Shown: positions 1 to 64,000 of the stretch, one piece after another
Layout of the letters: the number at the start of each line of letters is the position of its first letter
Position numbering within the stretch: the stretch's first letter is position 1
Assembly (NCBI RefSeq): GCF_000614545.1
Contig: NZ_BAKW01000006.1
Coordinates: forward strand, 1-64,000
DNA: 64,000 bases
Direction: 5' to 3'
Source of the DNA: Asaia platycodi JCM 25414
GTDB taxonomy: Bacteria > Pseudomonadota > Alphaproteobacteria > Acetobacterales > Acetobacteraceae
The notes under the pieces: generated by a model
The model's input: only the letters and a program-made list of their open reading frames with translations
Told to the model about the DNA's origin: nothing
Databases searched by the model: none
Made by a program: the position numbers and the translations under genes

Positions 1-392
1 AAAAAACTGAGTTCCGCGCCTCACTGCAAAGATGCGTCATAAAATGTGTGTTGTATGGTGGCGCATCGAGCCTCCTATACAAAGACATGTCAGCGCGATG
101 CGTCTCCATCACCACGACACTCTTCAGCTTCCCATCAAGGCCACTCACAACCATGCCTCCGGGTTGCCATCGATTGCGAAAAATTAAGCTTTTCCCATAT
201 CACGTTTATAATACCCTATCTTGTAACTCGCTGGGGAAAGCACAAAAAACAGGCCCAGGATCACACCCGATCCGTGTTTCTTCGAGTGAAGGCGGCACTA
301 AGCGATTGTCAGAAATTGAGGCGCAGGACGTGAGGATACTTTCGATTACCATTCACGCGACCGTGCAGCACATCTGTAACTGACCCTCAGCC
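1..392. other. upstream region with no supported gene
   Basis: The first 392 bases hold no reading frame with a recognisable protein and no tRNA-like cloverleaf. It is the upstream region of the first lipid gene and probably contains its promoter, but I could not assign -35/-10 elements with confidence. Confidence 0.4.
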
Positions 393-1526
393 ATGATGAA
401 AATCGCCTTTCCTTATATCGCGCAGCCTCACCAGACACTGCACTCCCTGCCCATCGCCATGGAGATCGCTTCTCGACATGCCGACACAGAGGTGCATGTC
501 GCCTGTACGACAGAGGCGCATCTGGATTATGCCAAGACACTCAGTGCGCTTTACCCTCAGGCACGGGCACGCTTCGATCTTCTGAAAATGCCCGAGATGC
601 TCCGACGGCGTATCGAGCATTCCGGTCCGGGCGTTCTGGGCAAAATGGCCAGCCTTTTTTTCAACCGTGATTATTTCTCACGCTTCGAAGCGATTGTCGT
701 GCCAGAGCGTACCTCGCTCTATCTGCGTCGAATGGGCATTCGCAAGCCGAGGTTGATCTGGACCCGCCACGGTGCGGGAGATCGAGCGATCGGTTTCGCG
801 CGAGACGTCAAAGAGTTCGATTTCGTGCTGCTTTCGGGCAAGAAGATTGAAGAACGGCTTTTGTCACAAGGCGCGATCAGCCCCGGGCGCTATTATCGCG
901 GCTCCTATGCAAAATTCGATATCGTCAGAAAAATGGCGCGGGCACGCCCTGCCCTGTTCGACAACGACAAGCCGATCGTTCTCTACAACCCGCATTTTTC
1001 ATCGAAGCTGTCGTCATGGCCGCTTATGGGCGAGCAAATTCTTCAGTATTTTGCTAATCAGGACAAATACAATCTCATCTTTGCCCCCCATTATCGCTTG
1101 TTCGACAAGCACAGACAGGAAGGGGAGCAACTCGTCGCCCGCTTTGCTCATCACGATCATCTTCTGATCGATCCCGGCAGCCCGCGTAGCATCGACATGA
1201 CCTATACCATGGCGGCCGATCTCTATCTGGGCGACGTAAGTTCTCAGGTCGCAGAGTTTCTTGTCCGCCCCCGGCCTTGCGTCTTCCTCAACGCACACCA
1301 CGTTTCATGGCAATCTGACAGAAACTACCATTTCTGGAATCTCGGTCAGGTGCTCGATAACGCTGACACATTGCCATTGGCACTGAATGCTGCTGTGACA
1401 AAACATGACGATTTCCTTGAGGCGCAACGGCAATATATACTAGAGACCTTCGAATTCACCGATGATGGCCCGACTGCCCCTGGGGCCGCCGATGCCATTG
1501 TCGATTATCTTCGCAACGCAGCCTAA
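393..1526 (+). CDS. CDP-glycerol glycerophosphotransferase-like protein (377 aa)
   Basis: Intact reading frame of 377 aa with two Rossmann-like halves and no signal peptide, resembling the CDP-glycerol:polyglycerophosphate glycerophosphotransferase fold (GT-B). Seen in the C-terminal half: a phrase like YNPHFSSKLSSW, then IFAPHYRLFDKH, and a GDVSSQVAEFL stretch matching the donor-binding D(S/T)SS region of that family. No teichoic acid is expected in a Gram-negative. Its place beside acyl-AMP ligase, ACP and serine palmitoyltransferase suggests it transfers a phospho-alcohol from a CDP-activated donor to a sphingolipid; that is inference. A second ATG lies one codon downstream of the chosen start. 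Confidence 0.7.
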   Translation: MMKIAFPYIAQPHQTLHSLPIAMEIASRHADTEVHVACTTEAHLDYAKTLSALYPQARARFDLLKMPEMLRRRIEHSGPGVLGKMASLFFNRDYFSRFEAIVVPERTSLYLRRMGIRKPRLIWTRHGAGDRAIGFARDVKEFDFVLLSGKKIEERLLSQGAISPGRYYRGSYAKFDIVRKMARARPALFDNDKPIVLYNPHFSSKLSSWPLMGEQILQYFANQDKYNLIFAPHYRLFDKHRQEGEQLVARFAHHDHLLIDPGSPRSIDMTYTMAADLYLGDVSSQVAEFLVRPRPCVFLNAHHVSWQSDRNYHFWNLGQVLDNADTLPLALNAAVTKHDDFLEAQRQYILETFEFTDDGPTAPGAADAIVDYLRNAA

Positions 1527-1605
1527 CCCATTACGCGTGGACCAGACCGGGATCTTCCCGCCCCCGGATCCATGACAGATTGAAAAGCAGAGCAGACTCA
1601 TCCCT

Positions 1606-3338
1606 ATGACGCCTAACCAAACGCCCGTTCCTACTGCATCGAACCAGAAGCGCCGTCATGGTGACTTTCCGACGTTCAGCGCTGCTCTGGACTACGCGGC
1701 CCAGGGAACGGCGGGGTTCAACATCTATAATGGGCGTGGCCAGCTGCTCGAAGCGCTCTCCTATCGGCTTCTGCGTGAGCAGGCCCTCGAGACGGCGCGT
1801 CGGTTGCTCGGGACAGGCCTCTGTGTTGGCGATCGTGTCGCCATTGTTGCGGAAAGTGACGGCGATTTCGCCCGCATTTTCTTCGGATGTCAGTATGCAG
1901 GGCTCGTCCCCGCGCCACTGCCGCTTCCCATCGCCTTTGGTGGCCGCGAAGCCTATATTTCCACGCTGCGAGGCATGGTCTCGTCCTCTGCGCCCGCGCC
2001 GTCGTCGTTCCCGAACTGATCGGATCCTGGACAGCCGATATCGTCGAGGGGCTGAATCTGGCCTTTGGCGGCTCCCCTGCTGAATTGCTGGCGCTTGCCC
2101 CGTCCGAACAGACGCTGCCGACGATTGGCGCCGAAGACCTGTCCTATCTGCAGTTCTCATCAGGCAGCACCCGCTTCCCGATGGGCGTTGCCGTAACGCA
2201 ATCTGCGGGCATGGCCAATGCACGCGCCATCGCACGCAACGGGCTGAAGGTCAGGGAAACCGGCGACCGCTGCGTCTCGTGGCTGCCGCTCTACCACGAC
2301 ATGGGTCTTGTCGGGTTCTTCCTGACCCCCATGACCTGTCAGTTGACGGTGGATCTGCTACCAACACGTGAATTTGCCCGCCGCCCGCATGTCTGGCTCG
2401 ATCTGATCAGTCGCAATCGCGGTACGATCGCCTATAGTCCTTCATTCGGCTACGAGCTTTGCGCCCGTCGCCCGGTTTCGGGTGACCTCGACCTTTCCTG
2501 CTGGCGGATCGCTGGCATCGGTGGCGATATGATCCGCCACCACATTCTTGAAACCTTCTCGGAACGCTTCGCCGCGTACGGTTTCGATGGCCGCGCTTTC
2601 GTCGCCAGCTATGGAATGGCAGAAGCCACGCTCGCGATCAGCTTCGCTCCACTCGATACCGGCATCGTGACCGACACAATCGACCTCCGCAAGCTCGAGA
2701 CAGAGGGCGTCGCCCATCCGTCCAATGATCCGTCTCATGCCCTGCGTACTTTCGTTCTGTGTGGCGTCGCCCTGCCTGAGCACGACGCGCAGGTGCGCAA
2801 TGCAGACGGCGCATTGATGCCGGAACGCCATGTAGGCATGGTCTACGTGCATGGACCGAGCCTTATGCGTGGCTATTTCGGTCGCGAGGCCGAAACCGCA
2901 GAAGTGCTGGACGACAAGGGTTGGCTGAACACCGGCGATCTCGGCTACATGCTGGACGGTCAGGTGGTCATCACAGGTCGCGCCAAGGATCTGATCATCA
3001 TCAATGGTCGCAACATCTGGCCGCAGGATCTCGAATGGTCTGCGGAACATGAAATCGCGACGCTACGCTCGCGCGATGTGGCCGTGTTTGCAGTTGAAGA
3101 AGCCGAAGGTGAACGCGTCGTCGCACTGGTGCAGTGCCGCGCCACCACTGACGAAGATCGCACCAGATTGCGTGAGGAGACCACGGGTCTGTTCCGCCGC
3201 CAGCATGGCATAGAGGTCGACGTCATACTCGTGCCGCCCCATACCCTGCCTCAGACCTCTTCGGGCAAACTGACCCGCGCCCGCGCCAAGGCGATGCTTC
3301 TGGCAGGTCAGTTCGAAACCAGCCGTACCGCAGCCTGA
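1606..3338 (+). CDS. fatty acyl-AMP ligase of the sphingolipid locus (frameshifted near 1990-2001)
   Basis: Adenylate-forming enzyme of the FAAL family, about 577 aa once one lost base near 1990-2001 is restored. Seen: FSSGSTRFPMGV (variant AMP-binding loop), WLPLYHDMGLVG, ASYGMAEATL, LNTGDLGY and GRAKDLIIINGRN, the standard A3-A8 order of acyl-adenylate enzymes. It should activate a fatty acid as acyl-AMP and load it on the ACP encoded just downstream, feeding serine palmitoyltransferase or ceramide synthesis. The same trio (acyl-ACP synthetase, ACP, Spt) occurs in Caulobacter-type sphingolipid clusters. The N-terminal 130 codons are in one frame and the rest in the -1 frame. Confidence 0.85.
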
Positions 3339-3358
3339 TGTCCAAGGAAGGAAAGGCG

Positions 3359-3487
3359 ATGACGATGCGTTTCCTCCCCTTTCTTTCCGACGACGCCCTC
3401 ACGTGGCGTGATCGAGAGATCGCCCTCTGGCCACGGGGCCCGCGCTGTCGCATAAGACCCATCATCACAGGGTGCCTCGCGCCCTAA
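3359..3487 (+). CDS. possible 42-aa small ORF between acyl-AMP ligase and ACP
   Basis: ATG preceded by an unusually good Shine-Dalgarno stretch (AAGGAAAGG) and running 42 codons to TAA, ending 23 bases before the ACP gene. It fills a gap otherwise too long for this compact operon. The product has a mixed hydrophobic and Arg/Trp-rich composition and no family I recognise. It could equally be a leader region; small size and lack of homology keep confidence low. Confidence 0.2.
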   Translation: MTMRFLPFLSDDALTWRDREIALWPRGPRCRIRPIITGCLAP

Positions 3488-3510
3488 CGCCTCTACTCGG
3501 AGACCTTGAA

Positions 3511-3768
3511 ATGGCCGATACGGTCGCCTCCATCGCCTCGATGATCATCGACAAATTGCTCGCCAATCCCAAAGTCCCCCGCGACATCACCGGTGAAAGC
3601 AAGATTGTGGAAGATCTCGCCTTCGACTCTCTCGCCGTCATGAACTTCGTGATGGAGATTGAAGACGAACTCGATGTCTCCGTGCCGCTCGACAAGCTGG
3701 CTGATATTCGCACGATCGACGATCTTGCCGTCTGCCTCGCTTCCCTCAAGGCCGGCAGCGCCTCGTGA
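3511..3768 (+). CDS. dedicated acyl carrier protein of the sphingolipid locus
   Basis: 85-aa acidic four-helix acyl carrier protein. The phosphopantetheine site is the serine in FDSLAVMNF, about residue 36. A GGAG ribosome site lies 8 bases before the ATG. It is clearly different from the housekeeping AcpP at 18105-18344 (DSL followed by AVM, not DTV). Its stop codon overlaps the GTG of the serine palmitoyltransferase gene (GTGA), so the two are translationally coupled. Likely role: carries the acyl chain made by the upstream acyl-AMP ligase to serine palmitoyltransferase, as AcpR does in Caulobacter. Confidence 0.9.
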   Translation: MADTVASIASMIIDKLLANPKVPRDITGESKIVEDLAFDSLAVMNFVMEIEDELDVSVPLDKLADIRTIDDLAVCLASLKAGSAS

Positions 3769-4957
3769 CCGATATTTTCGCCAAGTATGCGGGGCTCAAG
3801 GCTGCAGCGGCCGGACTGACGGCACATTCCCCGCGCAACCCGTTCGGGGTCGTGATCGATCACCCTGTTTCGGCCACGGTCGGTCTGATCGAGGGGCGTG
3901 AGACCCTTCTTTTCGGGACGAACAACTATCTTGGTCTCAGCCAGTCTACGGCCGCTGCCGAGGCGGCCATCGAGACTGTGCGTCGGGAAGGCGTCGGCAC
4001 GACGGGGTCACGCATCGCCAATGGCACCTACGCGCTTCACCGCAAGCTTGAAACGCGTCTGGCAGAAGTCTTTCGTCGCCGTCACTGCATGATCTTCTCA
4101 ACGGGCTACCAGGCCAATCTCGGGGCGATTTCGGCGCTAGCGGCAAGGACGACGTGCTGCTTCTCGATGCTGACAGCCATGCCAGCATTTATGACGCGAG
4201 CCGCCTTGGCTATGCACAGGTCATCCGCTTCCGCCATAACGATCCGGCCGATCTTGATCGCCGCCTGTCGCGGTTGAAAGATCACCAGGGCGCCAAGCTG
4301 GTCGTGGTCGAAGGCATCTATTCCATGACCGGCAATGTCGCGCCGATGCGAGAGTTTGCCGAGGTCAAGAAAAAGCATGGGGCTTATCTCCTTGCCGACG
4401 AGGCTCATTCTTTCGGCGTTCTGGGCGAAAACGGTCGCGGCGTCGCCGAGCGCGATGGATGTGAAGACGATGTCGATTTCGTCGTTGGCACGTTTTCGAA
4501 GAGCCTCGGCACAGTTGGCGGCTATTGCGTATCCAATCTCGATGGGCTCGAGCTGATCCGTCTTTGCTCTCGCCCGTATATGTTCACTGCGTCACTGCCC
4601 CCGGAAATCATCGCCGCGACTTTGGCCGCGCTTGACGAGATGCTCGCGCGCCCCGAACTGCGTACGCAGCTCTACGCCAATGCCAAGCAGCTCAATCATG
4701 GTTTGCACGCACTGGGTCTGAAGACCAGCGCTCATGTCAGCCCGGTTGTGGCCGTGACCCTCGAAACCGTCGAGCAGGCGCTCGCTTTCTGGAATCGTCT
4801 GCTGGAACTCGGCGTTTATGTCAATCTGTCGCTCCCCCCGGCAACCCCTGACGAACATCCGCTTCTGCGCTGCTCGGTCATGGCCGTGCACACGCCCGAG
4901 GAAATCGCTCGTGCACTGAGCATCTTCGCTCAGGCGAAGAACGACGTTCTGGGCTAG
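3765..4957 (+). CDS. spt: serine palmitoyltransferase (frameshifted near 4142)
   Basis: PLP-dependent alpha-oxoamine synthase, about 397 aa after restoring one G near 4142, where ALAGKDDVLLLD is split between two frames. Seen: NNYLGLS near the N terminus, GYQANLG, LADEAHSFGVLG (PLP-contacting Asp and His) and the Schiff-base lysine in GTFSKSLGTVGG. It condenses serine with an acyl thioester to 3-ketosphinganine, the first step of sphingolipid synthesis. KBL, BioF and HemA share the fold, but the partner ACP and acyl-AMP ligase and the lack of heme or biotin neighbours favour Spt. Start is GTG overlapping the ACP stop. A strong hairpin with T-run follows the gene. Confidence 0.88.
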
Positions 4958-4976
4958 ATCCCGAACTGAACACCAT

Positions 4977-5014
4977 AAAAAAGGCGAGAGGTTCCCTAAA
5001 CCCTCGCCTTTTTT
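4977..5014. terminator. bidirectional terminator between spt and the leftward gene
   Basis: A-run plus GGCGAG at 4977-4988 pairs with CTCGCC plus T-run at 5003-5014; inner GGTT/AACC bases extend the stem. It lies between convergent genes and has T-runs in both directions. Confidence 0.9.
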
Positions 5015-5026
5015 CATGCTCGTCTT

Positions 5027-5972
5027 TCAGCCCCGCATGCCGCTGAGGAAGATTTTTCGTGCTCGCCAGAGGAGCCTCGGCAGGCAGATCAGTGGATGAC
5101 GCGCCTCAAAAGAAGAAAGCCTCAGCACGAAGCCACTATGACGCTCGATTTTCCATGCGAGATAAGCAGCCCCGTTTCGGAACGTAAAAGCCGCCTTGAT
5201 AAGCCGGGCGACGTTACGCCAACGCCCACGGTGCGCCATACGATCCCACCGTCGCAAAGCACGCAGGCGCTGAGCTTTGGATAGGCCTGGGGTGAGGCAG
5301 CCGTCTTTCTCGTCAAATACGACACCCGCACTTTGCCATGCCGGCCGGGTAAGCGCAGCGTAGCGCGCCGACTGCCCCTGCATGATCACGGAGCCCCGCC
5401 CGGATTTTTCAACACGCAATTCGGCTCGATAGCTTCGTCGGAAAAGCGCCTCCCACCACTGCTCGGGACGATGCGCCCCCTCTTCGAGCCGGGCTGCCCA
5501 GCCTGCAGCAGTGGTCACGCAGGTGCGGATAATCGAAAGAAGAGAGTCGGCGGCATCGGGGCTTCTCACCCAGACGAGGCGCGCTGGCTGGCAGAACCTC
5601 GCCCAGAGTGTGGTGTCAATCGAGCGGGGCGACGCCCCTGCACGGAATTGCTGCAAGGTCAGGAGAGCCACTTTCGCCCGCAGCAACTGTCCGTCAATCT
5701 CATGCTCTGCATAAAAAAACGTTCGGAGGCAGAAGGCGGTTGCCCAGAAGGGCCAGCGGCGACGCCGGCCAGTCTGAAAAGCGTTCAAGCACAATATAGA
5801 AATCAAACAGTCCTTCCGGATCGAACTGTCGCAGACCTGAGCCGTAGAAAAGCACGCCGAGCGGCCGGGTGATGCCCAGAATTTGCGTGACCAAGGCGTG
5901 AAGCCGGGGATCGACCGGTGTCGTCAACTCGCTGATCAGGATGTGATCGAGCGCGAAATCGGCTTCAGTCAT
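5027..5972 (-). CDS. nucleotidyltransferase-like protein of the lipid locus (frameshifted near 5710-5717)
   Basis: Two frames join at a run of seven T on the coding strand (5710-5717) into one protein of about 315 aa. The N-terminal part contains LFYGSGLRQFDPEGLFDFYIVL, reminiscent of the GS-x(n)-D-x-D pattern of Pol-beta-type nucleotidyltransferases; the C-terminal part is Arg/Trp-rich and unlike anything I recognise. The break needs either one extra T or two missing bases. The start ATG (5972) overlaps the end of the lipid kinase gene by 8 bases, so the two are co-translated. A role in head-group attachment is inferred only from neighbours. Confidence 0.55.
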
Positions 5973-6924
5973 GCACGAACCCGAATTCAGGCCCCTCGGA
6001 GAGGACGATGCGATTATCGGCACCTGGCGAGAAACATTCGCCATCAAGCACGAAATCGCCCTGACAGGTCAGGATAAGTTCCTTGGCCTTGCCGCTCGTA
6101 TAATCGGGACTTTCTCTCAACCAGGCTGGCGCCCGACCGCGAAGCAGCGCCCAGGTCGCCTGCATCAGCTTTCCGGGGTGATCGGCGACGCGTAGATAAT
6201 ACAGCCCGCCCGCTTTCACCTTGCCGGCATTCCAGAATGGCCAGATGCCAAGATTGAGCTTTTGCAATGCTGTGGAGAGAAAAAGGAAGCTCTGACCATC
6301 GACCAGCGTGGCGCCCTCGCTTTCAAGCGTGAGCCGATCCCCTGCCAGCCAGGTCTCGCGCTGACGACGCCACAACAGGCTGCCGAAAGCTCCGATCAGA
6401 GTCGCCGCGACAGCGAGATTATGCGGCGCATAGCGCAACACATGAGGCGAGTGTGCGATAGCAATAGCGCGCGCATAGCCCGAACTGCCCTGAAACATGC
6501 CCAGGCGAGATTCATACTCACCCTCAGGCCAGGAAATCTTGAGCGGGCGCCGCTTCGTGCGTGGCAGAACCCCGCTGTTACGATAGAGAAGCTGAAGCGT
6601 CTCGATGCCACGCTTGGAAAAACCGATATCCTGCGCAATCAGATTGGTATTGCCCGAAGGGAAAATCGCGATGTCGGGCAAGCTGTCAGCTGGATAGATA
6701 CGCGCAATAGCGGTCATGACATCGCTGACCGTGCCGTCTCCACCATTGATGGCGATGAGCGGCACATTGCGCCGCGCCAGTTCAGTCACCATTTCCTGCA
6801 TCTCGTCATGAGACGAGGGCACCAGAAACCCGTCGCCCAGAAGGTCACTCGCTTGGCGTGCGAATTTTCTGCCATCCCGTCGGTTCTTGCGACTGCGTGG
6901 GTTATGGATCAGGGCTAGGCGCAC
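5965..6924 (-). CDS. diacylglycerol-kinase-family lipid kinase (candidate ceramide kinase)
   Basis: 319-aa DAGK_cat protein. Seen: HNPRSRKNRR at the N terminus and the nucleotide loop AINGGDGTVSDV near residue 80, followed by FPSGNTN; the C-terminal half is the usual YegS/LCB5-like beta-sandwich. Such enzymes phosphorylate lipid hydroxyls with ATP. In Caulobacter a DAGK-like protein (CpgB) in the sphingolipid cluster is reported as a ceramide kinase (from memory). The location here between spt and the LptFG-like operon makes ceramide phosphorylation the best guess; diacylglycerol kinase is the alternative. Divergent from the metallophosphoesterase gene, with 167 bases between starts. Confidence 0.8.
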   Translation of the reverse strand: MRLALIHNPRSRKNRRDGRKFARQASDLLGDGFLVPSSHDEMQEMVTELARRNVPLIAINGGDGTVSDVMTAIARIYPADSLPDIAIFPSGNTNLIAQDIGFSKRGIETLQLLYRNSGVLPRTKRRPLKISWPEGEYESRLGMFQGSSGYARAIAIAHSPHVLRYAPHNLAVAATLIGAFGSLLWRRQRETWLAGDRLTLESEGATLVDGQSFLFLSTALQKLNLGIWPFWNAGKVKAGGLYYLRVADHPGKLMQATWALLRGRAPAWLRESPDYTSGKAKELILTCQGDFVLDGECFSPGADNRIVLSEGPEFGFVHD

Positions 6925-7091
6925 GGCAGTATCATTTATGTTACGGTAATCCCTTCAGCCCGGCGGATCATCTGGGGTCCGCCTTGCGCGGCGCCATAGC
7001 ATGACTTAGGCAGCGGGACCAGAAACCGATTGGTCATTTTTAACTTTTGCCGTTACCGGCCTGTGACCTGTCGTAAGGAAGAGAAAGGTCG

Positions 7092-7994
7092 ATGACTCCA
7101 ACAGAAACCCCCTCCTTGGTTCTGGCGCATCTCTCCGACGTGCATCTTCCTCCCCCTGCTCCCCTGCCTTCATGGCCTCATTTCACGAACAAGCGCGCCC
7201 TCAGCGTGGCCTCGTGGAAGCGCCATCGCGTGCATCATCATCTGCCCGCCCTCTCGGATGCTGTGCGCGACGATATGCAGGCCGCCCGACCTGATCTGAT
7301 CCTCAACACGGGCGATCTGACGAATTTCGGCCTGCGCGAGGAGTTTTCAAACGCGGCCTCGTGGCTCGGAACCATGAAGGCTCCCTGCCTCGTCGTCCCA
7401 GGCAATCACGACGCCATGGTGCGCGAACCGTGGCAGGAAACCACCGCCCAATGGTCTGACTGGATGGAAAACAGTGCCGAAGGGGCATTTCCCTATCTGC
7501 GCGAAGAAGGCGATCTCGCCATTATCGGCGTCAACAGTGCCGTACCGACCCCACCCTTCATGGCCTGCGGACATGTCGGTGCAGCGCAGCGGGTGCGCTT
7601 GGCCACGCTTCTGGACGCGACACGCGACCGATGCCGCGTCATCATGATCCATCATCCCCCACGCACTGGCCTCGTGCCCTGGCGCAAATCGCTGCTCGAT
7701 CTCAAGGCTGTCGCCGACATCATTGCGCAACACGGTGCTGCCATGGTGCTGCATGGCCATTCACATGACGCTACGCTTTCCACGATACCGGGCACGTCCA
7801 TTCCTCTCATCGGCGTGCCCTCGGCCTCTTTGCAATCTGCGAAACCCTGGCGCCATAGTGGCTGGAACCGGATCGCGATTGCGCGCCATGATGCCGGTTG
7901 GGAGATCGACCTGACGACACGTCAATTCACGCAAGAAACAGGATGGCGATGCAGTCGACATCGTAACTGGCTCATACGCGACGGGCAGGGCTGA
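7092..7994 (+). CDS. metallophosphoesterase, first gene of the rightward lipid operon
   Basis: 300-aa calcineurin-like phosphoesterase. Metal-binding motifs in order: HLSDVHL (DxH), NTGDLTNFG (GDxx), VPGNHDAM (GNHD), MIHHPP and VLHGHSHD (GHxH). All ligands are present, so it should be active. A strong AAGGAAGAGAAAGG ribosome site precedes the ATG. The stop overlaps the next start (TGATG). Family members include LpxH/LpxI-like UDP-sugar hydrolases and lipid phosphatases. Here it may remove a phosphate from, or cleave, an activated head-group intermediate; substrate unknown. Confidence 0.85.
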   Translation: MTPTETPSLVLAHLSDVHLPPPAPLPSWPHFTNKRALSVASWKRHRVHHHLPALSDAVRDDMQAARPDLILNTGDLTNFGLREEFSNAASWLGTMKAPCLVVPGNHDAMVREPWQETTAQWSDWMENSAEGAFPYLREEGDLAIIGVNSAVPTPPFMACGHVGAAQRVRLATLLDATRDRCRVIMIHHPPRTGLVPWRKSLLDLKAVADIIAQHGAAMVLHGHSHDATLSTIPGTSIPLIGVPSASLQSAKPWRHSGWNRIAIARHDAGWEIDLTTRQFTQETGWRCSRHRNWLIRDGQG

Positions 7995-9184
7995 TGCGTC
8001 TCCCCCATTTTCCGACTCTGGACCGCTATCTTCTGGCCCAGCTACTCCCGCCCTTCATCGTCTCTCTGGCCGCCGTGCTGGCAGCCCTTCTGCTGGAGCG
8101 CCTGCTCGTCCTGTTCGACGATCTAGCCGCAGAGGGTAGCTCTCTTGCCACGTTCGTCTCACTGCTGACGGACCTGCTCCCGCATTATCTCGGCCTGGCG
8201 CTGCCTGCTGCCCTTTGTGTCAGTGTTTTTCTGATCATCCGGCGGATGAGCGACAATAACGAGATCGATGCTCTCATGGCGAGCGGCGTCTCGCTGCTGC
8301 GTATCGCCCGACCCTATATGTGGTCGGGCGTTGTCCTGGGGCTCGGCAGTATCCTGCTCTATGGCTATATCCAGCCCGTCGCACGCTATGATTTCCGGTC
8401 CGGCTTCTATTATGCTGCCCATTCTGGCTGGGCGCCCCATCTTCAGGCAGGCATGTTCGCCACGACGTCTGGAGATTCGATGCTCACTGCCGATCGCGTT
8501 TCACGCAACGGCACTGTGCTGCATGAGGTCTTTATCCGACAGCGTGAACCCGACGGCGCGGTTCGGATCATCACCGCGCATCGCGGGCTGATCACGGCCG
8601 TGCCCTCTCTCAAGCAGACACGCCTCGATCTATGGGATGGCGTGATCGTCTACGATCCGCGCGACGAAAGCAACAAGGCCAACCAGACCCGTTTCGAGCA
8701 TAGCATGCGCACTTTCGATCAGAGCCATGATACGGCGGTCTTCCGCTCACGCGGGATCGACGAGCGCGAACTGACCCTGGTCGAGCTGGCGACCCGGCTC
8801 GAAGCCTCTCATCAATCAGATGCCTCAACCGGTGAGGGGGTCATCACACGATCGAGCCTGCGTGCCGAACTTGATTTCCGCCTGGCGCGCGCGCTCGCCA
8901 TTCCCTTTATCCCGCCCCTGGCGGTTGCGCTGGCCATAGGCGCCAAACGACGTCGCCCGATCATGGGGCTCATCGCACTGGCTATCGTTCTCGTCGGCTT
9001 CGATCATACGCTGCAATTCGGCCACGGTCTGATCGCGACAGGCCGGATGAAGGGTTTCTACGCGATCTGGCTGCCTGAAATCCTGTTCTGTACGATCTGT
9101 ATGGCGTCCATTTTCAGGCGCTCGCGCGGGTCGTGGCGCCGACGCCAGGCAATCCCTCTCAAGAAAGCAGCGCGCGCATCATGA
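7994..9184 (+). CDS. lptF: LptF/YjgP-family permease
   Basis: 396-aa LptF/LptG-family membrane protein: transmembrane helices near residues 12-40, 55-80 and 95-120, a long periplasmic beta-jellyroll-like region about 125-270, then three C-terminal helices. This family forms the transmembrane half of the LPS exporter and binds the LptB ATPase. It overlaps the metallophosphoesterase upstream and the LptG-like gene downstream (ATGA). It may be the housekeeping LptF, or a paralogue dedicated to sphingolipid export given its neighbours. The sequence alone does not decide. Confidence 0.85.
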   Translation: MRLPHFPTLDRYLLAQLLPPFIVSLAAVLAALLLERLLVLFDDLAAEGSSLATFVSLLTDLLPHYLGLALPAALCVSVFLIIRRMSDNNEIDALMASGVSLLRIARPYMWSGVVLGLGSILLYGYIQPVARYDFRSGFYYAAHSGWAPHLQAGMFATTSGDSMLTADRVSRNGTVLHEVFIRQREPDGAVRIITAHRGLITAVPSLKQTRLDLWDGVIVYDPRDESNKANQTRFEHSMRTFDQSHDTAVFRSRGIDERELTLVELATRLEASHQSDASTGEGVITRSSLRAELDFRLARALAIPFIPPLAVALAIGAKRRRPIMGLIALAIVLVGFDHTLQFGHGLIATGRMKGFYAIWLPEILFCTICMASIFRRSRGSWRRRQAIPLKKAARAS

Positions 9185-10273
9185 GCGAACCCCAGGCATC
9201 CCGCTCGGTGCTGCGCACCCATCTGACGCGATCCTTTCTAAGCCGCACACTGATTTGCGGGGCTATCCTGGTTTCCATGATGGAAATTCTGGGCCTGCTC
9301 GAAATGACCACCCCTATTCTGGAGCGTCATCTCGGAGCAATGGGCTTGGTGCGCTATGCCCTGCTCAGACTACCGAGCCTCGCTTTTCAGACACTCCCTC
9401 TCAGCACGCTGATCGGCGCGCTCTTTCTGCTCATGCAGATGACGCTCAACAGCGAGACGGCGAGCCTGCGCGCCGCCGGGCTGTCGACACGGCGCCTGCT
9501 TGTCCTGCTCCTGCCCTCGATCGGGATTATCAGCCTGGTCGGAATCGCAATGCAGGAGATCGTCGCTCCCCAGGCCGAGCTGGCTCTTGCCAAATGGTGG
9601 AACAAGACCGATCCCCATGCCGCAGGCAGCGGCCATGGGTTCTGGTTTCATGCAGCGGGTGACGTCGTGCATATCGACAGCTTCAGCGAGGGCGGGCGGC
9701 GTATCTCGAAAGTGGCAGTCTATCATCGCGTCAAGGGCGGCGATCTGATCGCCGCCGATACGGCACCGGAACTGGTCTATGACCTGCGAACCGGCTGGCA
9801 GGCCACTCATGTGCGTAGCCTTACGCTCAGAAGCAACCGTGTCGATATCGATCAGCACAAGGATGTCACGCTTCTGCCGGCAAGCCTGACGCCCGATACG
9901 CTGATCCAGCTTTCGCAGAATTATCCGGTACTTTCCTTCTGGTCACTCTGGAACATCCTGCATCGCGGCGGGGCATCGAGCCTGCCAAGGCGACCTATCG
10001 CATGGCGCTTTTCGCGCCCTTCACCCTGCCTGTTTCACTCTGCGCGATGCTTTTCCTCGCCCTGCCGGTGATCTATATTCCTCCCCGCACGGTACGCGCA
10101 GCCTTCTGCCGATTGCGGCGCTGGCTGCCGGTTTTGGTTTCATCGTGCTGCAAGGCCTGATACAGGCACTGGGCAATGCAGGAACCCTGCCCGCGTTAAT
10201 TGCCGTCACGGCGCCTCCCGCCCTGGCATTCCTCCTCGGAGGGGCATGGATTGTGAAGATGGAAGAAAAATGA
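9181..10273 (+). CDS. lptG: LptG/YjgQ-family permease (two frameshifts, near 9973 and 10092)
   Basis: About 364 aa after restoring one G in the G-run at 9970-9973 and one G near 10092. The repaired C terminus reads through three hydrophobic helices and ends MEEK-stop at 10271-10273. N-terminal helices, the periplasmic domain with FWFHAAGDVVHIDSF, and the C-terminal helices match LptG. The start overlaps the LptF stop, and its stop overlaps the ATG of the hydroxylase gene (ATGA), tying the exporter pair to lipid-modifying enzymes in one operon. Confidence 0.82.
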
Positions 10274-11097
10274 GCACTTCTAATCCTGAACAGGCCGAAG
10301 GCTTCTGGAAGGCCTTCTGGAATGCCCGGAAGAACCAGGGCTCCCTTCGTACCGGCAGAAGTTTCGATCTCGGCAAGATGAGCCTGCCTCATCTCTGGAT
10401 GGCCTATCTCACCTACCCGACCATCCTGTTCTATTTTGCCCTGATCCTGATTTCCGTCGGGGCCTCGATTGCGCTCTCTCCCCGTCTCATGCCCACGCTG
10501 GTTACCGCGGTTCTTGTTGTGGCGATCTATCCTTTCGCCTGGTACGCTATCCACCGCTTCATTCTTCATGGCCGTTGGCTCTATCGCAATCCGATCACGG
10601 CCTCGCTCTGGAAGCGCGTGCATTTCGACCATCATCAGGATCCTCATCTGCTTGATGTGCTGTTTGGCTCGCCACTGAACACCGTTCCGACGATCGCGAT
10701 CATCGTCATGCCTATCGGGTGGGGCATCGGCGGAACCAGTACGGCTTTTGCCGCGCTGGCGACGGGTCTCGTGATGACCTGCATCTACGAGTTTTTCCAT
10801 TGCATCCAGCATCTGGCCTACAAGCCGCGCTGGGCTTGGGTGGCCAAGATCAAGCAATTGCACGTGTTGCATCATTTTCATGACGAAGACGGCAATTACG
10901 GCATCACGAATTACGCTGCCGACCGACTGTTCGGCAGCTTCTACAAGGATGCCCGCGCCCGCGCCCGCAGCGCCCATGTATTCGATCTCGGCTACGATAT
11001 AAACGAGGCGCAGCGTTATCCCTGGGTGATGAAGCGCACAGGTGCACCGCCCAAGCAACGGCCTGACGGTGCGAGAAGCGGCAGCAGCACACGGTGA
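10270..11097 (+). CDS. fatty acid/sterol hydroxylase-superfamily membrane di-iron enzyme
   Basis: 275-aa integral membrane protein with the histidine clusters of the fatty acid hydroxylase superfamily: HRFILHG, HFDHHQDPH, HCIQHL and HVLHHFHDEDGNYG. Hydrophobic segments surround residues 45-90 and 135-175. Such enzymes hydroxylate acyl chains or sphingoid bases, including fatty acid 2-hydroxylase and sphinganine C4-hydroxylase. Acetic acid bacteria are known to make dihydroceramide bearing a 2-hydroxypalmitoyl chain, so 2-hydroxylation is a plausible role. The gene sits in an unbroken chain of overlapping genes (start in the LptG stop; stop in the next GTG). Confidence 0.88.
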   Translation: MSTSNPEQAEGFWKAFWNARKNQGSLRTGRSFDLGKMSLPHLWMAYLTYPTILFYFALILISVGASIALSPRLMPTLVTAVLVVAIYPFAWYAIHRFILHGRWLYRNPITASLWKRVHFDHHQDPHLLDVLFGSPLNTVPTIAIIVMPIGWGIGGTSTAFAALATGLVMTCIYEFFHCIQHLAYKPRWAWVAKIKQLHVLHHFHDEDGNYGITNYAADRLFGSFYKDARARARSAHVFDLGYDINEAQRYPWVMKRTGAPPKQRPDGARSGSSTR

Positions 11098-11852
11098 GTC
11101 TTCCCGTTCTGGTTCTTGCCGGGTCGCGCGATGGCGCCCAGGACCCGTTGGCTCGCATCGGAGGGGTCGCCCATAAAGCGCTTCTCCCGGTTGCTGGCCG
11201 TCCCATGATCGACCGTGTGCTTGAGACGCTCTCGACCACGCCGGGTCTTGGCCCTGCCTATATCAGCATTGAAACACCCGAAGCCCTCGACGCGCTCGAC
11301 AGGGCATTTACCTGCGTGCCAACGGCCAAAGGCCCGAGCGGCAGTGTCGCCCTTGCACTCGACCGGATCGGCACGCCACTCCTGATAACAACAGCCGATC
11401 ACCCGCTTCTACAGCCTCTCTGGATCACTGAATTCCTCCGGGACGCTGAAGCGTCGGACTGTGATCTTGCCGTCGGTGTTGCCCTGCGACCCGTCATAGA
11501 GCGTGATGTGGAGGGGACAAAGCGCACCTATATTCCATTAAGCGACATGAGTTTTTCGGGCTGCAACCTGTTCCTGCTGCGCACACCTCGCGCCCGCGAT
11601 GTGATCGAGCTATGGCAAAAGCTCGAACGCGATCGCAAACACCCTCTGAAAATGGCACGTACGCTCGGCTTCGGTACCCTGCTGCGCGCCCTGTTCAGAC
11701 GCCTCGACAGCACCTCGCTCACGTCACGCATTCGCGCCCTGACCGGCGCGCGGGTCAGTCTCGTCCCCATCGCTCACGGACGTGCGGCAGTCGATGTCGA
11801 CAAGCCTCAGGATCTGACCCTGGTGGAAAAGCTGCTGGCTGAAACCCCATGA
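11094..11852 (+). CDS. MobA-like NTP transferase (candidate CDP-head-group synthase)
   Basis: 252-aa nucleotidyltransferase of the NTP_transf_3 type. The N terminus has LAGSRDGAQDPLA followed by HKALLPVAGRPMIDR, a variant of the GGxGxRxG...K...PxxGxP signature, and TTADHPLL supplies the metal-binding aspartate. GTG start within the upstream stop (GTGA); its own stop overlaps the glycosyltransferase ATG. By analogy with the phosphoglycerate cytidylyltransferase of Caulobacter ceramide-phosphoglycerate synthesis (CpgD, from memory) it may make a CDP-linked head-group donor for the transferase at 393-1526. MobA itself is unlikely given the motif divergence and context. Confidence 0.78.
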   Translation: MSLPVLVLAGSRDGAQDPLARIGGVAHKALLPVAGRPMIDRVLETLSTTPGLGPAYISIETPEALDALDRAFTCVPTAKGPSGSVALALDRIGTPLLITTADHPLLQPLWITEFLRDAEASDCDLAVGVALRPVIERDVEGTKRTYIPLSDMSFSGCNLFLLRTPRARDVIELWQKLERDRKHPLKMARTLGFGTLLRALFRRLDSTSLTSRIRALTGARVSLVPIAHGRAAVDVDKPQDLTLVEKLLAETP

Positions 11853-12922
11853 AAATCGCTTATGTGATCAACTCGGTCGAAGGCGGCGGCGCCGCCCTTC
11901 CCGTGCCCGCCATCACGCAGGTCATGCGTGAAAACGGCCATGAGGTGATCGTGCTCGCCCTGACGCGTCGTGACGGGCGCGCCATCAAGCCCATGCTCCA
12001 GGCTGGCCTGACGGTGCATGTGCGTGAAGGAAGCAGGACGGATCATTTGGCGGCTCTGCTCTGGCTCAATCGGGAAATCGGTGAGCAGAAGCCCGATCTC
12101 ATCTGGACCTCGCTCACGCGGGCCACCCTTCTCGGTCAGCTGGTCGGATTGCGTCGCCGTCTGCCGGTGGTGAGCTGGCAGCACTCGGCCCGCCTCAAAC
12201 CGGCAAATGCCAAATTGCTGCGCCTGATGCGCAGCCTTTCCCGCCTCTGGATCGCGGACTCGACCTGCGTCGAACAGGAAACCGAACGCAAGCTGGGGCT
12301 GAGCGTCGACAAGCTGACCTGCTGGCCGATCTTTCGCGCCAGTGAGAGCTTCCCAGTCGCGGTTCCCTGGTCAGAAGCCGCGCCGATCCGTATAGGCAGT
12401 CTTGGACGACTGCATCCGGTCAAGGGATATGACACGCTCTGCGAAGCCGTGCGCCTGCTGGGCAAGATCGGCAACCTGCCGGAATACGAAATCCATATCG
12501 CCGGTGAGGGTGAGGAGCGCGATCGTCTCGCGGCCCTGATCGCTCGCGACAAACTGCCGATCGTTCTCGACGGTTATAACGCCGAACCAAGACAATTTCT
12601 GTCGACGCTCCAGATATACGTGCAACCCTCCCATTGGGAGGGGCTATGCCTCGCAGCGCATGAGGCCCTGCTCTGCGGTGTGCCGGTGATCGCCTCTGAA
12701 GCAGGAGAGTTGCCGCATACGATCACCGCGGCCTGCGGACGCATCGTACCGCCCAAAGACCCTGAAGCCCTGGCGCTCGCTCTCGCAGACCTGCTGCGCC
12801 AGCCGCAACGTCTTGCCGCCATGGGCCAGATCGGTCGCCAGCGCGTTCTTTCGCGCTTCGATGCCGCGTCATTCGACCGGCGGGGCAAGGAAATTCTAGC
12901 GCGCCTCGAACGAACTCTCTGA
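11849..12922 (+). CDS. glycosyltransferase family 4 protein
   Basis: 357-aa GT-B glycosyltransferase. Seen: VEGGGAALPV in the N-terminal acceptor domain, LHPVKGYDTL at the domain junction, IAGEGEER, and the E-x7-E nucleotide-sugar site within HWEGLCLAAHEALLCG. Last gene of the overlapping operon begun at 7092. It probably adds a sugar to the lipid product or its head group in the cytosol before export; donor and acceptor cannot be read from sequence. Confidence 0.85.
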   Translation: MKIAYVINSVEGGGAALPVPAITQVMRENGHEVIVLALTRRDGRAIKPMLQAGLTVHVREGSRTDHLAALLWLNREIGEQKPDLIWTSLTRATLLGQLVGLRRRLPVVSWQHSARLKPANAKLLRLMRSLSRLWIADSTCVEQETERKLGLSVDKLTCWPIFRASESFPVAVPWSEAAPIRIGSLGRLHPVKGYDTLCEAVRLLGKIGNLPEYEIHIAGEGEERDRLAALIARDKLPIVLDGYNAEPRQFLSTLQIYVQPSHWEGLCLAAHEALLCGVPVIASEAGELPHTITAACGRIVPPKDPEALALALADLLRQPQRLAAMGQIGRQRVLSRFDAASFDRRGKEILARLERTL

Positions 12923-13270
12923 GCGCGTCTGGGTCAGGTGGTTTGACAGACGAAAATCCATCTGCGCGAAGACGACCGATGCCACCAGCAGCAGAATCCA
13001 GACCATGCGCGGGGCTGCCTGATGCTCGAGATAAGAGGCGACACCAAAAGCAATGACGGCCAGCATGTCGAGCCCGAAATGCACTCGTTCATCGAGATGG
13101 CCGCATAAAAACCCGAGCAGGAACAAAACAACGCCGAAAATGGCGCAGCTCAGCGCCTTCTCCCGGCGCATCCAGTCAAAAACAGGCATAACCCGATCGG
13201 TCTTGTCGCGTTTGTCAGGCAAGAGTTTCTCCAGACAGGTGAAAGCAGGGTGCGTCCGATGAGTAACCAC
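12896..13270 (-). CDS. small three-helix membrane protein, unknown function
   Basis: Up to 124 aa; the likeliest initiation is the internal ATG at 13189 giving MPVFDWMRREKAL. Three hydrophobic segments (CAIFGVVLFLLGFLCG, LDMLAVIAFGVASYL, MVWILLLVASVVFA) indicate a small inner-membrane protein. Its end overlaps the 3' end of the glycosyltransferase by 27 bases on the opposite strand. I do not recognise a family. Confidence 0.55.
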   Translation of the reverse strand: MVTHRTHPAFTCLEKLLPDKRDKTDRVMPVFDWMRREKALSCAIFGVVLFLLGFLCGHLDERVHFGLDMLAVIAFGVASYLEHQAAPRMVWILLLVASVVFAQMDFRLSNHLTQTRSESSFEAR

Positions 13271-13272
13271 AA

Positions 13273-13824
13273 GTGAGCGACAGGCAAAGTTACGAAGAAG
13301 ACAATGAGCCTCTTACCGGCGCGACGGGCTCATTACTGAGTCTACCGGAAAACCAGTTTGCCATCAGGCGTGCCATGCTCGGCCTGGCGCGCAATCTCAA
13401 CTGGGCCTGCCTCAACGAATTCTCCCTTCCCGCAGCCGGTCGCCGGGCCGATATCATGGCCCTCACCGCGGGCGGGCAGCTGCATTGCATAGAGATCAAA
13501 TCGGGGCCGCGCGACTTTCTGACAGACCGCAAGTGGCCGGAATATCGGGACTGGTGCGACCGGCTCTATTTCGCGGTCGATCAGCATTTCCCTCAAACCC
13601 TCATCCCGGACGATGTCGGGCTCTTCGTCGCGCATGTGATGGAAAGCCCCTCAACCATCCTGCCGGAATGTGCCATGATCCGGGAAAGCCCGCTTGCCAA
13701 GCTGGCGACGGCCCGCAGAAAGACCCTGATGCAGCTTTTCGGCCATAATGCCGCGCTGCGCCTGATGGCTCTGGAAGACCCTGCCATGACAGCGTCTCTC
13801 CGTGCGGCTCGACGTGTCGAATAA
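13273..13824 (+). CDS. mmcB: MmcB-family DNA repair/nuclease-like protein
   Basis: 183 aa, restriction-endonuclease-like fold. Seen: RRADIMALTAGG...IEIKSGPRDFL, a D...ExK nuclease core, and WPEYRDWCDRLYFAV. MmcB proteins are alphaproteobacterial, LexA-regulated DNA-damage proteins. GTG start (GTG AGC GAC). I see no obvious SOS box in the short upstream gap. It precedes the phosphatase gene by 11 bases and is probably co-transcribed with it. Confidence 0.75.
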   Translation: MSDRQSYEEDNEPLTGATGSLLSLPENQFAIRRAMLGLARNLNWACLNEFSLPAAGRRADIMALTAGGQLHCIEIKSGPRDFLTDRKWPEYRDWCDRLYFAVDQHFPQTLIPDDVGLFVAHVMESPSTILPECAMIRESPLAKLATARRKTLMQLFGHNAALRLMALEDPAMTASLRAARRVE

Positions 13825-13835
13825 GGAGTGCCTGC

Positions 13836-14628
13836 ATGACCGATCAACGCCTCATCGCGCAACGCCTGGAGGTTGCCCGCGCCGTCGTCGCCGACGCCGC
13901 TGCTATGGCCATGGCAATGAGGCCGCCACCGGGTGGTCCGATCGGCAGCATGAAGGGCATGCAGGACTATGTGACCGAGGCCGATATGGCGGTTGAGGCG
14001 CTTGTTTCGAAAAAGATCGAGGCGCTTTTTCCTGAAGATGGCTTCATGGGTGAAGAAGGCGGCCGCCAACGCGAGGGCGGCCTGACCTGGGTAATCGACC
14101 CGATCGACGGCACCTCGAACTATGCCCGCGCGCGAGCGGTGGTGCGTCTCGCTCGGCCTGATGGACGGAGCGGTGCCCGTTGCCGGCGTCATTAATGCCC
14201 CGGCTCTGGGCGAGATCTACACAGCCCAGCGTGGCGTTGGCGCCTGGCTCAACGGCAGAAAACTCACAGCTTCTCCCGTCACAGACCCCAACAGCGCCAT
14301 GGTGGAAATGGGCTGGAGTGCCAAGGTTTCACCAGAGACTTATGCCAGCCATGCGAAAGCGTTTCTCGAACTCGGCATCGCGCCGCGCACAGGCGCCTGT
14401 GGCGCGCTGGCCCTCGCCGACGTCGCCTCGGGCCGCTGTGACGGCTATCTCGAAATTGCGATCAATCTCTGGGATGTCGCCGCAGCTCTGGTCATGCTCG
14501 AAGAAAGCGGAGCACGCGTCTCGCCCTTCCTGCAGGATGGCGGGCTCACCGGATGCATTTCGATTCTGGCCGCAGCACCAGGCGTGGCCCAGCCAATTGC
14601 CCGGGCAGCAGGCCTACGCCTGGGCTGA
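13836..14628 (+). CDS. inositol monophosphatase-family protein (frameshifted near 14127)
   Basis: About 264 aa. Motifs of the lithium-sensitive phosphatase family: EADMAVE, FMGEEGG (metal-binding Glu), VIDPIDGTSNYAR and, near the C terminus, NLWDVAAALVMLEESG. The frame breaks just after NYAR; two missing bases (GGG read as G) restore the conserved Gly and the following RWCVSLGL. Could be inositol-1-phosphatase (SuhB) or histidinol-phosphate phosphatase (HisN-type); the N-terminal region resembles HisN proteins somewhat more. Confidence 0.8.
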
Positions 14629-14732
14629 TTCACGACGGCTCCGCAACACGGCAACCATTCTCGCGCCATAATTTCCCGTCAGGTCTGGCCTTTCCCATTC
14701 CTTGACGGCTCACGATACGAGGCCCTTATCCC

Positions 14733-15586
14733 ATGGTTTCTTTTCCCCGCCGACTCGTTGCCTCAACGGTGCTTCTGGCTACAGGTCTGACGGCCCTTCC
14801 TGCCATGGCCACCTCGACGCAACAGGCTCTGGTCGACCGCGCGACGCTCGCCGTTCAGGATATCTTTCAGGGCACAACGCCCAATTCACGCGCCCAGCGC
14901 TATCTAGCCAAGGCGCGCGCCGTCATGGTGTGCCCTTCGGTCTTTCGCATGTCGATCGTCTTCGGGGGCGCTGGCGGTGGCTGCCTTCTGCTCTCGCGTG
15001 ATGCGCGTGGCTCGTGGTCCGACCCGGCTTTCTACACGCTCAGCTCTGCCTCGATGGGACTCCAGCTTGGCGTCGAAAGCTCGGAGCTGATGTTCTTCGT
15101 CATGTCCGATCGCGGCCTCCAGGCCCTGCTCGACAGCCAGTTCAAGTTCAGCGCAGGGGCTTCGGCGTCATTCGCCAATATGGGCAGCGGCATCGAAAGC
15201 GGGTCTGCCGGTGCATCGAATACCGATATTCTCGCCCTTCAGAAATCCTCCGGCCTGTTCGCCGGGGCGTCCCTCGGCGGCTCCAAGCTGACCATCGATA
15301 GTGGCGCCAATCGCGCCTTCTACAACCAGCCCGTCGGGCCCGAAGATATCGTCATTTCGATGCGTGTGAACAATACGGGCGCCGATCCGCTGCGCCGCGT
15401 GCTGATGCAGGTCGTGCAGCAGCAAAGCGCCACGCCCGCCCAGCCTGCCGTAACCGGCACGGCACTCACCCTTCGGGCGGCACGGTGGGCAACAGCCCCT
15501 ATCCGTCGAATTATGACAGCAGCAAATCATTCACCAGCCAATCGCATGGCGCGGTGAAAAGCGAGTCGCTCTCCGCTCCGAAATAA
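14733..15586 (+). CDS. secreted SYLF (YSC84-like) domain protein (frameshifted near 15461)
   Basis: N-terminal signal peptide with cleavage after AMA (about residue 25), followed by a SYLF/YSC84 lipid-binding domain: AKARAVMVCPSV, FGGAGGGCLLLSR, GLQLGVESSELMFFVMS, and the Gly/Ser-rich end. Restoring one G at 15461 moves the last 40 codons into a Ser/Pro/Gly-rich tail that stops at 15584-15586, better than the unrepaired end at 15557. SYLF proteins bind phosphoinositides or other lipids in eukaryotes; in bacteria they are periplasmic and of unknown function. Confidence 0.78.
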
Positions 15587-15596
15587 GGGGCCAGAG

Positions 15597-15622
15597 GCAG
15601 GGCGGATTCTGCGCCGCCCTGC
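15597..15622. terminator. hairpin between convergent genes
   Basis: GCAGGGCGG (15597-15605) and CCGCCCTGC (15614-15622) form a nine-base-pair perfect stem between the SYLF gene and the end of mltG. There is no clear T-run, so terminator function is uncertain. Confidence 0.5.
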
Positions 15623-15628
15623 GTAGCT

Positions 15629-16641
15629 TCAGGGATGGTGGGGGCTTGGGATTTCCCTGACCGGGGCATTGCGCCCAGCCTTAAGCACCTTCAAGGCATC
15701 AACGCGTTGATTATGCTCATGCAGATCCCGGGAAAATCCGTGCTTTCCGGTGCCGTCTGCAACGAAATACAGCATGTCGCCGGTGGCAGGATGCGCGACG
15801 GCGTTCAGTGCGGCGAGACCGGGAGAACAGATCGGCCCTGGCGGGAGCGCTGCAATGTCATAGGTATTATGTGGGCCCGCCATGTGCAGCTCGTCATGGG
15901 TAACCGGATGATCGAGCACACCCAGGCCGGCGCTCAGATCATAGATGGCGGTCGGGTCGGATTGCAGCTTCATGCCAAGCGACAGACGATTCAGAAATAC
16001 GCGTGCACTTGCGGCCGTTCGGCATCATCACCTGTCTCACGCTCGACGATAGAAGCCAGAATCAGCAAATCCTGCGGCGTCTTCAATACGGGGTCAGGAT
16101 CGCGTCCGGCCCAGACATGCGCGAGTGTCTGGGTCATCAGGGTTTCGAGGCGATGCACGATCTGCGTGCGCGATGCCCCACGCTCATACGCGATTGTCTG
16201 CGGAAGCAAGGTTCCTTCTGCGATTACGGGCATGGAGCCGGAAAGCAGTGGATCCTGAGCGATCAGCGTCGCTATCTGCCGGGCTGTGCGCCCCTCTGGA
16301 ATGGTCAGGTGGTGGCTGACCGGACTGCCATGACGCAGGACACCGAGAACGTCCAGCGCCGAGGCGCCTGAGGCGAAATGCAGTTCGGCAGCATGGAGCG
16401 CACCGTCAGATTTCGTCAGCCTGGCAAGAATTCGAAACCCGAGACCAGCCAGCTCGCCGTCCGGTATGATACCGGCATCGGCCAGATCATTGGTGATCGT
16501 GACAGTGCTGCCGTGAGGCACGACATGATCGACAGAATTCTGGAGAGGGCCGGGGCGCTGGGCAAAATGCCAGAGCGCCGCCGTACTACCTGCCCCAGCG
16601 AGGACAAGGAACAAAAAAAAAGCAAGAAAGACGCGCTTCAT
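15629..16641 (-). CDS. mltG: endolytic murein transglycosylase MltG (frameshifted near 16002)
   Basis: About 337 aa. Single N-terminal membrane anchor (FLAFFLFLVLAGAG), a LysM-like region with ITIPEG-type strand (LTIPEGRTARQIA), then the YceG catalytic domain with the glutamate in LASIVERETGDD. Restoring one G near 16002 joins ERPQVA to RVFLNRLSLGMKLQSDPT, a conserved MltG block. MltG cleaves nascent glycan strands in the periplasm. It follows fabF by 30 bases, the common alphaproteobacterial order. Confidence 0.93.
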
Positions 16642-16671
16642 GCCCGCCCTTTCATGGCTTCATGGCGTGGA

Positions 16672-17954
16672 TCAGACGCCCTTGACGATCAGGCTGGCAT
16701 TGGTACCGCCAAAGCCGAAGCTGTTGGAGAGCGCAATGTTGATCTTGCGCTGCTGGGCTTCATGCGCCACGCGGTCGATCACGCTCTCGCGGGCCGGATT
16801 ATCGAGGTTGAGTGTCGGTGGCGCGACATTGTCGCGAATTGCCAGCATGGAGAACATGGCTTCGACCGATCCCGCAGCGCCAAGAAGGTGGCCCGTGGCG
16901 GATTTGGTGGAAGACATCGCCACATGCTTCGCATCGTCGCCGAAAAGACGCTCGACAGCGTCGAGTTCGAGATCGTCGGCCATGGTCGACGTGCCATGCG
17001 CGTTGACATAATCGATATCGGCCGGGGTGATGCCAGCCGAGCGCAGCGCTGCCGTCATGGCGCGGAATGCGCTTCATGGCCCTCTGCCGGTGCCGTGATA
17101 TGGTGCGCGTCGCCCGACAGACCATAACCGATGATCTCGCCATAGATCTTCGCGCCACGCGCTTTCGCGTGCTCGTATTCTTCAAGCACGACAATCCCCG
17201 AGCCTTCGCCCATGACAAAGCCGTCACGATCGCGATCCCAGGGGCGCGATGCCTTCTCAGGTGTGTCGTTGAAGCCGGTGGAAAGGGCGCGGGCCGAGGA
17301 GAACCCGGCGATACCCAGCGGGCAGACAGCCGCCTCGGCACCGCCTGCGATCATGACATCAGCGTCGCCGAGCATGATGAGACGCGTTGCGTCGCCGATG
17401 GCATGCACGCCTGTTGCACAGGCAGTCACGGCCGAATGATTAGGGCCTTTGAAACCATAGCGAATCGAAACATGCCCTGAGATCAGGTTGATCAGAGCCG
17501 AGGGGATGAAAAATGGCGAGAGGCGACGGGCCTTGCCGCTCGCAACCGTCAGCGACGCATCATAGATCGTCTGCAGACCACCGATGCCCGAGCCGATCAT
17601 CACGCCTGTGGCGCAGCGGTCTTCTTCAGTCTCCGGCTTCCAGCCTGAATCCTCGACGGCCTGGATGGCAGCCGCCATGCCGAGATGGATGAAACGATCC
17701 ATCTTCTTCTGGTCCTTCGCCGGAACCCAATCCGAGAGCGTCAGACCGCCTTCTGCCGTCGGGCCTTCGGGCACCTCACCCGCCACATGGGCCGGGAGAT
17801 CGCTCGGGTCGAAGCAGGAGATGCGGCCGATGCCCGTCTGACCGGCGATCAGGCGCTGCCAGGTCTGGTCGACGCCCACCGCCAGTGGCGTGACAAGCCC
17901 CATACCGGTGACGACAACGCGTCTTTCTTTCATTGCCGATAGGTTTGCCATCAT
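16672..17954 (-). CDS. fabF: beta-ketoacyl-ACP synthase II (frameshifted near 17071)
   Basis: About 427 aa, thiolase fold. Catalytic Cys in SAVTACATGVHAIG, and the two His in VNAHGTSTMADD and KSATGHLLGAAG. The frame breaks after APAEGHE; restoring one G gives EGAFRAMTAALR, fitting the family. Elongates acyl-ACP with malonyl-ACP. The start could be the ATG at 17954 or the one at 17933 (MKERRVVVTG), which matches family N termini better. Confidence 0.95.
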
Positions 17955-18104
17955 GGGCGGACGAAGCTCCAGTCATAAAGGCCAGCTCCCCGGCGGGCTG
18001 CCATGAGGGAGCGGCTGTAAATCTCGTCGTATGTCCCGGCTCCGCTGATTGGGGGAGCCGGAGAAAGATCATTGCATCGAGCCGGATGGCCCGATGCAGC
18101 CGGA

Positions 18105-18344
18105 TCAGGCGGCCTTCTGCTTTTCGATGTAGTCGATGGCGTCCTTGACGGTCGCGATCTTCTCGGCTGCATCTTCAGGAATTTCGACGCTGAAGGCTTC
18201 TTCGAAGGCCATGACCAGCTCGACCGTGTCGAGGCTGTCGGCGCCGAGATCGTCGATGAAGGAAGCGTCAGGGGTCACCTTGCTCTCTTCAACGCCGAGA
18301 TGCTCAACAACGATTTTCTTAACCTTATCGGCGATTTCGCTCAT
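18105..18344 (-). CDS. acpP: housekeeping acyl carrier protein
   Basis: 79-aa acidic ACP beginning [10 protein letters not shown], with the pantetheine-bearing serine in [16 protein letters not shown]. Start chosen at the ATG of MSEIAD; an upstream extension is Arg/Lys-rich and not conserved. It lies between fabG and fabF in the fatty acid synthesis cluster. A hairpin (TGCATCG/CGATGCA, about 18072-18098) follows it and may set the high acpP:fabF ratio. Confidence 0.97.
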
Positions 18345-18583
18345 CTGTTCTGGCTTCCTGTGTGCCTTATTCGGGCGGTTCGAATCTGTTTTACCATCCG
18401 TCTGGTCGCCCAGTCGGTCCCCGTCTTTACTCCAGAGGCGGCGTTTACTGCCAGTGCTCTGAATCGCGGACCGAAGTTCGGACCCCGGCGGGCTCAAGCG
18501 CCCACGCTTCGGACGAAGCAGCGGGCGCTTAGCATGGTTTTACCTCACACGCCAAGCTTTGCGTGCGTAGTAAGCTTTTGCCC

Positions 18584-19324
18584 TCAGGGCATGGCCATCC
18601 CGCCATTGACGTTCATGGTCATGCCGGTCACCCAGCCAGCCTCTTCCGAGGCGAGATAGACGACGGCTGCAGCAATATCTTCGGGCTTGCCCATGCGGCC
18701 CAGAGGGATGGAGCCCAGCAGCTTGTCGCGCTGTGCATCGGGCAGCACGGCGGTCATGGCCGTTTCGACGAAGCCCGGCGCGATCACGTTGACCGTCACA
18801 CCGCGAGAACCAACTTCCTGTGCCAATGACTTGGTCATGCCGATCATGCCTGCCTTGGCCGCAGAATAATTGGCCTGACCGCCATTGCCGGTCACACCAA
18901 CGATCGAGGCGATGTTGATGATGCGCCCGCCGCGACGACGCAACATGCCCTTGAGGGCGGCACGACACAGTCGGAATGGCGATTCCAGATCGACGGTCAT
19001 GACCTGCGACCAGTCTTCATCCTTCATGCGGATGATCAGGCCATCGCGCGTCAGTCCGGCATTATTGACGAGAATATCGAGCGGCTTGCCCAGCAGCGTC
19101 TCGGCCTTGCCAACCAGCGCGTCAGCTTCCTCACCGCTGGAGAGATTGGCAGCGCAGACATACACGCGCTCGCGAAGGCTTGCTGCCACCTCGGCTAGAG
19201 CCGATTCACGCGTGCCGGAAAGCACCAGCTCGGCGCCCTGGGCGTGAAGGGCGCGCGCAATAGCGGCACCCAAACCGCCCGAAGCGCCCGTTACGAGCGC
19301 CGTCTTGCCTTGCAGATGGAACAT
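18584..19324 (-). CDS. fabG: 3-oxoacyl-ACP reductase
   Basis: 246-aa short-chain dehydrogenase: TGASGGLGAAIA cofactor loop, NNAGLTRDGLI, active-site YSAAKAGMIG and IAPGFVETAMT. Length and motifs fit FabG, the NADPH-dependent reductase of type II fatty acid synthesis. Sits 18 bases after fabD and upstream of acpP on the minus strand. Confidence 0.96.
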   Translation of the reverse strand: MFHLQGKTALVTGASGGLGAAIARALHAQGAELVLSGTRESALAEVAASLRERVYVCAANLSSGEEADALVGKAETLLGKPLDILVNNAGLTRDGLIIRMKDEDWSQVMTVDLESPFRLCRAALKGMLRRRGGRIINIASIVGVTGNGGQANYSAAKAGMIGMTKSLAQEVGSRGVTVNVIAPGFVETAMTAVLPDAQRDKLLGSIPLGRMGKPEDIAAAVVYLASEEAGWVTGMTMNVNGGMAMP

Positions 19325-19342
19325 CGTTGTTTTCTCCAGGTT

Positions 19343-20314
19343 TCAGAGGTCGCTAAGCAGCGCCTCGATTTCTTCCGGGGTGCCCGCATTGCGCGCCGTC
19401 ATTTCAGGCACGATGCGGCGCACCAGCCCTGTCAGCACCTTGCCTGCACCCAACTCGATTTGAGAGGTTACGCCCATGGCTGCCATCGCCAGAACGCTTT
19501 CACGCCAGCGCACCGAACCCGTCACCTGCTGCACGAGCAGCTCAGCAATGCGTGTAGCGTCGGTGTTTTTGCCTGCCGTGACATTGGTGATGACCGGGAT
19601 GACAGGTACCCTTATTTCGGCGCGATCCAGAGCCTCGGCCATCCTCTCGGCGGCGGACTTCATCAGTGACGAATGGAAAGGGGCAGAAACCGGCAGCAGC
19701 ACGGCGCGCTTCACGCCTTTGGCCTTCGCCAGAACGATGGCCCGCTCGATGGCCGACAGACGCCCCGAAATCACGATTTGACCGCCACCATTATCATTGG
19801 CGAGTTCGATCGTCTCATGAACGGTCTCCTCACCCTCTATTTCGAGGCATGCAGCTTCGCGGCAGATTTCCTGAGCCAGTTCAGCCTCGACACCGAGCAG
19901 GGCCGCCATACCGCCCTCTCCTGCCGGAACGGCTTCCTGCATGGCAAGACCGCGCAGACGCAGCAGGCGTGCGGTCTGGGCAATACCCAGTGCACCCGAA
20001 GCCGCCAGGGCGGAATATTCGCCGAGGGAATGGCCGGCCACGACCGTCGCCTTGTCAGCCAAGGCAAAACCGCCTTCTGTTTCAAGCACACGCACAGTCG
20101 CAAGCGAGACAGCCATCAACGCGGGTTGCGCGTTTTCGGTGCGTGTCAACACGGCCGCGTCACCTGTGAAAATCAGCTTCGACAGATGTTCGCCGAGCGC
20201 GTCATCGACTTCCTGAAATACTTCACGCGCGGCAGGAAACGCTTCGTAAAGCCCCTGCCCCATTCCGACAGACTGGCTGCCCTGGCCCGGAAACACGAAT
20301 GCATGCACTGACAT
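19343..20314 (-). CDS. fabD: malonyl-CoA:ACP transacylase
   Basis: 323-aa acyltransferase: FPGQGSQSVGMG at the N terminus, nucleophile serine in VAGHSLGEYSALAA, His in LPVSAPFHSSLM and VITNVTAGKNTD. Transfers malonyl from CoA to AcpP. First gene of the fabD-fabG-acpP-fabF-mltG run; its promoter should lie in 20315-20389. Confidence 0.96.
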   Translation of the reverse strand: MSVHAFVFPGQGSQSVGMGQGLYEAFPAAREVFQEVDDALGEHLSKLIFTGDAAVLTRTENAQPALMAVSLATVRVLETEGGFALADKATVVAGHSLGEYSALAASGALGIAQTARLLRLRGLAMQEAVPAGEGGMAALLGVEAELAQEICREAACLEIEGEETVHETIELANDNGGGQIVISGRLSAIERAIVLAKAKGVKRAVLLPVSAPFHSSLMKSAAERMAEALDRAEIRVPVIPVITNVTAGKNTDATRIAELLVQQVTGSVRWRESVLAMAAMGVTSQIELGAGKVLTGLVRRIVPEMTARNAGTPEEIEALLSDL

Positions 20315-20389
20315 CAGTTCTTTCTCACCCTAAGCTTTGAGCAATTCCGGGTGGGGTGATGGCGGAGGCAATGCATCGCTGTCAAATCG

Positions 20390-21153
20390 TTACTTCCGTT
20401 CGAGCGCGCCATGAAGCGGAAAAGGCAGGTTCATGACGATGCGAACAAACGGTTTGCTGGCCTTGAAAACTGCATCATGCGGATAATCCTGCGGTCGAAA
20501 AGCGAAGGGATACGGTGCCTCCCCCCTGTTATCGACCAGTTGATGCGTCGTATCGCCCTCAACCACCTCGAACCGGCTGCCTGGGGCGACCTCGACCGTG
20601 AGCTTATGGGTATCAGGCAAAAGCAGGGCGATCAGAAAACCGCCTTCATCCTCGACACAGCGATCAAGCAGGGTCAGCCAGTGTTTTGCTTCGCTTTGGG
20701 TGAAGCGCATCGGATCTGCAGGCGCGACGGTAAAGAAAAATCCGACACTCAGTGTCTCTCCTGTGCGCAGCCGAGCATAGAGCGGGGGGTTCGCTTCCCA
20801 TAACCTTGCGTTTCGCGGAAAGATGATCTCGTTACCGGGCTCTGGAATGAGCCGGATGGTCTTGTCCCCATCGCGGAGCATGAGCCAGCATTATAGCCGG
20901 GACGCTCACCAGGCTGAAGCGTCGCCTGCAGATGCAAGGTGAGTCCGCTACGGTCAGCGGCAGGAAAGGAATCAAAGCGTCTGAACACGCGCTCCAGTCG
21001 TTGATAGCGCTTCGAAAGAATCACCGCTCCCTGCTCGGTAACCTCGATCGTCTCCCCCGGCGCCTCGCGGTGCGACTGGGCCAAGGCTCTTTCCTGAGCC
21101 GCACAGAGGATCATGCCGGACACAGCACCAACGAGTAGTGTACGTTTCATCAT
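20390..21153 (-). CDS. secreted protein of unknown function (frameshifted near 20884)
   Basis: About 254 aa with a signal peptide (cleavage near ALAQS). Restoring one G near 20884 joins GYNAG to LMLRDGDKTIRLIPEPG. The rest is predicted beta-rich with several charged turns and no cysteine pattern. No family recognised. Its ATG overlaps the methyltransferase stop (ATGA), so the two are translationally coupled, which is odd for a cytosolic methyltransferase and an exported protein. Confidence 0.6.
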
Positions 21154-22027
21154 TCCATCTTCTGCAAGACCACAAGCACCTGAGGCACACGGGTCGGATC
21201 ATCCAGAAATTCGATAACTCTGAACAGATGCCCCCATTTCTGGACGATATATCGCGCGGAATAATCGCCTCGCCATAATGCGCGCCCGGATGTGGGCGCC
21301 TGACAGGCGTTGCATGCAAGAACCGCCCGGCATCATACCGGGCATTGGCACGCGCCTCGTCCGTAAAACTGTCAGCACACGCTTCGTACCACCCATGCTC
21401 CAACCTTATGCCCGATGCACGGCGCAGACGCTGCTCGGCACAGAACGCTATGAACCGTCTGCTCTGGGTCGTGATGACCGCAAGGCCACCGGGACGCAGA
21501 AGTCTGTGAAACTCATTGATCCATAATCCCGCGATGAATTCATCCAGATGGGAAAATACTGAAAACGAAACGATCAGGTCGAACGAACCGGCCGTGATCA
21601 TGGTCGGGGGCGCAAGCCCCGTCTGAAGAAACCCGAGCGCCGGGTTGCAACGGCGTGCCTCCATCAGAAAGCGCGATGTCGAATCGATCCCGAAAAGATG
21701 TTCGGGCCGGATATCTTTCATGAAGATACGAAGAATACGCCCCCACCCACAGCCGAAATCGAGCAGCCTTGTCTCTGCGCTGAGCGGCCTGCCCGCATAG
21801 CGGCAATAGGCCTTGATCTCACGAAAAAACATGAAGGCTTCGTGAAGCGACACTTCGCCCGAATGACCGTGAACCTCACTCTGAAAAGACGGGTCAGGAA
21901 AAGCCGGCATCCTGACGCCCTCGATCTCGGGCAACTTAAGAGAGGCGACAAGTATCTGCAACCACGCTTCGTCGCTGCAATGCCTGAATTTCTCGTATAG
22001 ATCTGACGCTTCTGGATAAGAAGACAT
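21150..22027 (-). CDS. class I SAM-dependent methyltransferase (frameshifted near 21252)
   Basis: About 292 aa. SAM-binding motif I is LLDFGCGWGRILR, followed by FGIDSTSRFLMEAR (motif II), SFDLIVSFSVFSHLDE and LLRPGGLAVITTQ. After one restored G near 21252 the C terminus reads YIVQKWGHLFRVIEFLDD and stops at 21150, which removes a long non-conserved read-through tail. Resembles sugar/lipid or glycosyltransferase-associated methyltransferases; substrate unknown. Confidence 0.78.
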
Positions 22028-22280
22028 GCACTACCCGCAAAAATACCGAATGCGCTGCCTATACTATATTCTGTAGATTTATGAAAACTTCATCGATCAT
22101 AAAGTGTATTTATTGGAAGTACCGGCGCCAATCACGCGTTTTCGGCCGTCTCCATCAGCCTCAGCAGAGGCGTAGGGCAGAAATATCTGTTTCATTGCCC
22201 CTGCGGGACAGACAAGACCTCACCGACCGCCCTATTAGCGGCTCCTGCCCGGAACATGCGCTGAACCGGGCAGAGCCAGC
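22028..22280. other. gap with no supported gene
   Basis: About 250 bases, AT-richer near 22070-22120 than the surroundings. It precedes the methyltransferase gene on the minus strand and probably holds its promoter. No gene seen. Confidence 0.3.
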
Positions 22281-22999
22281 TTATCGTGCCACCAGACGCC
22301 CGCGCTGCCAGGCCTCGGCGGCCTCTTCAGGGTCCATGTTATCGACCTGGATCGCGTATTCGAGGGCGCTCATCACCTTGTTGCCCAGCGTCATCTCGGA
22401 CAGCTCGTCCAGCATGTCCTGATCAGCGCAGGCGGCGACGGCCTCACGAACGAGAAGCGCGGCCTCCATCTCCTCCGAAAAGCGCGGATCGCTCACCGGC
22501 TGAAACGCCTCGTCATAAAAAAGCGCGTGGGGCTGGGCCAGAAACACCATGAACCTCCTGCCCGCATCGCGTGCGCCCTGCACGGTCTCGAAAAGGCTTC
22601 GTCTTCACACAGCGTCGGGGCCAGACCGGAGAGGGCTGGCGTCTGAGCAAGCGCCTCCTGCACTCTCGCCGCATCGGAGCGGGCAACGAACACCGTTTCC
22701 AGAACATCGCCCGACAGCTCATCCAGTGAAGAGACTGCGCCATAGCTGCCCCAACAGTAATAGGGGCGATAGATCGTGCCTAGAACGCGCATGCCATGCT
22801 GAACCAGATCGGCATCGCGCGGCAGCCAGGCCGAAACCAGAAGATCGATGGCCCCCTCTTCGAGCAGGGCAGGCAACTCACCCCGATCGGCGTCGACGAA
22901 CTCGACCTCTACCTCATGGGCATCGAGGACGCGTGCGACCGCGCTCGCACAGCCAGCATGCAGGGCGTTACGCAGATAGCCCAGAGAGATCGTGGTCAT
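22281..22999 (-). CDS. OpuAC/ProX-like substrate-binding domain protein without signal peptide (frameshifted near 22587)
   Basis: About 239 aa. The N-terminal half has the layout of glycine-betaine-binding proteins (ISLGYLRNALHAG, then LPALLEEGAIDLLVSAWLP). One restored base near 22587 joins the halves. There is no signal peptide or lipobox, no adjacent permease or ATPase, and the C-terminal third is acidic and helical. Possibly a cytosolic sensor-like binding domain rather than a transporter component; function inferred only from fold resemblance. Confidence 0.55.
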
Positions 23000-23145
23000 G
23001 GCGCATCCTTCAGCAAACGAAAATCAGGCAATTTGCCTGTGTTCGATCACTTCAGGGCAGGAATGGCAAGAGGATAGTCCGGCTTTGACGCTTTTGTCGG
23101 CCCTCCCTGCCATCAACCCTTTCTACAGACGCGTCTGGATCCCGC

Positions 23146-25032
23146 TCAATTGCTCTGTGCCTGACGCAGCGGCAGGGTGAAGACCGCATCGCACCCCGTT
23201 TCGGGGTAGCTCACGATCGCCGAGCCCTGATGCCCGAACCCGGCCTGAAGCAATCGCGAGCCAAAGCCGGTCGAACGAGGGGCAGTAACGGGCGGCCCCC
23301 CTTCCTCCTGCCAGTGCAGCGTCAGATTTCTACGCGCCTCTTCAGCCTCGATCGTCCAGACGAGACTTACACGACCCGTCTCGGCGCTGAGTGCCCCATA
23401 CTTGGCCGCATTGGTTCCGAGTTCATGCAACATCAGACCGAGCGTGGTCGCCGTATTGGGTCCAAGCGAGACAGAGACGCCCTCCAGATGAAAGCGTTCG
23501 ATTGGCGCGATACGCGCCAGAACCTCACGGGCAAGCGTTTCGAGATCGCCACTTTTCCAAGCCTGACGCATCAACAGGTCATGCGCAGAGCCCAGCGCCA
23601 CGAGGCGTTTTTCGAAGGCCTTCACCGCATCACGATTATCGACCCCGCGCAGGCTCTGATTGGCCAGAGCCTGAACCAGGGCAAGTGTGTTCTTGAGGCG
23701 ATGAGCCAGTTCCTGATGCATTGTCTGCTGGTGGGCGCGCGCCTCAAGAGACGCCGCCGCAGCCTGGGCACGGTCGGATACAGCGCGCAGAAACGCCAGT
23801 TCCTGATCGGTCCAGTCCCGCGGCGAGCAGCACTGAACGTAGAGACAATGCGTCAGGCGTCCCTGACTCATGATCGGCATCAAGAGCTGCGACCTGACCT
23901 GATCCTCGGAACCGTGATCTCGCGCATAGCAAGGCAACCAGACATTCTCATGCGCTTCGCGCACCGAAAGCAGCAACCCTTGTTCCAGCACATGCAAAGC
24001 CACACCGTAGGCGGAGCGATCATAAATCCCCGCAGCCCCGGTCAGGTGATTACCGTGCCAGTCCTGCACGACGCGAAAATGCGCCTCGTCACCAGCCTCG
24101 AACAGGGCCCAGCCTGCCCGATCGGCGCCAAGAGCATCGGCCAACGCAGATGCAGCAGCATGATACGCCTCTGTTGGGGTGTCGACCTTGCGCAGGGCAT
24201 CACCAAGAATGACCATGGCAGAGAGACGATTGGTCGCCACTCTGTCGCGCGTTATATCTTCAAGCGTGCCGATCAGGCGCCAGGGCCTCCCTCTTTCGTC
24301 GGCCTCGATCTCAGCCCTTCGCCTCACCCAGATTCTGGTATGGTCGGTCAGGCTCTGGATCGCAAAATCCGTCTCGGCGAACTGGATCTCATCGCTAGAG
24401 CCTTCGGCAAAATGCACCAAGTCAGTATCCGGCACCGGCATGCAGCTCTGAAAGAGCTCAATCGGACATTGCGTGCCGGTCGAGACCCCTGTCAGGCGCA
24501 TCAACTCGGCGGAGAGCGATATGAGGTTGCTCCCAAACCTGATCTCAAACGTGCCGATCCCGGGCAGATCCTCGATAGAGGGGAGTACCGATGGCACTTC
24601 CTCCCGTCGTGCATGCACGACAGCCGGGACAGACGCTGAGCCGTCCTCATCCGGCCTCGCCAGGACGAGGGTGATCTGTCGAATCACCGCTTCGAGACCG
24701 TCCCTGAAAGCCACCGTATCAGGGTCGAGAACACCATAAGTCAGAAAGCAAAGCGTGCCTGCTGCCGACTGCCCAACGAGCGACACAGGCACCCGTGTCT
24801 GAAAAGCATAACGCCAGGGCACTTGAGCCAGCTCGCCCAGCGGGGGCAATACTTCCTGCACAAAACGTTGCTTGGGCGCACTGATCGGCACCGAAAGAGG
24901 CTCGGGGAGCGGACCATAACTGGCTACCACATTTTGCTGATTACCATCGGGCAAAGCAATATAGGCAGCAGGTGCCCGCGCCATCGCAGCCGCAACCGTC
25001 AGAAGGTCGTGGAGATCGTGCTGGCGCCTCAT
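23146..25032 (-). CDS. GAF-PAS-GAF HWE-type sensor histidine kinase
   Basis: 628 aa, no transmembrane segment, so cytosolic. Order: GAF-like domain about 1-150, PAS with PAC about 180-265 (ending RPWRLIGTLEDITRDR), GAF about 275-420, then an HWE/HisKA_2 dimerisation helix with the phospho-His in HQELAHRLKNTL, and an ATPase domain with HELGTNAAKYGALS. HWE kinases are common in Alphaproteobacteria and often feed the general stress response. No response regulator is adjacent. Bacteriophytochrome-like domain order, but I see no chromophore cysteine. Confidence 0.85.
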   Translation of the reverse strand: MRRQHDLHDLLTVAAAMARAPAAYIALPDGNQQNVVASYGPLPEPLSVPISAPKQRFVQEVLPPLGELAQVPWRYAFQTRVPVSLVGQSAAGTLCFLTYGVLDPDTVAFRDGLEAVIRQITLVLARPDEDGSASVPAVVHARREEVPSVLPSIEDLPGIGTFEIRFGSNLISLSAELMRLTGVSTGTQCPIELFQSCMPVPDTDLVHFAEGSSDEIQFAETDFAIQSLTDHTRIWVRRRAEIEADERGRPWRLIGTLEDITRDRVATNRLSAMVILGDALRKVDTPTEAYHAAASALADALGADRAGWALFEAGDEAHFRVVQDWHGNHLTGAAGIYDRSAYGVALHVLEQGLLLSVREAHENVWLPCYARDHGSEDQVRSQLLMPIMSQGRLTHCLYVQCCSPRDWTDQELAFLRAVSDRAQAAAASLEARAHQQTMHQELAHRLKNTLALVQALANQSLRGVDNRDAVKAFEKRLVALGSAHDLLMRQAWKSGDLETLAREVLARIAPIERFHLEGVSVSLGPNTATTLGLMLHELGTNAAKYGALSAETGRVSLVWTIEAEEARRNLTLHWQEEGGPPVTAPRSTGFGSRLLQAGFGHQGSAIVSYPETGCDAVFTLPLRQAQSN

Positions 25033-25214
25033 AAGACGCCAGACTTGCAGAGAGTGAACGGATCGGTCGTCTCTTCTGTCGGAGACTGTTCCCTTGCCGT
25101 TCCTTGAACGTACATGAAGTTTATCAAACCTTTCCAGTCGCTACCTCCTGCGCCTTGGCGACGCAGCACTGGGTAGTCGACATAAGGATTATTTAACGTT
25201 CATCAGAAGCATAA

Positions 25215-27291
25215 TCACCATATTTTAACGCGATCCTGCGGCGAGAGATAGAGCTTGTCGCCAGGCTTCACGCCAAAAGCTGCGTACCATGCGTCGATAT
25301 TGTGCATGGGCAGGTTCACGCGCGCTTCAGGCGCAGAATGCGGGTCGGTCACGGCACGATTGCGGATGGAATCCTCACGCAGCTTCTGACGCCAGACCTG
25401 TGCCCAGCCGAGGAAGACGCGCTGATCGCCTGTCAGGCCATGAACCACCGGGGCAGGCTTGCCACGCAGCGATGCATGATAGGCATCCAGCGCCAAGGTC
25501 AGACCACCGAGGTCAGCAATGTTTTCACCCATGGTCAGCTTGCCGTTAAGATGCACGCCGGGCAGTACCTCGAATGCATCATATTGCTTGCCGTAGCGGT
25601 CGGCCAGCGCCTGGAAACGCTTGACGTCATCCGGGGTCCACCACTGATGCAAACGGCCATGCTCGTCATACTGACGCCCTTCATCGTCGAAGGAATGGGT
25701 CATCTCGTGACCAATTACTCCACCGATGGCACCGTAATTGACAGCCGAATCTCCCTTGGGGTCGAAGAAAGGCGGCTGCAGAATAGCGGCCGGGAAGACG
25801 ATCTCGACCTGATTGGGGTCATTATAGGCGTTGACCGTTTGCGGCGTCATGAACCACTCGTTGCGGTCGACCTTCTTGTCGAGATGGCCCAGATTATACT
25901 GCCACTCGAAAGCGATCGCGCGTGCGCCATTGCCGTAGAGATCGCCCGGCTTGACGGAGAGTCCCGCATAATCGCGCCATTTATTGGGATAACCGACCTG
26001 AATTTCGAAATTCTGCAGCTTGCGTCCTGCGGCTTCTCGTGTGGCAGGGGCCATCCAGGCATTATGCGCCAGACGATTGGCAAACGCCGCCTTGACGTCC
26101 TGCGTCAGCTCAGTGATGCGCGCCTTCGCAGCCGGGGGAAAATAACGCTCGACATAGATCTTGCCGATCGCCCAGCCCATGGCGTCTTCCGTATGACTGA
26201 CAGCCTGCTTCCAGCGCACAGGAAGCTGCGGCGAACCTTCGAGCTCATGATCGTAAAAATCAAAGGAGCTCTGGACGAAAGCCTGACTGAGATAAGACGA
26301 AGCATCACTGGCAAGATGAAAGGCCAACCACGAGCGGATCGTAGCGTAATCTGCCGTTGACAGCACTTTGGCCATACCGGCGAGCGCCGTCGGCTCACCC
26401 ACGACAATACGGCGGCTCTCCAGACCCGCTTCGGGAATTCCGCCGAAATCAGGAACCTGGCCCAATCGACACCTGGCGCCTTTTTGGCCAGTTCGGCCAC
26501 GGTCATCGGATTATAGACCTTCACAGGGTCACGCATTTCGATGCGCGACCACTCGGCTTTGGCCAGCTCGGTTTCGAGCGCCACGATCTTCGCGGCCTCC
26601 TGATCGGCCCCGGGCCAGTCGATCATGCTCAATGTCTTGGAAATATAAGCCTGATAGGCCTTTTTCTTCGCTGCGAAATCCGGCTTGAGGTAGTAGTCAC
26701 GATCCGGCAGGCCGAGCTTGCCTGGTGCAGCAGCAGCGCATACTCGCCCGGATTGTTGTCATCGGCGTTGATATTCAGGGAGAACGGCGCGTACTGAAAG
26801 CCGAAAGCCGCCTGACCAAAAAGATGCGCCAGAGAAGCCGCATCCTTTACGCCACGAACCGTGTCCAGATCGGTCTTGAGCGGGGTCGCACCCAGCTTGT
26901 CTGCCTGAGCCGTATCGAGGAACGTTGCGTAGAACGCGCCGAGCTTCTCTTCAGTCGTCCTGGGATCTGCCGAGGGATGCTTTCCCGCGTCGCTCAGGAT
27001 CGCCTGCACGCGCTCACGCGCCGTCTCGGCGAGAATGATGAACGGGCCGAATGATGCCCGATCAGACGGAATCACGATATTTTTCAGATAGGTGCCATTG
27101 GCATACTGAAAGAAATTGTCGCCGGGCCTTACGGCCTTGTCCATTCCGGACATGTTGAAGCCCCAGCTCGGATCATAGGGCTTGACGCTCGCATCATCAG
27201 CCTTGGCTTTCGGGGTCTGGGCCGAAGCAGACTGTACGGTTAAAGCAAGAACGCTGACAGCGCCAAGCCATAGCGAGGAAACGCGTTTCAT
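25215..27291 (-). CDS. M13-family metallopeptidase, secreted (two frameshifts, near 26717 and 26443)
   Basis: About 692 aa after restoring one G at each break (HQGKLGLPDRDYYL and ISAGIPEAGLESRR are then continuous). Signal peptide ending ASAQ; neprilysin/PepO N-terminal domain; NAYNDPNQVE and FPAAILQPPFFD; zinc site GHEMTHSFDDEGR with the downstream ENIADLGGL glutamate; C-terminal tryptophan as in neprilysins. Periplasmic oligopeptidase cleaving small peptides. Confidence 0.92.
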
Positions 27292-27332
27292 TTTCCGGTC
27301 ACAAGGCAGCCTTTTCCATAAATAGTCTTCAC

Positions 27333-27357
27333 GTCCCGCACTCTCATGAGGCGGGAC
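27333..27357. terminator. hairpin between the Dabb gene and M13 peptidase gene
   Basis: GTCCCGC (27333-27339) pairs with GCGGGAC (27351-27357) across an 11-base loop. No T-run in either direction, so its role is unclear. Confidence 0.35.
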
Positions 27358-27386
27358 ACATTACGCAACGTTATGACAGTTTTCGT

Positions 27387-28034
27387 TCAGCGGCGAGTCC
27401 GGCCGTTTGCGTTGAGCGTAGAGCCCTTGCGCCCAGACGATCCCTGACTGGCCGAGACCAGAACATCGAAATCGAATACGACAACCTTTTCGAGCGCAGG
27501 GGCTGCAAACGTCTTGAACGCTTCATGGGCCGGATCGAACCAAGCCGGGTCCATGATCACGGGCTTGCCCACATAGAAATTGCGATCGCCTTCCGATGCG
27601 AAGGTCACCACAAAAGCCTGCTGCAAACCGGCATCGGCGCCCTCTCCGCTATTCTGCACCCCCATCTCGATCGACTTCACCGGATGCGTGCCATCGGGGC
27701 GGCGGGAATCCTGCACGAGCCTCAGAAAGCGCGACGTGACTTCGGCGCGCATTGCAGCAGTCGCGCTCGCCTTATAGCGGAACATCACGATGTGGCGCAC
27801 CAGTCCGGGGCGCCAGCTTGGCGAGGTGAATTGCGGCAACCCTACCTGAGCCGCGAGCCCGCGGGCCGCTATCGTGCCGTCATCGGCCACAGGCGGCAGG
27901 ACGACCGGCCCGGAAGAGGCAATCGGCAGAGAATACGGATCGGCCTGGGCGGGTGTCGCTGCAAGCGCCAGCACGCCACCGGAAATGATCGCCCCCATCA
28001 GGGTGAGGCGTGAAAGATGAGACAGCACGGCCAT
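27387..28034 (-). CDS. secreted Dabb (stress-responsive A/B barrel) domain protein
   Basis: 215 aa. Signal peptide with cleavage after TPAQA, then a Dabb domain starting LVRHIVMFRYKASAT and containing AFVVTFASEGDRNFYVG and PAHEAFKTFAAPAL. Ends with a short basic Gly/Ser/Arg tail. Dabb proteins are dimeric ferredoxin-like barrels of varied, mostly unknown, function. Same strand as the M13 peptidase and 95 bases upstream of it. Confidence 0.78.
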   Translation of the reverse strand: MAVLSHLSRLTLMGAIISGGVLALAATPAQADPYSLPIASSGPVVLPPVADDGTIAARGLAAQVGLPQFTSPSWRPGLVRHIVMFRYKASATAAMRAEVTSRFLRLVQDSRRPDGTHPVKSIEMGVQNSGEGADAGLQQAFVVTFASEGDRNFYVGKPVIMDPAWFDPAHEAFKTFAAPALEKVVVFDFDVLVSASQGSSGRKGSTLNANGRTRR

Positions 28035-28123
28035 AACGCTCCACGGTGTTAGATCTGAGCCATCTTAGATCAGGATCGTACCGTGAGACGGCTTAATTCG
28101 CTGTAGGGCAGAAAACGCTTTCG

Positions 28124-28948
28124 TTATGAAGTGGCCAGAGCCCGCCTGAAGCGCTTCGCCTTGAACTGGATCAGCTGATACATCGCCTTGGCGACCCAAA
28201 CCTGAACTCTGGAATGCGGTGTAAAGCCGATCGTCTTGAAGATCATGCTGGTTACACGATTGATATGCTTGAGCTGATAACAGCCCATCGCCCGCGCCAT
28301 ATAGGCGGCAATGCATTTCTTGTGATCATAAGGCGTACTGGTCGACATGTTCGTTGTGTAATAGGCCGTCGCCAGCTCGTCATCCTCACTCTCGGTCACG
28401 CGTCCAAGAGCGATCTTCGTACGCTGCCAGACACTCAGCTTCTCGCGCTTCAGATAGCGATGCATGTGATCGTAGAAAAGCTTGAAATGGCGGTATTCAT
28501 CTGCGGCGATCTGTTTACAGATGGCCTTGAGAACCGGCTCGTCCGTCGCATCGGCGAGGGCCGTATAGAAAGAAGACGTACCCGTCTCGACCATACAGCG
28601 TGCGATCAGTTCGCCAGTGCGTGACCCGCGGATCGAGGCATCGACATCCTGTTCTATATGATAGGTCGCACGATAACGCTCGAACGCCTTCATGTAATCC
28701 CAGCCCGGATCGGCCAGCATCGCCCATTTGCCGAGCGCATCGCCATGCTGCACCTCCTCGACCGCCCAGTTATCCGCTGCCTGGCGAAAATCAGGGTCGC
28801 CTACGAAGACGTTGCCTAGATAGACCGCGTAATCGAGCCCGTTACGCTCGACAACCGCCGCTGCCTTGATGACCGGAATGATGTCCGGGTCCACACGGGA
28901 TGCATCGAAAGCATCCCAATCCATCTGATCGATGCGCCAATGTTTCAT
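28124..28948 (-). CDS. ferritin-like di-iron carboxylate protein
   Basis: 274 aa beginning MKHWRIDQMDW. It has the full four-helix di-iron ligand set: E in AAVVERNG, ExxH in WAVEEVQHGD, E in CMVETGTSS and ExxH in AADEYRHFKL. This matches ferritin-like/acyl-ACP-desaturase-like oxidases rather than storage ferritin (monomer length, long C-terminal extension rich in Lys/Arg). Divergently transcribed from bioB with about 130 bases between starts. Substrate unknown. Confidence 0.75.
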   Translation of the reverse strand: MKHWRIDQMDWDAFDASRVDPDIIPVIKAAAVVERNGLDYAVYLGNVFVGDPDFRQAADNWAVEEVQHGDALGKWAMLADPGWDYMKAFERYRATYHIEQDVDASIRGSRTGELIARCMVETGTSSFYTALADATDEPVLKAICKQIAADEYRHFKLFYDHMHRYLKREKLSVWQRTKIALGRVTESEDDELATAYYTTNMSTSTPYDHKKCIAAYMARAMGCYQLKHINRVTSMIFKTIGFTPHSRVQVWVAKAMYQLIQFKAKRFRRALATS

Positions 28949-29075
28949 GACGCAGTGATGACATGAATGCGCCATTTTGGGTAGACATCTCGCGCAGATG
29001 CGTGACAAGCGCCCCCTTGCTGTGGCATCGCTGCCGAAGCTTTTCAATTTCAAATATTTTGGAGCCATGCCCCGC

Positions 29076-30074
29076 ATGTCCCTCGATACGCTGACCCGAG
29101 ATCCGGTCCTTCCCCGCGAAATACGCACCCAGGCGAGCTGGAAACCCGAGATCAGGCATGACTGGACACGCGACGAAGTAGCGGCCCTGATCGACCTGCC
29201 CTTTCCCGAGCTGATCTTTCGCGCCCAGCTGGCCCATCGCGCCTATTTCGACCCGACACGCGTGCAGATCTCGACCCTGCTCTCGATCAAGACCGGTGGC
29301 TGCCCCGAAGACTGCGCCTATTGTCCGCAAAGTGCCCTGCACGAAAAAAGCGTGAAGGCCGAGCGTCTGATGGCGCTTGAGAAGGTTCTGACCGAAGCTC
29401 GCGCCGCCAAGGCCGCCGGCGCCGGTCGCTTCTGCATGGGAGCTGCCTGGCGCTCGCCCAAGGAGCGCGATCTCGACACGGTCTGCGCCATGATCGAAGG
29501 CGTGAAATCCGTCGGTCTAGAAACCTGCGTCACGCTCGGCATGCTTGATGGCGATCAGTCGCGCCGCCTGAAAGAGGCCGGTCTGGATTATTACAACCAT
29601 AATCTCGATACCTCGCCCGAGTATTACGACAAGATCATCACCACACGCACTTATCAGGACCGTCTCGACACACTATCCAACGTGCGCGACGCTGGCATCA
29701 ATGTCTGCTGCGGCGGCATCGTGGGCATGGGTGAGGACGAAAGCGACCGCGCCGGGCTGATCGCCACCCTCGCTTCCCTGCCCCAGCATCCCGAAAGCGT
29801 GCCGATCAATCTGCTCGTGCGCGTCGAAGGCACGCCCCTCGCCGAGGCAGAAGCCGTCGATCCCATTACTTTCGCCCGCATCGTGGCCGCTGCGCGCATC
29901 ACCATGCCCGCCAGCCATGTGCGTCTCGCCGCAGGCCGCGAGCTGATGAGCGACGAGGCCCATGCGCTGGTCTTTCTCGCTGGAGCCAATTCGATTTTCT
30001 GCGGCGACAAGCTGCTGACCACACCCAACCCCGCCGAGCATCGCGACCGTAAGCTGCTCGCGGGCTTGGCATGA
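29076..30074 (+). CDS. bioB: biotin synthase
   Basis: 332-aa radical SAM enzyme. Cluster-binding CxxxCxxC is in [39 protein letters not shown] and [11 protein letters not shown] follow in the family order. Inserts sulfur into dethiobiotin. Start set at the second of two close ATGs (29076), 11 bases after GGAG; the ATG at 29067 is only 2 bases from that site. A strong terminator follows. No other bio genes are near. Confidence 0.95.
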
Positions 30075-30122
30075 AGCCCATGACCGAGGGGCATTGACAC
30101 CTCCCGGTCGGTATTGGGCAGA

Positions 30123-30154
30123 GGCCGGTTCCTGAACAGGGACCGGCCTTTTTT
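30123..30154 (+). terminator. rho-independent terminator after bioB
   Basis: GGCCGGTTCCTG pairs with CAGGGACCGGCC across a two-base loop (one T-G pair), followed by six T. Confidence 0.95.
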
Positions 30155-30460
30155 ATCGGTATGTTTCTCGGGGCTCGATCCCGTACCCCGGGAGAGGGGA
30201 TAAGCTCCGCCCCTCCCGACCTGATTTGACAGGGACAAGTCTTCGCCCTCCGGGGGTTTCATTACTGCAGGCTGACCGTTCGATTGCGCGCAGGACCTTC
30301 CGGGTCGGTTGAGACTATGTCGCTGAAATATTTTCGACCCTGCGACCCGCGGGCACGCTACCACGGCACTTGATGCATCCTGGCGGAAAGACCAGCGCTG
30401 ACTATCCTGCTTGCGTCCTCTTTCCCGCAACGCGTGGATTGCCAGATGGAGAGCAACAAA
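30155..30460. other. intergenic stretch with no supported gene
   Basis: About 300 bases between the bioB terminator and the terminator of the TonB receptor gene. Overlapping minus-strand open frames here look random in composition. No RNA gene recognised. Confidence 0.4.
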
Positions 30461-30462
30461 AA

Positions 30463-30482
30463 AGCCAACCCGGAGGTTGGCT
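30463..30482 (-). terminator. terminator after the TonB receptor gene
   Basis: AGCCAACC and GGTTGGCT form an eight-base-pair stem with a four-base loop; the A-run at 30457-30463 gives a T-run on the minus strand, downstream of the receptor stop. Confidence 0.9.
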
Positions 30483-30557
30483 TTTTCTCGAAGGGGGCCA
30501 TTGAGGCTCCCCCTCGCGTGGAGAAGGCACGTTACTGCGCCCCTCCCCTTCGGATAA

Positions 30558-32817
30558 TCAGAAATCAGCCGTGACAGAAAACTTGAACGTACGCGGCAGG
30601 CCCTGAAGCAGATAGCCGCCGAAAGCGCTTTCCCAATAGCGGGTATTGGCAAGGTTATCGACGCCAAGGCGGGTCGTGATGGCCTTGTGCTCGACCACGA
30701 AGCTGTAACGCGCGCCCACATCGAAACGGGTCCAGTTCGGGACGCGCAGCTTGTTGAGGTTGTCGGCGTATTGATGACCGGTCTGGATCACACGCCCGGT
30801 GACGGTTGCGCCACGGATGAAGGCAGATCATATTCGAGATTGCCGTTGATCGTGTAGCCCGGCACGCCGATGGCGCGATTACCGTCATAAAGGCCGCCCG
30901 ACGTGCGGCGTTGATCGGCATCGATGATCGATGCGCCCCCATTGAAACGCAGCCCTTTGATGATCTCACCATTAACGGTGAATTCGATGCCTCGATTACG
31001 CTGCAATCCGTCCACCGAGTAGATTGCCTGACCGGAATTGCCAAAAGGCACGCTATAGGCATTGGGCTTGTCGATCTGGAAAAGCGCCAAAGATGTCGCA
31101 AAACGGCCGATATCGTATTTCGCACCGACTTCATATTGAACGCTCTGATAGGGTGGGAAAATCTCGCCCAGATTGACGACATTGCCAGAAGCCTGAGGCC
31201 CTTGAGACAGACCCTCGATACGATTGAAGTAGATCGACGTCTGACGAGTAGGGTGCACAACAAGGCCAACGACCGGTGTGAAGGCATTCGTGCTGTAACC
31301 TGTCGGCGCGCCTTTGCCATATCCGTAGCTGATCATCTGGATATCCTGATATCGGAACCCTGCCGTCAGTGCGACGCGATCATGGAAAGCGGAAACGGTA
31401 TCCGAGAAAAAGAGGCTCCATAGCCGCGTGTGGTTATTGAGCTGAGGATTGTCGATATTGCCGCCGACAAAGGTTTCGGCAGGAGCGACAGAAGTCAGAT
31501 TGGGTTTGTAAAGATTCGACTTGATGGGGCTGAGCGTCATCGCATAGGCGGTTGCCACGTCGGACCACAGGGCTGACCCACCTGCATTGATCTCATGCTT
31601 GAGGCCACCGGTCTGCACGTGAGCGCGCACTCCGGCCTGAGTGGTCTTGTTGGTCTGCACATAGGGCACATACATCGCCCCATTCGTACCCGCACCGGTT
31701 CGGGCATTGGTTACAGTCAGAGACGAGTAATTGCCCTTTTCATTTCCGCCCAGACCGCCGAACTGGCCGTAGGCTGTCAGATATTTGCCAAAATCATGCT
31801 CAACCTTGAGCTTGCCATAAATGTAGTTGAGCTCGGTATAGGTCCAGGGCTGGCCATAGTTGAAGCCGGGTGCCGGCACTTTGGGGACACTGGTCAGACC
31901 GCTGAGCAACACACCCGGGCGGCCGCCATTAACACCCTGGTTTCATAGGCCATGTCCACGGTTACGCGTGTGCGTTCGGAACGGTCGTGCCAGTCAAACC
32001 CGCCGCCCACAGCAACCTGATGGCGCTTCTCGCGATCAATAGCGGAAACGCCACTGCGTCCCGCCACATTGATCCGCACCCCGAACTGTTTGTCCTGCCC
32101 GAAGCGTCTTCCCACGTCGATGGCACCACCGCCCATTGATGAGCTCGTGTAATCGCCCGTCACACGTGTGAGCGGCGTGTCGCCCGCATGCTTGAATTCG
32201 AGATTGATGTTACCGCCCTGCGCCGTACCGCTTGGTGCAGCACCGTTCAGAAAGGCGCTGGCGCCGTTGAGCACCTGAACCTGATCGTAAAGCTGCGGGG
32301 AGACGAGCTGACGAGGTGTGATGCCGTACAGCCCGTCAATCGACACGTCGTCACCGTAGACCGGAAAACCGCGAATGATGAACTGCTCGGAGAAATTACC
32401 GTAGCCATAGGTGGTGCGAACGGTCGGATCGTTCATCAACACGTCACCCAGCGTCTGGGATTGCTGGTTCAGAATCAGCGCCGAGGTATAGCTGCGCACA
32501 TTGAAAGGAACGTCCAGCCCCTTCTTGTTGCCCAGCGCACCGAGATTGCCGCCAGACTTGACCTCCATGCGGTTCTGACGCTGCGCCTTCACCTCGATCT
32601 GCTCGTCTCTGGACAGGGCGGCCGCCCCGGGCGACGCAGCCGCCTGTTTTTGCGCGTCTTTACCCTGTTTTGATTGCGTCTGTGCTTGAACTGCCGTCTG
32701 ATCCTGTGCGTGCGCCTCGCAAGTGAGCGCAGCGGACATCATCAGAAGGGCGGAAAACGCGATGCGCTGTGAGCGCTGACGCAAGGAAAGCAAGGTAATC
32801 TGGGTCGAGCTGTTCAA
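30558..32817 (-). CDS. TonB-dependent siderophore receptor (two frameshifts, near 31932 and 30826)
   Basis: About 753 aa. Signal peptide ending EAHAQ; plug domain with VRSYTSALI, NDPTVRTTYGYG, FIIRGFPVYGDDVSIDGLYG and NGAASAFLNG-type motif; then a 22-strand barrel ending in a C-terminal phenylalanine (VTADF). Two single-base losses split it into three frames; repaired, YETRGVNGGRP and LEYDLPFIRGATVTGR become continuous. Ferrichrome/hydroxamate-type receptors look closest. Divergent from the DUF3649/PepSY operon, 131 bases apart. Confidence 0.9.
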
Positions 32818-32948
32818 GAGGGGGATCTCATTGACAAGGGGTAAATGACGCGGTCAAATAGACGCGATTAAGAAACGCTCGCAACTAAACTTTGGCCCGC
32901 CTGACGCTCCTTAGTCAGGAAAATGAGGCCCTGTTGCACAGGAACCAC

Positions 32949-33227
32949 ATGCGAAAGAGTCTCAAGAAGAAACATGATAGAAAGCTGATCCGCGCCTGGA
33001 GCCTGCGGCTCCTCGTCGGTATGGCATTCATCTATGTCGCGGCTATCGGTGTGCTCTCTCTCTTTCGCCATATGGGCGGAGAGCCATTCCTGAATGTCGG
33101 GTTTCTCTGCGCCTTCGCCCTGATGCCGGCCCTTCTGCTCGTGATTTTTTCCATTCCGCCCCGCCGAAAGCGTAACATCTTGCTCAGCTTCGCCCTGCTC
33201 GCTCCTTGCCTCGGATGGTTCTGCTGA
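32949..33227 (+). CDS. DUF3649-like small membrane protein of iron-uptake operon
   Basis: 92 aa, starting MRKSLKKKHDRK, with an AGGA ribosome site. Three hydrophobic segments (LLVGMAFIYVAAIGVL, FLNVGFLCAFALMPALLLVIF, NILLSFALLAPCLGW) separated by a basic PPRRKRN loop. The position before a PepSY protein and a DUF3325-like protein, divergent from a TonB siderophore receptor, is the known order for DUF3649. Stop overlaps the next ATG (TGATG). Confidence 0.65.
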   Translation: MRKSLKKKHDRKLIRAWSLRLLVGMAFIYVAAIGVLSLFRHMGGEPFLNVGFLCAFALMPALLLVIFSIPPRRKRNILLSFALLAPCLGWFC

Positions 33228-34693
33228 TGCGTGACACGCTGCGCATCCGGATGGGATGGCTTCACGAATGGGTCGGGTTTATCGGTGGCCTTGTTCTGGT
33301 CGTCGTCTTCACCGGCGGCTCGCTAGCTCTTTTCGACACCGAACTGACGCATTGGATGCAGCCAGAACTCTCACGCTATCAGCCAGAGGCTCTGAGCGAT
33401 GAGGCGCTCAACCGGATCGGCCAACTGGCGCAGGATCTACGCAGCCAGGGCGAAAACGCCTTCATCACCCTGCCAACGCCGCGCGACCCGATGCTGCGCA
33501 TACAATATTTCAATGGTCATGCTTTTATCGGCACGGTTTATAATCCGGTCGACGGCTTTCCCATTCTCACGCGTGAGACTGGCGGAGGGCAGCTTTTTTA
33601 CGACCTGCACCACTCTCTTTATTACGGCCCCTTTTGGGGGAACATGCTTACTGAAATTGCGGCAGTCGGTCTTCTCGTTGCCGTCGTGTCTGGCATTATC
33701 GTTCATTTCCGTAGCATCCTGAGCGATCTTCTGCTCTTTCGACCCTTCGCCTCCAAAACCCGCGCCTGGATGGATGCCCATATTCTGGCCGGCCTGTTTT
33801 TTCTGCCGTTCATGGCCATGATGGCCTATACCGGCGCCGTCATTCACGCGCCGCGCCTCTTTCCGATGTTCGGCATGGGGCATCATGGCCACGAGCGACC
33901 GGTTCGCCCTCATGGTACGCCGGGCGGTCATATGCAGGACGCCCCTGCCCTCGCCCCTCTTGCTCCTATGCTGCACAAGGCTGAGACAGTTCTGGGCGCC
34001 GACACCATCGGTCTCGTGATGTTCGAACGCGGCTCAGTATCTATGACGAAAGCCGATTCCGCGTCATTTGCCCTGTCGCGAGACCATGTGACGTTTTCTG
34101 AAAAAGACGGCTCTCAGATTGCCGTCGTCCGGATCCCGGATAATCTGCATCGCATCGGTGGCGTGCTGCGCGGCCTGCATTTTATTCGGTGGGCGCCCCT
34201 GCCGATGCGCTGGCTCTATTTTATTTCCGGCCTTGTCGGCAGTGTCATGATGTCAGGCGGCCTGATCCTGTTTCTGATGAAGCATCGGCCTCGAAAGGCG
34301 CGAAATTTCCTTTTTCGCTTGGCTGAAACGTTGACCATTGCCGTCACAACAGGCCTGCCTCTGGCCTGCCTCGCCTATCTCTGGGCCAATCGTCTCTTCT
34401 GGTCAGACCTGCCTCAGCGTAGCGCCCTGGAGATCAGGACTTTTTTTACCGTCTGGGCCCTTGCGCTACTCCATGCAGCCATTCGCAGCTTCAGCGTCCG
34501 GCCCAAGCGCGGGTGGAACGAGCAATGCACCATCTTCGCGGCTTTCGCTCTGACGCTTTTCCCACTCGATCTTATGACACGCAGCGTAAACGGTTTTCTC
34601 AACGGATTCGATGTCTACAAAACGGTCGATTTAACGGTCTTCTGCCTCGGCCTCACAGCCCTTTTCATTCACCGCAGGCTCGTCGCCCTATGA
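33227..34693 (+). CDS. PepSY-associated membrane protein (putative siderophore-iron reductase)
   Basis: 488 aa with four or five transmembrane helices: WVGFIGGLVLVVVFTGGSLALF near the N terminus, EIAAVGLLVAVVSGIIVHF about 140-165, FFLPFMAMMAYTGAVIH about 195, and three C-terminal helices. A large periplasmic PepSY region contains an HHGHERPVRPHG His-rich loop. Such proteins are thought to reduce Fe(III)-siderophore in the periplasm. Start chosen at the ATG overlapping the upstream stop. A 4-bp overlap links it to the next gene. Confidence 0.85.
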   Translation: MRDTLRIRMGWLHEWVGFIGGLVLVVVFTGGSLALFDTELTHWMQPELSRYQPEALSDEALNRIGQLAQDLRSQGENAFITLPTPRDPMLRIQYFNGHAFIGTVYNPVDGFPILTRETGGGQLFYDLHHSLYYGPFWGNMLTEIAAVGLLVAVVSGIIVHFRSILSDLLLFRPFASKTRAWMDAHILAGLFFLPFMAMMAYTGAVIHAPRLFPMFGMGHHGHERPVRPHGTPGGHMQDAPALAPLAPMLHKAETVLGADTIGLVMFERGSVSMTKADSASFALSRDHVTFSEKDGSQIAVVRIPDNLHRIGGVLRGLHFIRWAPLPMRWLYFISGLVGSVMMSGGLILFLMKHRPRKARNFLFRLAETLTIAVTTGLPLACLAYLWANRLFWSDLPQRSALEIRTFFTVWALALLHAAIRSFSVRPKRGWNEQCTIFAAFALTLFPLDLMTRSVNGFLNGFDVYKTVDLTVFCLGLTALFIHRRLVAL

Positions 34694-34998
34694 TCATCAT
34701 CCTCATTGCCACGGTCTTCTGGAGCATTGCTCTTTTCGCCCACGCAATGCTCCAGCCCAAATTCCTTCGCATACAGGGGCTTGCCGCACAGCCGCGCTTA
34801 CCACTGCATCTCTGTCGTATCGTTCTGCCTGTCCTGGCCGCATTTTTATGCTGTCAGCTCGATCTGGTTTCCGGCTTACTCGTCTGGTTTGGGTCGGCGT
34901 CAATCGCTGGGCTGTTTGCCTCTGGTTTTCTGACAATCATGTCCATCAGGAACATGAAGCGTGAGCGATTGTCAGATCAGTCCGCCGAAATCGCCTGA
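34690..34998 (+). CDS. DUF3325-like small membrane protein
   Basis: 102 aa, three hydrophobic helices (IIILIATVFWSIALFAHAML, LCRIVLPVLAAFLCC, LLVWFGSASIAGLFASGFLTI). It starts in the stop of the PepSY gene (ATGA) and closes the three-gene iron operon, the usual place for DUF3325. Confidence 0.7.
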   Translation: MIIILIATVFWSIALFAHAMLQPKFLRIQGLAAQPRLPLHLCRIVLPVLAAFLCCQLDLVSGLLVWFGSASIAGLFASGFLTIMSIRNMKRERLSDQSAEIA

Positions 34999-35078
34999 AC
35001 TTTCGCCTCGCAGCTCAGAATAAGCCTGCGGACGAACAGGACCTCAGGTTACATGGCTGACCACAACAAACTTCTGGA

Positions 35079-35866
35079 TCAGGTTTTATTCTCTGCCTGA
35101 GCCCGGCTTTCAGCAGCGCGCTGTGTGTAGGCCGCTGCTCTATGCCACTGAGATGCCCCCTTTGCGGCATTGGCCGCGCAATCGAGGCCACGCGCCATCC
35201 CCCGGTAGTCGAGAATATCCCGACGCAGCGCGACGGCCCTGATGGCCTCTGTCTCGGCCTTGTCATAAGCCCCTAGACGCAAGGCCAGGCGGGACTCGAT
35301 TTCCGCACGATCGGCCTGCTCGAGCAAGGGTGGTTTGGCAGAATTGGGTAAGGCATCGCGGGCTGCGACCAGTGTCTTTTCATCACCGAGCCCGTCAGCC
35401 GCAAGCCCCATAAGAAAGGCGCGCCGTTCCGTCAACGCCGGATCACTCGTCTGGACACGTCCACCCGCGTCGAGTGCCGCCCGGTACTGACCGAGGCGAT
35501 AATAAGCCGCCATGGCAACGAGTTCCAGCTCCGGCCCGGCATTCGCGCCACGGAGCTTCAGGCATGACGCGTTCGCTCGACGGTGCCGAGTGCCGCCTGC
35601 GCATCGCCCATGCCAAGCTGCGCCACACCCAGGTCATAGCCGGCATCCCCGATAGCCCCGGCATCGTCACGCAGAAGGGCACGATCATAAGCCGTCTGAA
35701 ACTGTGCCTGTGCCTGCTCCGCGCGCGCCATGTCGAAAGCCTCATGCCCGACATCCATCGCATTGGCGTAGTCCTGATCGGTGCGAACCCCACCATGATC
35801 GCCCCCAGCGCTGCAAGCCGTCAAAGCAACCAGCGCGGTCATCGCAATATGAGCCCGATATCTCAT
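35079..35866 (-). CDS. lipoprotein with repeat-rich helical domain, last gene of the Mla operon (frameshifted near 35562)
   Basis: About 262 aa. Lipobox ALTAC at residues 14-18, then helical, Ala-rich TPR/Sel1-like pairs (FQTAYDRALLRDDAGAIGDAGYDLGVAQLGMGD cut into shorter motifs such as AQAALGTVERT and YYRLGQYRAALDAG). One restored G near 35562 joins the halves as RHGLKLRGANAG. Starts within the mlaD stop (ATGA). Probably anchored in the outer or inner membrane as an accessory to the lipid transporter, in the position of the VacJ/MlaA or MlaC partner but unrelated to them. Confidence 0.7.
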
Positions 35867-36830
35867 GGCTTGATATCCCCGGCACGCAATTTGCGCGGTG
35901 TCGGCTTGCCTGAACTTCCTCCGAGAATCCATAGACTGCGCAGTTGATCGGTCAGCTTCTTGAGGCTGTTCGCCGTCGCCTGAGCCTGTGTCAACAGGGC
36001 GGGGAGCTGCGCAGTCGCCTCGTCCATATGCGCCATCGTCTCCTTGAGCTGCGGCGTGGCTTTCTTCACGTCGTTACTGCTCGAACGCAGATTGCTCATG
36101 GTGCCTTCGGTCTGTTTCAGCACGCCAGAGACCTGTGCCTCAATCGGCTTGAGTCGTTCGATGGAGTCCTGAAGCGATTTCAGCACATCGTCAGCGTGGT
36201 TGAGCAGCTTGTCATCCATGATGATCCCGCCAACCGATCCCTTGCCTGCACGAATGGCATTCGTCACCGTTGCCAGATCGGCCATGATCCTGTCTGCATT
36301 GCGCAGGCTCGGCATCATGCCTGCGCGGATATCAGCGATCGTCTTGGTGATCATGTCGCTGGATTGGGCTCAACGGTAGCCTCGAGTTCAGCGAACTCCC
36401 AGTCCATCGAAGGCCCTTTGCTGCGCTCCAGTTCGATATAGCTGGCTCCAGCCACAACGAAGCGGCGGCGGATGATTGCGTGACTGTCCTTGCGGATATA
36501 GGGCTCGAACTGAGGGTCGATATCCGCAATCGCATACATGTTGCCATGCGGATTGATCTTTACCGAACGGATCGACCCGATACGGATACCCATGAGTTCG
36601 ATGTCGTTACCGACAGCGAGTCCGGCAATGCCGCTTTCCGGCAGATTGAAATGCAGCTTGCCCGAGGGGGTCAGCCAGTCGCGCAGCACGCCGGCCTCAA
36701 CAATTGCAAAAACGAACAGCCCGAATGTCGCCATCACGAGGATGCCGACCCATTCATCGGCATAGCGAATGCGCATCAATGGTCGCGAGCGGCCATCGGC
36801 CTCGGAATTGGAGCGTACGCGGAACATCAC
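35863..36830 (-). CDS. mlaD: MCE-domain (MlaD-like) substrate-binding protein (frameshifted near 36358)
   Basis: About 322 aa. One N-terminal transmembrane helix (WVGILVMATFGLFVFAIV), then an MCE domain (GIAGLAVGNDIELMGIRIG, ADIDPQFEPYIRKDSHAII), and a long C-terminal helical/coiled-coil part (residues 160-300). One restored G near 36358 (PNPGDMITKT) fuses two frames. MCE proteins form hexameric periplasmic lipid channels. 4-bp overlaps on both sides. Confidence 0.88.
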
Positions 36831-37527
36831 ATCACCTGCTTCATTGGCAGCAAACCCTCATCGAGCAATCTGAAACGCTGCGTGCCCAAGGCTTTATAAC
36901 CACGCCACAGCTCCGGCTCCCGCGAGAACCAGATAACTCCGCACCCACGTTCCCGCGCTGCGGTCAGTTCGGCGAGAAAGGCCGTCATCATATCGGCATT
37001 CTCCAGTTCCACGGGATCTTCCAATAGGAGTAGACGTGGCTCGCCTAGAAAAGCCCTGACACAGGCCGCCTTCGTTCGGTCAGCCATACTCAGCCTGCCC
37101 GGCGCCAGGCTGGGCAGGCCCGGCAGCCCGAAGCGCCGTGCCAGAGCCGTCGCCTCATCGATAAGATCCTGGGTCGGCGTGCGCGTGTGATGCAGCTGCT
37201 GGACGAGAATATTCAGATCCGTCCCGAAGAGATCAATCCATGCGCCTGCTGCATGACGCGTCCGATCCTGCCACGCAGCGCCCAGGAGCGCGTCTCGGCG
37301 AGAGTCGCCCAATCGAGGCCGAGACACAGCGCATGCCCCGACACGAGCGGTGTCAGTCCGCTGCATAGATCGGCAAAACGAGTCGCACGCAACGGGTCGC
37401 GACACGCGATGAGCATACAATCGCCCGGCATCAGACGCAGGGAATAGGGAATGGATGCCAGTCCACTCTCCTCGAAGACAGGCTGGGCCTCACGCAATTC
37501 CAGAACAGCAGACAGATCGTCACTCAT
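36827..37527 (-). CDS. MlaF-like ABC ATPase subunit with degenerate catalytic motifs (frameshifted near 37237)
   Basis: About 233 aa after restoring one G near 37237 (MQQGAWIDLFG). By position it is the ATPase of the Mla importer, but the key motifs are altered. At the Walker A site it has IACRDPLRATR, with no GK(S/T). The signature is LSMAD, not LSGG. Walker B reads LLLLEDP, not LLLLDEP, and there is no clear switch His (VIWFSREPE). It may have lost ATP hydrolysis or act as a regulatory subunit. A sequence error cannot explain all four changes. Confidence 0.75.
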
Positions 37528-38330
37528 GCAACGGTAACCCCGAGTACGACATTCACGATCATGATCACGAGAATACCACGAGCAAAGCCACGTGGCATAA
37601 GCGTCGCGAGTGTGTCGGCGCGCGTCGCGTCAAGACCGGTCAACTGCGTAGCGAGGCTGAGCAGAAACCCGCTGATGATCAGCTTGAGTGGAATGCCCAG
37701 ATAGTCGATCGGCTTCATGGCCCCGACAATGTCGTAGAGGAAAGTCCATAGCGGCATGGTGATCACCGCATTCATGCGACAGACACCATAGCCGACCGAG
37801 AGCGCGATGACGCTGAACACTACGCCGAGCGTGAACGAGGCCAGCATCATCGCCAGTGTGCGCGGCATGACGAGCGTGAGGAAAGGGTCGATGCCTTGCG
37901 CCTGAAGCGCGCGCAATTCGCCGCCGATCGTGAGTTGTCCGAGCTGGGTCAGGCTCAGCATGGCACTGCGCCCAAGCAGAATGATCCCGACGAGAACCGG
38001 CGCAATTTCGCGTACCAGAACAGTCGCAAGAAGCGAGTCCGTAGTGTCGGCCATGCCCGCGATCCCGAGCCAGTAGATGGCCTGCGCCACAATACCGAAC
38101 CCTGTAAGGGCCGCCGTAAAAAGCGTGCTGAACAGACCGCCCCCCGCTGCCTGACGCAATGTGCTCTTGAACTCGAAAATGACGGTACGACGCCATGAGG
38201 TAGGACGGCTTGCCTCACGCACCACCCCCCAACTCGCACCGACAAGCATGAGCGTGAAGCGGAGCTGGCGTCGTGTCAGCCCGCCCAGGCGCCGCAGAAA
38301 GCGACGATAGAAAGGAAGCTCTTCTGTCAC
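37524..38330 (-). CDS. mlaE: MlaE-family lipid transporter permease
   Basis: 268 aa, about five helices, with the conserved ALTGFGIVAQAIYWLG start, VREIAPVLVGIILLGRSA (coupling-helix E...G-R), and GGELRALQAQGIDP. Inner-membrane permease for the MCE transporter. Intact. Start overlaps the sensor gene stop, stop overlaps the ATPase start. Confidence 0.93.
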   Translation of the reverse strand: MTEELPFYRRFLRRLGGLTRRQLRFTLMLVGASWGVVREASRPTSWRRTVIFEFKSTLRQAAGGGLFSTLFTAALTGFGIVAQAIYWLGIAGMADTTDSLLATVLVREIAPVLVGIILLGRSAMLSLTQLGQLTIGGELRALQAQGIDPFLTLVMPRTLAMMLASFTLGVVFSVIALSVGYGVCRMNAVITMPLWTFLYDIVGAMKPIDYLGIPLKLIISGFLLSLATQLTGLDATRADTLATLMPRGFARGILVIMIVNVVLGVTVA

Positions 38331-40629
38331 CGCCTCGCCGCCAGAACGTAGGTATTGGTGATGCCCAGAGCAGGCAGGTAGAACATGCCACGCGGCCTGA
38401 AGAGATAGTAATCACGCAGCAAGGCGTGCGCAGCCTCGGAGACCTGGATCGTACCCGCATCGGGCGCGCTGATCGCGAGAAGCTCCGACGTCTGGGGAGC
38501 CTCGCCCCAGACATTGAACACACCCGGCTCGCTGCCAAGCATGGCGCCGAAAGCCCGACCGACATCGAGGCCAATACGGAAATTGGGCGTCAGATCGGCA
38601 TCGGAGAGTGTGATCAGAGCCAGTTCGCGCAACGCAAGCAATGCATCGGCACGCGACGCGCCGCATCGGGGTCGGGTTCCTGTGAGCAGCCTCCGATCAG
38701 CACCAGCCGGCTTCCCAACACCTGAGCAGAAAACAGGTTCTGATGCTGGACGACCTCCTGGAATTTTTCCACCAGGTCCTGCACGATCGGAATAAGGGCG
38801 ACATCCTCTTCCGACGTGGAATCCTGGAAAAGAACTGTTGCCACCGGGACCATCGCGTATTGCCCCGAGGCGAGAGCACCCGTGCCCCTCTGGTCGGGGC
38901 GGCGATGAACCCCTCGCTCAGGCGCGTTCTGACAGCCGCCGACTCTTCCCTCTGCCGAGGCTCAGGCTTCTCGATGCGACTCTCATCCTCGCGCATGGCG
39001 GCAAAGCGCACCGCGGCAATTTCGGCTACAATGGCAATGATATGCGAGACGGCGTGAGGACGGATTGCGTCTTCGAGCACCACCATGCCAATCACCAGCC
39101 CTCGCGCGAGAATGGGCTGGATATAGACGGCCTTTGACCCGATCTGGGTCATGACCATGCGCTGGAACGTACGCAGCCCTTCCTGCGTGGCGGCATGATC
39201 ACTCTCGAGTACGTCCCCCGCCATCAGCAATGCGAAGAAATTCTTCAGATCGCTATGCGACAGCTCCATGCCAGCGCTGTGCGCGTCAGTCGACCGGTCA
39301 TAGGAGTCTTCGCAGAGCAGGCGCTCATCCTCGCCGACCGAACGCCAAAGCCCGACACGACGCGCTTGGCAGCTCAGCCAGACGCTGGGTAAGCAAAGGG
39401 GCGTCCTGCGAAGGGTCGAGGAGATTGGGCGTACCTGCCATGGCGTTGAGCGCCTGACTTTCTGCCTTTACCTGCGCCCGTTCGAAGCCGATCTGTCGCC
39501 GCAGACGTTCTGTACGGCGGTTCTGCCGCACGAGAAAACCCGCGAGAAGCGCCGCCAGAACGACGATCACCATCGAGAAAAGCAGTCCCTGCCTTCCCGC
39601 TGCTGCGGCGAAAGCGGCGAAGTCGTTTTCAGGCGCATTCAGCAACAGCACCCAGCCCGGGCGGATCTTGTGCAGCGAGGCCATGATGGTGACGTATTGC
39701 GTGTCATGTGCCTTGATGAGATGCACACCGGCGCCATAGATGTGAAACAAAGCCAACGCACGGGTGAAAACTGGCTGCGTCACAGGGTCAAGCAGCATCT
39801 TGTCGAACTGCCAGTTTGCCTTGCGCGCCACGTCCAGCAGGTGATTGCCAGCAATCACGCGCCCTTGCTTGTCGACGACGATGGCCTTGCCGCTTTTGCC
39901 TATCTTGATCGCCGCCAGAAAATCGGTGAGCCGGTTGAGCGAGATATTGATCGCGAAGACCGCCTGATGCCCGTCAGTCGTGTGCAGCACACTCGCCGCT
40001 GTCACGATCAGCTGCTCGGTGGCAACAGTCGGGTAAGGGTCGGACCAGTTGAGGTCGGGGTGCTCGAAGGCGCCCTTGTACCACGGACGCTGACGCGGAT
40101 CGTAGTTCTTTCCCGGCGTATCCACAACGCGGACGAGCTTGCCGTCCTTGTCATAATACCAATGCCTGAAGACATTCTTGTCACGCTGCAGATGTACCCA
40201 TTCCATCCCGTCGGAAATGTCTTTGGGCGCACGGTCAATAAACCAGAATGTGCCGCGATCATCGGCAAGATAGAAACTCTCGACCTGAATGACGTTCCGC
40301 AGCATCGAGGCGCCGTAGTCTAAAAACACTTTTGGCGGCGCATCCGTGACCGGATCGGTGATGACATCTCTTGCCACGATGGCCGTCGCAGGAGCCGGAG
40401 CAAGATAGTCCGATACTTGCTGGGTGATGTTTTTCTGCTCTTCGCGCAGCAGATCCTGGGAGAGCGCGATCACCCCGCCACGTGTCTTCTGATAGGAATG
40501 AAGCGTCACGGCAACGATCACGATAATGACGAGCACAACCCCAAGAATGGGGGCGACGAGTTCGATCAAACGACGCCTTCTCGTTTCGGCTTCCGGGTCA
40601 GCCGGATCTAAAATCTCGGAAACAGGCAA
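38327..40629 (-). CDS. dCache-GAF-(pseudo)cyclase membrane sensor (three frameshifts, near 39375, 38890, 38663)
   Basis: About 768 aa repaired. Transmembrane helix about 24-45 (LVAPILGVVLVIIVIVAV); periplasmic dCache sensor about 50-360 containing DPRQRPWYKGA and the VDKQGRVIAG strand; second helix about 365-390; then a GAF domain (VGLWRS, LLCEDSYDRST, AVYIQPILARGLVIG) and a C-terminal class III cyclase-like domain (VLFQDST, FRIGLDVGRAFGAMLG, VFNVWGE, FRPRGMFYLP). The cyclase core keeps the first Asp but lacks the second metal Asp (VLGSRLVLI) and the N/R pair (QTSELL), so it is probably inactive. First gene of the overlapping Mla operon. Confidence 0.75.
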
Positions 40630-40786
40630 AAATCACGCCTCCCAGGATCTCCCCTCCTGAGGGGAATGACTTGCGTTGACAACAGAACGTGCGAATAACC
40701 GATGCGTCGCGTTCACATCTTCTCTCTTGTTTCCGGGCGCCGCAACCCGCATCTCCTACCAATACTGTCCGAACTGGAGAACGATA

Positions 40787-41536
40787 ATGGCAAGAGCATG
40801 GCTCACGGATCGCTCGGTCCTCTCGGTCAGCGGGCAGGACAGGGTAAGCTTTCTGCAAGGGCTCGTGTCAAATGACGTGACATTGGCTGATTCCAGAAAC
40901 CTGATCTGGTCAGGCTTTCTGACACCGCAGGGGCGCTACCTCTCCGATTTTTTCATCTGGGGTAACGGTGAGATGCTTCTTCTCGATGTACCCGCAGATC
41001 ATGCGGCATTCCTGAGCACCCGGCTCTCCCGCTTCCGTCTGCGTGCCGATGTGCAGATCGAGGAAACTGCTCTTGGCGTCGAGGCACTCTGGGACAGTGA
41101 GACTGCCGAGGATGCGCGAGCCGACCCGAGGCTGAACGCTGTCGGCTCACGCCGTATCGCCCCTGCCGGGAACGCAAATGATGCTGATGCCCTCAACGCC
41201 TATCATGCCCATCGCCTGAACCTTGGCGTGACCGATTCCAGCGATTGCGAAAGCGAAAAGACCCTGCTGCTCGAAGCCAATTTCGACTGGCTGAACGGCA
41301 TTTCTTTTCAGAAAGGCTGTTATATGGGTCAGGAACTGACGGCGCGCACGCATTACCGAGGTCTGGTCAAGAAACGTCTTGTCCCCGTGCAAAGCGATCA
41401 GGCCCTGCCCCAGCCCGGCACGATCCTGAAGGATGGCGAGCGCGAAATCGGCCAGATGCGCAGCAGCATCGGGACGCATGGCCTTGCCCTCCTTCGACGT
41501 GAAGTCTGGGCGCAAGACATCACGCATGAGGGCTGA
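40787..41536 (+). CDS. ygfZ: YgfZ/GcvT-like folate-binding Fe-S assembly protein
   Basis: 249 aa with the YgfZ signature FQKGCYMGQELTAR and N-terminal VSFLQGLVSNDV. Start at 40787, six bases after GGAGA; the longer upstream frame lacks a ribosome site. Supports maturation or repair of certain Fe-S enzymes. Divergent from the sensor-Mla operon. Confidence 0.9.
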   Translation: MARAWLTDRSVLSVSGQDRVSFLQGLVSNDVTLADSRNLIWSGFLTPQGRYLSDFFIWGNGEMLLLDVPADHAAFLSTRLSRFRLRADVQIEETALGVEALWDSETAEDARADPRLNAVGSRRIAPAGNANDADALNAYHAHRLNLGVTDSSDCESEKTLLLEANFDWLNGISFQKGCYMGQELTARTHYRGLVKKRLVPVQSDQALPQPGTILKDGEREIGQMRSSIGTHGLALLRREVWAQDITHEG

Positions 41537-41579
41537 TCCTCACGCCGCGATTGCCTGACTGGTTCGGAGAAGAAACACC

Positions 41580-42002
41580 ATGAGCTACGCCCCCCCCGAC
41601 CGACAGATGCTGGATAGCCTTCTCGATACGGTCAAATTCGATAAAGACGGACTGATTGCAGCCATGGCCCAGTCCGCCGAGGCGCCGCATGAAATCCTGA
41701 TGCTCGCCTGGATGAACCGCGAGGCGCTGGCCGAAACCCTCGAAACAGGGCGGGTCTGCTATTTCTCACGCAGCCGCAACACGCTCTGGCGCAAGGGGGA
41801 AAGCTCGGGCCAGACGCAGAACCTCGTTTCTGCCCGTCTCGATTGTGACCGCGACGCAGTGCTGCTTCTTGTCCAGCAGAAAGGCGTGGCCTGCCATACG
41901 GGGCGCCGGAGCTGCTTCTATCACGAAGTCACACCCGAAGGTCTGCGCGACACCACCGCCCCGGAGATTTCAGCTGAAGCGCTTTACGGCAAAGGCCACT
42001 GA
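41580..42002 (+). CDS. hisI: phosphoribosyl-AMP cyclohydrolase
   Basis: 140 aa. Seen: LMLAWMNREAL, YFSRSRNTLWRKGESS, zinc/metal ligands in DCDRDAVLL and the cysteines of ACHTGRRSCF. Histidine pathway step opening the purine ring of PR-AMP. HisE is not fused. 43 bases after ygfZ, probably co-transcribed. Confidence 0.95.
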   Translation: MSYAPPDRQMLDSLLDTVKFDKDGLIAAMAQSAEAPHEILMLAWMNREALAETLETGRVCYFSRSRNTLWRKGESSGQTQNLVSARLDCDRDAVLLLVQQKGVACHTGRRSCFYHEVTPEGLRDTTAPEISAEALYGKGH

Positions 42003-42009
42003 ACGCGCG

Positions 42010-43230
42010 TCATCCTCGCTCTGTTGCCTCGTCTGTCTTTGCGCTGCGTGACGTCTCGTTCAGAATCCGGAGCACAGCCTCGGCTGCAGCATCGGACGGC
42101 GTGCCGTTATGCTTGTCAGAATCTTCAGGTTTGAGCTGGGCCATCACCGCATCGAAGGCCTTTTTTTGCGCCTCGCCCAAAACAGGATCGGTCAGCAGTG
42201 CATAAGCCGAATCGGCGAGCTGCTCCGGTGTGCAGCGTTCCTGAAGCAGCTCAGGCACCACCTCGCGCCCTGCAAGTAGATTGACCATCGCGACGTATTT
42301 TACCTTGATCATACGGCGCGCCATGAACGCCGTCACCGGATTGACACGATAGGCTACCGCCATGGGCACATGAGCCAGAGCCAATTCGAGTGTCGACGTG
42401 CCTGATTTCGTCAGTGCGGCCCCTGCGGCGGCAAAGGCGTCATGCTTGTCATGCAGCTCGGTTACGATGATCGGCTTGACCGGCCATCTCGCAACAGCGG
42501 TTTTCACCGTCTGGGCCACGAGAGGGGAAAGCGGCAGCACCGGGCAAATATCGGGCAGACGCTTCTTCAGCAATGACAGCATCTTGCCATAGACCGGCAA
42601 AAGGCGCGGCACCTCCGAACGACGGCTCCCCGGCATCAGAATTAGTACGGACGCCTGCTCGCTCAGCCCATGGCGTAGCCTGAAACGCTTCGCATCGCCC
42701 TGATCGGCACCGGATTGCAGCACAGGGTGACCCACGAAATCGACCGCGACCCCGCGTTCGGCAAACCATTTGACCTCAAAGGGAAGAAGGCAGAGCAGCC
42801 TGTCCCAGAGTTCGGGAAAGCTGTGAACCCGCTTCTCGTGCCAGGCCCAGACCTGAGGGCCGACATAATGGATTTTAGGAACGTTCTGATCGCGCAGGCG
42901 CTTGAGAAAGCGCAGGGCAAAACCAGGAGAGTCGATCGTGACGATCATGTCCGGCTGACGCAGAACCACGTCATTGACCGCCTCGTTGAGACGCTGGGAA
43001 AGCTGACGAATGCGCGGCAGCACCTCGACCAGCCCCATGACCGCCAGTTCACGCATCGGGAATAGGCTGTTGAGCCCCAAGGCCTCCATACGAGGCCCTC
43101 CGATCCCGACAAAGATCAGATGCGGGTCGCGCGCATGAAGGGCCAGCATGAGATGCGCCCCCAGCACATCGCCGCTGGCCTCACCTGCCAGAAGCCAGAT
43201 GACACGAGGGGCGATGGCTGATTGGGGCAT
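42010..43230 (-). CDS. lpxB: lipid-A-disaccharide synthase
   Basis: 406-aa GT19 enzyme: LLAGEASGDVLGAHL, GIGGPRMEALG, IDSPGFALRFLK, YVGPQVWAWHEKR, LMPGSRRSEV and LTKSGTSTLELAL in order. Joins UDP-diacylglucosamine and lipid X at the inner membrane. Just downstream of pheT (6-base gap), so cotranscribed with pheST; lpxA/C/D are not in the window. Confidence 0.95.
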   Translation of the reverse strand: MPQSAIAPRVIWLLAGEASGDVLGAHLMLALHARDPHLIFVGIGGPRMEALGLNSLFPMRELAVMGLVEVLPRIRQLSQRLNEAVNDVVLRQPDMIVTIDSPGFALRFLKRLRDQNVPKIHYVGPQVWAWHEKRVHSFPELWDRLLCLLPFEVKWFAERGVAVDFVGHPVLQSGADQGDAKRFRLRHGLSEQASVLILMPGSRRSEVPRLLPVYGKMLSLLKKRLPDICPVLPLSPLVAQTVKTAVARWPVKPIIVTELHDKHDAFAAAGAALTKSGTSTLELALAHVPMAVAYRVNPVTAFMARRMIKVKYVAMVNLLAGREVVPELLQERCTPEQLADSAYALLTDPVLGEAQKKAFDAVMAQLKPEDSDKHNGTPSDAAAEAVLRILNETSRSAKTDEATERG

Positions 43231-43236
43231 GAGCGT

Positions 43237-45694
43237 TCAGCGCCTCAGGACTGCGCCAGTTGCCTTGGCAACGGCAGCAATGATTTTCTCGGACACAGCC
43301 TCGATTTCCTCATCGGTCAGACTGGCCTTGATCGGCTGGAGCGTTACCTCGATGCCAAGCGAGCGGTGACCCGCTTCCAGCGGCGTCCCTTCATAAACAT
43401 CGAAGAGGCTGACATCGGTAATGAGCGTCCGCTCTGCGCCGCGCACGGCCTTCAGCACGGCCTGTGCCTCGACACCGGGAGCCACGATAAAGGCGAAATC
43501 GCGACCGATCGGCTGGAAGGCTGACAAAACCGGCGCCTGACGACGTTTCACCTTGGGTAGCGGCACCGCATCGAGCCAGATCTCGAACACCACGAGCGTG
43601 GAGTCGATTCCCATTGCCCTCGTGACACGCGGATGAAGCTCGCCGAAGCAGCCCAGCACCGTTTTCGGACCCTGACGCACGACACCCGAACGACCGGGAT
43701 GATAATAACCCGGCGCATCCGATGTGATGCTCAGCGCCTCGGAAGGGAGCTTCAACGTGTCCAGCGCGGCCATCAGATCAGCTTGCGTCCCAGAGCGTTC
43801 TGGCCTGAGCCCGCGCACCCGGACGGCGGGGCGTTTCACCGCCGCGCAGTCCAGCCAACACCAGTTTCTGACCATCGGCATGAAAGGACGGCCCGATCTC
43901 GAAAAGCGCCGCGTCGGCAAAACCACGCGCCGCGTTGCGCTGCCAGGCGCGCACCAGATTGACCAGTGGCGTGGGGCGCATCTGGTTGAGATCGGAGGCG
44001 ATCGGGTTCAGCAGACGCAGCCTTCCGGGGCGCCACCGAACAAAAGCGCATCTTCATGCGAGACGAAAGAGAACCCAACGGTTTCGACAAGGCCACGCAT
44101 GGCGCAAAGGCGGCGCAGTTCTCCAAGACGTTTCTGCCCCGGCGTCAGGGCGGGACCCGCTATGGCCGTCTTCTGAGGGAGAGCCTGCGGCGGGATCGAA
44201 TCCAGACCATGGATACGCAGCACTTCCTCGATCAGGTCGTTTTCCGCCTCGATCGCGTGGACTGAGGCCGCCGCGTTCCGAGCCTGATCGGGGTCGAGAT
44301 GCGGCGCCTGATCAAGGGTCACGCCCATCGCTACATCGTTGCGCCAAGAGGGTACGGCAAAACAGGCGCGCGCGTCGTCACGCTCCTTCACCGCAAAGCC
44401 AAGATGCTCCAGAATACGAACGGCTTCGTCGGACTCGATCTGCGCCCCACCGAGGCTTTCAAGACGCTCGAAGCGCAGCCAGGCCTCACGCTGCCACTCA
44501 GGCAGGCTCCCTGCACTCGTCACATCACTGGCTTCGCCGCCGCATAGCGAAAGAATGAGACGCGTGGCGGCCTCAAGCCCCGAGAGAACCAGCGCCGGAT
44601 CGATCCCTCGCTCGAAACGCTGGCGCGCATCGGTATGGACCGCCAGACGACGCCCGGTCAGAGCGATGCGCACCGGATCGAACAGGGCGGCTTCGATAAA
44701 GACGTCGACCGTCTCATCGGAGACGCCGGTCGCCTCGCCGCCGATCAGCCCGGCGAGAGACTGGACGCTACCTGGTCGACGATAACGAGATCATCGATGC
44801 CCAGAATAAGATCGCGCCCGTCAAGAGCGCGGAAGTCTCACGCGCTGCGCGCGTCAGGGAAAGGCTCGTGCCGCTGATCTTGGCTGCATCGAACACATGG
44901 AGCGGGCGCCCCAGATCGAAGGTAAGGAAATTGGTGATATCGACCAGCGTGCTGATGGGCTTCAGCCCGATCGATTCCAGCCTCTGGCGCAGCCAATCAG
45001 GGCTCGGGCCGTTCTTGACACCACGCACCAGACGCCCGGCAACGAAGGGGCAAGCCGCCTCATACTGAACATTCCATGAAATCGGTGAAGGAAAACGACC
45101 TTCAACAGTGTCTACGAGCCAGGGTTTGAGATGACCCAGGCCGAAAGCCGCCAGATCGCGGGCAATACCGCGTACGCTCAAGGCATCGCCACGATTCGGC
45201 GTGATCGAGATATCGATCACAGGATCATCGAGCTTTGCGTAGTCGGCATAGGCCTGGCCGAGCACAACTGTTTCAGGCAGCTCGGCGATGCCGTCGGACT
45301 CGGCGCCCAGACCCAGTTCACGCAGCGAGCACAGCATGCCGCCACTCTCCTGACCGCGAATCTTGCCTGCCTTGATGGTGATATCACTGCCGGGAATATA
45401 GGTGCCGGGAGGGGCGAAGATCACATGCAGTCCGGTGCGCGCGTTCGGCGCTCCGCAAACCACCTGCACCTTTTCATAATCGCCACCTGCCGCCACGACG
45501 CAGACCTGCAGGCGATCGGCATCGGGATGGCGATGGGCTTCAAGAATTTTCGCCACGCGGAAACCGCGCAGGCTGTCAGCCGGATTCTCGACGCTTTCGA
45601 CCTCAAGGCCGATCGTATTGAGCGCACTGACGATCTCATCGAGCGAGGCCGTGAAATCGAGATGCTCGCGCAGCCAGGAAAGGGTGAACTTCAT
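43237..45694 (-). CDS. pheT: phenylalanyl-tRNA synthetase beta subunit (four frameshifts)
   Basis: About 820 aa when four breaks are repaired: near 44845 (ETF-RALDG), 44774 (DQG-SVQSLAG), 44026 (PEG-LRLLNPIAS) and 43788 (net -2 or +1, WDG-QADLMAAL). Tracing the family: MKFTLSWLREHL, tRNA-binding EMAP-like domain (VCVVAAGGDYEKVQVVCG), B3/B4 editing region, SITPNRGDALSV, and C-terminal anticodon-binding ferredoxin-like domain (SLFDVYEGTPLEAG). Essential gene, so the breaks must be sequence errors. Five bases after pheS. Confidence 0.95.
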
Positions 45695-45698
45695 GGTT

Positions 45699-46784
45699 TC
45701 AGACTCCTTCTGCGAGGCTGGCGGAAGACAGGGAGGAGAAGCCGTAGTGACGCAGCCACCTCAGATCGCTCTCATAGAAAGAGCGCAGATCGGGAATACC
45801 GTTCTTCAGCATCGTGAGACGCTCGATACCCATACCGAAGGCAAAGCCCTGCCAGATGGCAGGATCGAGGCCGCAATTGGCGAGAACGCGCGGATGCACC
45901 ATGCCCGAACCCAGAACCTCCAGCCACTCCGTGCCACCGCCGATCTCACCGGTCTGACGCGACCAGCCGATATCGACTTCCATCGAGGGCTCGGTGAACG
46001 GAAAATAGGAGGCGCGAAAACGCACCGGCAGGTTTGGCTTGTCGAAAAATACGCGCAGGAACTCGATCAGGCATCCCTTGAGATGGCCAAGCGTGATGCC
46101 CTTGTCGATGACGAGCCCCTCGCATTGATGGAACATCGGTGAATGGGTGGCATCATGATCGGCACGATAGGTGCGGCCCGGCGCAATGATGCGGATCGGA
46201 GGCTCCTGCGTCAGCATGGTGCGAATCTGCACGCCCGATGTCTGGGTGCGCAGCACGCGCGCCGGAGCGTCATCATGCGTGGCCGGAAGGTAAAAGGTGT
46301 CGTGCTCCGTACGCGCCGGATGATGGTCGGGCGTGTTGAGCGCCGAAAAATTATGCCACTGGGATTCGATATCCGGCCCTTCGGCAACGCTGAAGCCCAT
46401 CGCGCCGAAAATAGCCGTCATTTCCTCAATGGTGCGGCTGATCGGGTGAATGAGTCCGAGCGGAGTCGCCGGAGCAGGCAGGGTCACATCGACCTGTTCG
46501 GATTTCAGACGCGATTCGAGAGCCGCCTCGGCGATTTCCTGGCCGCGCTGCTCGACAGCGCCGTTAAGCGCATCGCGCAGGCGGTTCAACGCCTGACCGC
46601 GTTCCTTGCGCTCTTCGGGGCTCATCTTGCCCAGCTCCTTGAGCAGCCGGGTCAGCCGACCCGATTTGCCCAGCACACCCACACGAATGGCATCCCAGGC
46701 GGCGTGATCCTGCGCCTGCGCCAACGCTTCGAGAGTTTCGCTTCTCAGCGCTTCCAGATCATCGCCCATCACTGCCTGTCCCAT
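45699..46784 (-). CDS. pheS: phenylalanyl-tRNA synthetase alpha subunit
   Basis: 361 aa, intact. Class II motifs: HPISRTIEEMTAIFGAMGF, motif 2 APGRTYRADHDATHSP with FHQCEGLVID, and motif 3 in the glycine-rich GMGIERLTMLKNGI. N-terminal helical tRNA-binding arm about 1-100. Preceded by a hairpin that may be an attenuator. Confidence 0.97.
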   Translation of the reverse strand: MGQAVMGDDLEALRSETLEALAQAQDHAAWDAIRVGVLGKSGRLTRLLKELGKMSPEERKERGQALNRLRDALNGAVEQRGQEIAEAALESRLKSEQVDVTLPAPATPLGLIHPISRTIEEMTAIFGAMGFSVAEGPDIESQWHNFSALNTPDHHPARTEHDTFYLPATHDDAPARVLRTQTSGVQIRTMLTQEPPIRIIAPGRTYRADHDATHSPMFHQCEGLVIDKGITLGHLKGCLIEFLRVFFDKPNLPVRFRASYFPFTEPSMEVDIGWSRQTGEIGGGTEWLEVLGSGMVHPRVLANCGLDPAIWQGFAFGMGIERLTMLKNGIPDLRSFYESDLRWLRHYGFSSLSSASLAEGV

Positions 46785-46812
46785 CGTTCGTCTGGTGGTA
46801 CCGTCAAAAAAG

Positions 46813-46847
46813 AAAACGGGCCGTCCTGATACAGGACGGCCCGTTTT
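46813..46847 (-). terminator. terminator or attenuator between rplT and pheS
   Basis: A 16-base-pair perfect stem (AAAACGGGCCGTCCTG, loop ATA, and its complement) with a T-rich run on the minus strand, 28 bases before pheS. It may end rpmI-rplT transcripts or act as the pheST attenuator. Confidence 0.88.
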
Positions 46848-46880
46848 CTATCAAATCTGCAAAATCAGAAAAGCGGCAGA

Positions 46881-47267
46881 TCAGGCCTGAGCCGTCTGCT
46901 CCTCAGCAGGCAGATCAAGGGCCATCTGAGCCAGCTTCACGATTTCGGCGAAGGTTGCGGCGTCATCGAATGCGATGGCGGCCAGAACCTTACGGTCGAT
47001 TTCGATGCCAGCCTTTGCAAGACCATTGATGAACTTGCTGTAGGTTAGGCCCTGCTCGCGAACGGCAGCGTTGATACGCTGGATCCACAGAGCGCGAAAA
47101 TCGCGCTTCTTGTTGCGACGGTCGCGATAGGCATAACGAAGAGCCTTCTCGACGCGCTCAAGAGCGATGCGATAATTGGTAGAAGACCGGCCGCGGTAAC
47201 CCTTGGCGAGATCCAGAACCTTCTTGTGACGGGCGTGCGTCGTTACGCCGCGCTTAACACGTGCCAT
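46881..47267 (-). CDS. rplT: 50S ribosomal protein L20
   Basis: 128 aa, starts [17 protein letters not shown] and contains [13 protein letters not shown] and [15 protein letters not shown], diagnostic of bL20. Thirteen bases after rpmI; infC is not adjacent. Confidence 0.98.
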
Positions 47268-47279
47268 TTATATTGCTCC

Positions 47280-47483
47280 TCAAGCCAGTCCGTAGGGGGC
47301 CCACTGCTTCACGGTCTTCGCATCCATGTCCGTCATGGTCTGCGGGCCGCGATTGGTGCGCTTCATTTTCTGCGGACGGTTGATGAGGCCATGGCGCTTG
47401 TTGCCTGGACCGCACATCACCTTGCCGGTCGCGGTGATCTTGAACCGCTTCTTGACCGACGACTTGGTCTTCATCTTGGGCAT
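47280..47483 (-). CDS. rpmI: 50S ribosomal protein L35
   Basis: 67 aa, [15 protein letters not shown] at the N terminus and [14 protein letters not shown] in the middle, as in bL35. Start set at 47483; upstream codons in frame are not conserved. Promoter expected in 47484-47770, shared with divergent gcd. Confidence 0.97.
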
Positions 47484-47770
47484 TTCGTTCTCCTCTCGAC
47501 ATATCAGGCGGCTTGTCGCAATCACTCGCAACCACCACCAAGCGGCCAGGCATGCCCTACCATCGCCTGGACGCGCGTTCGAAAGGCGGCACTTATAGGA
47601 CATCTCTGCCCTACACAACCCGTTTTAACGCGCATAAACATTTACTTTAGGTTAGACGGGACCTTAACCATAATGTGGGACGTTCTTGACGTAGATCAAC
47701 ATTTGCGCCTTTTTCCACGCGGTCTCTTTTCACAATGTTTCTGACCACGAAACCTCATATAGGACGACGC

Positions 47771-50187
47771 ATGAACACGGTTTCCCGGCCGCGGTTCTGG
47801 GCAGCCCTCACCGCCGTGATATTCGCCCTTTGTGGCATATATCTGACACTCGGCGGTGTCTGGCTCCTGAGCTATGGCGACACCCCTTATTATGCAGTCT
47901 GCGGTATCGCCCTTCTGGCCACCGCCTATCTTGTCTGGACCGGCCGCCCGGCGGCTTTCTGGCTCTACACCCTCATCATTCTCGGCTCACTCGCCTGGGC
48001 GATCGGCGAAATCGGCATCGATTTCTGGTCGCTCGTTCCGCGTGGCGACGTCATCGTCATTCTTGGCATCTGGCTGCTTCTGCCCTTCGTCAGTCGGCAG
48101 ATCACCACGAGCCGCCTTGCCACCTTCCCCCTCGCTGGCAGCGTCCTGCTTGCGCTGATCGTCGTGGTCGTCGCCTTCGTGCAGGATCCGAGCGACAAGG
48201 AAGGCAACCTGCCGACAGACAAGATCGCCGCCGCCGGCAGCGATGCACCGCAGGTTCCGATGGCGACTGGCAGGCTTACGGTCGTACCCAGTATGGCGAT
48301 CGCTTCTCGCCGCTGACGCAGATCAATTCGGACAATGTGAGCAAGCTCAAGGTTGCCTGGACGATGCGTACCGGCGACCTCAAGGGGCCGAACGATCCGG
48401 GTGAAGCCACGAACGAGGCCACGCCGCTGGCTATCGATGGCACGCTGTATTTCTGCTCGCTTCATCAGAAGCTCTGGGCTGTCGACGGCGCGACCGGCAA
48501 GACGAAATGGGTGTTCGACCCTCATCTCTATGTCAATCCGGGTTTCCAGCATCTGACATGCCGTGGCGTGACCTACCACAAATCCGATGCGAGCGCCGTG
48601 ACCTCCGATGGCACGCCTGCGCCGGATGAGTGCCATGAGCGCCTGTTCCTGCCCGTCAATGACGGTCGCATGTTCGCGGTCGATGCCAAGACCGGCAAGG
48701 CCTGCCCGAGCTTTGGCAAGAACGGCGAGATCGATCTGCGCACGCCCTATATGCCTTATGACCATGTGGGCGGCTATGAGCCGACATCCCCGCCGGTCGT
48801 AACCGACAAGGTCGTCATCGTTTCCGGCGCAGTGACCGACAACAACTCCACCAAGGAGCCGTCGGGCGTTACGCGCGCATTCGATCTGTTCACGGGCAAG
48901 CTGGTCTGGGTATTCGACCCGTCCAATCCTGACCCGACCGAAATGCCGAGCGACGACCACAAATATGTGGCCAACTCGCCCAATTCCTGGATCACCGCGT
49001 CCTATGACGCCAATCTGGGTCTCGTCTACATCCCGACCGGTGTTCAGACGCCTGACCAGTGGGGCGGCAACCGCACCCCGGATGCCGAGCGCTATGCTTC
49101 GGCCGTACTGGCGCTGCATGCCGATACCGGCAAGCTGGCCTGGAGCTATCAGACCGTTCACCACGATCTGTGGGACATGGATCTCCCGGCGCAGATGAGC
49201 CTTGTCGACATCACCCAGAAAGACGGCACTGTCGTCCCGGCCATCTATGCGCCGGCCAAGACGGGCAATGTCTTCGTACTCGATCGTCGCGATGGCAAGC
49301 TCATCGTAGGCGCACCGGAACTGCCCGTGCCGCAGGAAGTGGTCAAGGGCGACCATGTTTCACCGACCCAGCCTTCTCCGAGCTGACCCTTCGTCCGAAG
49401 GCGCTGCTGACGGGCAAGGATATGTGGGGCGGCACCGTGTTCGATCAGCTGATCTGCCGCGTGGCATTCCATCAGCTCGACTACAAGGGCACGTTCACTG
49501 CACCGTCCGAACGCGGCTCGCTCATCTTCCCGGGTAATCTCGGCATCTTCGAATGGGGTGGCCTCGCGGTCGATCCGCAGCGCCAGATCGCCATTTCGAA
49601 CCCGATCGCCCTGCCCTTCGTCTCGCGGCTGGTCCCCCGTGGTCCGGGCAATCCGCTCTGGCCGGAAGATGGCAACAGAAAAGGCTCAGGTGGTGAAACC
49701 GGTCTGCAGCACAATTATGGCGCACCCTATGCGATCATGCTCAGCCCGTTCCTGAACCCGATCACCACCAAGGTCGGCCTGCCCATCCCCTGCAAGCGTC
49801 CGCCCTGGGGCTATATGGCCGGTATCGATCTGCGCACCAACAAGGTGATCTGGCAGCATCGCAACGGTACGCTGCGGGACAGCCTTTACAGCAGCTCGCT
49901 GCCTGTGCAGCTGCCGCCGCTCAAGATCGGCGTACCGAGCTCGGTGGCCCGCTCACCACGGCGGGTAACGTTGCCTTCCTGACCTCGACGCTGGACTTCT
50001 ACATCCGCGCTTATGATGTCACCACAGGCAAGACACTGTGCAGGACCGTCTGCCTGCCGGTGGCCAGTCCACCCCGATGAGCTACTCTGCCAATGGCAAG
50101 CAGTACATCGTGACCTATGCTGGCGGCCACGGCTCGTTCGGCACCAAGATGGGCGATTACGTCATCGCCTATGCCCTGCCGAACTGA
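47771..50187 (+). CDS. gcd: membrane-bound PQQ-dependent glucose dehydrogenase (four frameshifts)
   Basis: About 806 aa after repairing breaks near 48261, 49371, 49940 and 50041. N-terminal five-helix anchor, residues about 5-140, then an eight-bladed quinoprotein propeller in the periplasm: DGDWQAYGRTQYGDRFSPL, FQHLTCRGVTYH, PSFGKNGEIDLRTP, WSYQTVHHDLWDMD, and the C-terminal GGHGSFGTKMGDYVIAY. Oxidises glucose to gluconolactone and reduces ubiquinone. Start at 47771, after AGGACG; an ATG at 47735 in the same frame lacks a ribosome site. Confidence 0.95.
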
Positions 50188-50210
50188 CCGGTTCAGCAGA
50201 CGCACGGAAA

Positions 50211-50234
50211 ACCCGCCTCAGAGCGGGTTTTTTT
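50211..50234 (+). terminator. rho-independent terminator after gcd
   Basis: ACCCGC (50211-50216), loop CTCAGA, GCGGGT (50223-50228) and a run of T to 50234. Confidence 0.93.
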
Positions 50235-50341
50235 GTATCTGCCGTTCTTGTTGAGACGCTTTTGTGACTCAGGTGAAAATCCTTGCACCTGCGCAAATAA
50301 TGTCAGAGTGTTTCAGCACTCTCAAACGAAGGAATTGAGCC

Positions 50342-50794
50342 ATGCTTCGCGGTTTTCTTGCCCTGACACTCCTGCTCGGCGCGACGGCTGCGCCAGCCGC
50401 CTATGCCAAGCCATGTCGCGACGCGACGACCGGCAAATTCACGAAGTGCGAGAAGCCCAAGGCCGAGAAATGCCGTGATGCCAAGGGCAAGTTCATGAAG
50501 TGCAAAGCTGACGCTGCCCCCAAGGAAGATACCAAGTCTGCCCCGACGGCTACACCCGCCGACGGTGCGCCCGGCAAGACTGATACGACCCAGCAGGACG
50601 GATCGACGGATCAAGCACAAAAAAGACCCGGCATTGCCGGGTCTTTTTCATTCAGGCGCGAGCACGAGCTTATGGCCTGGGCCATGGCTTCCACGCCATT
50701 ACCCCGATTTGTCGAAAGCGCCTTTACCAGACCAAGCTCGTGCAGGAATTTCGGGTCCGTTGCGTCGATTTCTGCCGTGCTGCGCCCTGAGTAG
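50342..50794 (+). CDS. small secreted Lys/Cys-repeat protein, end uncertain
   Basis: Signal peptide (AAPAAYA, cleavage about residue 22), then two near-repeats, CRDATTGKFTKC and CRDAKGKFMKC, followed by a Pro/Ala/Thr/Gly-rich tail. The frame runs on through a bidirectional terminator at 50619 into the opposite-strand sufE gene, so the real stop is probably before about 50620 and lost through a sequence error. Family not recognised; four cysteines could form disulfides or bind metal. Confidence 0.5.
   Translation: MLRGFLALTLLLGATAAPAAYAKPCRDATTGKFTKCEKPKAEKCRDAKGKFMKCKADAAPKEDTKSAPTATPADGAPGKTDTTQQDGSTDQAQKRPGIAGSFSFRREHELMAWAMASTPLPRFVESAFTRPSSCRNFGSVASISAVLRPE
50619..50648. terminator. bidirectional terminator between the small secreted gene and sufE
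   Basis: GACCCGGC, loop ATT, GCCGGGTC (50625-50643), flanked by an A-run on the left and a T-run on the right, giving T-runs in both directions. Confidence 0.92.
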
Positions 50795-51096
50795 ACGCGC
50801 AGCAACAAGGCGACGAGCCCGCTGACAATGGCGGCGTCCGAGGCACCAGCAAAGAACAGAGCGCCATCTGCCTCATGCGCTTCAAGCCAGACCTGACTTT
50901 GACAACCGGGCACACGATGGGCGTCGTTCTGCCATTCGGTCGGAAAAGCGGGTAACCCGCGCCCCATCTCGATGATGTACTCGTAGCGATCCATCCAGTC
51001 ATCGAACATGGCCAGTTCGTCGCTGATCGCCGCAATCGCCCCTTCTGCCGACCCGTCGACGGGCTGCACCCAGGGTGCCAGTACCGCGCCGCTCAC
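50648..51096 (-). CDS. sufE: SufE cysteine desulfurase activator (likely frameshifted near 50680)
   Basis: About 149 aa. Seen: [14 protein letters not shown], active-site cysteine in [13 protein letters not shown], and [13 protein letters not shown]. Unrepaired, the frame continues through the terminator; restoring one base near 50680 gives a stop at 50648-50650, immediately before the terminator hairpin. GTG start overlapping the hslU stop (GTGA). Delivers sulfur from SufS for Fe-S assembly. Confidence 0.85.
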
Positions 51097-52409
51097 AGGA
51101 TGAACCTGCTGAGATCGCCCTTGCTCGCAAGGGGGGCCACGCGCTCCTGAACATCCTGCGCCGTGACAGTGATCGTTTCGCCACCGAGATCGGAAGCGCG
51201 GAAGGAAATATCTTCCAGCAGGCGTTCCATCACCGTTGCCAGACGTCTGGCACCGATATTCTCGACGCGCTCATTGATGTCCGCCGCCAGCTCTGCCATC
51301 GCCTCGACCGCACCGTCTTCGAAAATGAGCGTGACGTTCTCGGTGCCAAGCAGCGACACATATTGCTTGAGCAGAGAATGTTCAGGTTCGAGCAGAATGC
51401 GTTTGAGATCGTCACGCGTCAGACCAGCCAACTCGACGCGGATAGGAAGACGGCCCTGCAATTCGGGCAGGAGATCCGAAGGCTTTGCCAGGTGAAAGGC
51501 ACCGGACGCGATGAAGAGAATATGATCCGTCTTCACCGGGCCATATTTAGTCGTGACCGTCGTACCCTCGATCAGCGGCAGCAAATCACGCTGCACACCT
51601 TCGCGCGAGATGTCGCCGCTACGGCCACCCCCCTCACCCGAGCGGGCACAGACCTTGTCGATCTCGTCGAGAAAGACGATGCCATGATCCTGCACGTGGC
51701 GCACGGCATCCTGTGTCAGCGCATCGCTATCGACCAGTCTGTCGGCCTCCTCGCGGATCAGCAACAGGCGTGCTGCCGCAATGGTCAGGCGACGCTTCTG
51801 CGGCGAGCGATTCATCAGATTCTTCATCAGATCGCCGAAAGCCGCCGCGTTCATAACGGTACCGCCCGCCATATCCGGCATATCGCCGGGGCCCGCCTCG
51901 CGACCAACCTGAATCTCGATCTCCTTGTCTTCAAGCTCGCCATTGCGCAGCATCTGGCGGAACTTGGTCTTGGTGTCTGCCGACGCTGTTTCGCCGACCA
52001 GCGCGTCTACAAGACGCGCTTCGGCAGCCAACTCCGCCTTGGCATTCACATCCTTGCGGCGCGCCTCGCGCAGCATGGTAAGTGACACCTCGACCAGATC
52101 GCGCACGATCGATTCGACATCGCGCCCGACATAGCCAACCTCGGTGAATTTTGTCGCCTCGACCTTGAGGAAAGGCGACTGCGCCAGACGGGCCAGGCGG
52201 CGCGCGATTTCCGTCTTGCCGCAGCCGGTCGGACCAATCATCAGAATGTTCTTGGGAACGACCTCATCACGCAGAGCATCAGGAAGCTGCGCCCGGCGCC
52301 AGCGATTACGCATGGCAATGGCCACGGCACGCTTGGCTTCGTTCTGCCCTATGATGAAGCGGTCGAGTTCGGAGACGATTTCGCGCGGCGAGTAATTCGG
52401 AATTTCCAT
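51093..52409 (-). CDS. hslU: HslU ATPase subunit of the HslUV protease
   Basis: 438 aa AAA+ unfoldase, intact: Walker [10 protein letters not shown], Walker [11 protein letters not shown], pore loop GYVGRDVE, intermediate I-domain about 135-235, and C-terminal SRFIL that docks into HslV. Its ATG shares one base with the hslV stop (TAATG). Confidence 0.97.
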
Positions 52410-52998
52410 TACAGCGACTCCCCGCCGAGCAGTTCCACCCGAACGGAATGGTTGGTGTAAACGCAGATATCGCCTGCAATCTCCATGGCCCTGCGTGCCA
52501 CCTCTTCCGCCGTCAGCCCCTCGATATCGATCAGCGCCCGTGCTGCAGAAAGGGCATAATTCCCACCAGAACCGATGGCGATGATGCCGTCTTCTGGTTC
52601 GAGCACGTCGCCATTACCCGTCAGCGTGAAAGAGCGATGGGCATCAGCGACCGCCATCATGCTTCCAGCCGGCGCAGATAGCGATCGGTGCGCCAGTCCT
52701 TGGCCAGGTCGACACAGGCTCGCTCCAGCTGGTCGGGATAACGTTCGAGTTTGGCTTCGAGACGTTCGAGCAGCGTGAAGGCGTCGGCCGTCGCACCGGC
52801 AAAACCAGCCAGAATGGCGCCTTTGGGACCAATACGTCGCACTTTGCGGGCATTGCCCTTGATGACGGTCTGGCCAAGCGTCACCTGCCCGTCGCCCGCC
52901 ATGGCAACCTGTCCGTCGCGACGGACACAGAGGATCGTGGTGCCATGCCAACCAACAGGATCATGGGAAGAAGAAGAATTCTGCATGCTTCCACACAT
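52409..52998 (-). CDS. hslV: HslV peptidase subunit (frameshifted near 52662)
   Basis: About 192-196 aa. N-terminal nucleophile threonine exposed after processing before [41 protein letters not shown], and C-terminal [14 protein letters not shown]. One missing base at [11 protein letters not shown] splits it. Start is either the ATG at 52998 or at 52986 (MQNSSSSHD). Two-component proteasome-like protease with HslU. Confidence 0.93.
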
Positions 52999-53074
52999 AA
53001 GCGGTATGCGCCGTCAGACAAGATCGAAACCCTGCCTGACGGAGCAGCTGTCTGATGTTATGCTGTGCTGTGGC

Positions 53075-54999
53075 TCAGCCTCGCTTGCGCATCGTGGCGC
53101 AGATCGCCTCGCGCAGTTCCTGCGGGGTGAACGGCTTGCCGAGCACGAAAGCCTGAGCGGGCAGATTCTGCGGATCGGCGTAACCGCTGACATAAAGCAC
53201 CGGCAGATCGGGATAGCGCGCTGCCACGATCAGCCGCATTCACGCCCGCCCATGCCGGGCATGAGCAGGTCGAGCACGACCAGATCGACGACCTCTCCCT
53301 TTTCGAGATAGCTGATCACATCAGCGCCATCGGGTACGCTGACGACGTTGTGCCCGTCCTGTGTCAGGAACTGCTCGGTCACGAGCCGCACGCCCGGCTC
53401 GTCGTCGGCTAGCAGGATACGCAAAGGCCTCGAGGGCTGCGCGTCCACCCTGTCAGGGGCCAACTCATTCTCTTGCTCTTGCGCGCAGACGGGAAGGGTC
53501 ACGATCATGCTCGTGCCTTCATCGGGCACGCTTTCGACCCGGATATCGCCACCGCTGCGTTGCAGGAACCCATAGATGGTCGAAAGACCGAGGCCTGTTC
53601 CGCTTCCCAGCCCCTTTGTCGTGAAGAAGGGCTCGAAAATGCGGCGTACCACCTCTGGGGGCATCCCACAGCCCTGATCTTCCACAGTGAGGATGACACA
53701 GGGAGCGCCAACCACGTTGGTCTCGCTGACAAGGCGGATACTGATCGACCCGCCCCGAGGCATCGCGTCACGGGCATTGATACAGAGATTGAGCAGCGCC
53801 ATTTCGAGCTGCCCCGGATCGCTGAGCACCGGCGCCACCCGAAGATCGCGCGGCACAGCATCGAGATCCAGGGTGCACCGGCCTGTCTCGCCTCTCAGGT
53901 CGCTGGTGCGGCTCAGGCTCTGCACGATCAGATCGCGCATGTTCCAGATCAGCTCGACAAGATCGACCGGCTTCAGCGCCACAGGTTTGGGCCGACCGAA
54001 CTCCAGGAGACGTCGCGTCAGCACAGTGCCGCGCCGCGCGGAATCGAGCGCATTATCGAAAAGCTTCGTCACCATCGGATCGCTCGCAGGCGTCATATCC
54101 TGCAGCAATTCGAGCGAACCCAGCATCGCAGTCAGCAGATTATTGAAGTCATGCGCAATGCCACCCGCCAAGGTGCCAAGCGCGTGCATCTTGTCGTCCT
54201 GACGCAGGCGTTCTTCCATAGCGAGGCGTTCGGTGACGTCACGATCGAGACTGAGCTGCCAACGTTGAGCGGCGGGATACGGCACGCCGGAAGCGTTGCG
54301 CGGCCAGGGTAGCGTCTGACGCGAGATCTCATGCCAGCGCGTGCCCCCCGGCGTGATCTCTGAAACGAGGCGCATGACCTCGCCATGCTCCTTTGCCTCC
54401 TCGCGCATGGCAGTGATTTCAGGACGAAGCGCTTCTTCGAACAGCGTGTTTTCCTCGATATCCCCTCTGGCGTTGAGGGGGGCGTCGACGTCGAAATTAT
54501 GGCGCAGTACCGTACCATTGGCTTCCGAGAACACGACATTCATCGGAACTGATTCCAGCGCACCATGCAGCAACACGCGCTCGGTCATCAGCGCCCGCTC
54601 GAGCCGGTGATGGGCGGCCACCTCGCGCACCATTGCGCGCAGCGAATCAGACTCCCAGGGCTTATGAGCGTAAAACTGGATGCGGCCCTGATTGAGAGCG
54701 GCCACAACAGCCGCAAGATCGGCATAGCCGGTCAGCAGGATGCCACGCGCGTCGGAAAATTCACGCGCTTTGCTGAGTAGTACATCTCCGGTCATGTTGG
54801 GCATGCGCTGATCGGAGACGATCACGGCTATATCGGGCGACTTCTTAAGAAAGCCCAGAGCTTCGACAGGGTCCGTGCTGGACAGAATATCGAACTCGTC
54901 TTCCAGCAGATCGGTCAGCGCCACGAGGATTTCCGCCTCGTCATCGACGATGAGAATGCGGCTGCGCCCGTAGGGAACAGACATCTCGGTGCGTTTCAT
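53075..54999 (-). CDS. hybrid histidine kinase, REC-PAS-HisKA-HATPase-REC (frameshifted near 53237)
   Basis: About 641 aa, cytosolic. First receiver about 10-125 (ILIVDDEAEI, phospho-Asp in VIVSDQRMP, Lys in YAHKPWE), PAS-like domain about 150-270, HisKA with LAGGIAHDFNNLLTA, ATPase with NARDAMPRGG and GTGLGLSTIYGF, and a second receiver (ILLADDEPGV, VVLDLLMPGMGG). One restored G near 53237 extends the last receiver through LPVLYVSGYADP to a stop at 53075. Its ATG overlaps the stop of the upstream kinase (ATGA). Confidence 0.88.
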
Positions 55000-56867
55000 G
55001 CGCTGCGTCCTATCGTAACCGGGCCAGTCGGGGTCAGTCGGACGGGAACAGAAAGTGTGAAACACGCCCCTACCCCCTGACCGCCACTGAGATTGGCATC
55101 TTCAATATCAATCGAGCCTCCATGAGCCTCGATCACACCATAGGCAATTGCCAGTCCGAGGCCTGTGCCCATTCCTACCGGCTTGGTCGTAAAGAAAGGC
55201 TCAAAAACCCTGGCGCGCAGATCGGGAGGCACGCCGGGACCGTCATCGGCCACGCTGATCACGTAATTTGCCCCCTGCTCATTCTGCTTGAGCACCGTCT
55301 CGATCACGATCTTGCCGCTTGGCGCACCGGACTCAAGCCCCTCGACTTCGGCACGCGAACGAATGGCATCGGCGGCGTTGCTGACGATATTCATGACAAC
55401 CTGATGCAGCAGGGCGGGCTGGCAAACCAGCATACGTGGCGCCGCCAGATGCCGTTCGACCGTGATTTCGCGCCCGAATTTGTGAGCCAGAAGCGCTAGC
55501 GCCGTGTCGATTGCCTCGACGACATCCGTATCCTGAAACGCGCTCTCATCGAGACGCGAGAAGCGACGCAGGCTCAGGACAAGATTCTGGATGCGCTGCA
55601 GGCCCAGTCTCATGGCTCCGATACGGTTGGAGCATTTTTCGAGCAGGGTAAGCTGGGAAGGCTGAAGCGGCCCCTCGGTCTCGATCAGCCTGCGCAGGGC
55701 GCGCGCAATCGTTTCCTCATGTGCCAGCGTAAACGCGAGTGGATTGTTGATTTCATGGGCGATACCGGCCACCAGTTCGCCGAGCGACGCCATCTTGGCG
55801 GTCTGAACCAGCTTGGCCTGAGTTTCGATCAGACGGGCATTGGCATCGGCGAGCTCGGCATTGGCATGAGCAAGCGCCTCGGCCATGGCCGCCTTCGCGG
55901 CGATGGCGCGCGCCTCACTCTGGGCCGTCTGAAGGGCGACTTCGCGTACCTGACGTTTGATTTCCTGCTGCCTGATCTCGTCCTGCGCCAGCTTGCGGCG
56001 TACGAGCACCCTTATGCGCAAAGCGAGCACATCCGGCGCGATGTCGCTCGGGACAAGATCGTCGAGCCCGGCATCGAAGAGATCGGCCGCTGAATGACGC
56101 CGGAACCGGTCTGCATCAACGATACCGAGGATACGGAAGGATGTGCCGCCGGCTTCGAGCACGTCCTGACGCCGCGCATCGAGGCGACGACAGAAATTGA
56201 CCCCGTCGAGCAGGCGCGAGGTGAGGTCGAGCACGAGACAATCCGGCCCTTCCTCGCCCCCCAGCCATGCACCATTGATCAGCTCGCTCGACGCCGTGAC
56301 GGTGGTAACCGTATGCCCGTCACGCCAGAGCAGCTCACCGAGCGAAGCCCCCGAGACATCACGTGCCCAATTGGCGCTCTCGCTTATTTCCTCTTCACAA
56401 TCGTCACCTCTGGGGCTGGTGACGATGACGATGCGCGCGCGCCTGAAACGCCCGGCCTCATCAGCCTGCAGAAAATCGGACCCTTCGCGCAGCAAGGCCC
56501 TGATGCGCAGGACCAGCAGGTCAGGATGCGCCGATTTCGAAATATAGGCATCCGCCCCGCTTTCGAGGCCCTCTCGCTCCAGCCCCGGTGCCACGTCTTC
56601 GGTGAGCATCAGGATCGGAATCGAGCGCGTCTGGGCATTCATGCGGAACTGACGAGCCATCTGGCCGCCATTCATCCCGGGCAGATGATAATCCGAGACA
56701 ACCAGATCGGGCAGACCGTCATCGAGGCAGGAAAGCGCTTCTTCACCGCTTGCCACGCGTCGAACGGCAAACCCCGCATTATCGAGTAGTGCGACGAGAG
56801 CCTGGGCCTGGCTGTCGGATTCCTCGACGATGAGGATGAGGGGAAGTTGCGTGTCGGAAATGGTCAT
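54996..56867 (-). CDS. hybrid histidine kinase, REC-REC-like-HisKA-HATPase
   Basis: 623 aa, intact. Receiver 1 about 8-125 ([22 protein letters not shown]); a second receiver-like region about 145-285 with [14 protein letters not shown]; an Ala-rich coiled coil about 300-360; His[22 protein letters not shown]; ATPase with [10 protein letters not shown] and [13 protein letters not shown]. No membrane segment. Coupled by a 4-bp overlap to the next kinase, so the pair probably acts in one signalling cascade; output partner not present. Confidence 0.88.
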
Positions 56868-57069
56868 GCAGTGTCGTGGTCCATCATATCATACACGCCT
56901 CAAGGAACGACTGTAACCGTTCAAGGTCCGGAATGGGTGATTATCGGGCTCGGCTTTTGCCAATCATTGCATTTCGTCGCGCTGGCAGCTACCTCAACGA
57001 CAGACAACGTGGCCAGCTTCGACTGGACGCCTTTTTCCCGTGCCCGTTACGACAAGCTGAAAGCGCCCC

Positions 57070-57480
57070 ATGGAAGCTCCATCCCGCCCTTCCCTGTCAC
57101 GTCTGGCCCAGGCAAGCGAAGATCGTGAGGCCCGCACGCCCACCGGTATCGGTTTCGTGCGTACCACGTTCTGGGCGATCTGCCATTTCGTCTTCTATTT
57201 CGCCCAGCAGGTCGCCGAAGTTCTCGCCCCGCTCTGCCTCGTGATCGGTATCGGCTGGATGGCCCTGCCCCGTGCGCTCTCCGCCATTACGACTGGCAGT
57301 GCATCAAGCGATCCGCAGGCACAGGACGTCATGAACCATGTCGTCGGCAGCATCCCCGATCACCTGACGATCGGTAGCCATGTCATGACGCCGGGCGGCC
57401 TGATTTTCGACGGCTTCCTGCTCATGGCCATCGCGGCGGTCGGTGCAACGATCTCGGCCGTGGCCGCCCGCAATATGTAA
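57070..57480 (+). CDS. small membrane protein upstream of ftsEX, unknown
   Basis: 136 aa with two hydrophobic segments (VFYFAQQVAEVLAPLCLVIG and GLIFDGFLLMAIAAVGATIS). Weak ribosome site, so the start is uncertain. Ends 36 bases before ftsE. No family recognised. Confidence 0.5.
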   Translation: MEAPSRPSLSRLAQASEDREARTPTGIGFVRTTFWAICHFVFYFAQQVAEVLAPLCLVIGIGWMALPRALSAITTGSASSDPQAQDVMNHVVGSIPDHLTIGSHVMTPGGLIFDGFLLMAIAAVGATISAVAARNM

Positions 57481-57516
57481 TTTCCCGTTCAAGACGTTCA
57501 TGATCCGGGAGCGTTC

Positions 57517-58197
57517 ATGATCCGGTTTCGCAATGTGAGCTATAGACATGAAAGAGGCCGCCGGGCTCAGGGGCGCCCGGTTCTTGAGGCAATCACCCTC
57601 GATATTCCCCAAGGCAGCTTCCACTGGCTGACTGGCCCATCGGGCGCCGGCAAATCGAGCCTTCTGCAGTTGATGCATCTAGAGTCCCTGCCCGATGAGG
57701 GGCAGGTCGAAATTCTGGGTGTCGACATCAAGAGCGCCAAGCGGCGACAACGCGCCCAGCTAAGACAGAAAATCGGTTTCATTCCGCAAGACCTCCGTCT
57801 GCTCTCCGAACTGGATGTTTTCGACAACATCGCTCTCCCCTTGCGACTTGCAGGCGCTGCGCGTGGAACGATCGAAGGTGAGATCGTGTCGATTCTCGAC
57901 TGGCTCGGCCTGATCAGCAAGAAGCACAGTCTGCCCGACCAGCTTTCGGGCGGCGAACGTCAGCGCGTTGCCATCGCGCGTGCCCTCGTCATGCGCCCCT
58001 CCCTTCTTCTGGCCGATGAGCCGACGAACGCCTTGGCCGAAGGGCAAAGCTGGCAGCTTGTCGAAGCTCTTCAGGCACTGAGCCGTTCGGGTACTACCGT
58101 CATTGTCGCAACCCATAACGAAGCCCTGCTTCGTGCTGTAGAGTATCCAAGCATAGCGCTGAAAAACGGACGCCTTGCGGGGATGCCGCTGCGATGA
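57517..58197 (+). CDS. ftsE: cell-division ABC ATPase FtsE
   Basis: 226 aa: Walker A GPSGAGKSSLL, Q-loop FIPQDLRLL, signature LSGGERQRVAIARAL, Walker B LLLADEPTNAL, switch His ATHNEALL. All catalytic residues present. Overlaps ftsX by 4 bases. With FtsX it activates periplasmic amidases at the septum. Confidence 0.9.
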   Translation: MIRFRNVSYRHERGRRAQGRPVLEAITLDIPQGSFHWLTGPSGAGKSSLLQLMHLESLPDEGQVEILGVDIKSAKRRQRAQLRQKIGFIPQDLRLLSELDVFDNIALPLRLAGAARGTIEGEIVSILDWLGLISKKHSLPDQLSGGERQRVAIARALVMRPSLLLADEPTNALAEGQSWQLVEALQALSRSGTTVIVATHNEALLRAVEYPSIALKNGRLAGMPLR

Positions 58198-59102
58198 GCC
58201 GAGCCCTGCCCGATGGCCTGCATCTCGGCAGGCGCGACCATGGGCTGATTCCCGTCATTGCGGCTGTTGCTGCCATAGCCGCCCTCGCTCTTGGGGGGTG
58301 GAACGCAGCACGCAGCCTCTCGCGTGAGTGGGAAAATGGCGCGGCGCAGCATGTCACGATCGAAATTCCCGACTTTACCGGCGACGCCGGGTCAACCGCG
58401 AACAGACTGAGCGCCGTTCTACGTAGCGATCCGGGCATTGCAACCGTCGAAACACTGCCTGAGACACAGATACGGGCTATTCTGCGGCCATGGCTCGGGA
58501 CGATGCAGGGCGAGCTTTCCGATCTGCCCGTCGTGCTGGCCGTCACGCGGAAAAGCGGAGCCCCTGCAACCGATTTTCCTGCCATACTCGACACAGTCGC
58601 CCCCTCTGCCATTTTTGAAGAAAATGCCAAATGGGGCGAGAGGCTCACGCTTCTGGGCCACAGCCTTCAGGCTTGCGCCTGGCTGGCCGTGCTCCTTGCC
58701 GGGTTCGCCACAGCCGGAGTAACGACGCTCTCGGTGCGCATGACCCTGATCGCCAGACGCCGCACGATCGAGATCCTGCATGGCTTTGGCGCGCGTGACA
58801 GCCTGATTGCGCGACGAATCGCCTGGCGCAGCGCAGGGCTCGGCCTTGCAGGCGGCGTTCTCGGTACGATTCTCGGTGGTGCGACGCTTGCAGTTCTGCA
58901 CAGGCTCATTCTGCCTTTCATGGATCAGCACAACGCCGGACTCTCCCTCTGGCCTCATGGCGTGTCGGAGTGGCTTTCTATCTGGGTCAGCCTGCCGCAG
59001 GCCTTATGGCAGTCTCTGGCCTGCGTGCCGGTTCTGGTGGCCTTGCTGAGTTTTGCAGTGGCCCAATACACGGTGCGGCTGTGGCTGCGGAGACTGCCGT
59101 GA
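58194..59102 (+). CDS. ftsX: cell-division permease-like FtsX
   Basis: 302 aa. N-terminal helix (VIAAVAAIAALALGGWNAA), periplasmic domain about 50-165 with VTIEIPDFTGD, then three C-terminal helices including RRTIEILHGFGARDSLIARR, the FtsX-typical block. Stop overlaps the next GTG. Confidence 0.88.
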   Translation: MSRALPDGLHLGRRDHGLIPVIAAVAAIAALALGGWNAARSLSREWENGAAQHVTIEIPDFTGDAGSTANRLSAVLRSDPGIATVETLPETQIRAILRPWLGTMQGELSDLPVVLAVTRKSGAPATDFPAILDTVAPSAIFEENAKWGERLTLLGHSLQACAWLAVLLAGFATAGVTTLSVRMTLIARRRTIEILHGFGARDSLIARRIAWRSAGLGLAGGVLGTILGGATLAVLHRLILPFMDQHNAGLSLWPHGVSEWLSIWVSLPQALWQSLACVPVLVALLSFAVAQYTVRLWLRRLP

Positions 59103-59689
59103 AATTCTGGCTTGCGGTGCCATTCCTGATTCTCGTTCTGGCCCTCTCTTGGTGCGCTGGCTTTGCGTGGTTCTGTGTCGATGCGCTTCACCCGGTGTCG
59201 AATCCGGTCCATTGCGACGGGATCGTCGCCCTGACTGGAGGTCGCGACAGGATAGAGGCCTCGCTGTCGCTGCTCGACAAGGGCGTGGGCAGAAAACTGC
59301 TCATTTCGGGCGTCGGGCCCCATGCCACGCTGACACAGCTCGCCGAACACGCCCCCATCGCCCTCAGCCCGGACCTGACTTCACGCATCACGCTCGGGCG
59401 CAGAGCAGTCTCCACCATCGGCAATGGCTCCGAAACGGCAGAATGGGCCGCCCAGAACGGGATCCACTCCCTGCTTGTCGTCACGGCGGGCTATCATATC
59501 AGACGTGCCATGCTCGAGCTGCACCGCGCGGCACCCGGTCTGACGCTGCATCCCTACCCGGTACGATCGCCCGCCCTGAGGCGCAGCCCCGATCGCGCGA
59601 CGTTCAGACTCTTGTTCCATGAGTACATGAAATGGATCGGCTCTCATCTAGGCCTGTCGCGCGGAATCAATCTGACGCCGCCAGCCTGA
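59099..59689 (+). CDS. YdcF/ElyC-like DUF218 protein
   Basis: About 196 aa from the GTG overlapping ftsX. One N-terminal helix (FWLAVPFLILVLALSWCAG), then a DUF218 domain: GIVALTGGRDRIEAS, LLISGVG, GNGSETAEWA and VVTAGYHIRRAMLEL. Alphaproteobacterial order ftsE-ftsX-DUF218-plsC. Biochemical role in envelope polymers unknown. Confidence 0.85.
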   Translation: MKFWLAVPFLILVLALSWCAGFAWFCVDALHPVSNPVHCDGIVALTGGRDRIEASLSLLDKGVGRKLLISGVGPHATLTQLAEHAPIALSPDLTSRITLGRRAVSTIGNGSETAEWAAQNGIHSLLVVTAGYHIRRAMLELHRAAPGLTLHPYPVRSPALRRSPDRATFRLLFHEYMKWIGSHLGLSRGINLTPPA

Positions 59690-59922
59690 CACAGCGACCA
59701 CCAGGAAAGACATGATCGGGACGGATTGCGCCTTTATTCAAGCGGAGCCCGTCCCGTCGAATTCCATCGGGGCGCCTGTTGCTCTAGAGCTTCTCGGACC
59801 AAACAGAATCGACCGACCGGATCGGGGCGCCCATTCAGAAGATTGGCTTCCGAGCTGCAAGCCAGCGCACATGAACAGGGCTCTGGTGAGGATCGGAAAC
59901 AGAGCCGGAACTGGGGGAATTC

Positions 59923-60666
59923 ATGAACCGGATACGCGCCCTTCTCTTCATCATCTATTTTGTGATCCTGACTCTGATCATGGGCTTAGGGGCCATGCCG
60001 ATACGTGCCCTCCGCCGCCATGAGGCAGCGTTACGCTACGCGCAGCTCTGGTCATCGCTCACACTTTGGGGGCTGAAAGTCTTCTGCGGTGTCAGCGTAC
60101 GCGTTACCGGGGCGGAGAACCTGCCAGAGGGCGCCTGCCTGATCGCCTCGCAGCACCAGGCCTATTTCGATGGTTTCATCTGGATGATACTGGCGAAGCG
60201 CCCTGCCTATGTCATCAAGCAGGAACTCACGAAAATTCCGTTCATCGGCCCCATGCTGCTGCTTTCGGGCATGGTGCCCGTAGAGCGGGCAGCAGGCGCC
60301 AAAGCCCTGCGCGCGCTCATGAAAGCGACACAGGCCCATTTCGACGAAGGACGGCAGATCATCATCTTCCCGGAGGGCACGCGCACCCTGCCCGGCGAAC
60401 GTGTGGCGTTGCAGCCGGGCATCGTGGCACTGGCCAAACAGGCCGCAGCTCCAGTTATTCCTGTTGCCACAAATTCCGGGCTGCACTGGCCGCGTCGAGG
60501 ATGGATGATGCGCCCCGGCGAGATCATTATCGCCGTAGGATGCCCTCTTCCAGCCAATGCCGGGCGGCTTTCCCTCATCGACTCGATCTACAAATCCTGG
60601 GACAAGCTTTGTGTGGAAAACGGTTTACCGCACCCTGTGGATAACTCTGTGGACTCGCCTCGATGA
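59923..60666 (+). CDS. plsC: 1-acyl-sn-glycerol-3-phosphate acyltransferase family protein
   Basis: 247 aa. N-terminal helix, HX4D motif in SQHQAYFDGF, MVPVERAAG, and IFPEGTRTLPGE; all PlsC signatures. Acylates lysophosphatidate at the inner membrane. 233 bases after the DUF218 gene. Confidence 0.9.
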   Translation: MNRIRALLFIIYFVILTLIMGLGAMPIRALRRHEAALRYAQLWSSLTLWGLKVFCGVSVRVTGAENLPEGACLIASQHQAYFDGFIWMILAKRPAYVIKQELTKIPFIGPMLLLSGMVPVERAAGAKALRALMKATQAHFDEGRQIIIFPEGTRTLPGERVALQPGIVALAKQAAAPVIPVATNSGLHWPRRGWMMRPGEIIIAVGCPLPANAGRLSLIDSIYKSWDKLCVENGLPHPVDNSVDSPR

Positions 60667-60995
60667 TCAGAGGCTTTCCTGTGCAGAAGCCGGGTATCGA
60701 TTGGGGATGACCCGCTGCTTGCTCCCTAAGTGCCTGAACTGGCTGGCCGGAAGGCGAGTCAAGGGACAATCGCCTTAAATGCTGGGTTTTGTCCCTATAT
60801 TGTTCCGGCAGAAATGAGCGGTTGGGGCATCTAACACAGGCATTTGCGCTTTCATAGCCCTTGTCGAAGAGTCTTTTTCGTTCCATCGCAAGCTCCGTGT
60901 CACCTCTGGGGATAAATTGTGCTCTTTCTCATTAAATGTGTGAAATCGGCCTGTGGAAATCCCGGCTTGCGCAGTAATGGCGGAGGTTTACTCCG
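60667..60995. other. intergenic gap with no supported gene
   Basis: Some 330 bases before the DUF2125 gene, AT-richer around 60900-60950. A TGTGGATAA word lies just upstream in plsC, and looser GTGGAAAT/GGGGATAAA words lie within, but they do not form an origin-like cluster. No gene seen. Confidence 0.4.
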
Positions 60996-62055
60996 GTGAG
61001 AAAAGCCCTGTTCTTTGCAGCGATCGCTGTTACGGTTCTGTTACTCTCCCTGATCGGGGCCGCGTCATGGCGCCTTGTCCGGCTCGACCGCGCCCTCACC
61101 GCTCTGCCTGCTCAACTCGAATCCAGGGGCTGGAACCTTGCCTGGCAGGATAAGCGCGTCCTTTGGCGCCCCTGGGGGGCTCAGATCGTCTTTACCCGGC
61201 CGGTACTCACGGGGCCTCAGAACCGGCTCTGGGCGGGCATGCAGCTCAGCATCGTCACAAGCCCGTTCCACCCCTTGTCATTGTCTTTCTACGCGAAGGG
61301 CACTCAGATCGTCAGGCTCGGTGAACGCCTTTCGCTGATGACGGGCGCATTGAGTGGCCGCTTCGCCACCTCCTCACGCATTGCAACACTGACTTCGGAA
61401 ACGGTCACGGTTGCTGGGGCGCCTATCGAAGGGGTCGAGGAGCTCTCGCTCCAGAGCTTCACCGCGAGGCTGATCCCCGGCATCGAGAACGGGCACGACG
61501 CCCCTGCATGGGCTGTCGAACTGCGTGCGAAGACGGTGCTGCCCCAGTTCGTGAACGACCAGTCCACAGCCAGCCAGATTGCGCCTGATCAGCTCACACC
61601 CGCCACGACCCAAGGCATGACGGGCAATCGTCTGAAAACGCTTCTCGCCCTGCTGCCACCGCCGCGCGACCTGCACCTGATCGTCACGGCACTGAAGGGC
61701 GACACTCACGAGTCAGGGCCACAATCGACCATGACATGGGAAATGGACGCTATTTAATACAGACCGCTTCCTTCGAACTCGGCCCCCTTTCCTGCGTCGC
61801 GCGCGGTAATCTCTCTCATGACGGGGAAGGGACACTCTGGCGCATCTCTCAGGCTTGCAGGGCTTTGTTCGTTACGGAATCGCCCATGCCCCTGAATCGC
61901 TGCGCGTGAATCCGGATTACGCAGGGATCTTCAAGACGCTCGATGAACAAACGGCAAGGATACCGGACCAGCTCGATCTGCCTTTTCCAGTGGGTAGGAA
62001 TGACATTTTATTGCAAAATCACATCTTCGCGATATTAACAGGGCATTCTCGATGA
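60996..62055 (+). CDS. DUF2125-like envelope protein (two frameshifts, near 61751 and 61848)
   Basis: About 353 aa after restoring one G at each site, giving DGYLIQTASFELGP and SQGLQGFVRYGIAH. N-terminal signal anchor (ALFFAAIAVTVLLLSLIG), then a beta-rich periplasmic domain with RGWNLAWQDKRVLWRPWG and LGERLSLMTG typical of DUF2125 proteins. Function unknown; next to phospholipid acyltransferase. Confidence 0.7.
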
Positions 62056-62139
62056 ACCGGAGGGGAGGCTGACGCCTTATGGCGGAGGCTGTTTCCAATT
62101 CCCCTTCACGACTGGCCTTGATGGCCGCGGATCACTGCA

Positions 62140-63548
62140 ATGCCCGATTTGAGTGCCCTCTTCCTCGCACGATTGCAATTCGCGTTTACCGTCGGATTTC
62201 ATATCGTTTTCCCAGCCTTCTCCATCGGCCTGGCCGCGTTTCTGGCCGTGCTCGAAGGCCTCTGGCTCAAGACGGACAAACCCGTCTATCTCGACCTCTT
62301 CAAATACTGGCTGCGCGTCTTTTCGGTCGTGTTCGCCATGGGCGTCGTCTCAGGCTGGTGATGTCCTACGAGTTCGGCACCAACTGGTCGCAATTCTCGC
62401 AAAAAGCGGGACCGATCCTCGGCCCGATGCTCGCCTATGAGGTCATGACCGCCTTCTTCCTCGAAGCGGGCTTCCTGGGTGTGATGATGTTCGGCCTCAA
62501 CCGCGTGGGCAAGCATCTGCATTTCGCCGCCACCTGCATGGTGTCGATCGGCACGCTGATCTCCATGAGCTGGATTCTGGCATCCAATTCGTGGATGCAG
62601 ACACCGCAGGGCTACAAGATCGACGCTGCCACGGGCCGCTTCCTGCCGGCTGACTGGTTTGCGATCGTCTTCAACCCGTCCTTCCCGTTCCGTCTGGTGC
62701 ACATGGCGCTGGCCGCTTTCCTGTGCGTGGCCTTCATCGTTGGCGGTGTCGGCGCCTGGCATCTGCTCAAGGCCAAGCGCCAGAACCGTGCGCCGACCGA
62801 TGCGGTCAAGGTCATGTTCTCGATGGCTATGTGGATGGCCGCCATCGTGGCGCCGCTCCAGATTCTGGCCGGTGACGCCCATGGTCTGAACACGCTAAAA
62901 TACCAGCCTGCCAAGATCGCCGCGATGGAAGGCGACTGGGAATCAGAAGGCCGCGCCCCTGAACTGCTGTTCGGCGTGCCGGACATGGAACATGAGGTGA
63001 CCCGCTACAAGATCGGCATTCCGCTCGTCGGCTCGCTGATCCTGACGCATAGCCTTGATGGCAAGGTGCCGGGTCTGAAGGATTTCCCCAAGGACCAGCG
63101 TGCGCCGATGTATGTGGTGTTCTACACCTTCCGTGTGATGGTCGCCCTTGGCAGCCTGATGGCGCTGCTCGGCTTCTTCTCGCTGTTCCTGCGCTGGAAG
63201 GGCGGGTTCTACACCAACCCGATCCTGCTGCGCGGTGCGCTGCTCATGACGCCAGCCGGGTTTATCGCCCTGCTTTGCGGCTGGGTCACCACTGAAGTCG
63301 GCCGCCAGCCTTTCACGATCTACGGACTGCTTCGTACGGTCGACAGCGTATCCCCCGTGACGCTGCCGAACATGGAGATATCGATGGTGGCGTTCGTCAT
63401 CGTCTATTTCATCGTCTTTACGGCCGGTATCGGCATTCTCCTGCGCGATTTCGCCAAGGAGCCCAGCACGGACGAGCACGAGCCCCCGCGTGACCAGCCG
63501 CATCGTGCCGCTGGCATCACCCAAATCTCTCATCACCCGGCGGAGTAA
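62140..63548 (+). CDS. cioA: CIO-type bd quinol oxidase subunit I (frameshifted near 62357)
   Basis: About 469 aa. Nine helices expected; heme-ligand His in FTVGFHIVFPAFS, MSYEFGTNWSQF, EAGFLGVMMFGLNRVG, the quinol-loop region with short Q-loop, and the GWVTTEVGRQPFTIYG block. One base lost at VVSG-LVMSYE. The short Q-loop and sequence resemble cyanide-insensitive oxidases of acetic acid bacteria. Confidence 0.93.
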
Positions 63549-63556
63549 GCGTCTCG

Positions 63557-64000
63557 ATGAACACCCTCGCCTATTGGTTGCCCATCATCTGGGCAACACT
63601 CGCCGCCCTCGCCATTTTCATCTATGTCTGCCTCGACGGGTTCGATCTGGGCATCGGCATCCTGTTTCTCGGTGAGCATCGCAAGGATCACCGCGATGTC
63701 ATGGTCAATACGATCGCCCCTGTCTGGGACGGCAACGAAACCTGGATGATTTTTGGCGGTGCCACGCTCTATGGCGTGTTTCCGGTTGCCTATGGCACGA
63801 TCCTGCCCGCGCTCTATCTGCCGATCCTGTTCATGCTGCTCGCGCTCATTCTGCGTGGCGTCGCCTTCGAGTTCCGCGTGAAGGCCAGTGGCGTTTTCGG
63901 CACGACCTTCTGGGATCGCTCCTTCTGCGTCGGTTCACTGGTGGCCTCGATCATGCAGGGCGTCATTCTTGGTGAACTGATCATGGGCGTGAAGGTCGAG
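63557..64000 (+). CDS. cioB: CIO-type bd quinol oxidase subunit II, cut by the window edge
   Basis: First 148 codons only, open to the last base. Seen: VCLDGFDLGIGIL, VWDGNETWMIFGGATLYG and LRGVAFEFRVKA, diagnostic for CydB/CioB. Starts 8 bases after cioA and is co-transcribed. Confidence 0.95.
   Translation, partial: MNTLAYWLPIIWATLAALAIFIYVCLDGFDLGIGILFLGEHRKDHRDVMVNTIAPVWDGNETWMIFGGATLYGVFPVAYGTILPALYLPILFMLLALILRGVAFEFRVKASGVFGTTFWDRSFCVGSLVASIMQGVILGELIMGVKVE

What the first reader, a model, noticed from the sequence alone, without database searches (positions are those of the whole stretch)
393..12922. Ceramide locus with a possible complete head-group pathway: kinase, NTP transferase, CDP-alcohol-type transferase, hydroxylase
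Seen: acyl-AMP ligase, dedicated ACP and Spt with 4-bp-type overlaps, plus a DAGK-family kinase, a MobA-like NTP transferase, a CDP-glycerol-transferase-like protein and a GT4, all within 12.5 kb. Known: Caulobacter makes ceramide phosphoglycerate using a ceramide kinase and a cytidylyltransferase (from memory). Inference: acetic acid bacteria may build a phosphorylated or glycosylated ceramide by a related but rearranged route. Ceramide synthase and keto-reductase are not in the window, so the pathway is incomplete here.
Basis: partly seen in the sequence, partly recalled or inferred. Interest (0 to 1): 0.75.

Follow-up and report, generated by a model that had tools for sequence, protein, structure and literature searches.

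The report
Pared-down ceramide head-group locus
This stretch of an acetic acid bacterium's genome holds genes to start building a ceramide fat, put a phosphate-bearing head on it and probably ship it to the cell surface; it looks like a pared-down version of a pathway studied in Caulobacter, and what it keeps and lacks helps ask how that pathway works.

Summary
In detail: AMP ligase, ACP, Spt, DAGK-type kinase, FA hydroxylase, MobA-like nucleotidyltransferase and GT4 lie in 12.5 kb. Some deep relatives carry the same genes plus CpgA, CerR, CerS and CpgD candidates, in the published Caulobacter order. In 25 of 25 named acetic-acid-bacterium loci ten core genes are kept; CpgA, CpgD, CerR, CerS are not found in the stretch. 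Of 42 Acetobacteraceae genomes with CpgC, 38 lack full-length CpgA and close CpgD; all 42 have a CerS-type gene. Best reading: a reduced ceramide-phosphoglycerate-type pathway (ceramide, ceramide-1-phosphate, probably CDP-ceramide, one head group) with its own export pair. The nucleotidyltransferase and phosphoesterase, tied in Caulobacter to CPG2, persist without CpgA/CpgD, so they likely act earlier or separately. 'Complete pathway' and '393-1526 = CDP-glycerol transferase' are not supported. Four broken frames are probably sequencing errors. New variant of a known kind.

The parts
393..1526 (+). GLY: GT-B-like protein, weak PF04464 (CDP-glycerol glycerophosphotransferase) match; accessory
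   Evidence: Pfam; model and fold search; distribution
1606..3338 (+). aasR: fatty acyl-AMP ligase / acyl-ACP synthetase for sphingolipid synthesis (frame broken in the window)
   Evidence: sister-species copy over NCBIfam cut-off for fatty acyl-AMP ligase
3511..3768 (+). acpR: dedicated acyl carrier protein (ORF list starts it at 3472; ATG at 3511)
3765..4957 (+). spt: serine palmitoyltransferase (frame broken in the window)
   Evidence: sister-species copy over NCBIfam equivalog cut-off NF047599
   Evidence: fold from the Gluconobacter member
5965..6924 (-). cpgB-like: probable ceramide kinase (DAGK_cat, GGDG motif, no CxxxCxxC); overlaps cpgC-like by 8 bp
7092..7994 (+). MPE: calcineurin-like metallophosphoesterase, positional counterpart of CC_1158
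7994..9184 (+). lptF2: second LptF, groups with LptFs of other such clusters
9133..10273 (+). lptG2: second LptG (frame broken in the window)
   Evidence: (sister copy)
10246..11097 (+). FAH: Scs7/FA2H-like fatty acid hydroxylase, probable ceramide N-acyl hydroxylase
11094..11852 (+). NTP: MobA/CofC/IspD-superfamily nucleotidyltransferase, positional counterpart of CC_1153
11849..12922 (+). GT4 glycosyltransferase; accessory, adjacent only in some genera

Best explanation
The locus is the acetic-acid-bacterium form of the proteobacterial phosphosphingolipid synthesis and export cluster. AasR loads a fatty acid on AcpR and Spt condenses it with serine. A CerS-type gene and a CerR candidate on other contigs finish dihydroceramide. 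The FA hydroxylase hydroxylates the N-acyl chain. The kinase (CpgB type) makes ceramide-1-phosphate. The CpgC-type protein, with a Tam41-like fold, probably activates it with CTP to CDP-ceramide. A single small anionic head group (most simply glycerate, giving ceramide phosphoglycerate, CPG) is then attached with help of the nucleotidyltransferase and phosphoesterase. LptF2/LptG2 export the lipid to the outer membrane. CpgA and CpgD were not found, so CPG2 as Caulobacter makes it is not expected. GLY and GT4 are optional later decorations. Shown: genes, conservation, predicted fold, gene losses. Inferred: every substrate and product, the CDP-ceramide step, the export cargo, and which enzyme does the condensation.
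For: Block kept from sister species to other genera. In the class, CpgB-type kinases split cleanly from other DAGKs (42 of 385 genomes at E <= 1e-19; the next genome's best is 5.5e-10). Forty loci from 39 of the 41 other such genomes were fetched: CPGC in 35, LptF 29, FAH 25, MPE 23, Spt 23, NTP 22, CerS 22, CpgA 18. L084 reads aasR-cerR-acpR-spt / cpgC-cpgB-cpgA / MPE-lptF-lptG / cerS-NTP-cpgD, the order published for CC_1165 to CC_1152, with a desaturase and an FAH added (PMC11324152). 25 of 25 named acetic-acid-bacterium loci keep ten core genes. CpgC-family model: pLDDT 89; its five best PDB hits are all Tam41, E 9.6e-9 to 6.2e-6. Kinase has GGDG and lacks the CxxxCxxC of human CERK (criteria PMC10331486 section 7). 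A CerS-type gene in all 42 CpgC-bearing family genomes. FAH profile hits ceramide hydroxylase Scs7 at 2.3e-12. The 16 cluster LptFs in the tree group apart from this genome's other LptF (99/98).
Against: No Caulobacter protein sequence was compared; orthology rests on domains and gene order, and the CerR, CerS, CpgA and CpgD profiles were built from cluster genes picked by position and Pfam type. Published cpgB primers gave a mixed result: the 3' primer matches 22 of 24 bases at the kinase stop of L097, but the 5' primer does not match there, and L103 of the same family matches neither. In Caulobacter CC_1153 and CC_1158 are assigned to CPG2, not CPG: a CC_1153 mutant still makes CPG (though ceramide also piles up), a CC_1158 mutant makes only slightly less CPG2. 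No dedicated condensing transferase is in the locus. In 5 of 40 class loci the kinase stands without CPGC (one, L105, cut by a contig end). The LptF/G tree holds only one other LptF/LptG pair, on long branches, and LptG support is weak (84/73). CpgC sequences mostly miss Tam41 in Pfam (1 of 45, E 0.0018); TM-scores are moderate (0.50-0.59). The own CerR candidate is weak (3.3e-34, partial).
Confidence: 0.72

Rival explanations
1. The head group is a sugar or polyol-phosphate chain rather than glycerate: GLY and GT4 act on ceramide-1-phosphate or CDP-ceramide, making a glycosylated or teichoic-acid-like phosphosphingolipid.
For: GLY and GT4 flank the block in this genus and Gluconobacter; in 150 family genomes GLY matches occur only in CpgC-bearing ones (30 of 42, none of 108); TagF is among its structural matches.
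Against: GLY is not found in 14 of 25 named loci, and GT4 in 21 of the 24 with enough flank, while all 25 keep the core. Best structural matches of GLY are UDP-GlcNAc 2-epimerases. Some of the 30 are a paralogue or fragment outside the locus, and kinship inflates the association.
Confidence: 0.15
2. Housekeeping enzymes complete the lipid: CDP-ceramide is used by the cell's own CDP-alcohol phosphatidyltransferases, giving ceramide phosphoglycerol or a serine-type head group, with MPE as phosphatase.
For: Only two CDP-alcohol phosphatidyltransferase-family matches in this genome, none of CpgA type, and no such transferase in the locus.
Against: Does not explain why the nucleotidyltransferase is kept in 25 of 25 loci. 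No biochemical support.
Confidence: 0.2
3. The kinase and nucleotidyltransferase are housekeeping genes that merely neighbour a ceramide operon; only free ceramide is made.
For: Free hydroxylated dihydroceramide is the acetic-acid-bacterium sphingolipid I recall from the literature (recalled, from no call).
Against: Neither protein reaches the NCBIfam cut-offs of the housekeeping families; both are beside Spt in all 25 named acetic-acid-bacterium loci and in many class loci.
Confidence: 0.05

Closest known systems
Caulobacter crescentus CPG/CPG2 cluster CC_1165-CC_1152 (PMC11324152 sections 8, 9 and passages; PMC12275187 abstract and discussion)
   Same: aasR, acpR, spt, CpgC-like, CpgB-like, phosphoesterase, LptF2, LptG2 and CC_1153-like nucleotidyltransferase, in compatible order
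   Different: CpgA and CpgD not found; CerS-type gene (and a CerR candidate) lie elsewhere; an Scs7-like hydroxylase is built in; GLY and GT4 flank the block
Gluconobacter oxydans GOX2058-2056 with GOX1849 and GOX2417 (PMC9386255, passages and section 13 read)
   Same: aasR-acpR-spt together, cerR and cerS genes elsewhere
   Different: the parts read there treat only the ceramide genes, not the kinase, CpgC-like, LptF2/G2 or nucleotidyltransferase genes; supplementary tables not seen
Zymomonas mobilis scattered CPG genes (PMC11324152 section 9)
   Same: lacks the CpgA counterpart, expected by those authors to make CPG but not CPG2
   Different: genes scattered over ten regions there, one block here; only moderate CC_1153 and CC_1152 counterparts there
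Tam41 mitochondrial CDP-DAG synthase
   Same: predicted fold of the CpgC-like family
   Different: about 14% identity; substrate here expected to be ceramide-1-phosphate; beside ceramide genes

Membership tests
Caulobacter-type CPG synthesis locus | ceramide backbone genes aasR, acpR, spt present | tested here: met
Caulobacter-type CPG synthesis locus | CerS and CerR present in the genome | tested here: inconclusive
   CerS-type gene on contig C28 at E 9.7e-96 (no Pfam or NCBIfam family of its own); CerR candidate on C29 weak and partial, an NAD-epimerase-type protein; family identity set by gene position, not by a Caulobacter sequence
Caulobacter-type CPG synthesis locus | CpgB and CpgC (needed for CPG) | tested here: met
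   by family, fold and position
Caulobacter-type CPG synthesis locus | product is ceramide phosphoglycerate | not testable with these tools
   needs lipid mass spectrometry
CPG2 (second phosphoglycerate) branch | CpgA present | tested here: not met
   no match in this genome at E 1e-5; of 150 family genomes 29 match, 4 full-length and 25 only over short stretches. This genome is 86% complete; the single-contig sister G006 has none either, but part of it is masked
CPG2 (second phosphoglycerate) branch | CpgD (CTP:phosphoglycerate cytidylyltransferase) present | tested here: not met
   query was the PF00483 protein beside the L084 cluster, a CpgD candidate by position; 48-52% identity matches in 5 of 150, own genome best 6.8e-8 over 55 residues
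CpgB ceramide kinases | GGDG motif, no CxxxCxxC | tested here: met
   criteria from PMC10331486 section 7
CpgB ceramide kinases | phosphorylates ceramide | not testable with these tools
   needs enzyme assay
MobA (TIGR02665) | score over the curated cut-off | tested here: not met
   23.2 against 151.85 bits
YegS/DgkB lipid kinases | score over the curated cut-off | tested here: not met
   best 33.2 against 284 bits
Tam41 CDP-DAG synthase fold | structural match of the model | tested here: met
   five best PDB hits all Tam41, for the Gluconobacter family member
CDP-glycerol glycerophosphotransferase (393-1526) | PF04464 over cut-off and TagF as best structural match | tested here: inconclusive
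   Pfam 25.1 against 22.1 bits over part of the profile; TagF at rank 40 behind UDP-GlcNAc 2-epimerases and others, in the 50 rows shown; NCBIfam none

The most novel reading that the evidence does not exclude
Acetic acid bacteria make a mono-head-group anionic sphingolipid through CDP-ceramide, with the CC_1153-type nucleotidyltransferase and CC_1158-type phosphoesterase as part of the first head-group step. The Caulobacter model, which puts those two only in CPG2 formation, would then need to be redrawn, and the Bombella-type ten-gene block, with CerS and CerR encoded elsewhere, would be the minimal module for making and exporting a bacterial phosphosphingolipid.
Probability: 0.35. Interest if true: 0.78.

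Novelty: new variant of a known kind. Interest (0 to 1): 0.58.

Why it matters
How ceramide-1-phosphate becomes ceramide phosphoglycerate is openly unsolved (CpgC acts 'through a yet unidentified mechanism', PMC12275187). The acetic acid bacteria are a natural gene-loss experiment: CpgA and CpgD are missing together while CpgB, CpgC, the nucleotidyltransferase, the phosphoesterase and LptF2/G2 stay. That narrows which enzymes can belong to the first step and gives a ten-gene block, in culturable organisms of food and insects, in which each step can be tested. It also predicts that these bacteria carry an anionic surface sphingolipid, and not only free ceramide.

Tried and rejected
PF04339 as a marker of ceramide synthase: it gave a match on C31, but the CerS profile built from cluster genes finds nothing there and finds C28 instead; the first guess, also written in an early note, was wrong. 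Apparent loss of GLY in the single-contig sister G006 is masked sequence, not loss; absence of GLY and GT4 is therefore stated only for the 25 named loci, none of which holds an N; for GT4 one of them, L176, has too little flank and is left out. Frame breaks as pathway decay: rejected, 19 of 47 compared ORFs over the window are split (the ORFs were chosen mechanically, FAH being represented by an antisense ORF and acpR left out as too short). CpgC profiles against PDB sequences found nothing useful; only the fold search did. Thermus TTHA0179, the closest solved relative of the nucleotidyltransferase, is in no paper of the library. Literature: 'ceramide' with 'phosphoglycerate' and 'Gluconobacter' gave one paper, a cocoa-fermentation metagenome, listing only seen; 'Asaia' with 'sphingolipid' gave 12, 10 listed, none on this topic by title. 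Searches showed no report of this locus in acetic acid bacteria, but searches listed only 20 of 64, 15 of 2,342 and 8 of 968 papers, the library is open-licence PMC only, and figures and supplements (such as the CpgB genus tree of PMC10331486) were not seen. Genus name: a sister genome's size made me think of Asaia from memory; no call tested it.
Full report
What is there. The window starts at the start of contig C30 of a 3.15 Mb draft genome, 86% complete. Four of the genes (aasR, spt, the 5027-5972 gene, lptG) are split between frames; in the sister genome G004 they are whole. Across the window 19 of 47 sister ORFs that could be placed are split, and the break in the 5027-5972 gene lies in a run of T, so these are most likely sequencing errors.

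Conservation. The kinase is present in 9 of 9 genomes of the genus, own included (the eight others at 76-90% identity), and in four other genera of the family at 35-73% (in all 17 of 40 genomes matched, the rest weakly). Window proteins laid on seven fetched loci show the same block. In the most distant one (L032) the hydroxylase, nucleotidyltransferase and aasR were not found in the stretch, while GLY, GT4, LptF/G, MPE, kinase, CpgC-like, Spt and ACP were; L031 ends after the hydroxylase, and part of the block is masked in L027.

The class. A profile of the kinase matches 98 of 385 genomes at E <= 0.001. For 42 of them E is 1e-19 or better, mostly over the whole profile; the next genome is at 5.5e-10. 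I take the other 56, with short matches, as other DAGK proteins. I fetched 40 loci from 39 of the 41 other genomes of the strong group (G225 and G287 left out). Profiles built from the window block, and from extra genes seen in the first loci, give CPGC in 35 of 40, LptF 29, LptG 28, FAH 25, MPE 23, Spt 23, ACP 23, AAS 23, NTP 22, CerS 22, CerR 20, CpgA 18. Several stretches end at contig ends or are masked, so these are lower bounds. In five loci (L077, L091, L095, L096, L105) no CPGC is seen, and in L092 and L093 kinase and CPGC stand alone.

Matching to Caulobacter. Pfam on cluster genes of L086, L071 and L084 names an epimerase (CerR position), CDP-alcohol phosphatidyltransferases (CpgA position), a GNAT-like protein (CerS position), a desaturase and a PF00483 nucleotidyltransferase (CpgD position). 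L084 reads aasR-cerR-acpR-spt, cpgC-cpgB-cpgA, MPE-lptF-lptG, cerS-NTP-cpgD, with a desaturase and an FAH added (its cerR, cpgA, cerS, desaturase and cpgD served to build those profiles, so they match by construction). The published order is CC_1165 aasR, 1164 cerR, 1163 acpR, 1162 spt, 1161 CpgC, 1160 CpgB, 1159 CpgA, 1158 phosphoesterase, 1156/1155 LptF2/LptG2, 1154 CerS, 1153 CofC-like, 1152 CpgD (PMC11324152: abstract, sections 8 and 9, and passages; PMC12275187: abstract and discussion). This makes the window's NTP the counterpart of CC_1153 and MPE of CC_1158. The match is positional and domain-level; no Caulobacter protein was compared. The CpgA-position protein of L084 and the CpgD candidate match, below cut-off, the two halves of an archaeal CDP-inositol synthase/transferase, which fits their pairing as donor maker and transferase.

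The missed gene. Three relatives scanned singly have no Pfam match; among 45 named relatives one hits Tam41_Mmp37 at 0.0018. The AlphaFold model of the Gluconobacter member has pLDDT 89 and its five best PDB hits are all Tam41, E 9.6e-9 to 6.2e-6, TM 0.50-0.59. The Caulobacter authors report a CDP-DAG-synthase domain in CC_1161 and suggest an activation step. A CTP:ceramide-1-phosphate cytidylyltransferase is the natural inference.

What acetic acid bacteria kept and lost. A scan of named genomes with a CpgC-type protein of L086 gave 114 relatives, the best 80 kept. By title 25 of the 80 are acetic acid bacteria (Komagataeibacter, Novacetimonas, Gluconobacter, Bombella, Saccharibacter, Parasaccharibacter and two unnamed Acetobacteraceae; Roseomonas, Belnapia and the like I counted among the other 55). 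AAS, ACP, SPT, CPGC, CPGB, MPE, LPTF, LPTG, FAH and NTP are in 25 of 25; CPGA, CPGD, CERR and CERS in 0 of 25 within the stretch; GLY in 11 of 25, GT4 in 3 of the 24 with enough flank. Of the other 55 loci, 35 have CPGA and 12 CPGD. Over 150 Acetobacteraceae genomes CpgC is in 42. Full-length CpgA is in 4 (25 more genomes have short matches) and CpgD at 48% identity or more in 5; four of each are in the CpgC set, so 38 of 42 lack both. A CerS-type gene is in all 42 (in one only as a fragment) and in 20 of the other 108. GLY is in 30, all in the CpgC set (Fisher 3e-22, not corrected for kinship, and some matches are a paralogue or fragment). Incomplete genomes and masked stretches can hide genes.

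Mechanism. Kinase to ceramide-1-phosphate is the best-based step (family, motif, context; enzyme activity shown for Caulobacter CpgB, PMC10331486, abstract, section 7 and passages seen). CDP-ceramide is inferred. For the condensation no dedicated transferase is left, since CpgA is not found and only two CDP-alcohol transferases are found in this genome, both outside the locus. Because NTP and MPE stay where CpgA and CpgD are gone, they cannot serve only the CpgA/CpgD step. The nucleotidyltransferase is nearest to an uncharacterised Thermus protein (2dpw, 5.4e-40), then IspD (1.3e-8), KdsB, and 3-phospho-D-glycerate guanylyltransferase (1.9e-5); a phospho-alcohol substrate fits but is not shown. 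Against this, a Caulobacter CC_1153 mutant still makes CPG and lacks CPG2, although it also piles up ceramide, and a CC_1158 mutant is only mildly changed. Either the role differs in acetic acid bacteria or the Caulobacter assignment is incomplete.

Export and hydroxylation. This genome has two LptF/LptG pairs. In a tree of 34 sequences the 16 cluster LptFs group apart from the other LptF (99/98); for LptG support is weaker (84/73). Only one outside pair was in the tree, and both its rows are long branches. Caulobacter's LptF2/G2 are proposed, not proven, to move phosphosphingolipids. The hydroxylase profile matches the ceramide hydroxylase Scs7 at 2.3e-12, with conserved histidines; the position hydroxylated is inferred.

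GLY and GT4. GLY has a GT-B-like model (pLDDT 81); UDP-GlcNAc 2-epimerases are its best matches and TagF appears at rank 40. It is not found in 14 of 25 named loci, so it is accessory. No transferase activity is claimed.

Judgement. The finding is real and better than first described, but a reduced form of a known system, hence 'new variant of a known kind'. Its value is that the gene losses make an open biochemical question testable.

Noticed in passing
window 1-64000: 19 of 47 sister-species ORFs placed on the window are split between frames, e.g. the gene at 13836-14622; the draft sequence is frame-error-rich, so ORF-based annotation of this genome will be fragmentary.
   Followed up: yes
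L250:8107-9255 (own genome, contig C33): A second GLY-family protein lies next to a RecF-like and a DNA polymerase III beta gene; extra copies occur in several family genomes, some in tandem.
   Followed up: partly
L193:918-1658 and L084:7275-8369: In a 1.8 Mb alphaproteobacterial genome the cluster carries a CpgD candidate next to NTP, and a fatty acid desaturase beside CpgC.
   Followed up: partly
L125, L132-L136, L158, L163-L165, L167, L168: CpgC-type genes occur with CpgB (in all of these but L163), often with NTP and CpgA, in MAGs labelled Binatia, Myxococcota, Deltaproteobacteria, Desulfurellaceae and Opitutaceae, outside the alpha-, beta- and gamma-proteobacteria treated in the gene-order section of PMC11324152.
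   Followed up: no
PDB 2dpw (Thermus TTHA0179): The nucleotidyltransferase family's closest solved relative is an uncharacterised Thermus protein. I recall that Thermus and Deinococcus lipids carry a glyceric acid on phosphate, which would fit a phosphoglycerate-activating family; not tested.
   Followed up: no
own genome contig C31:90797-91905: A FemAB_like (PF04339) protein, split in two frames; not the ceramide synthase.
   Followed up: partly
L076 and L077 (genome G116): Two CpgB-type kinases in one genome, one inside a large cluster and one without the other cluster genes in its stretch.
   Followed up: no
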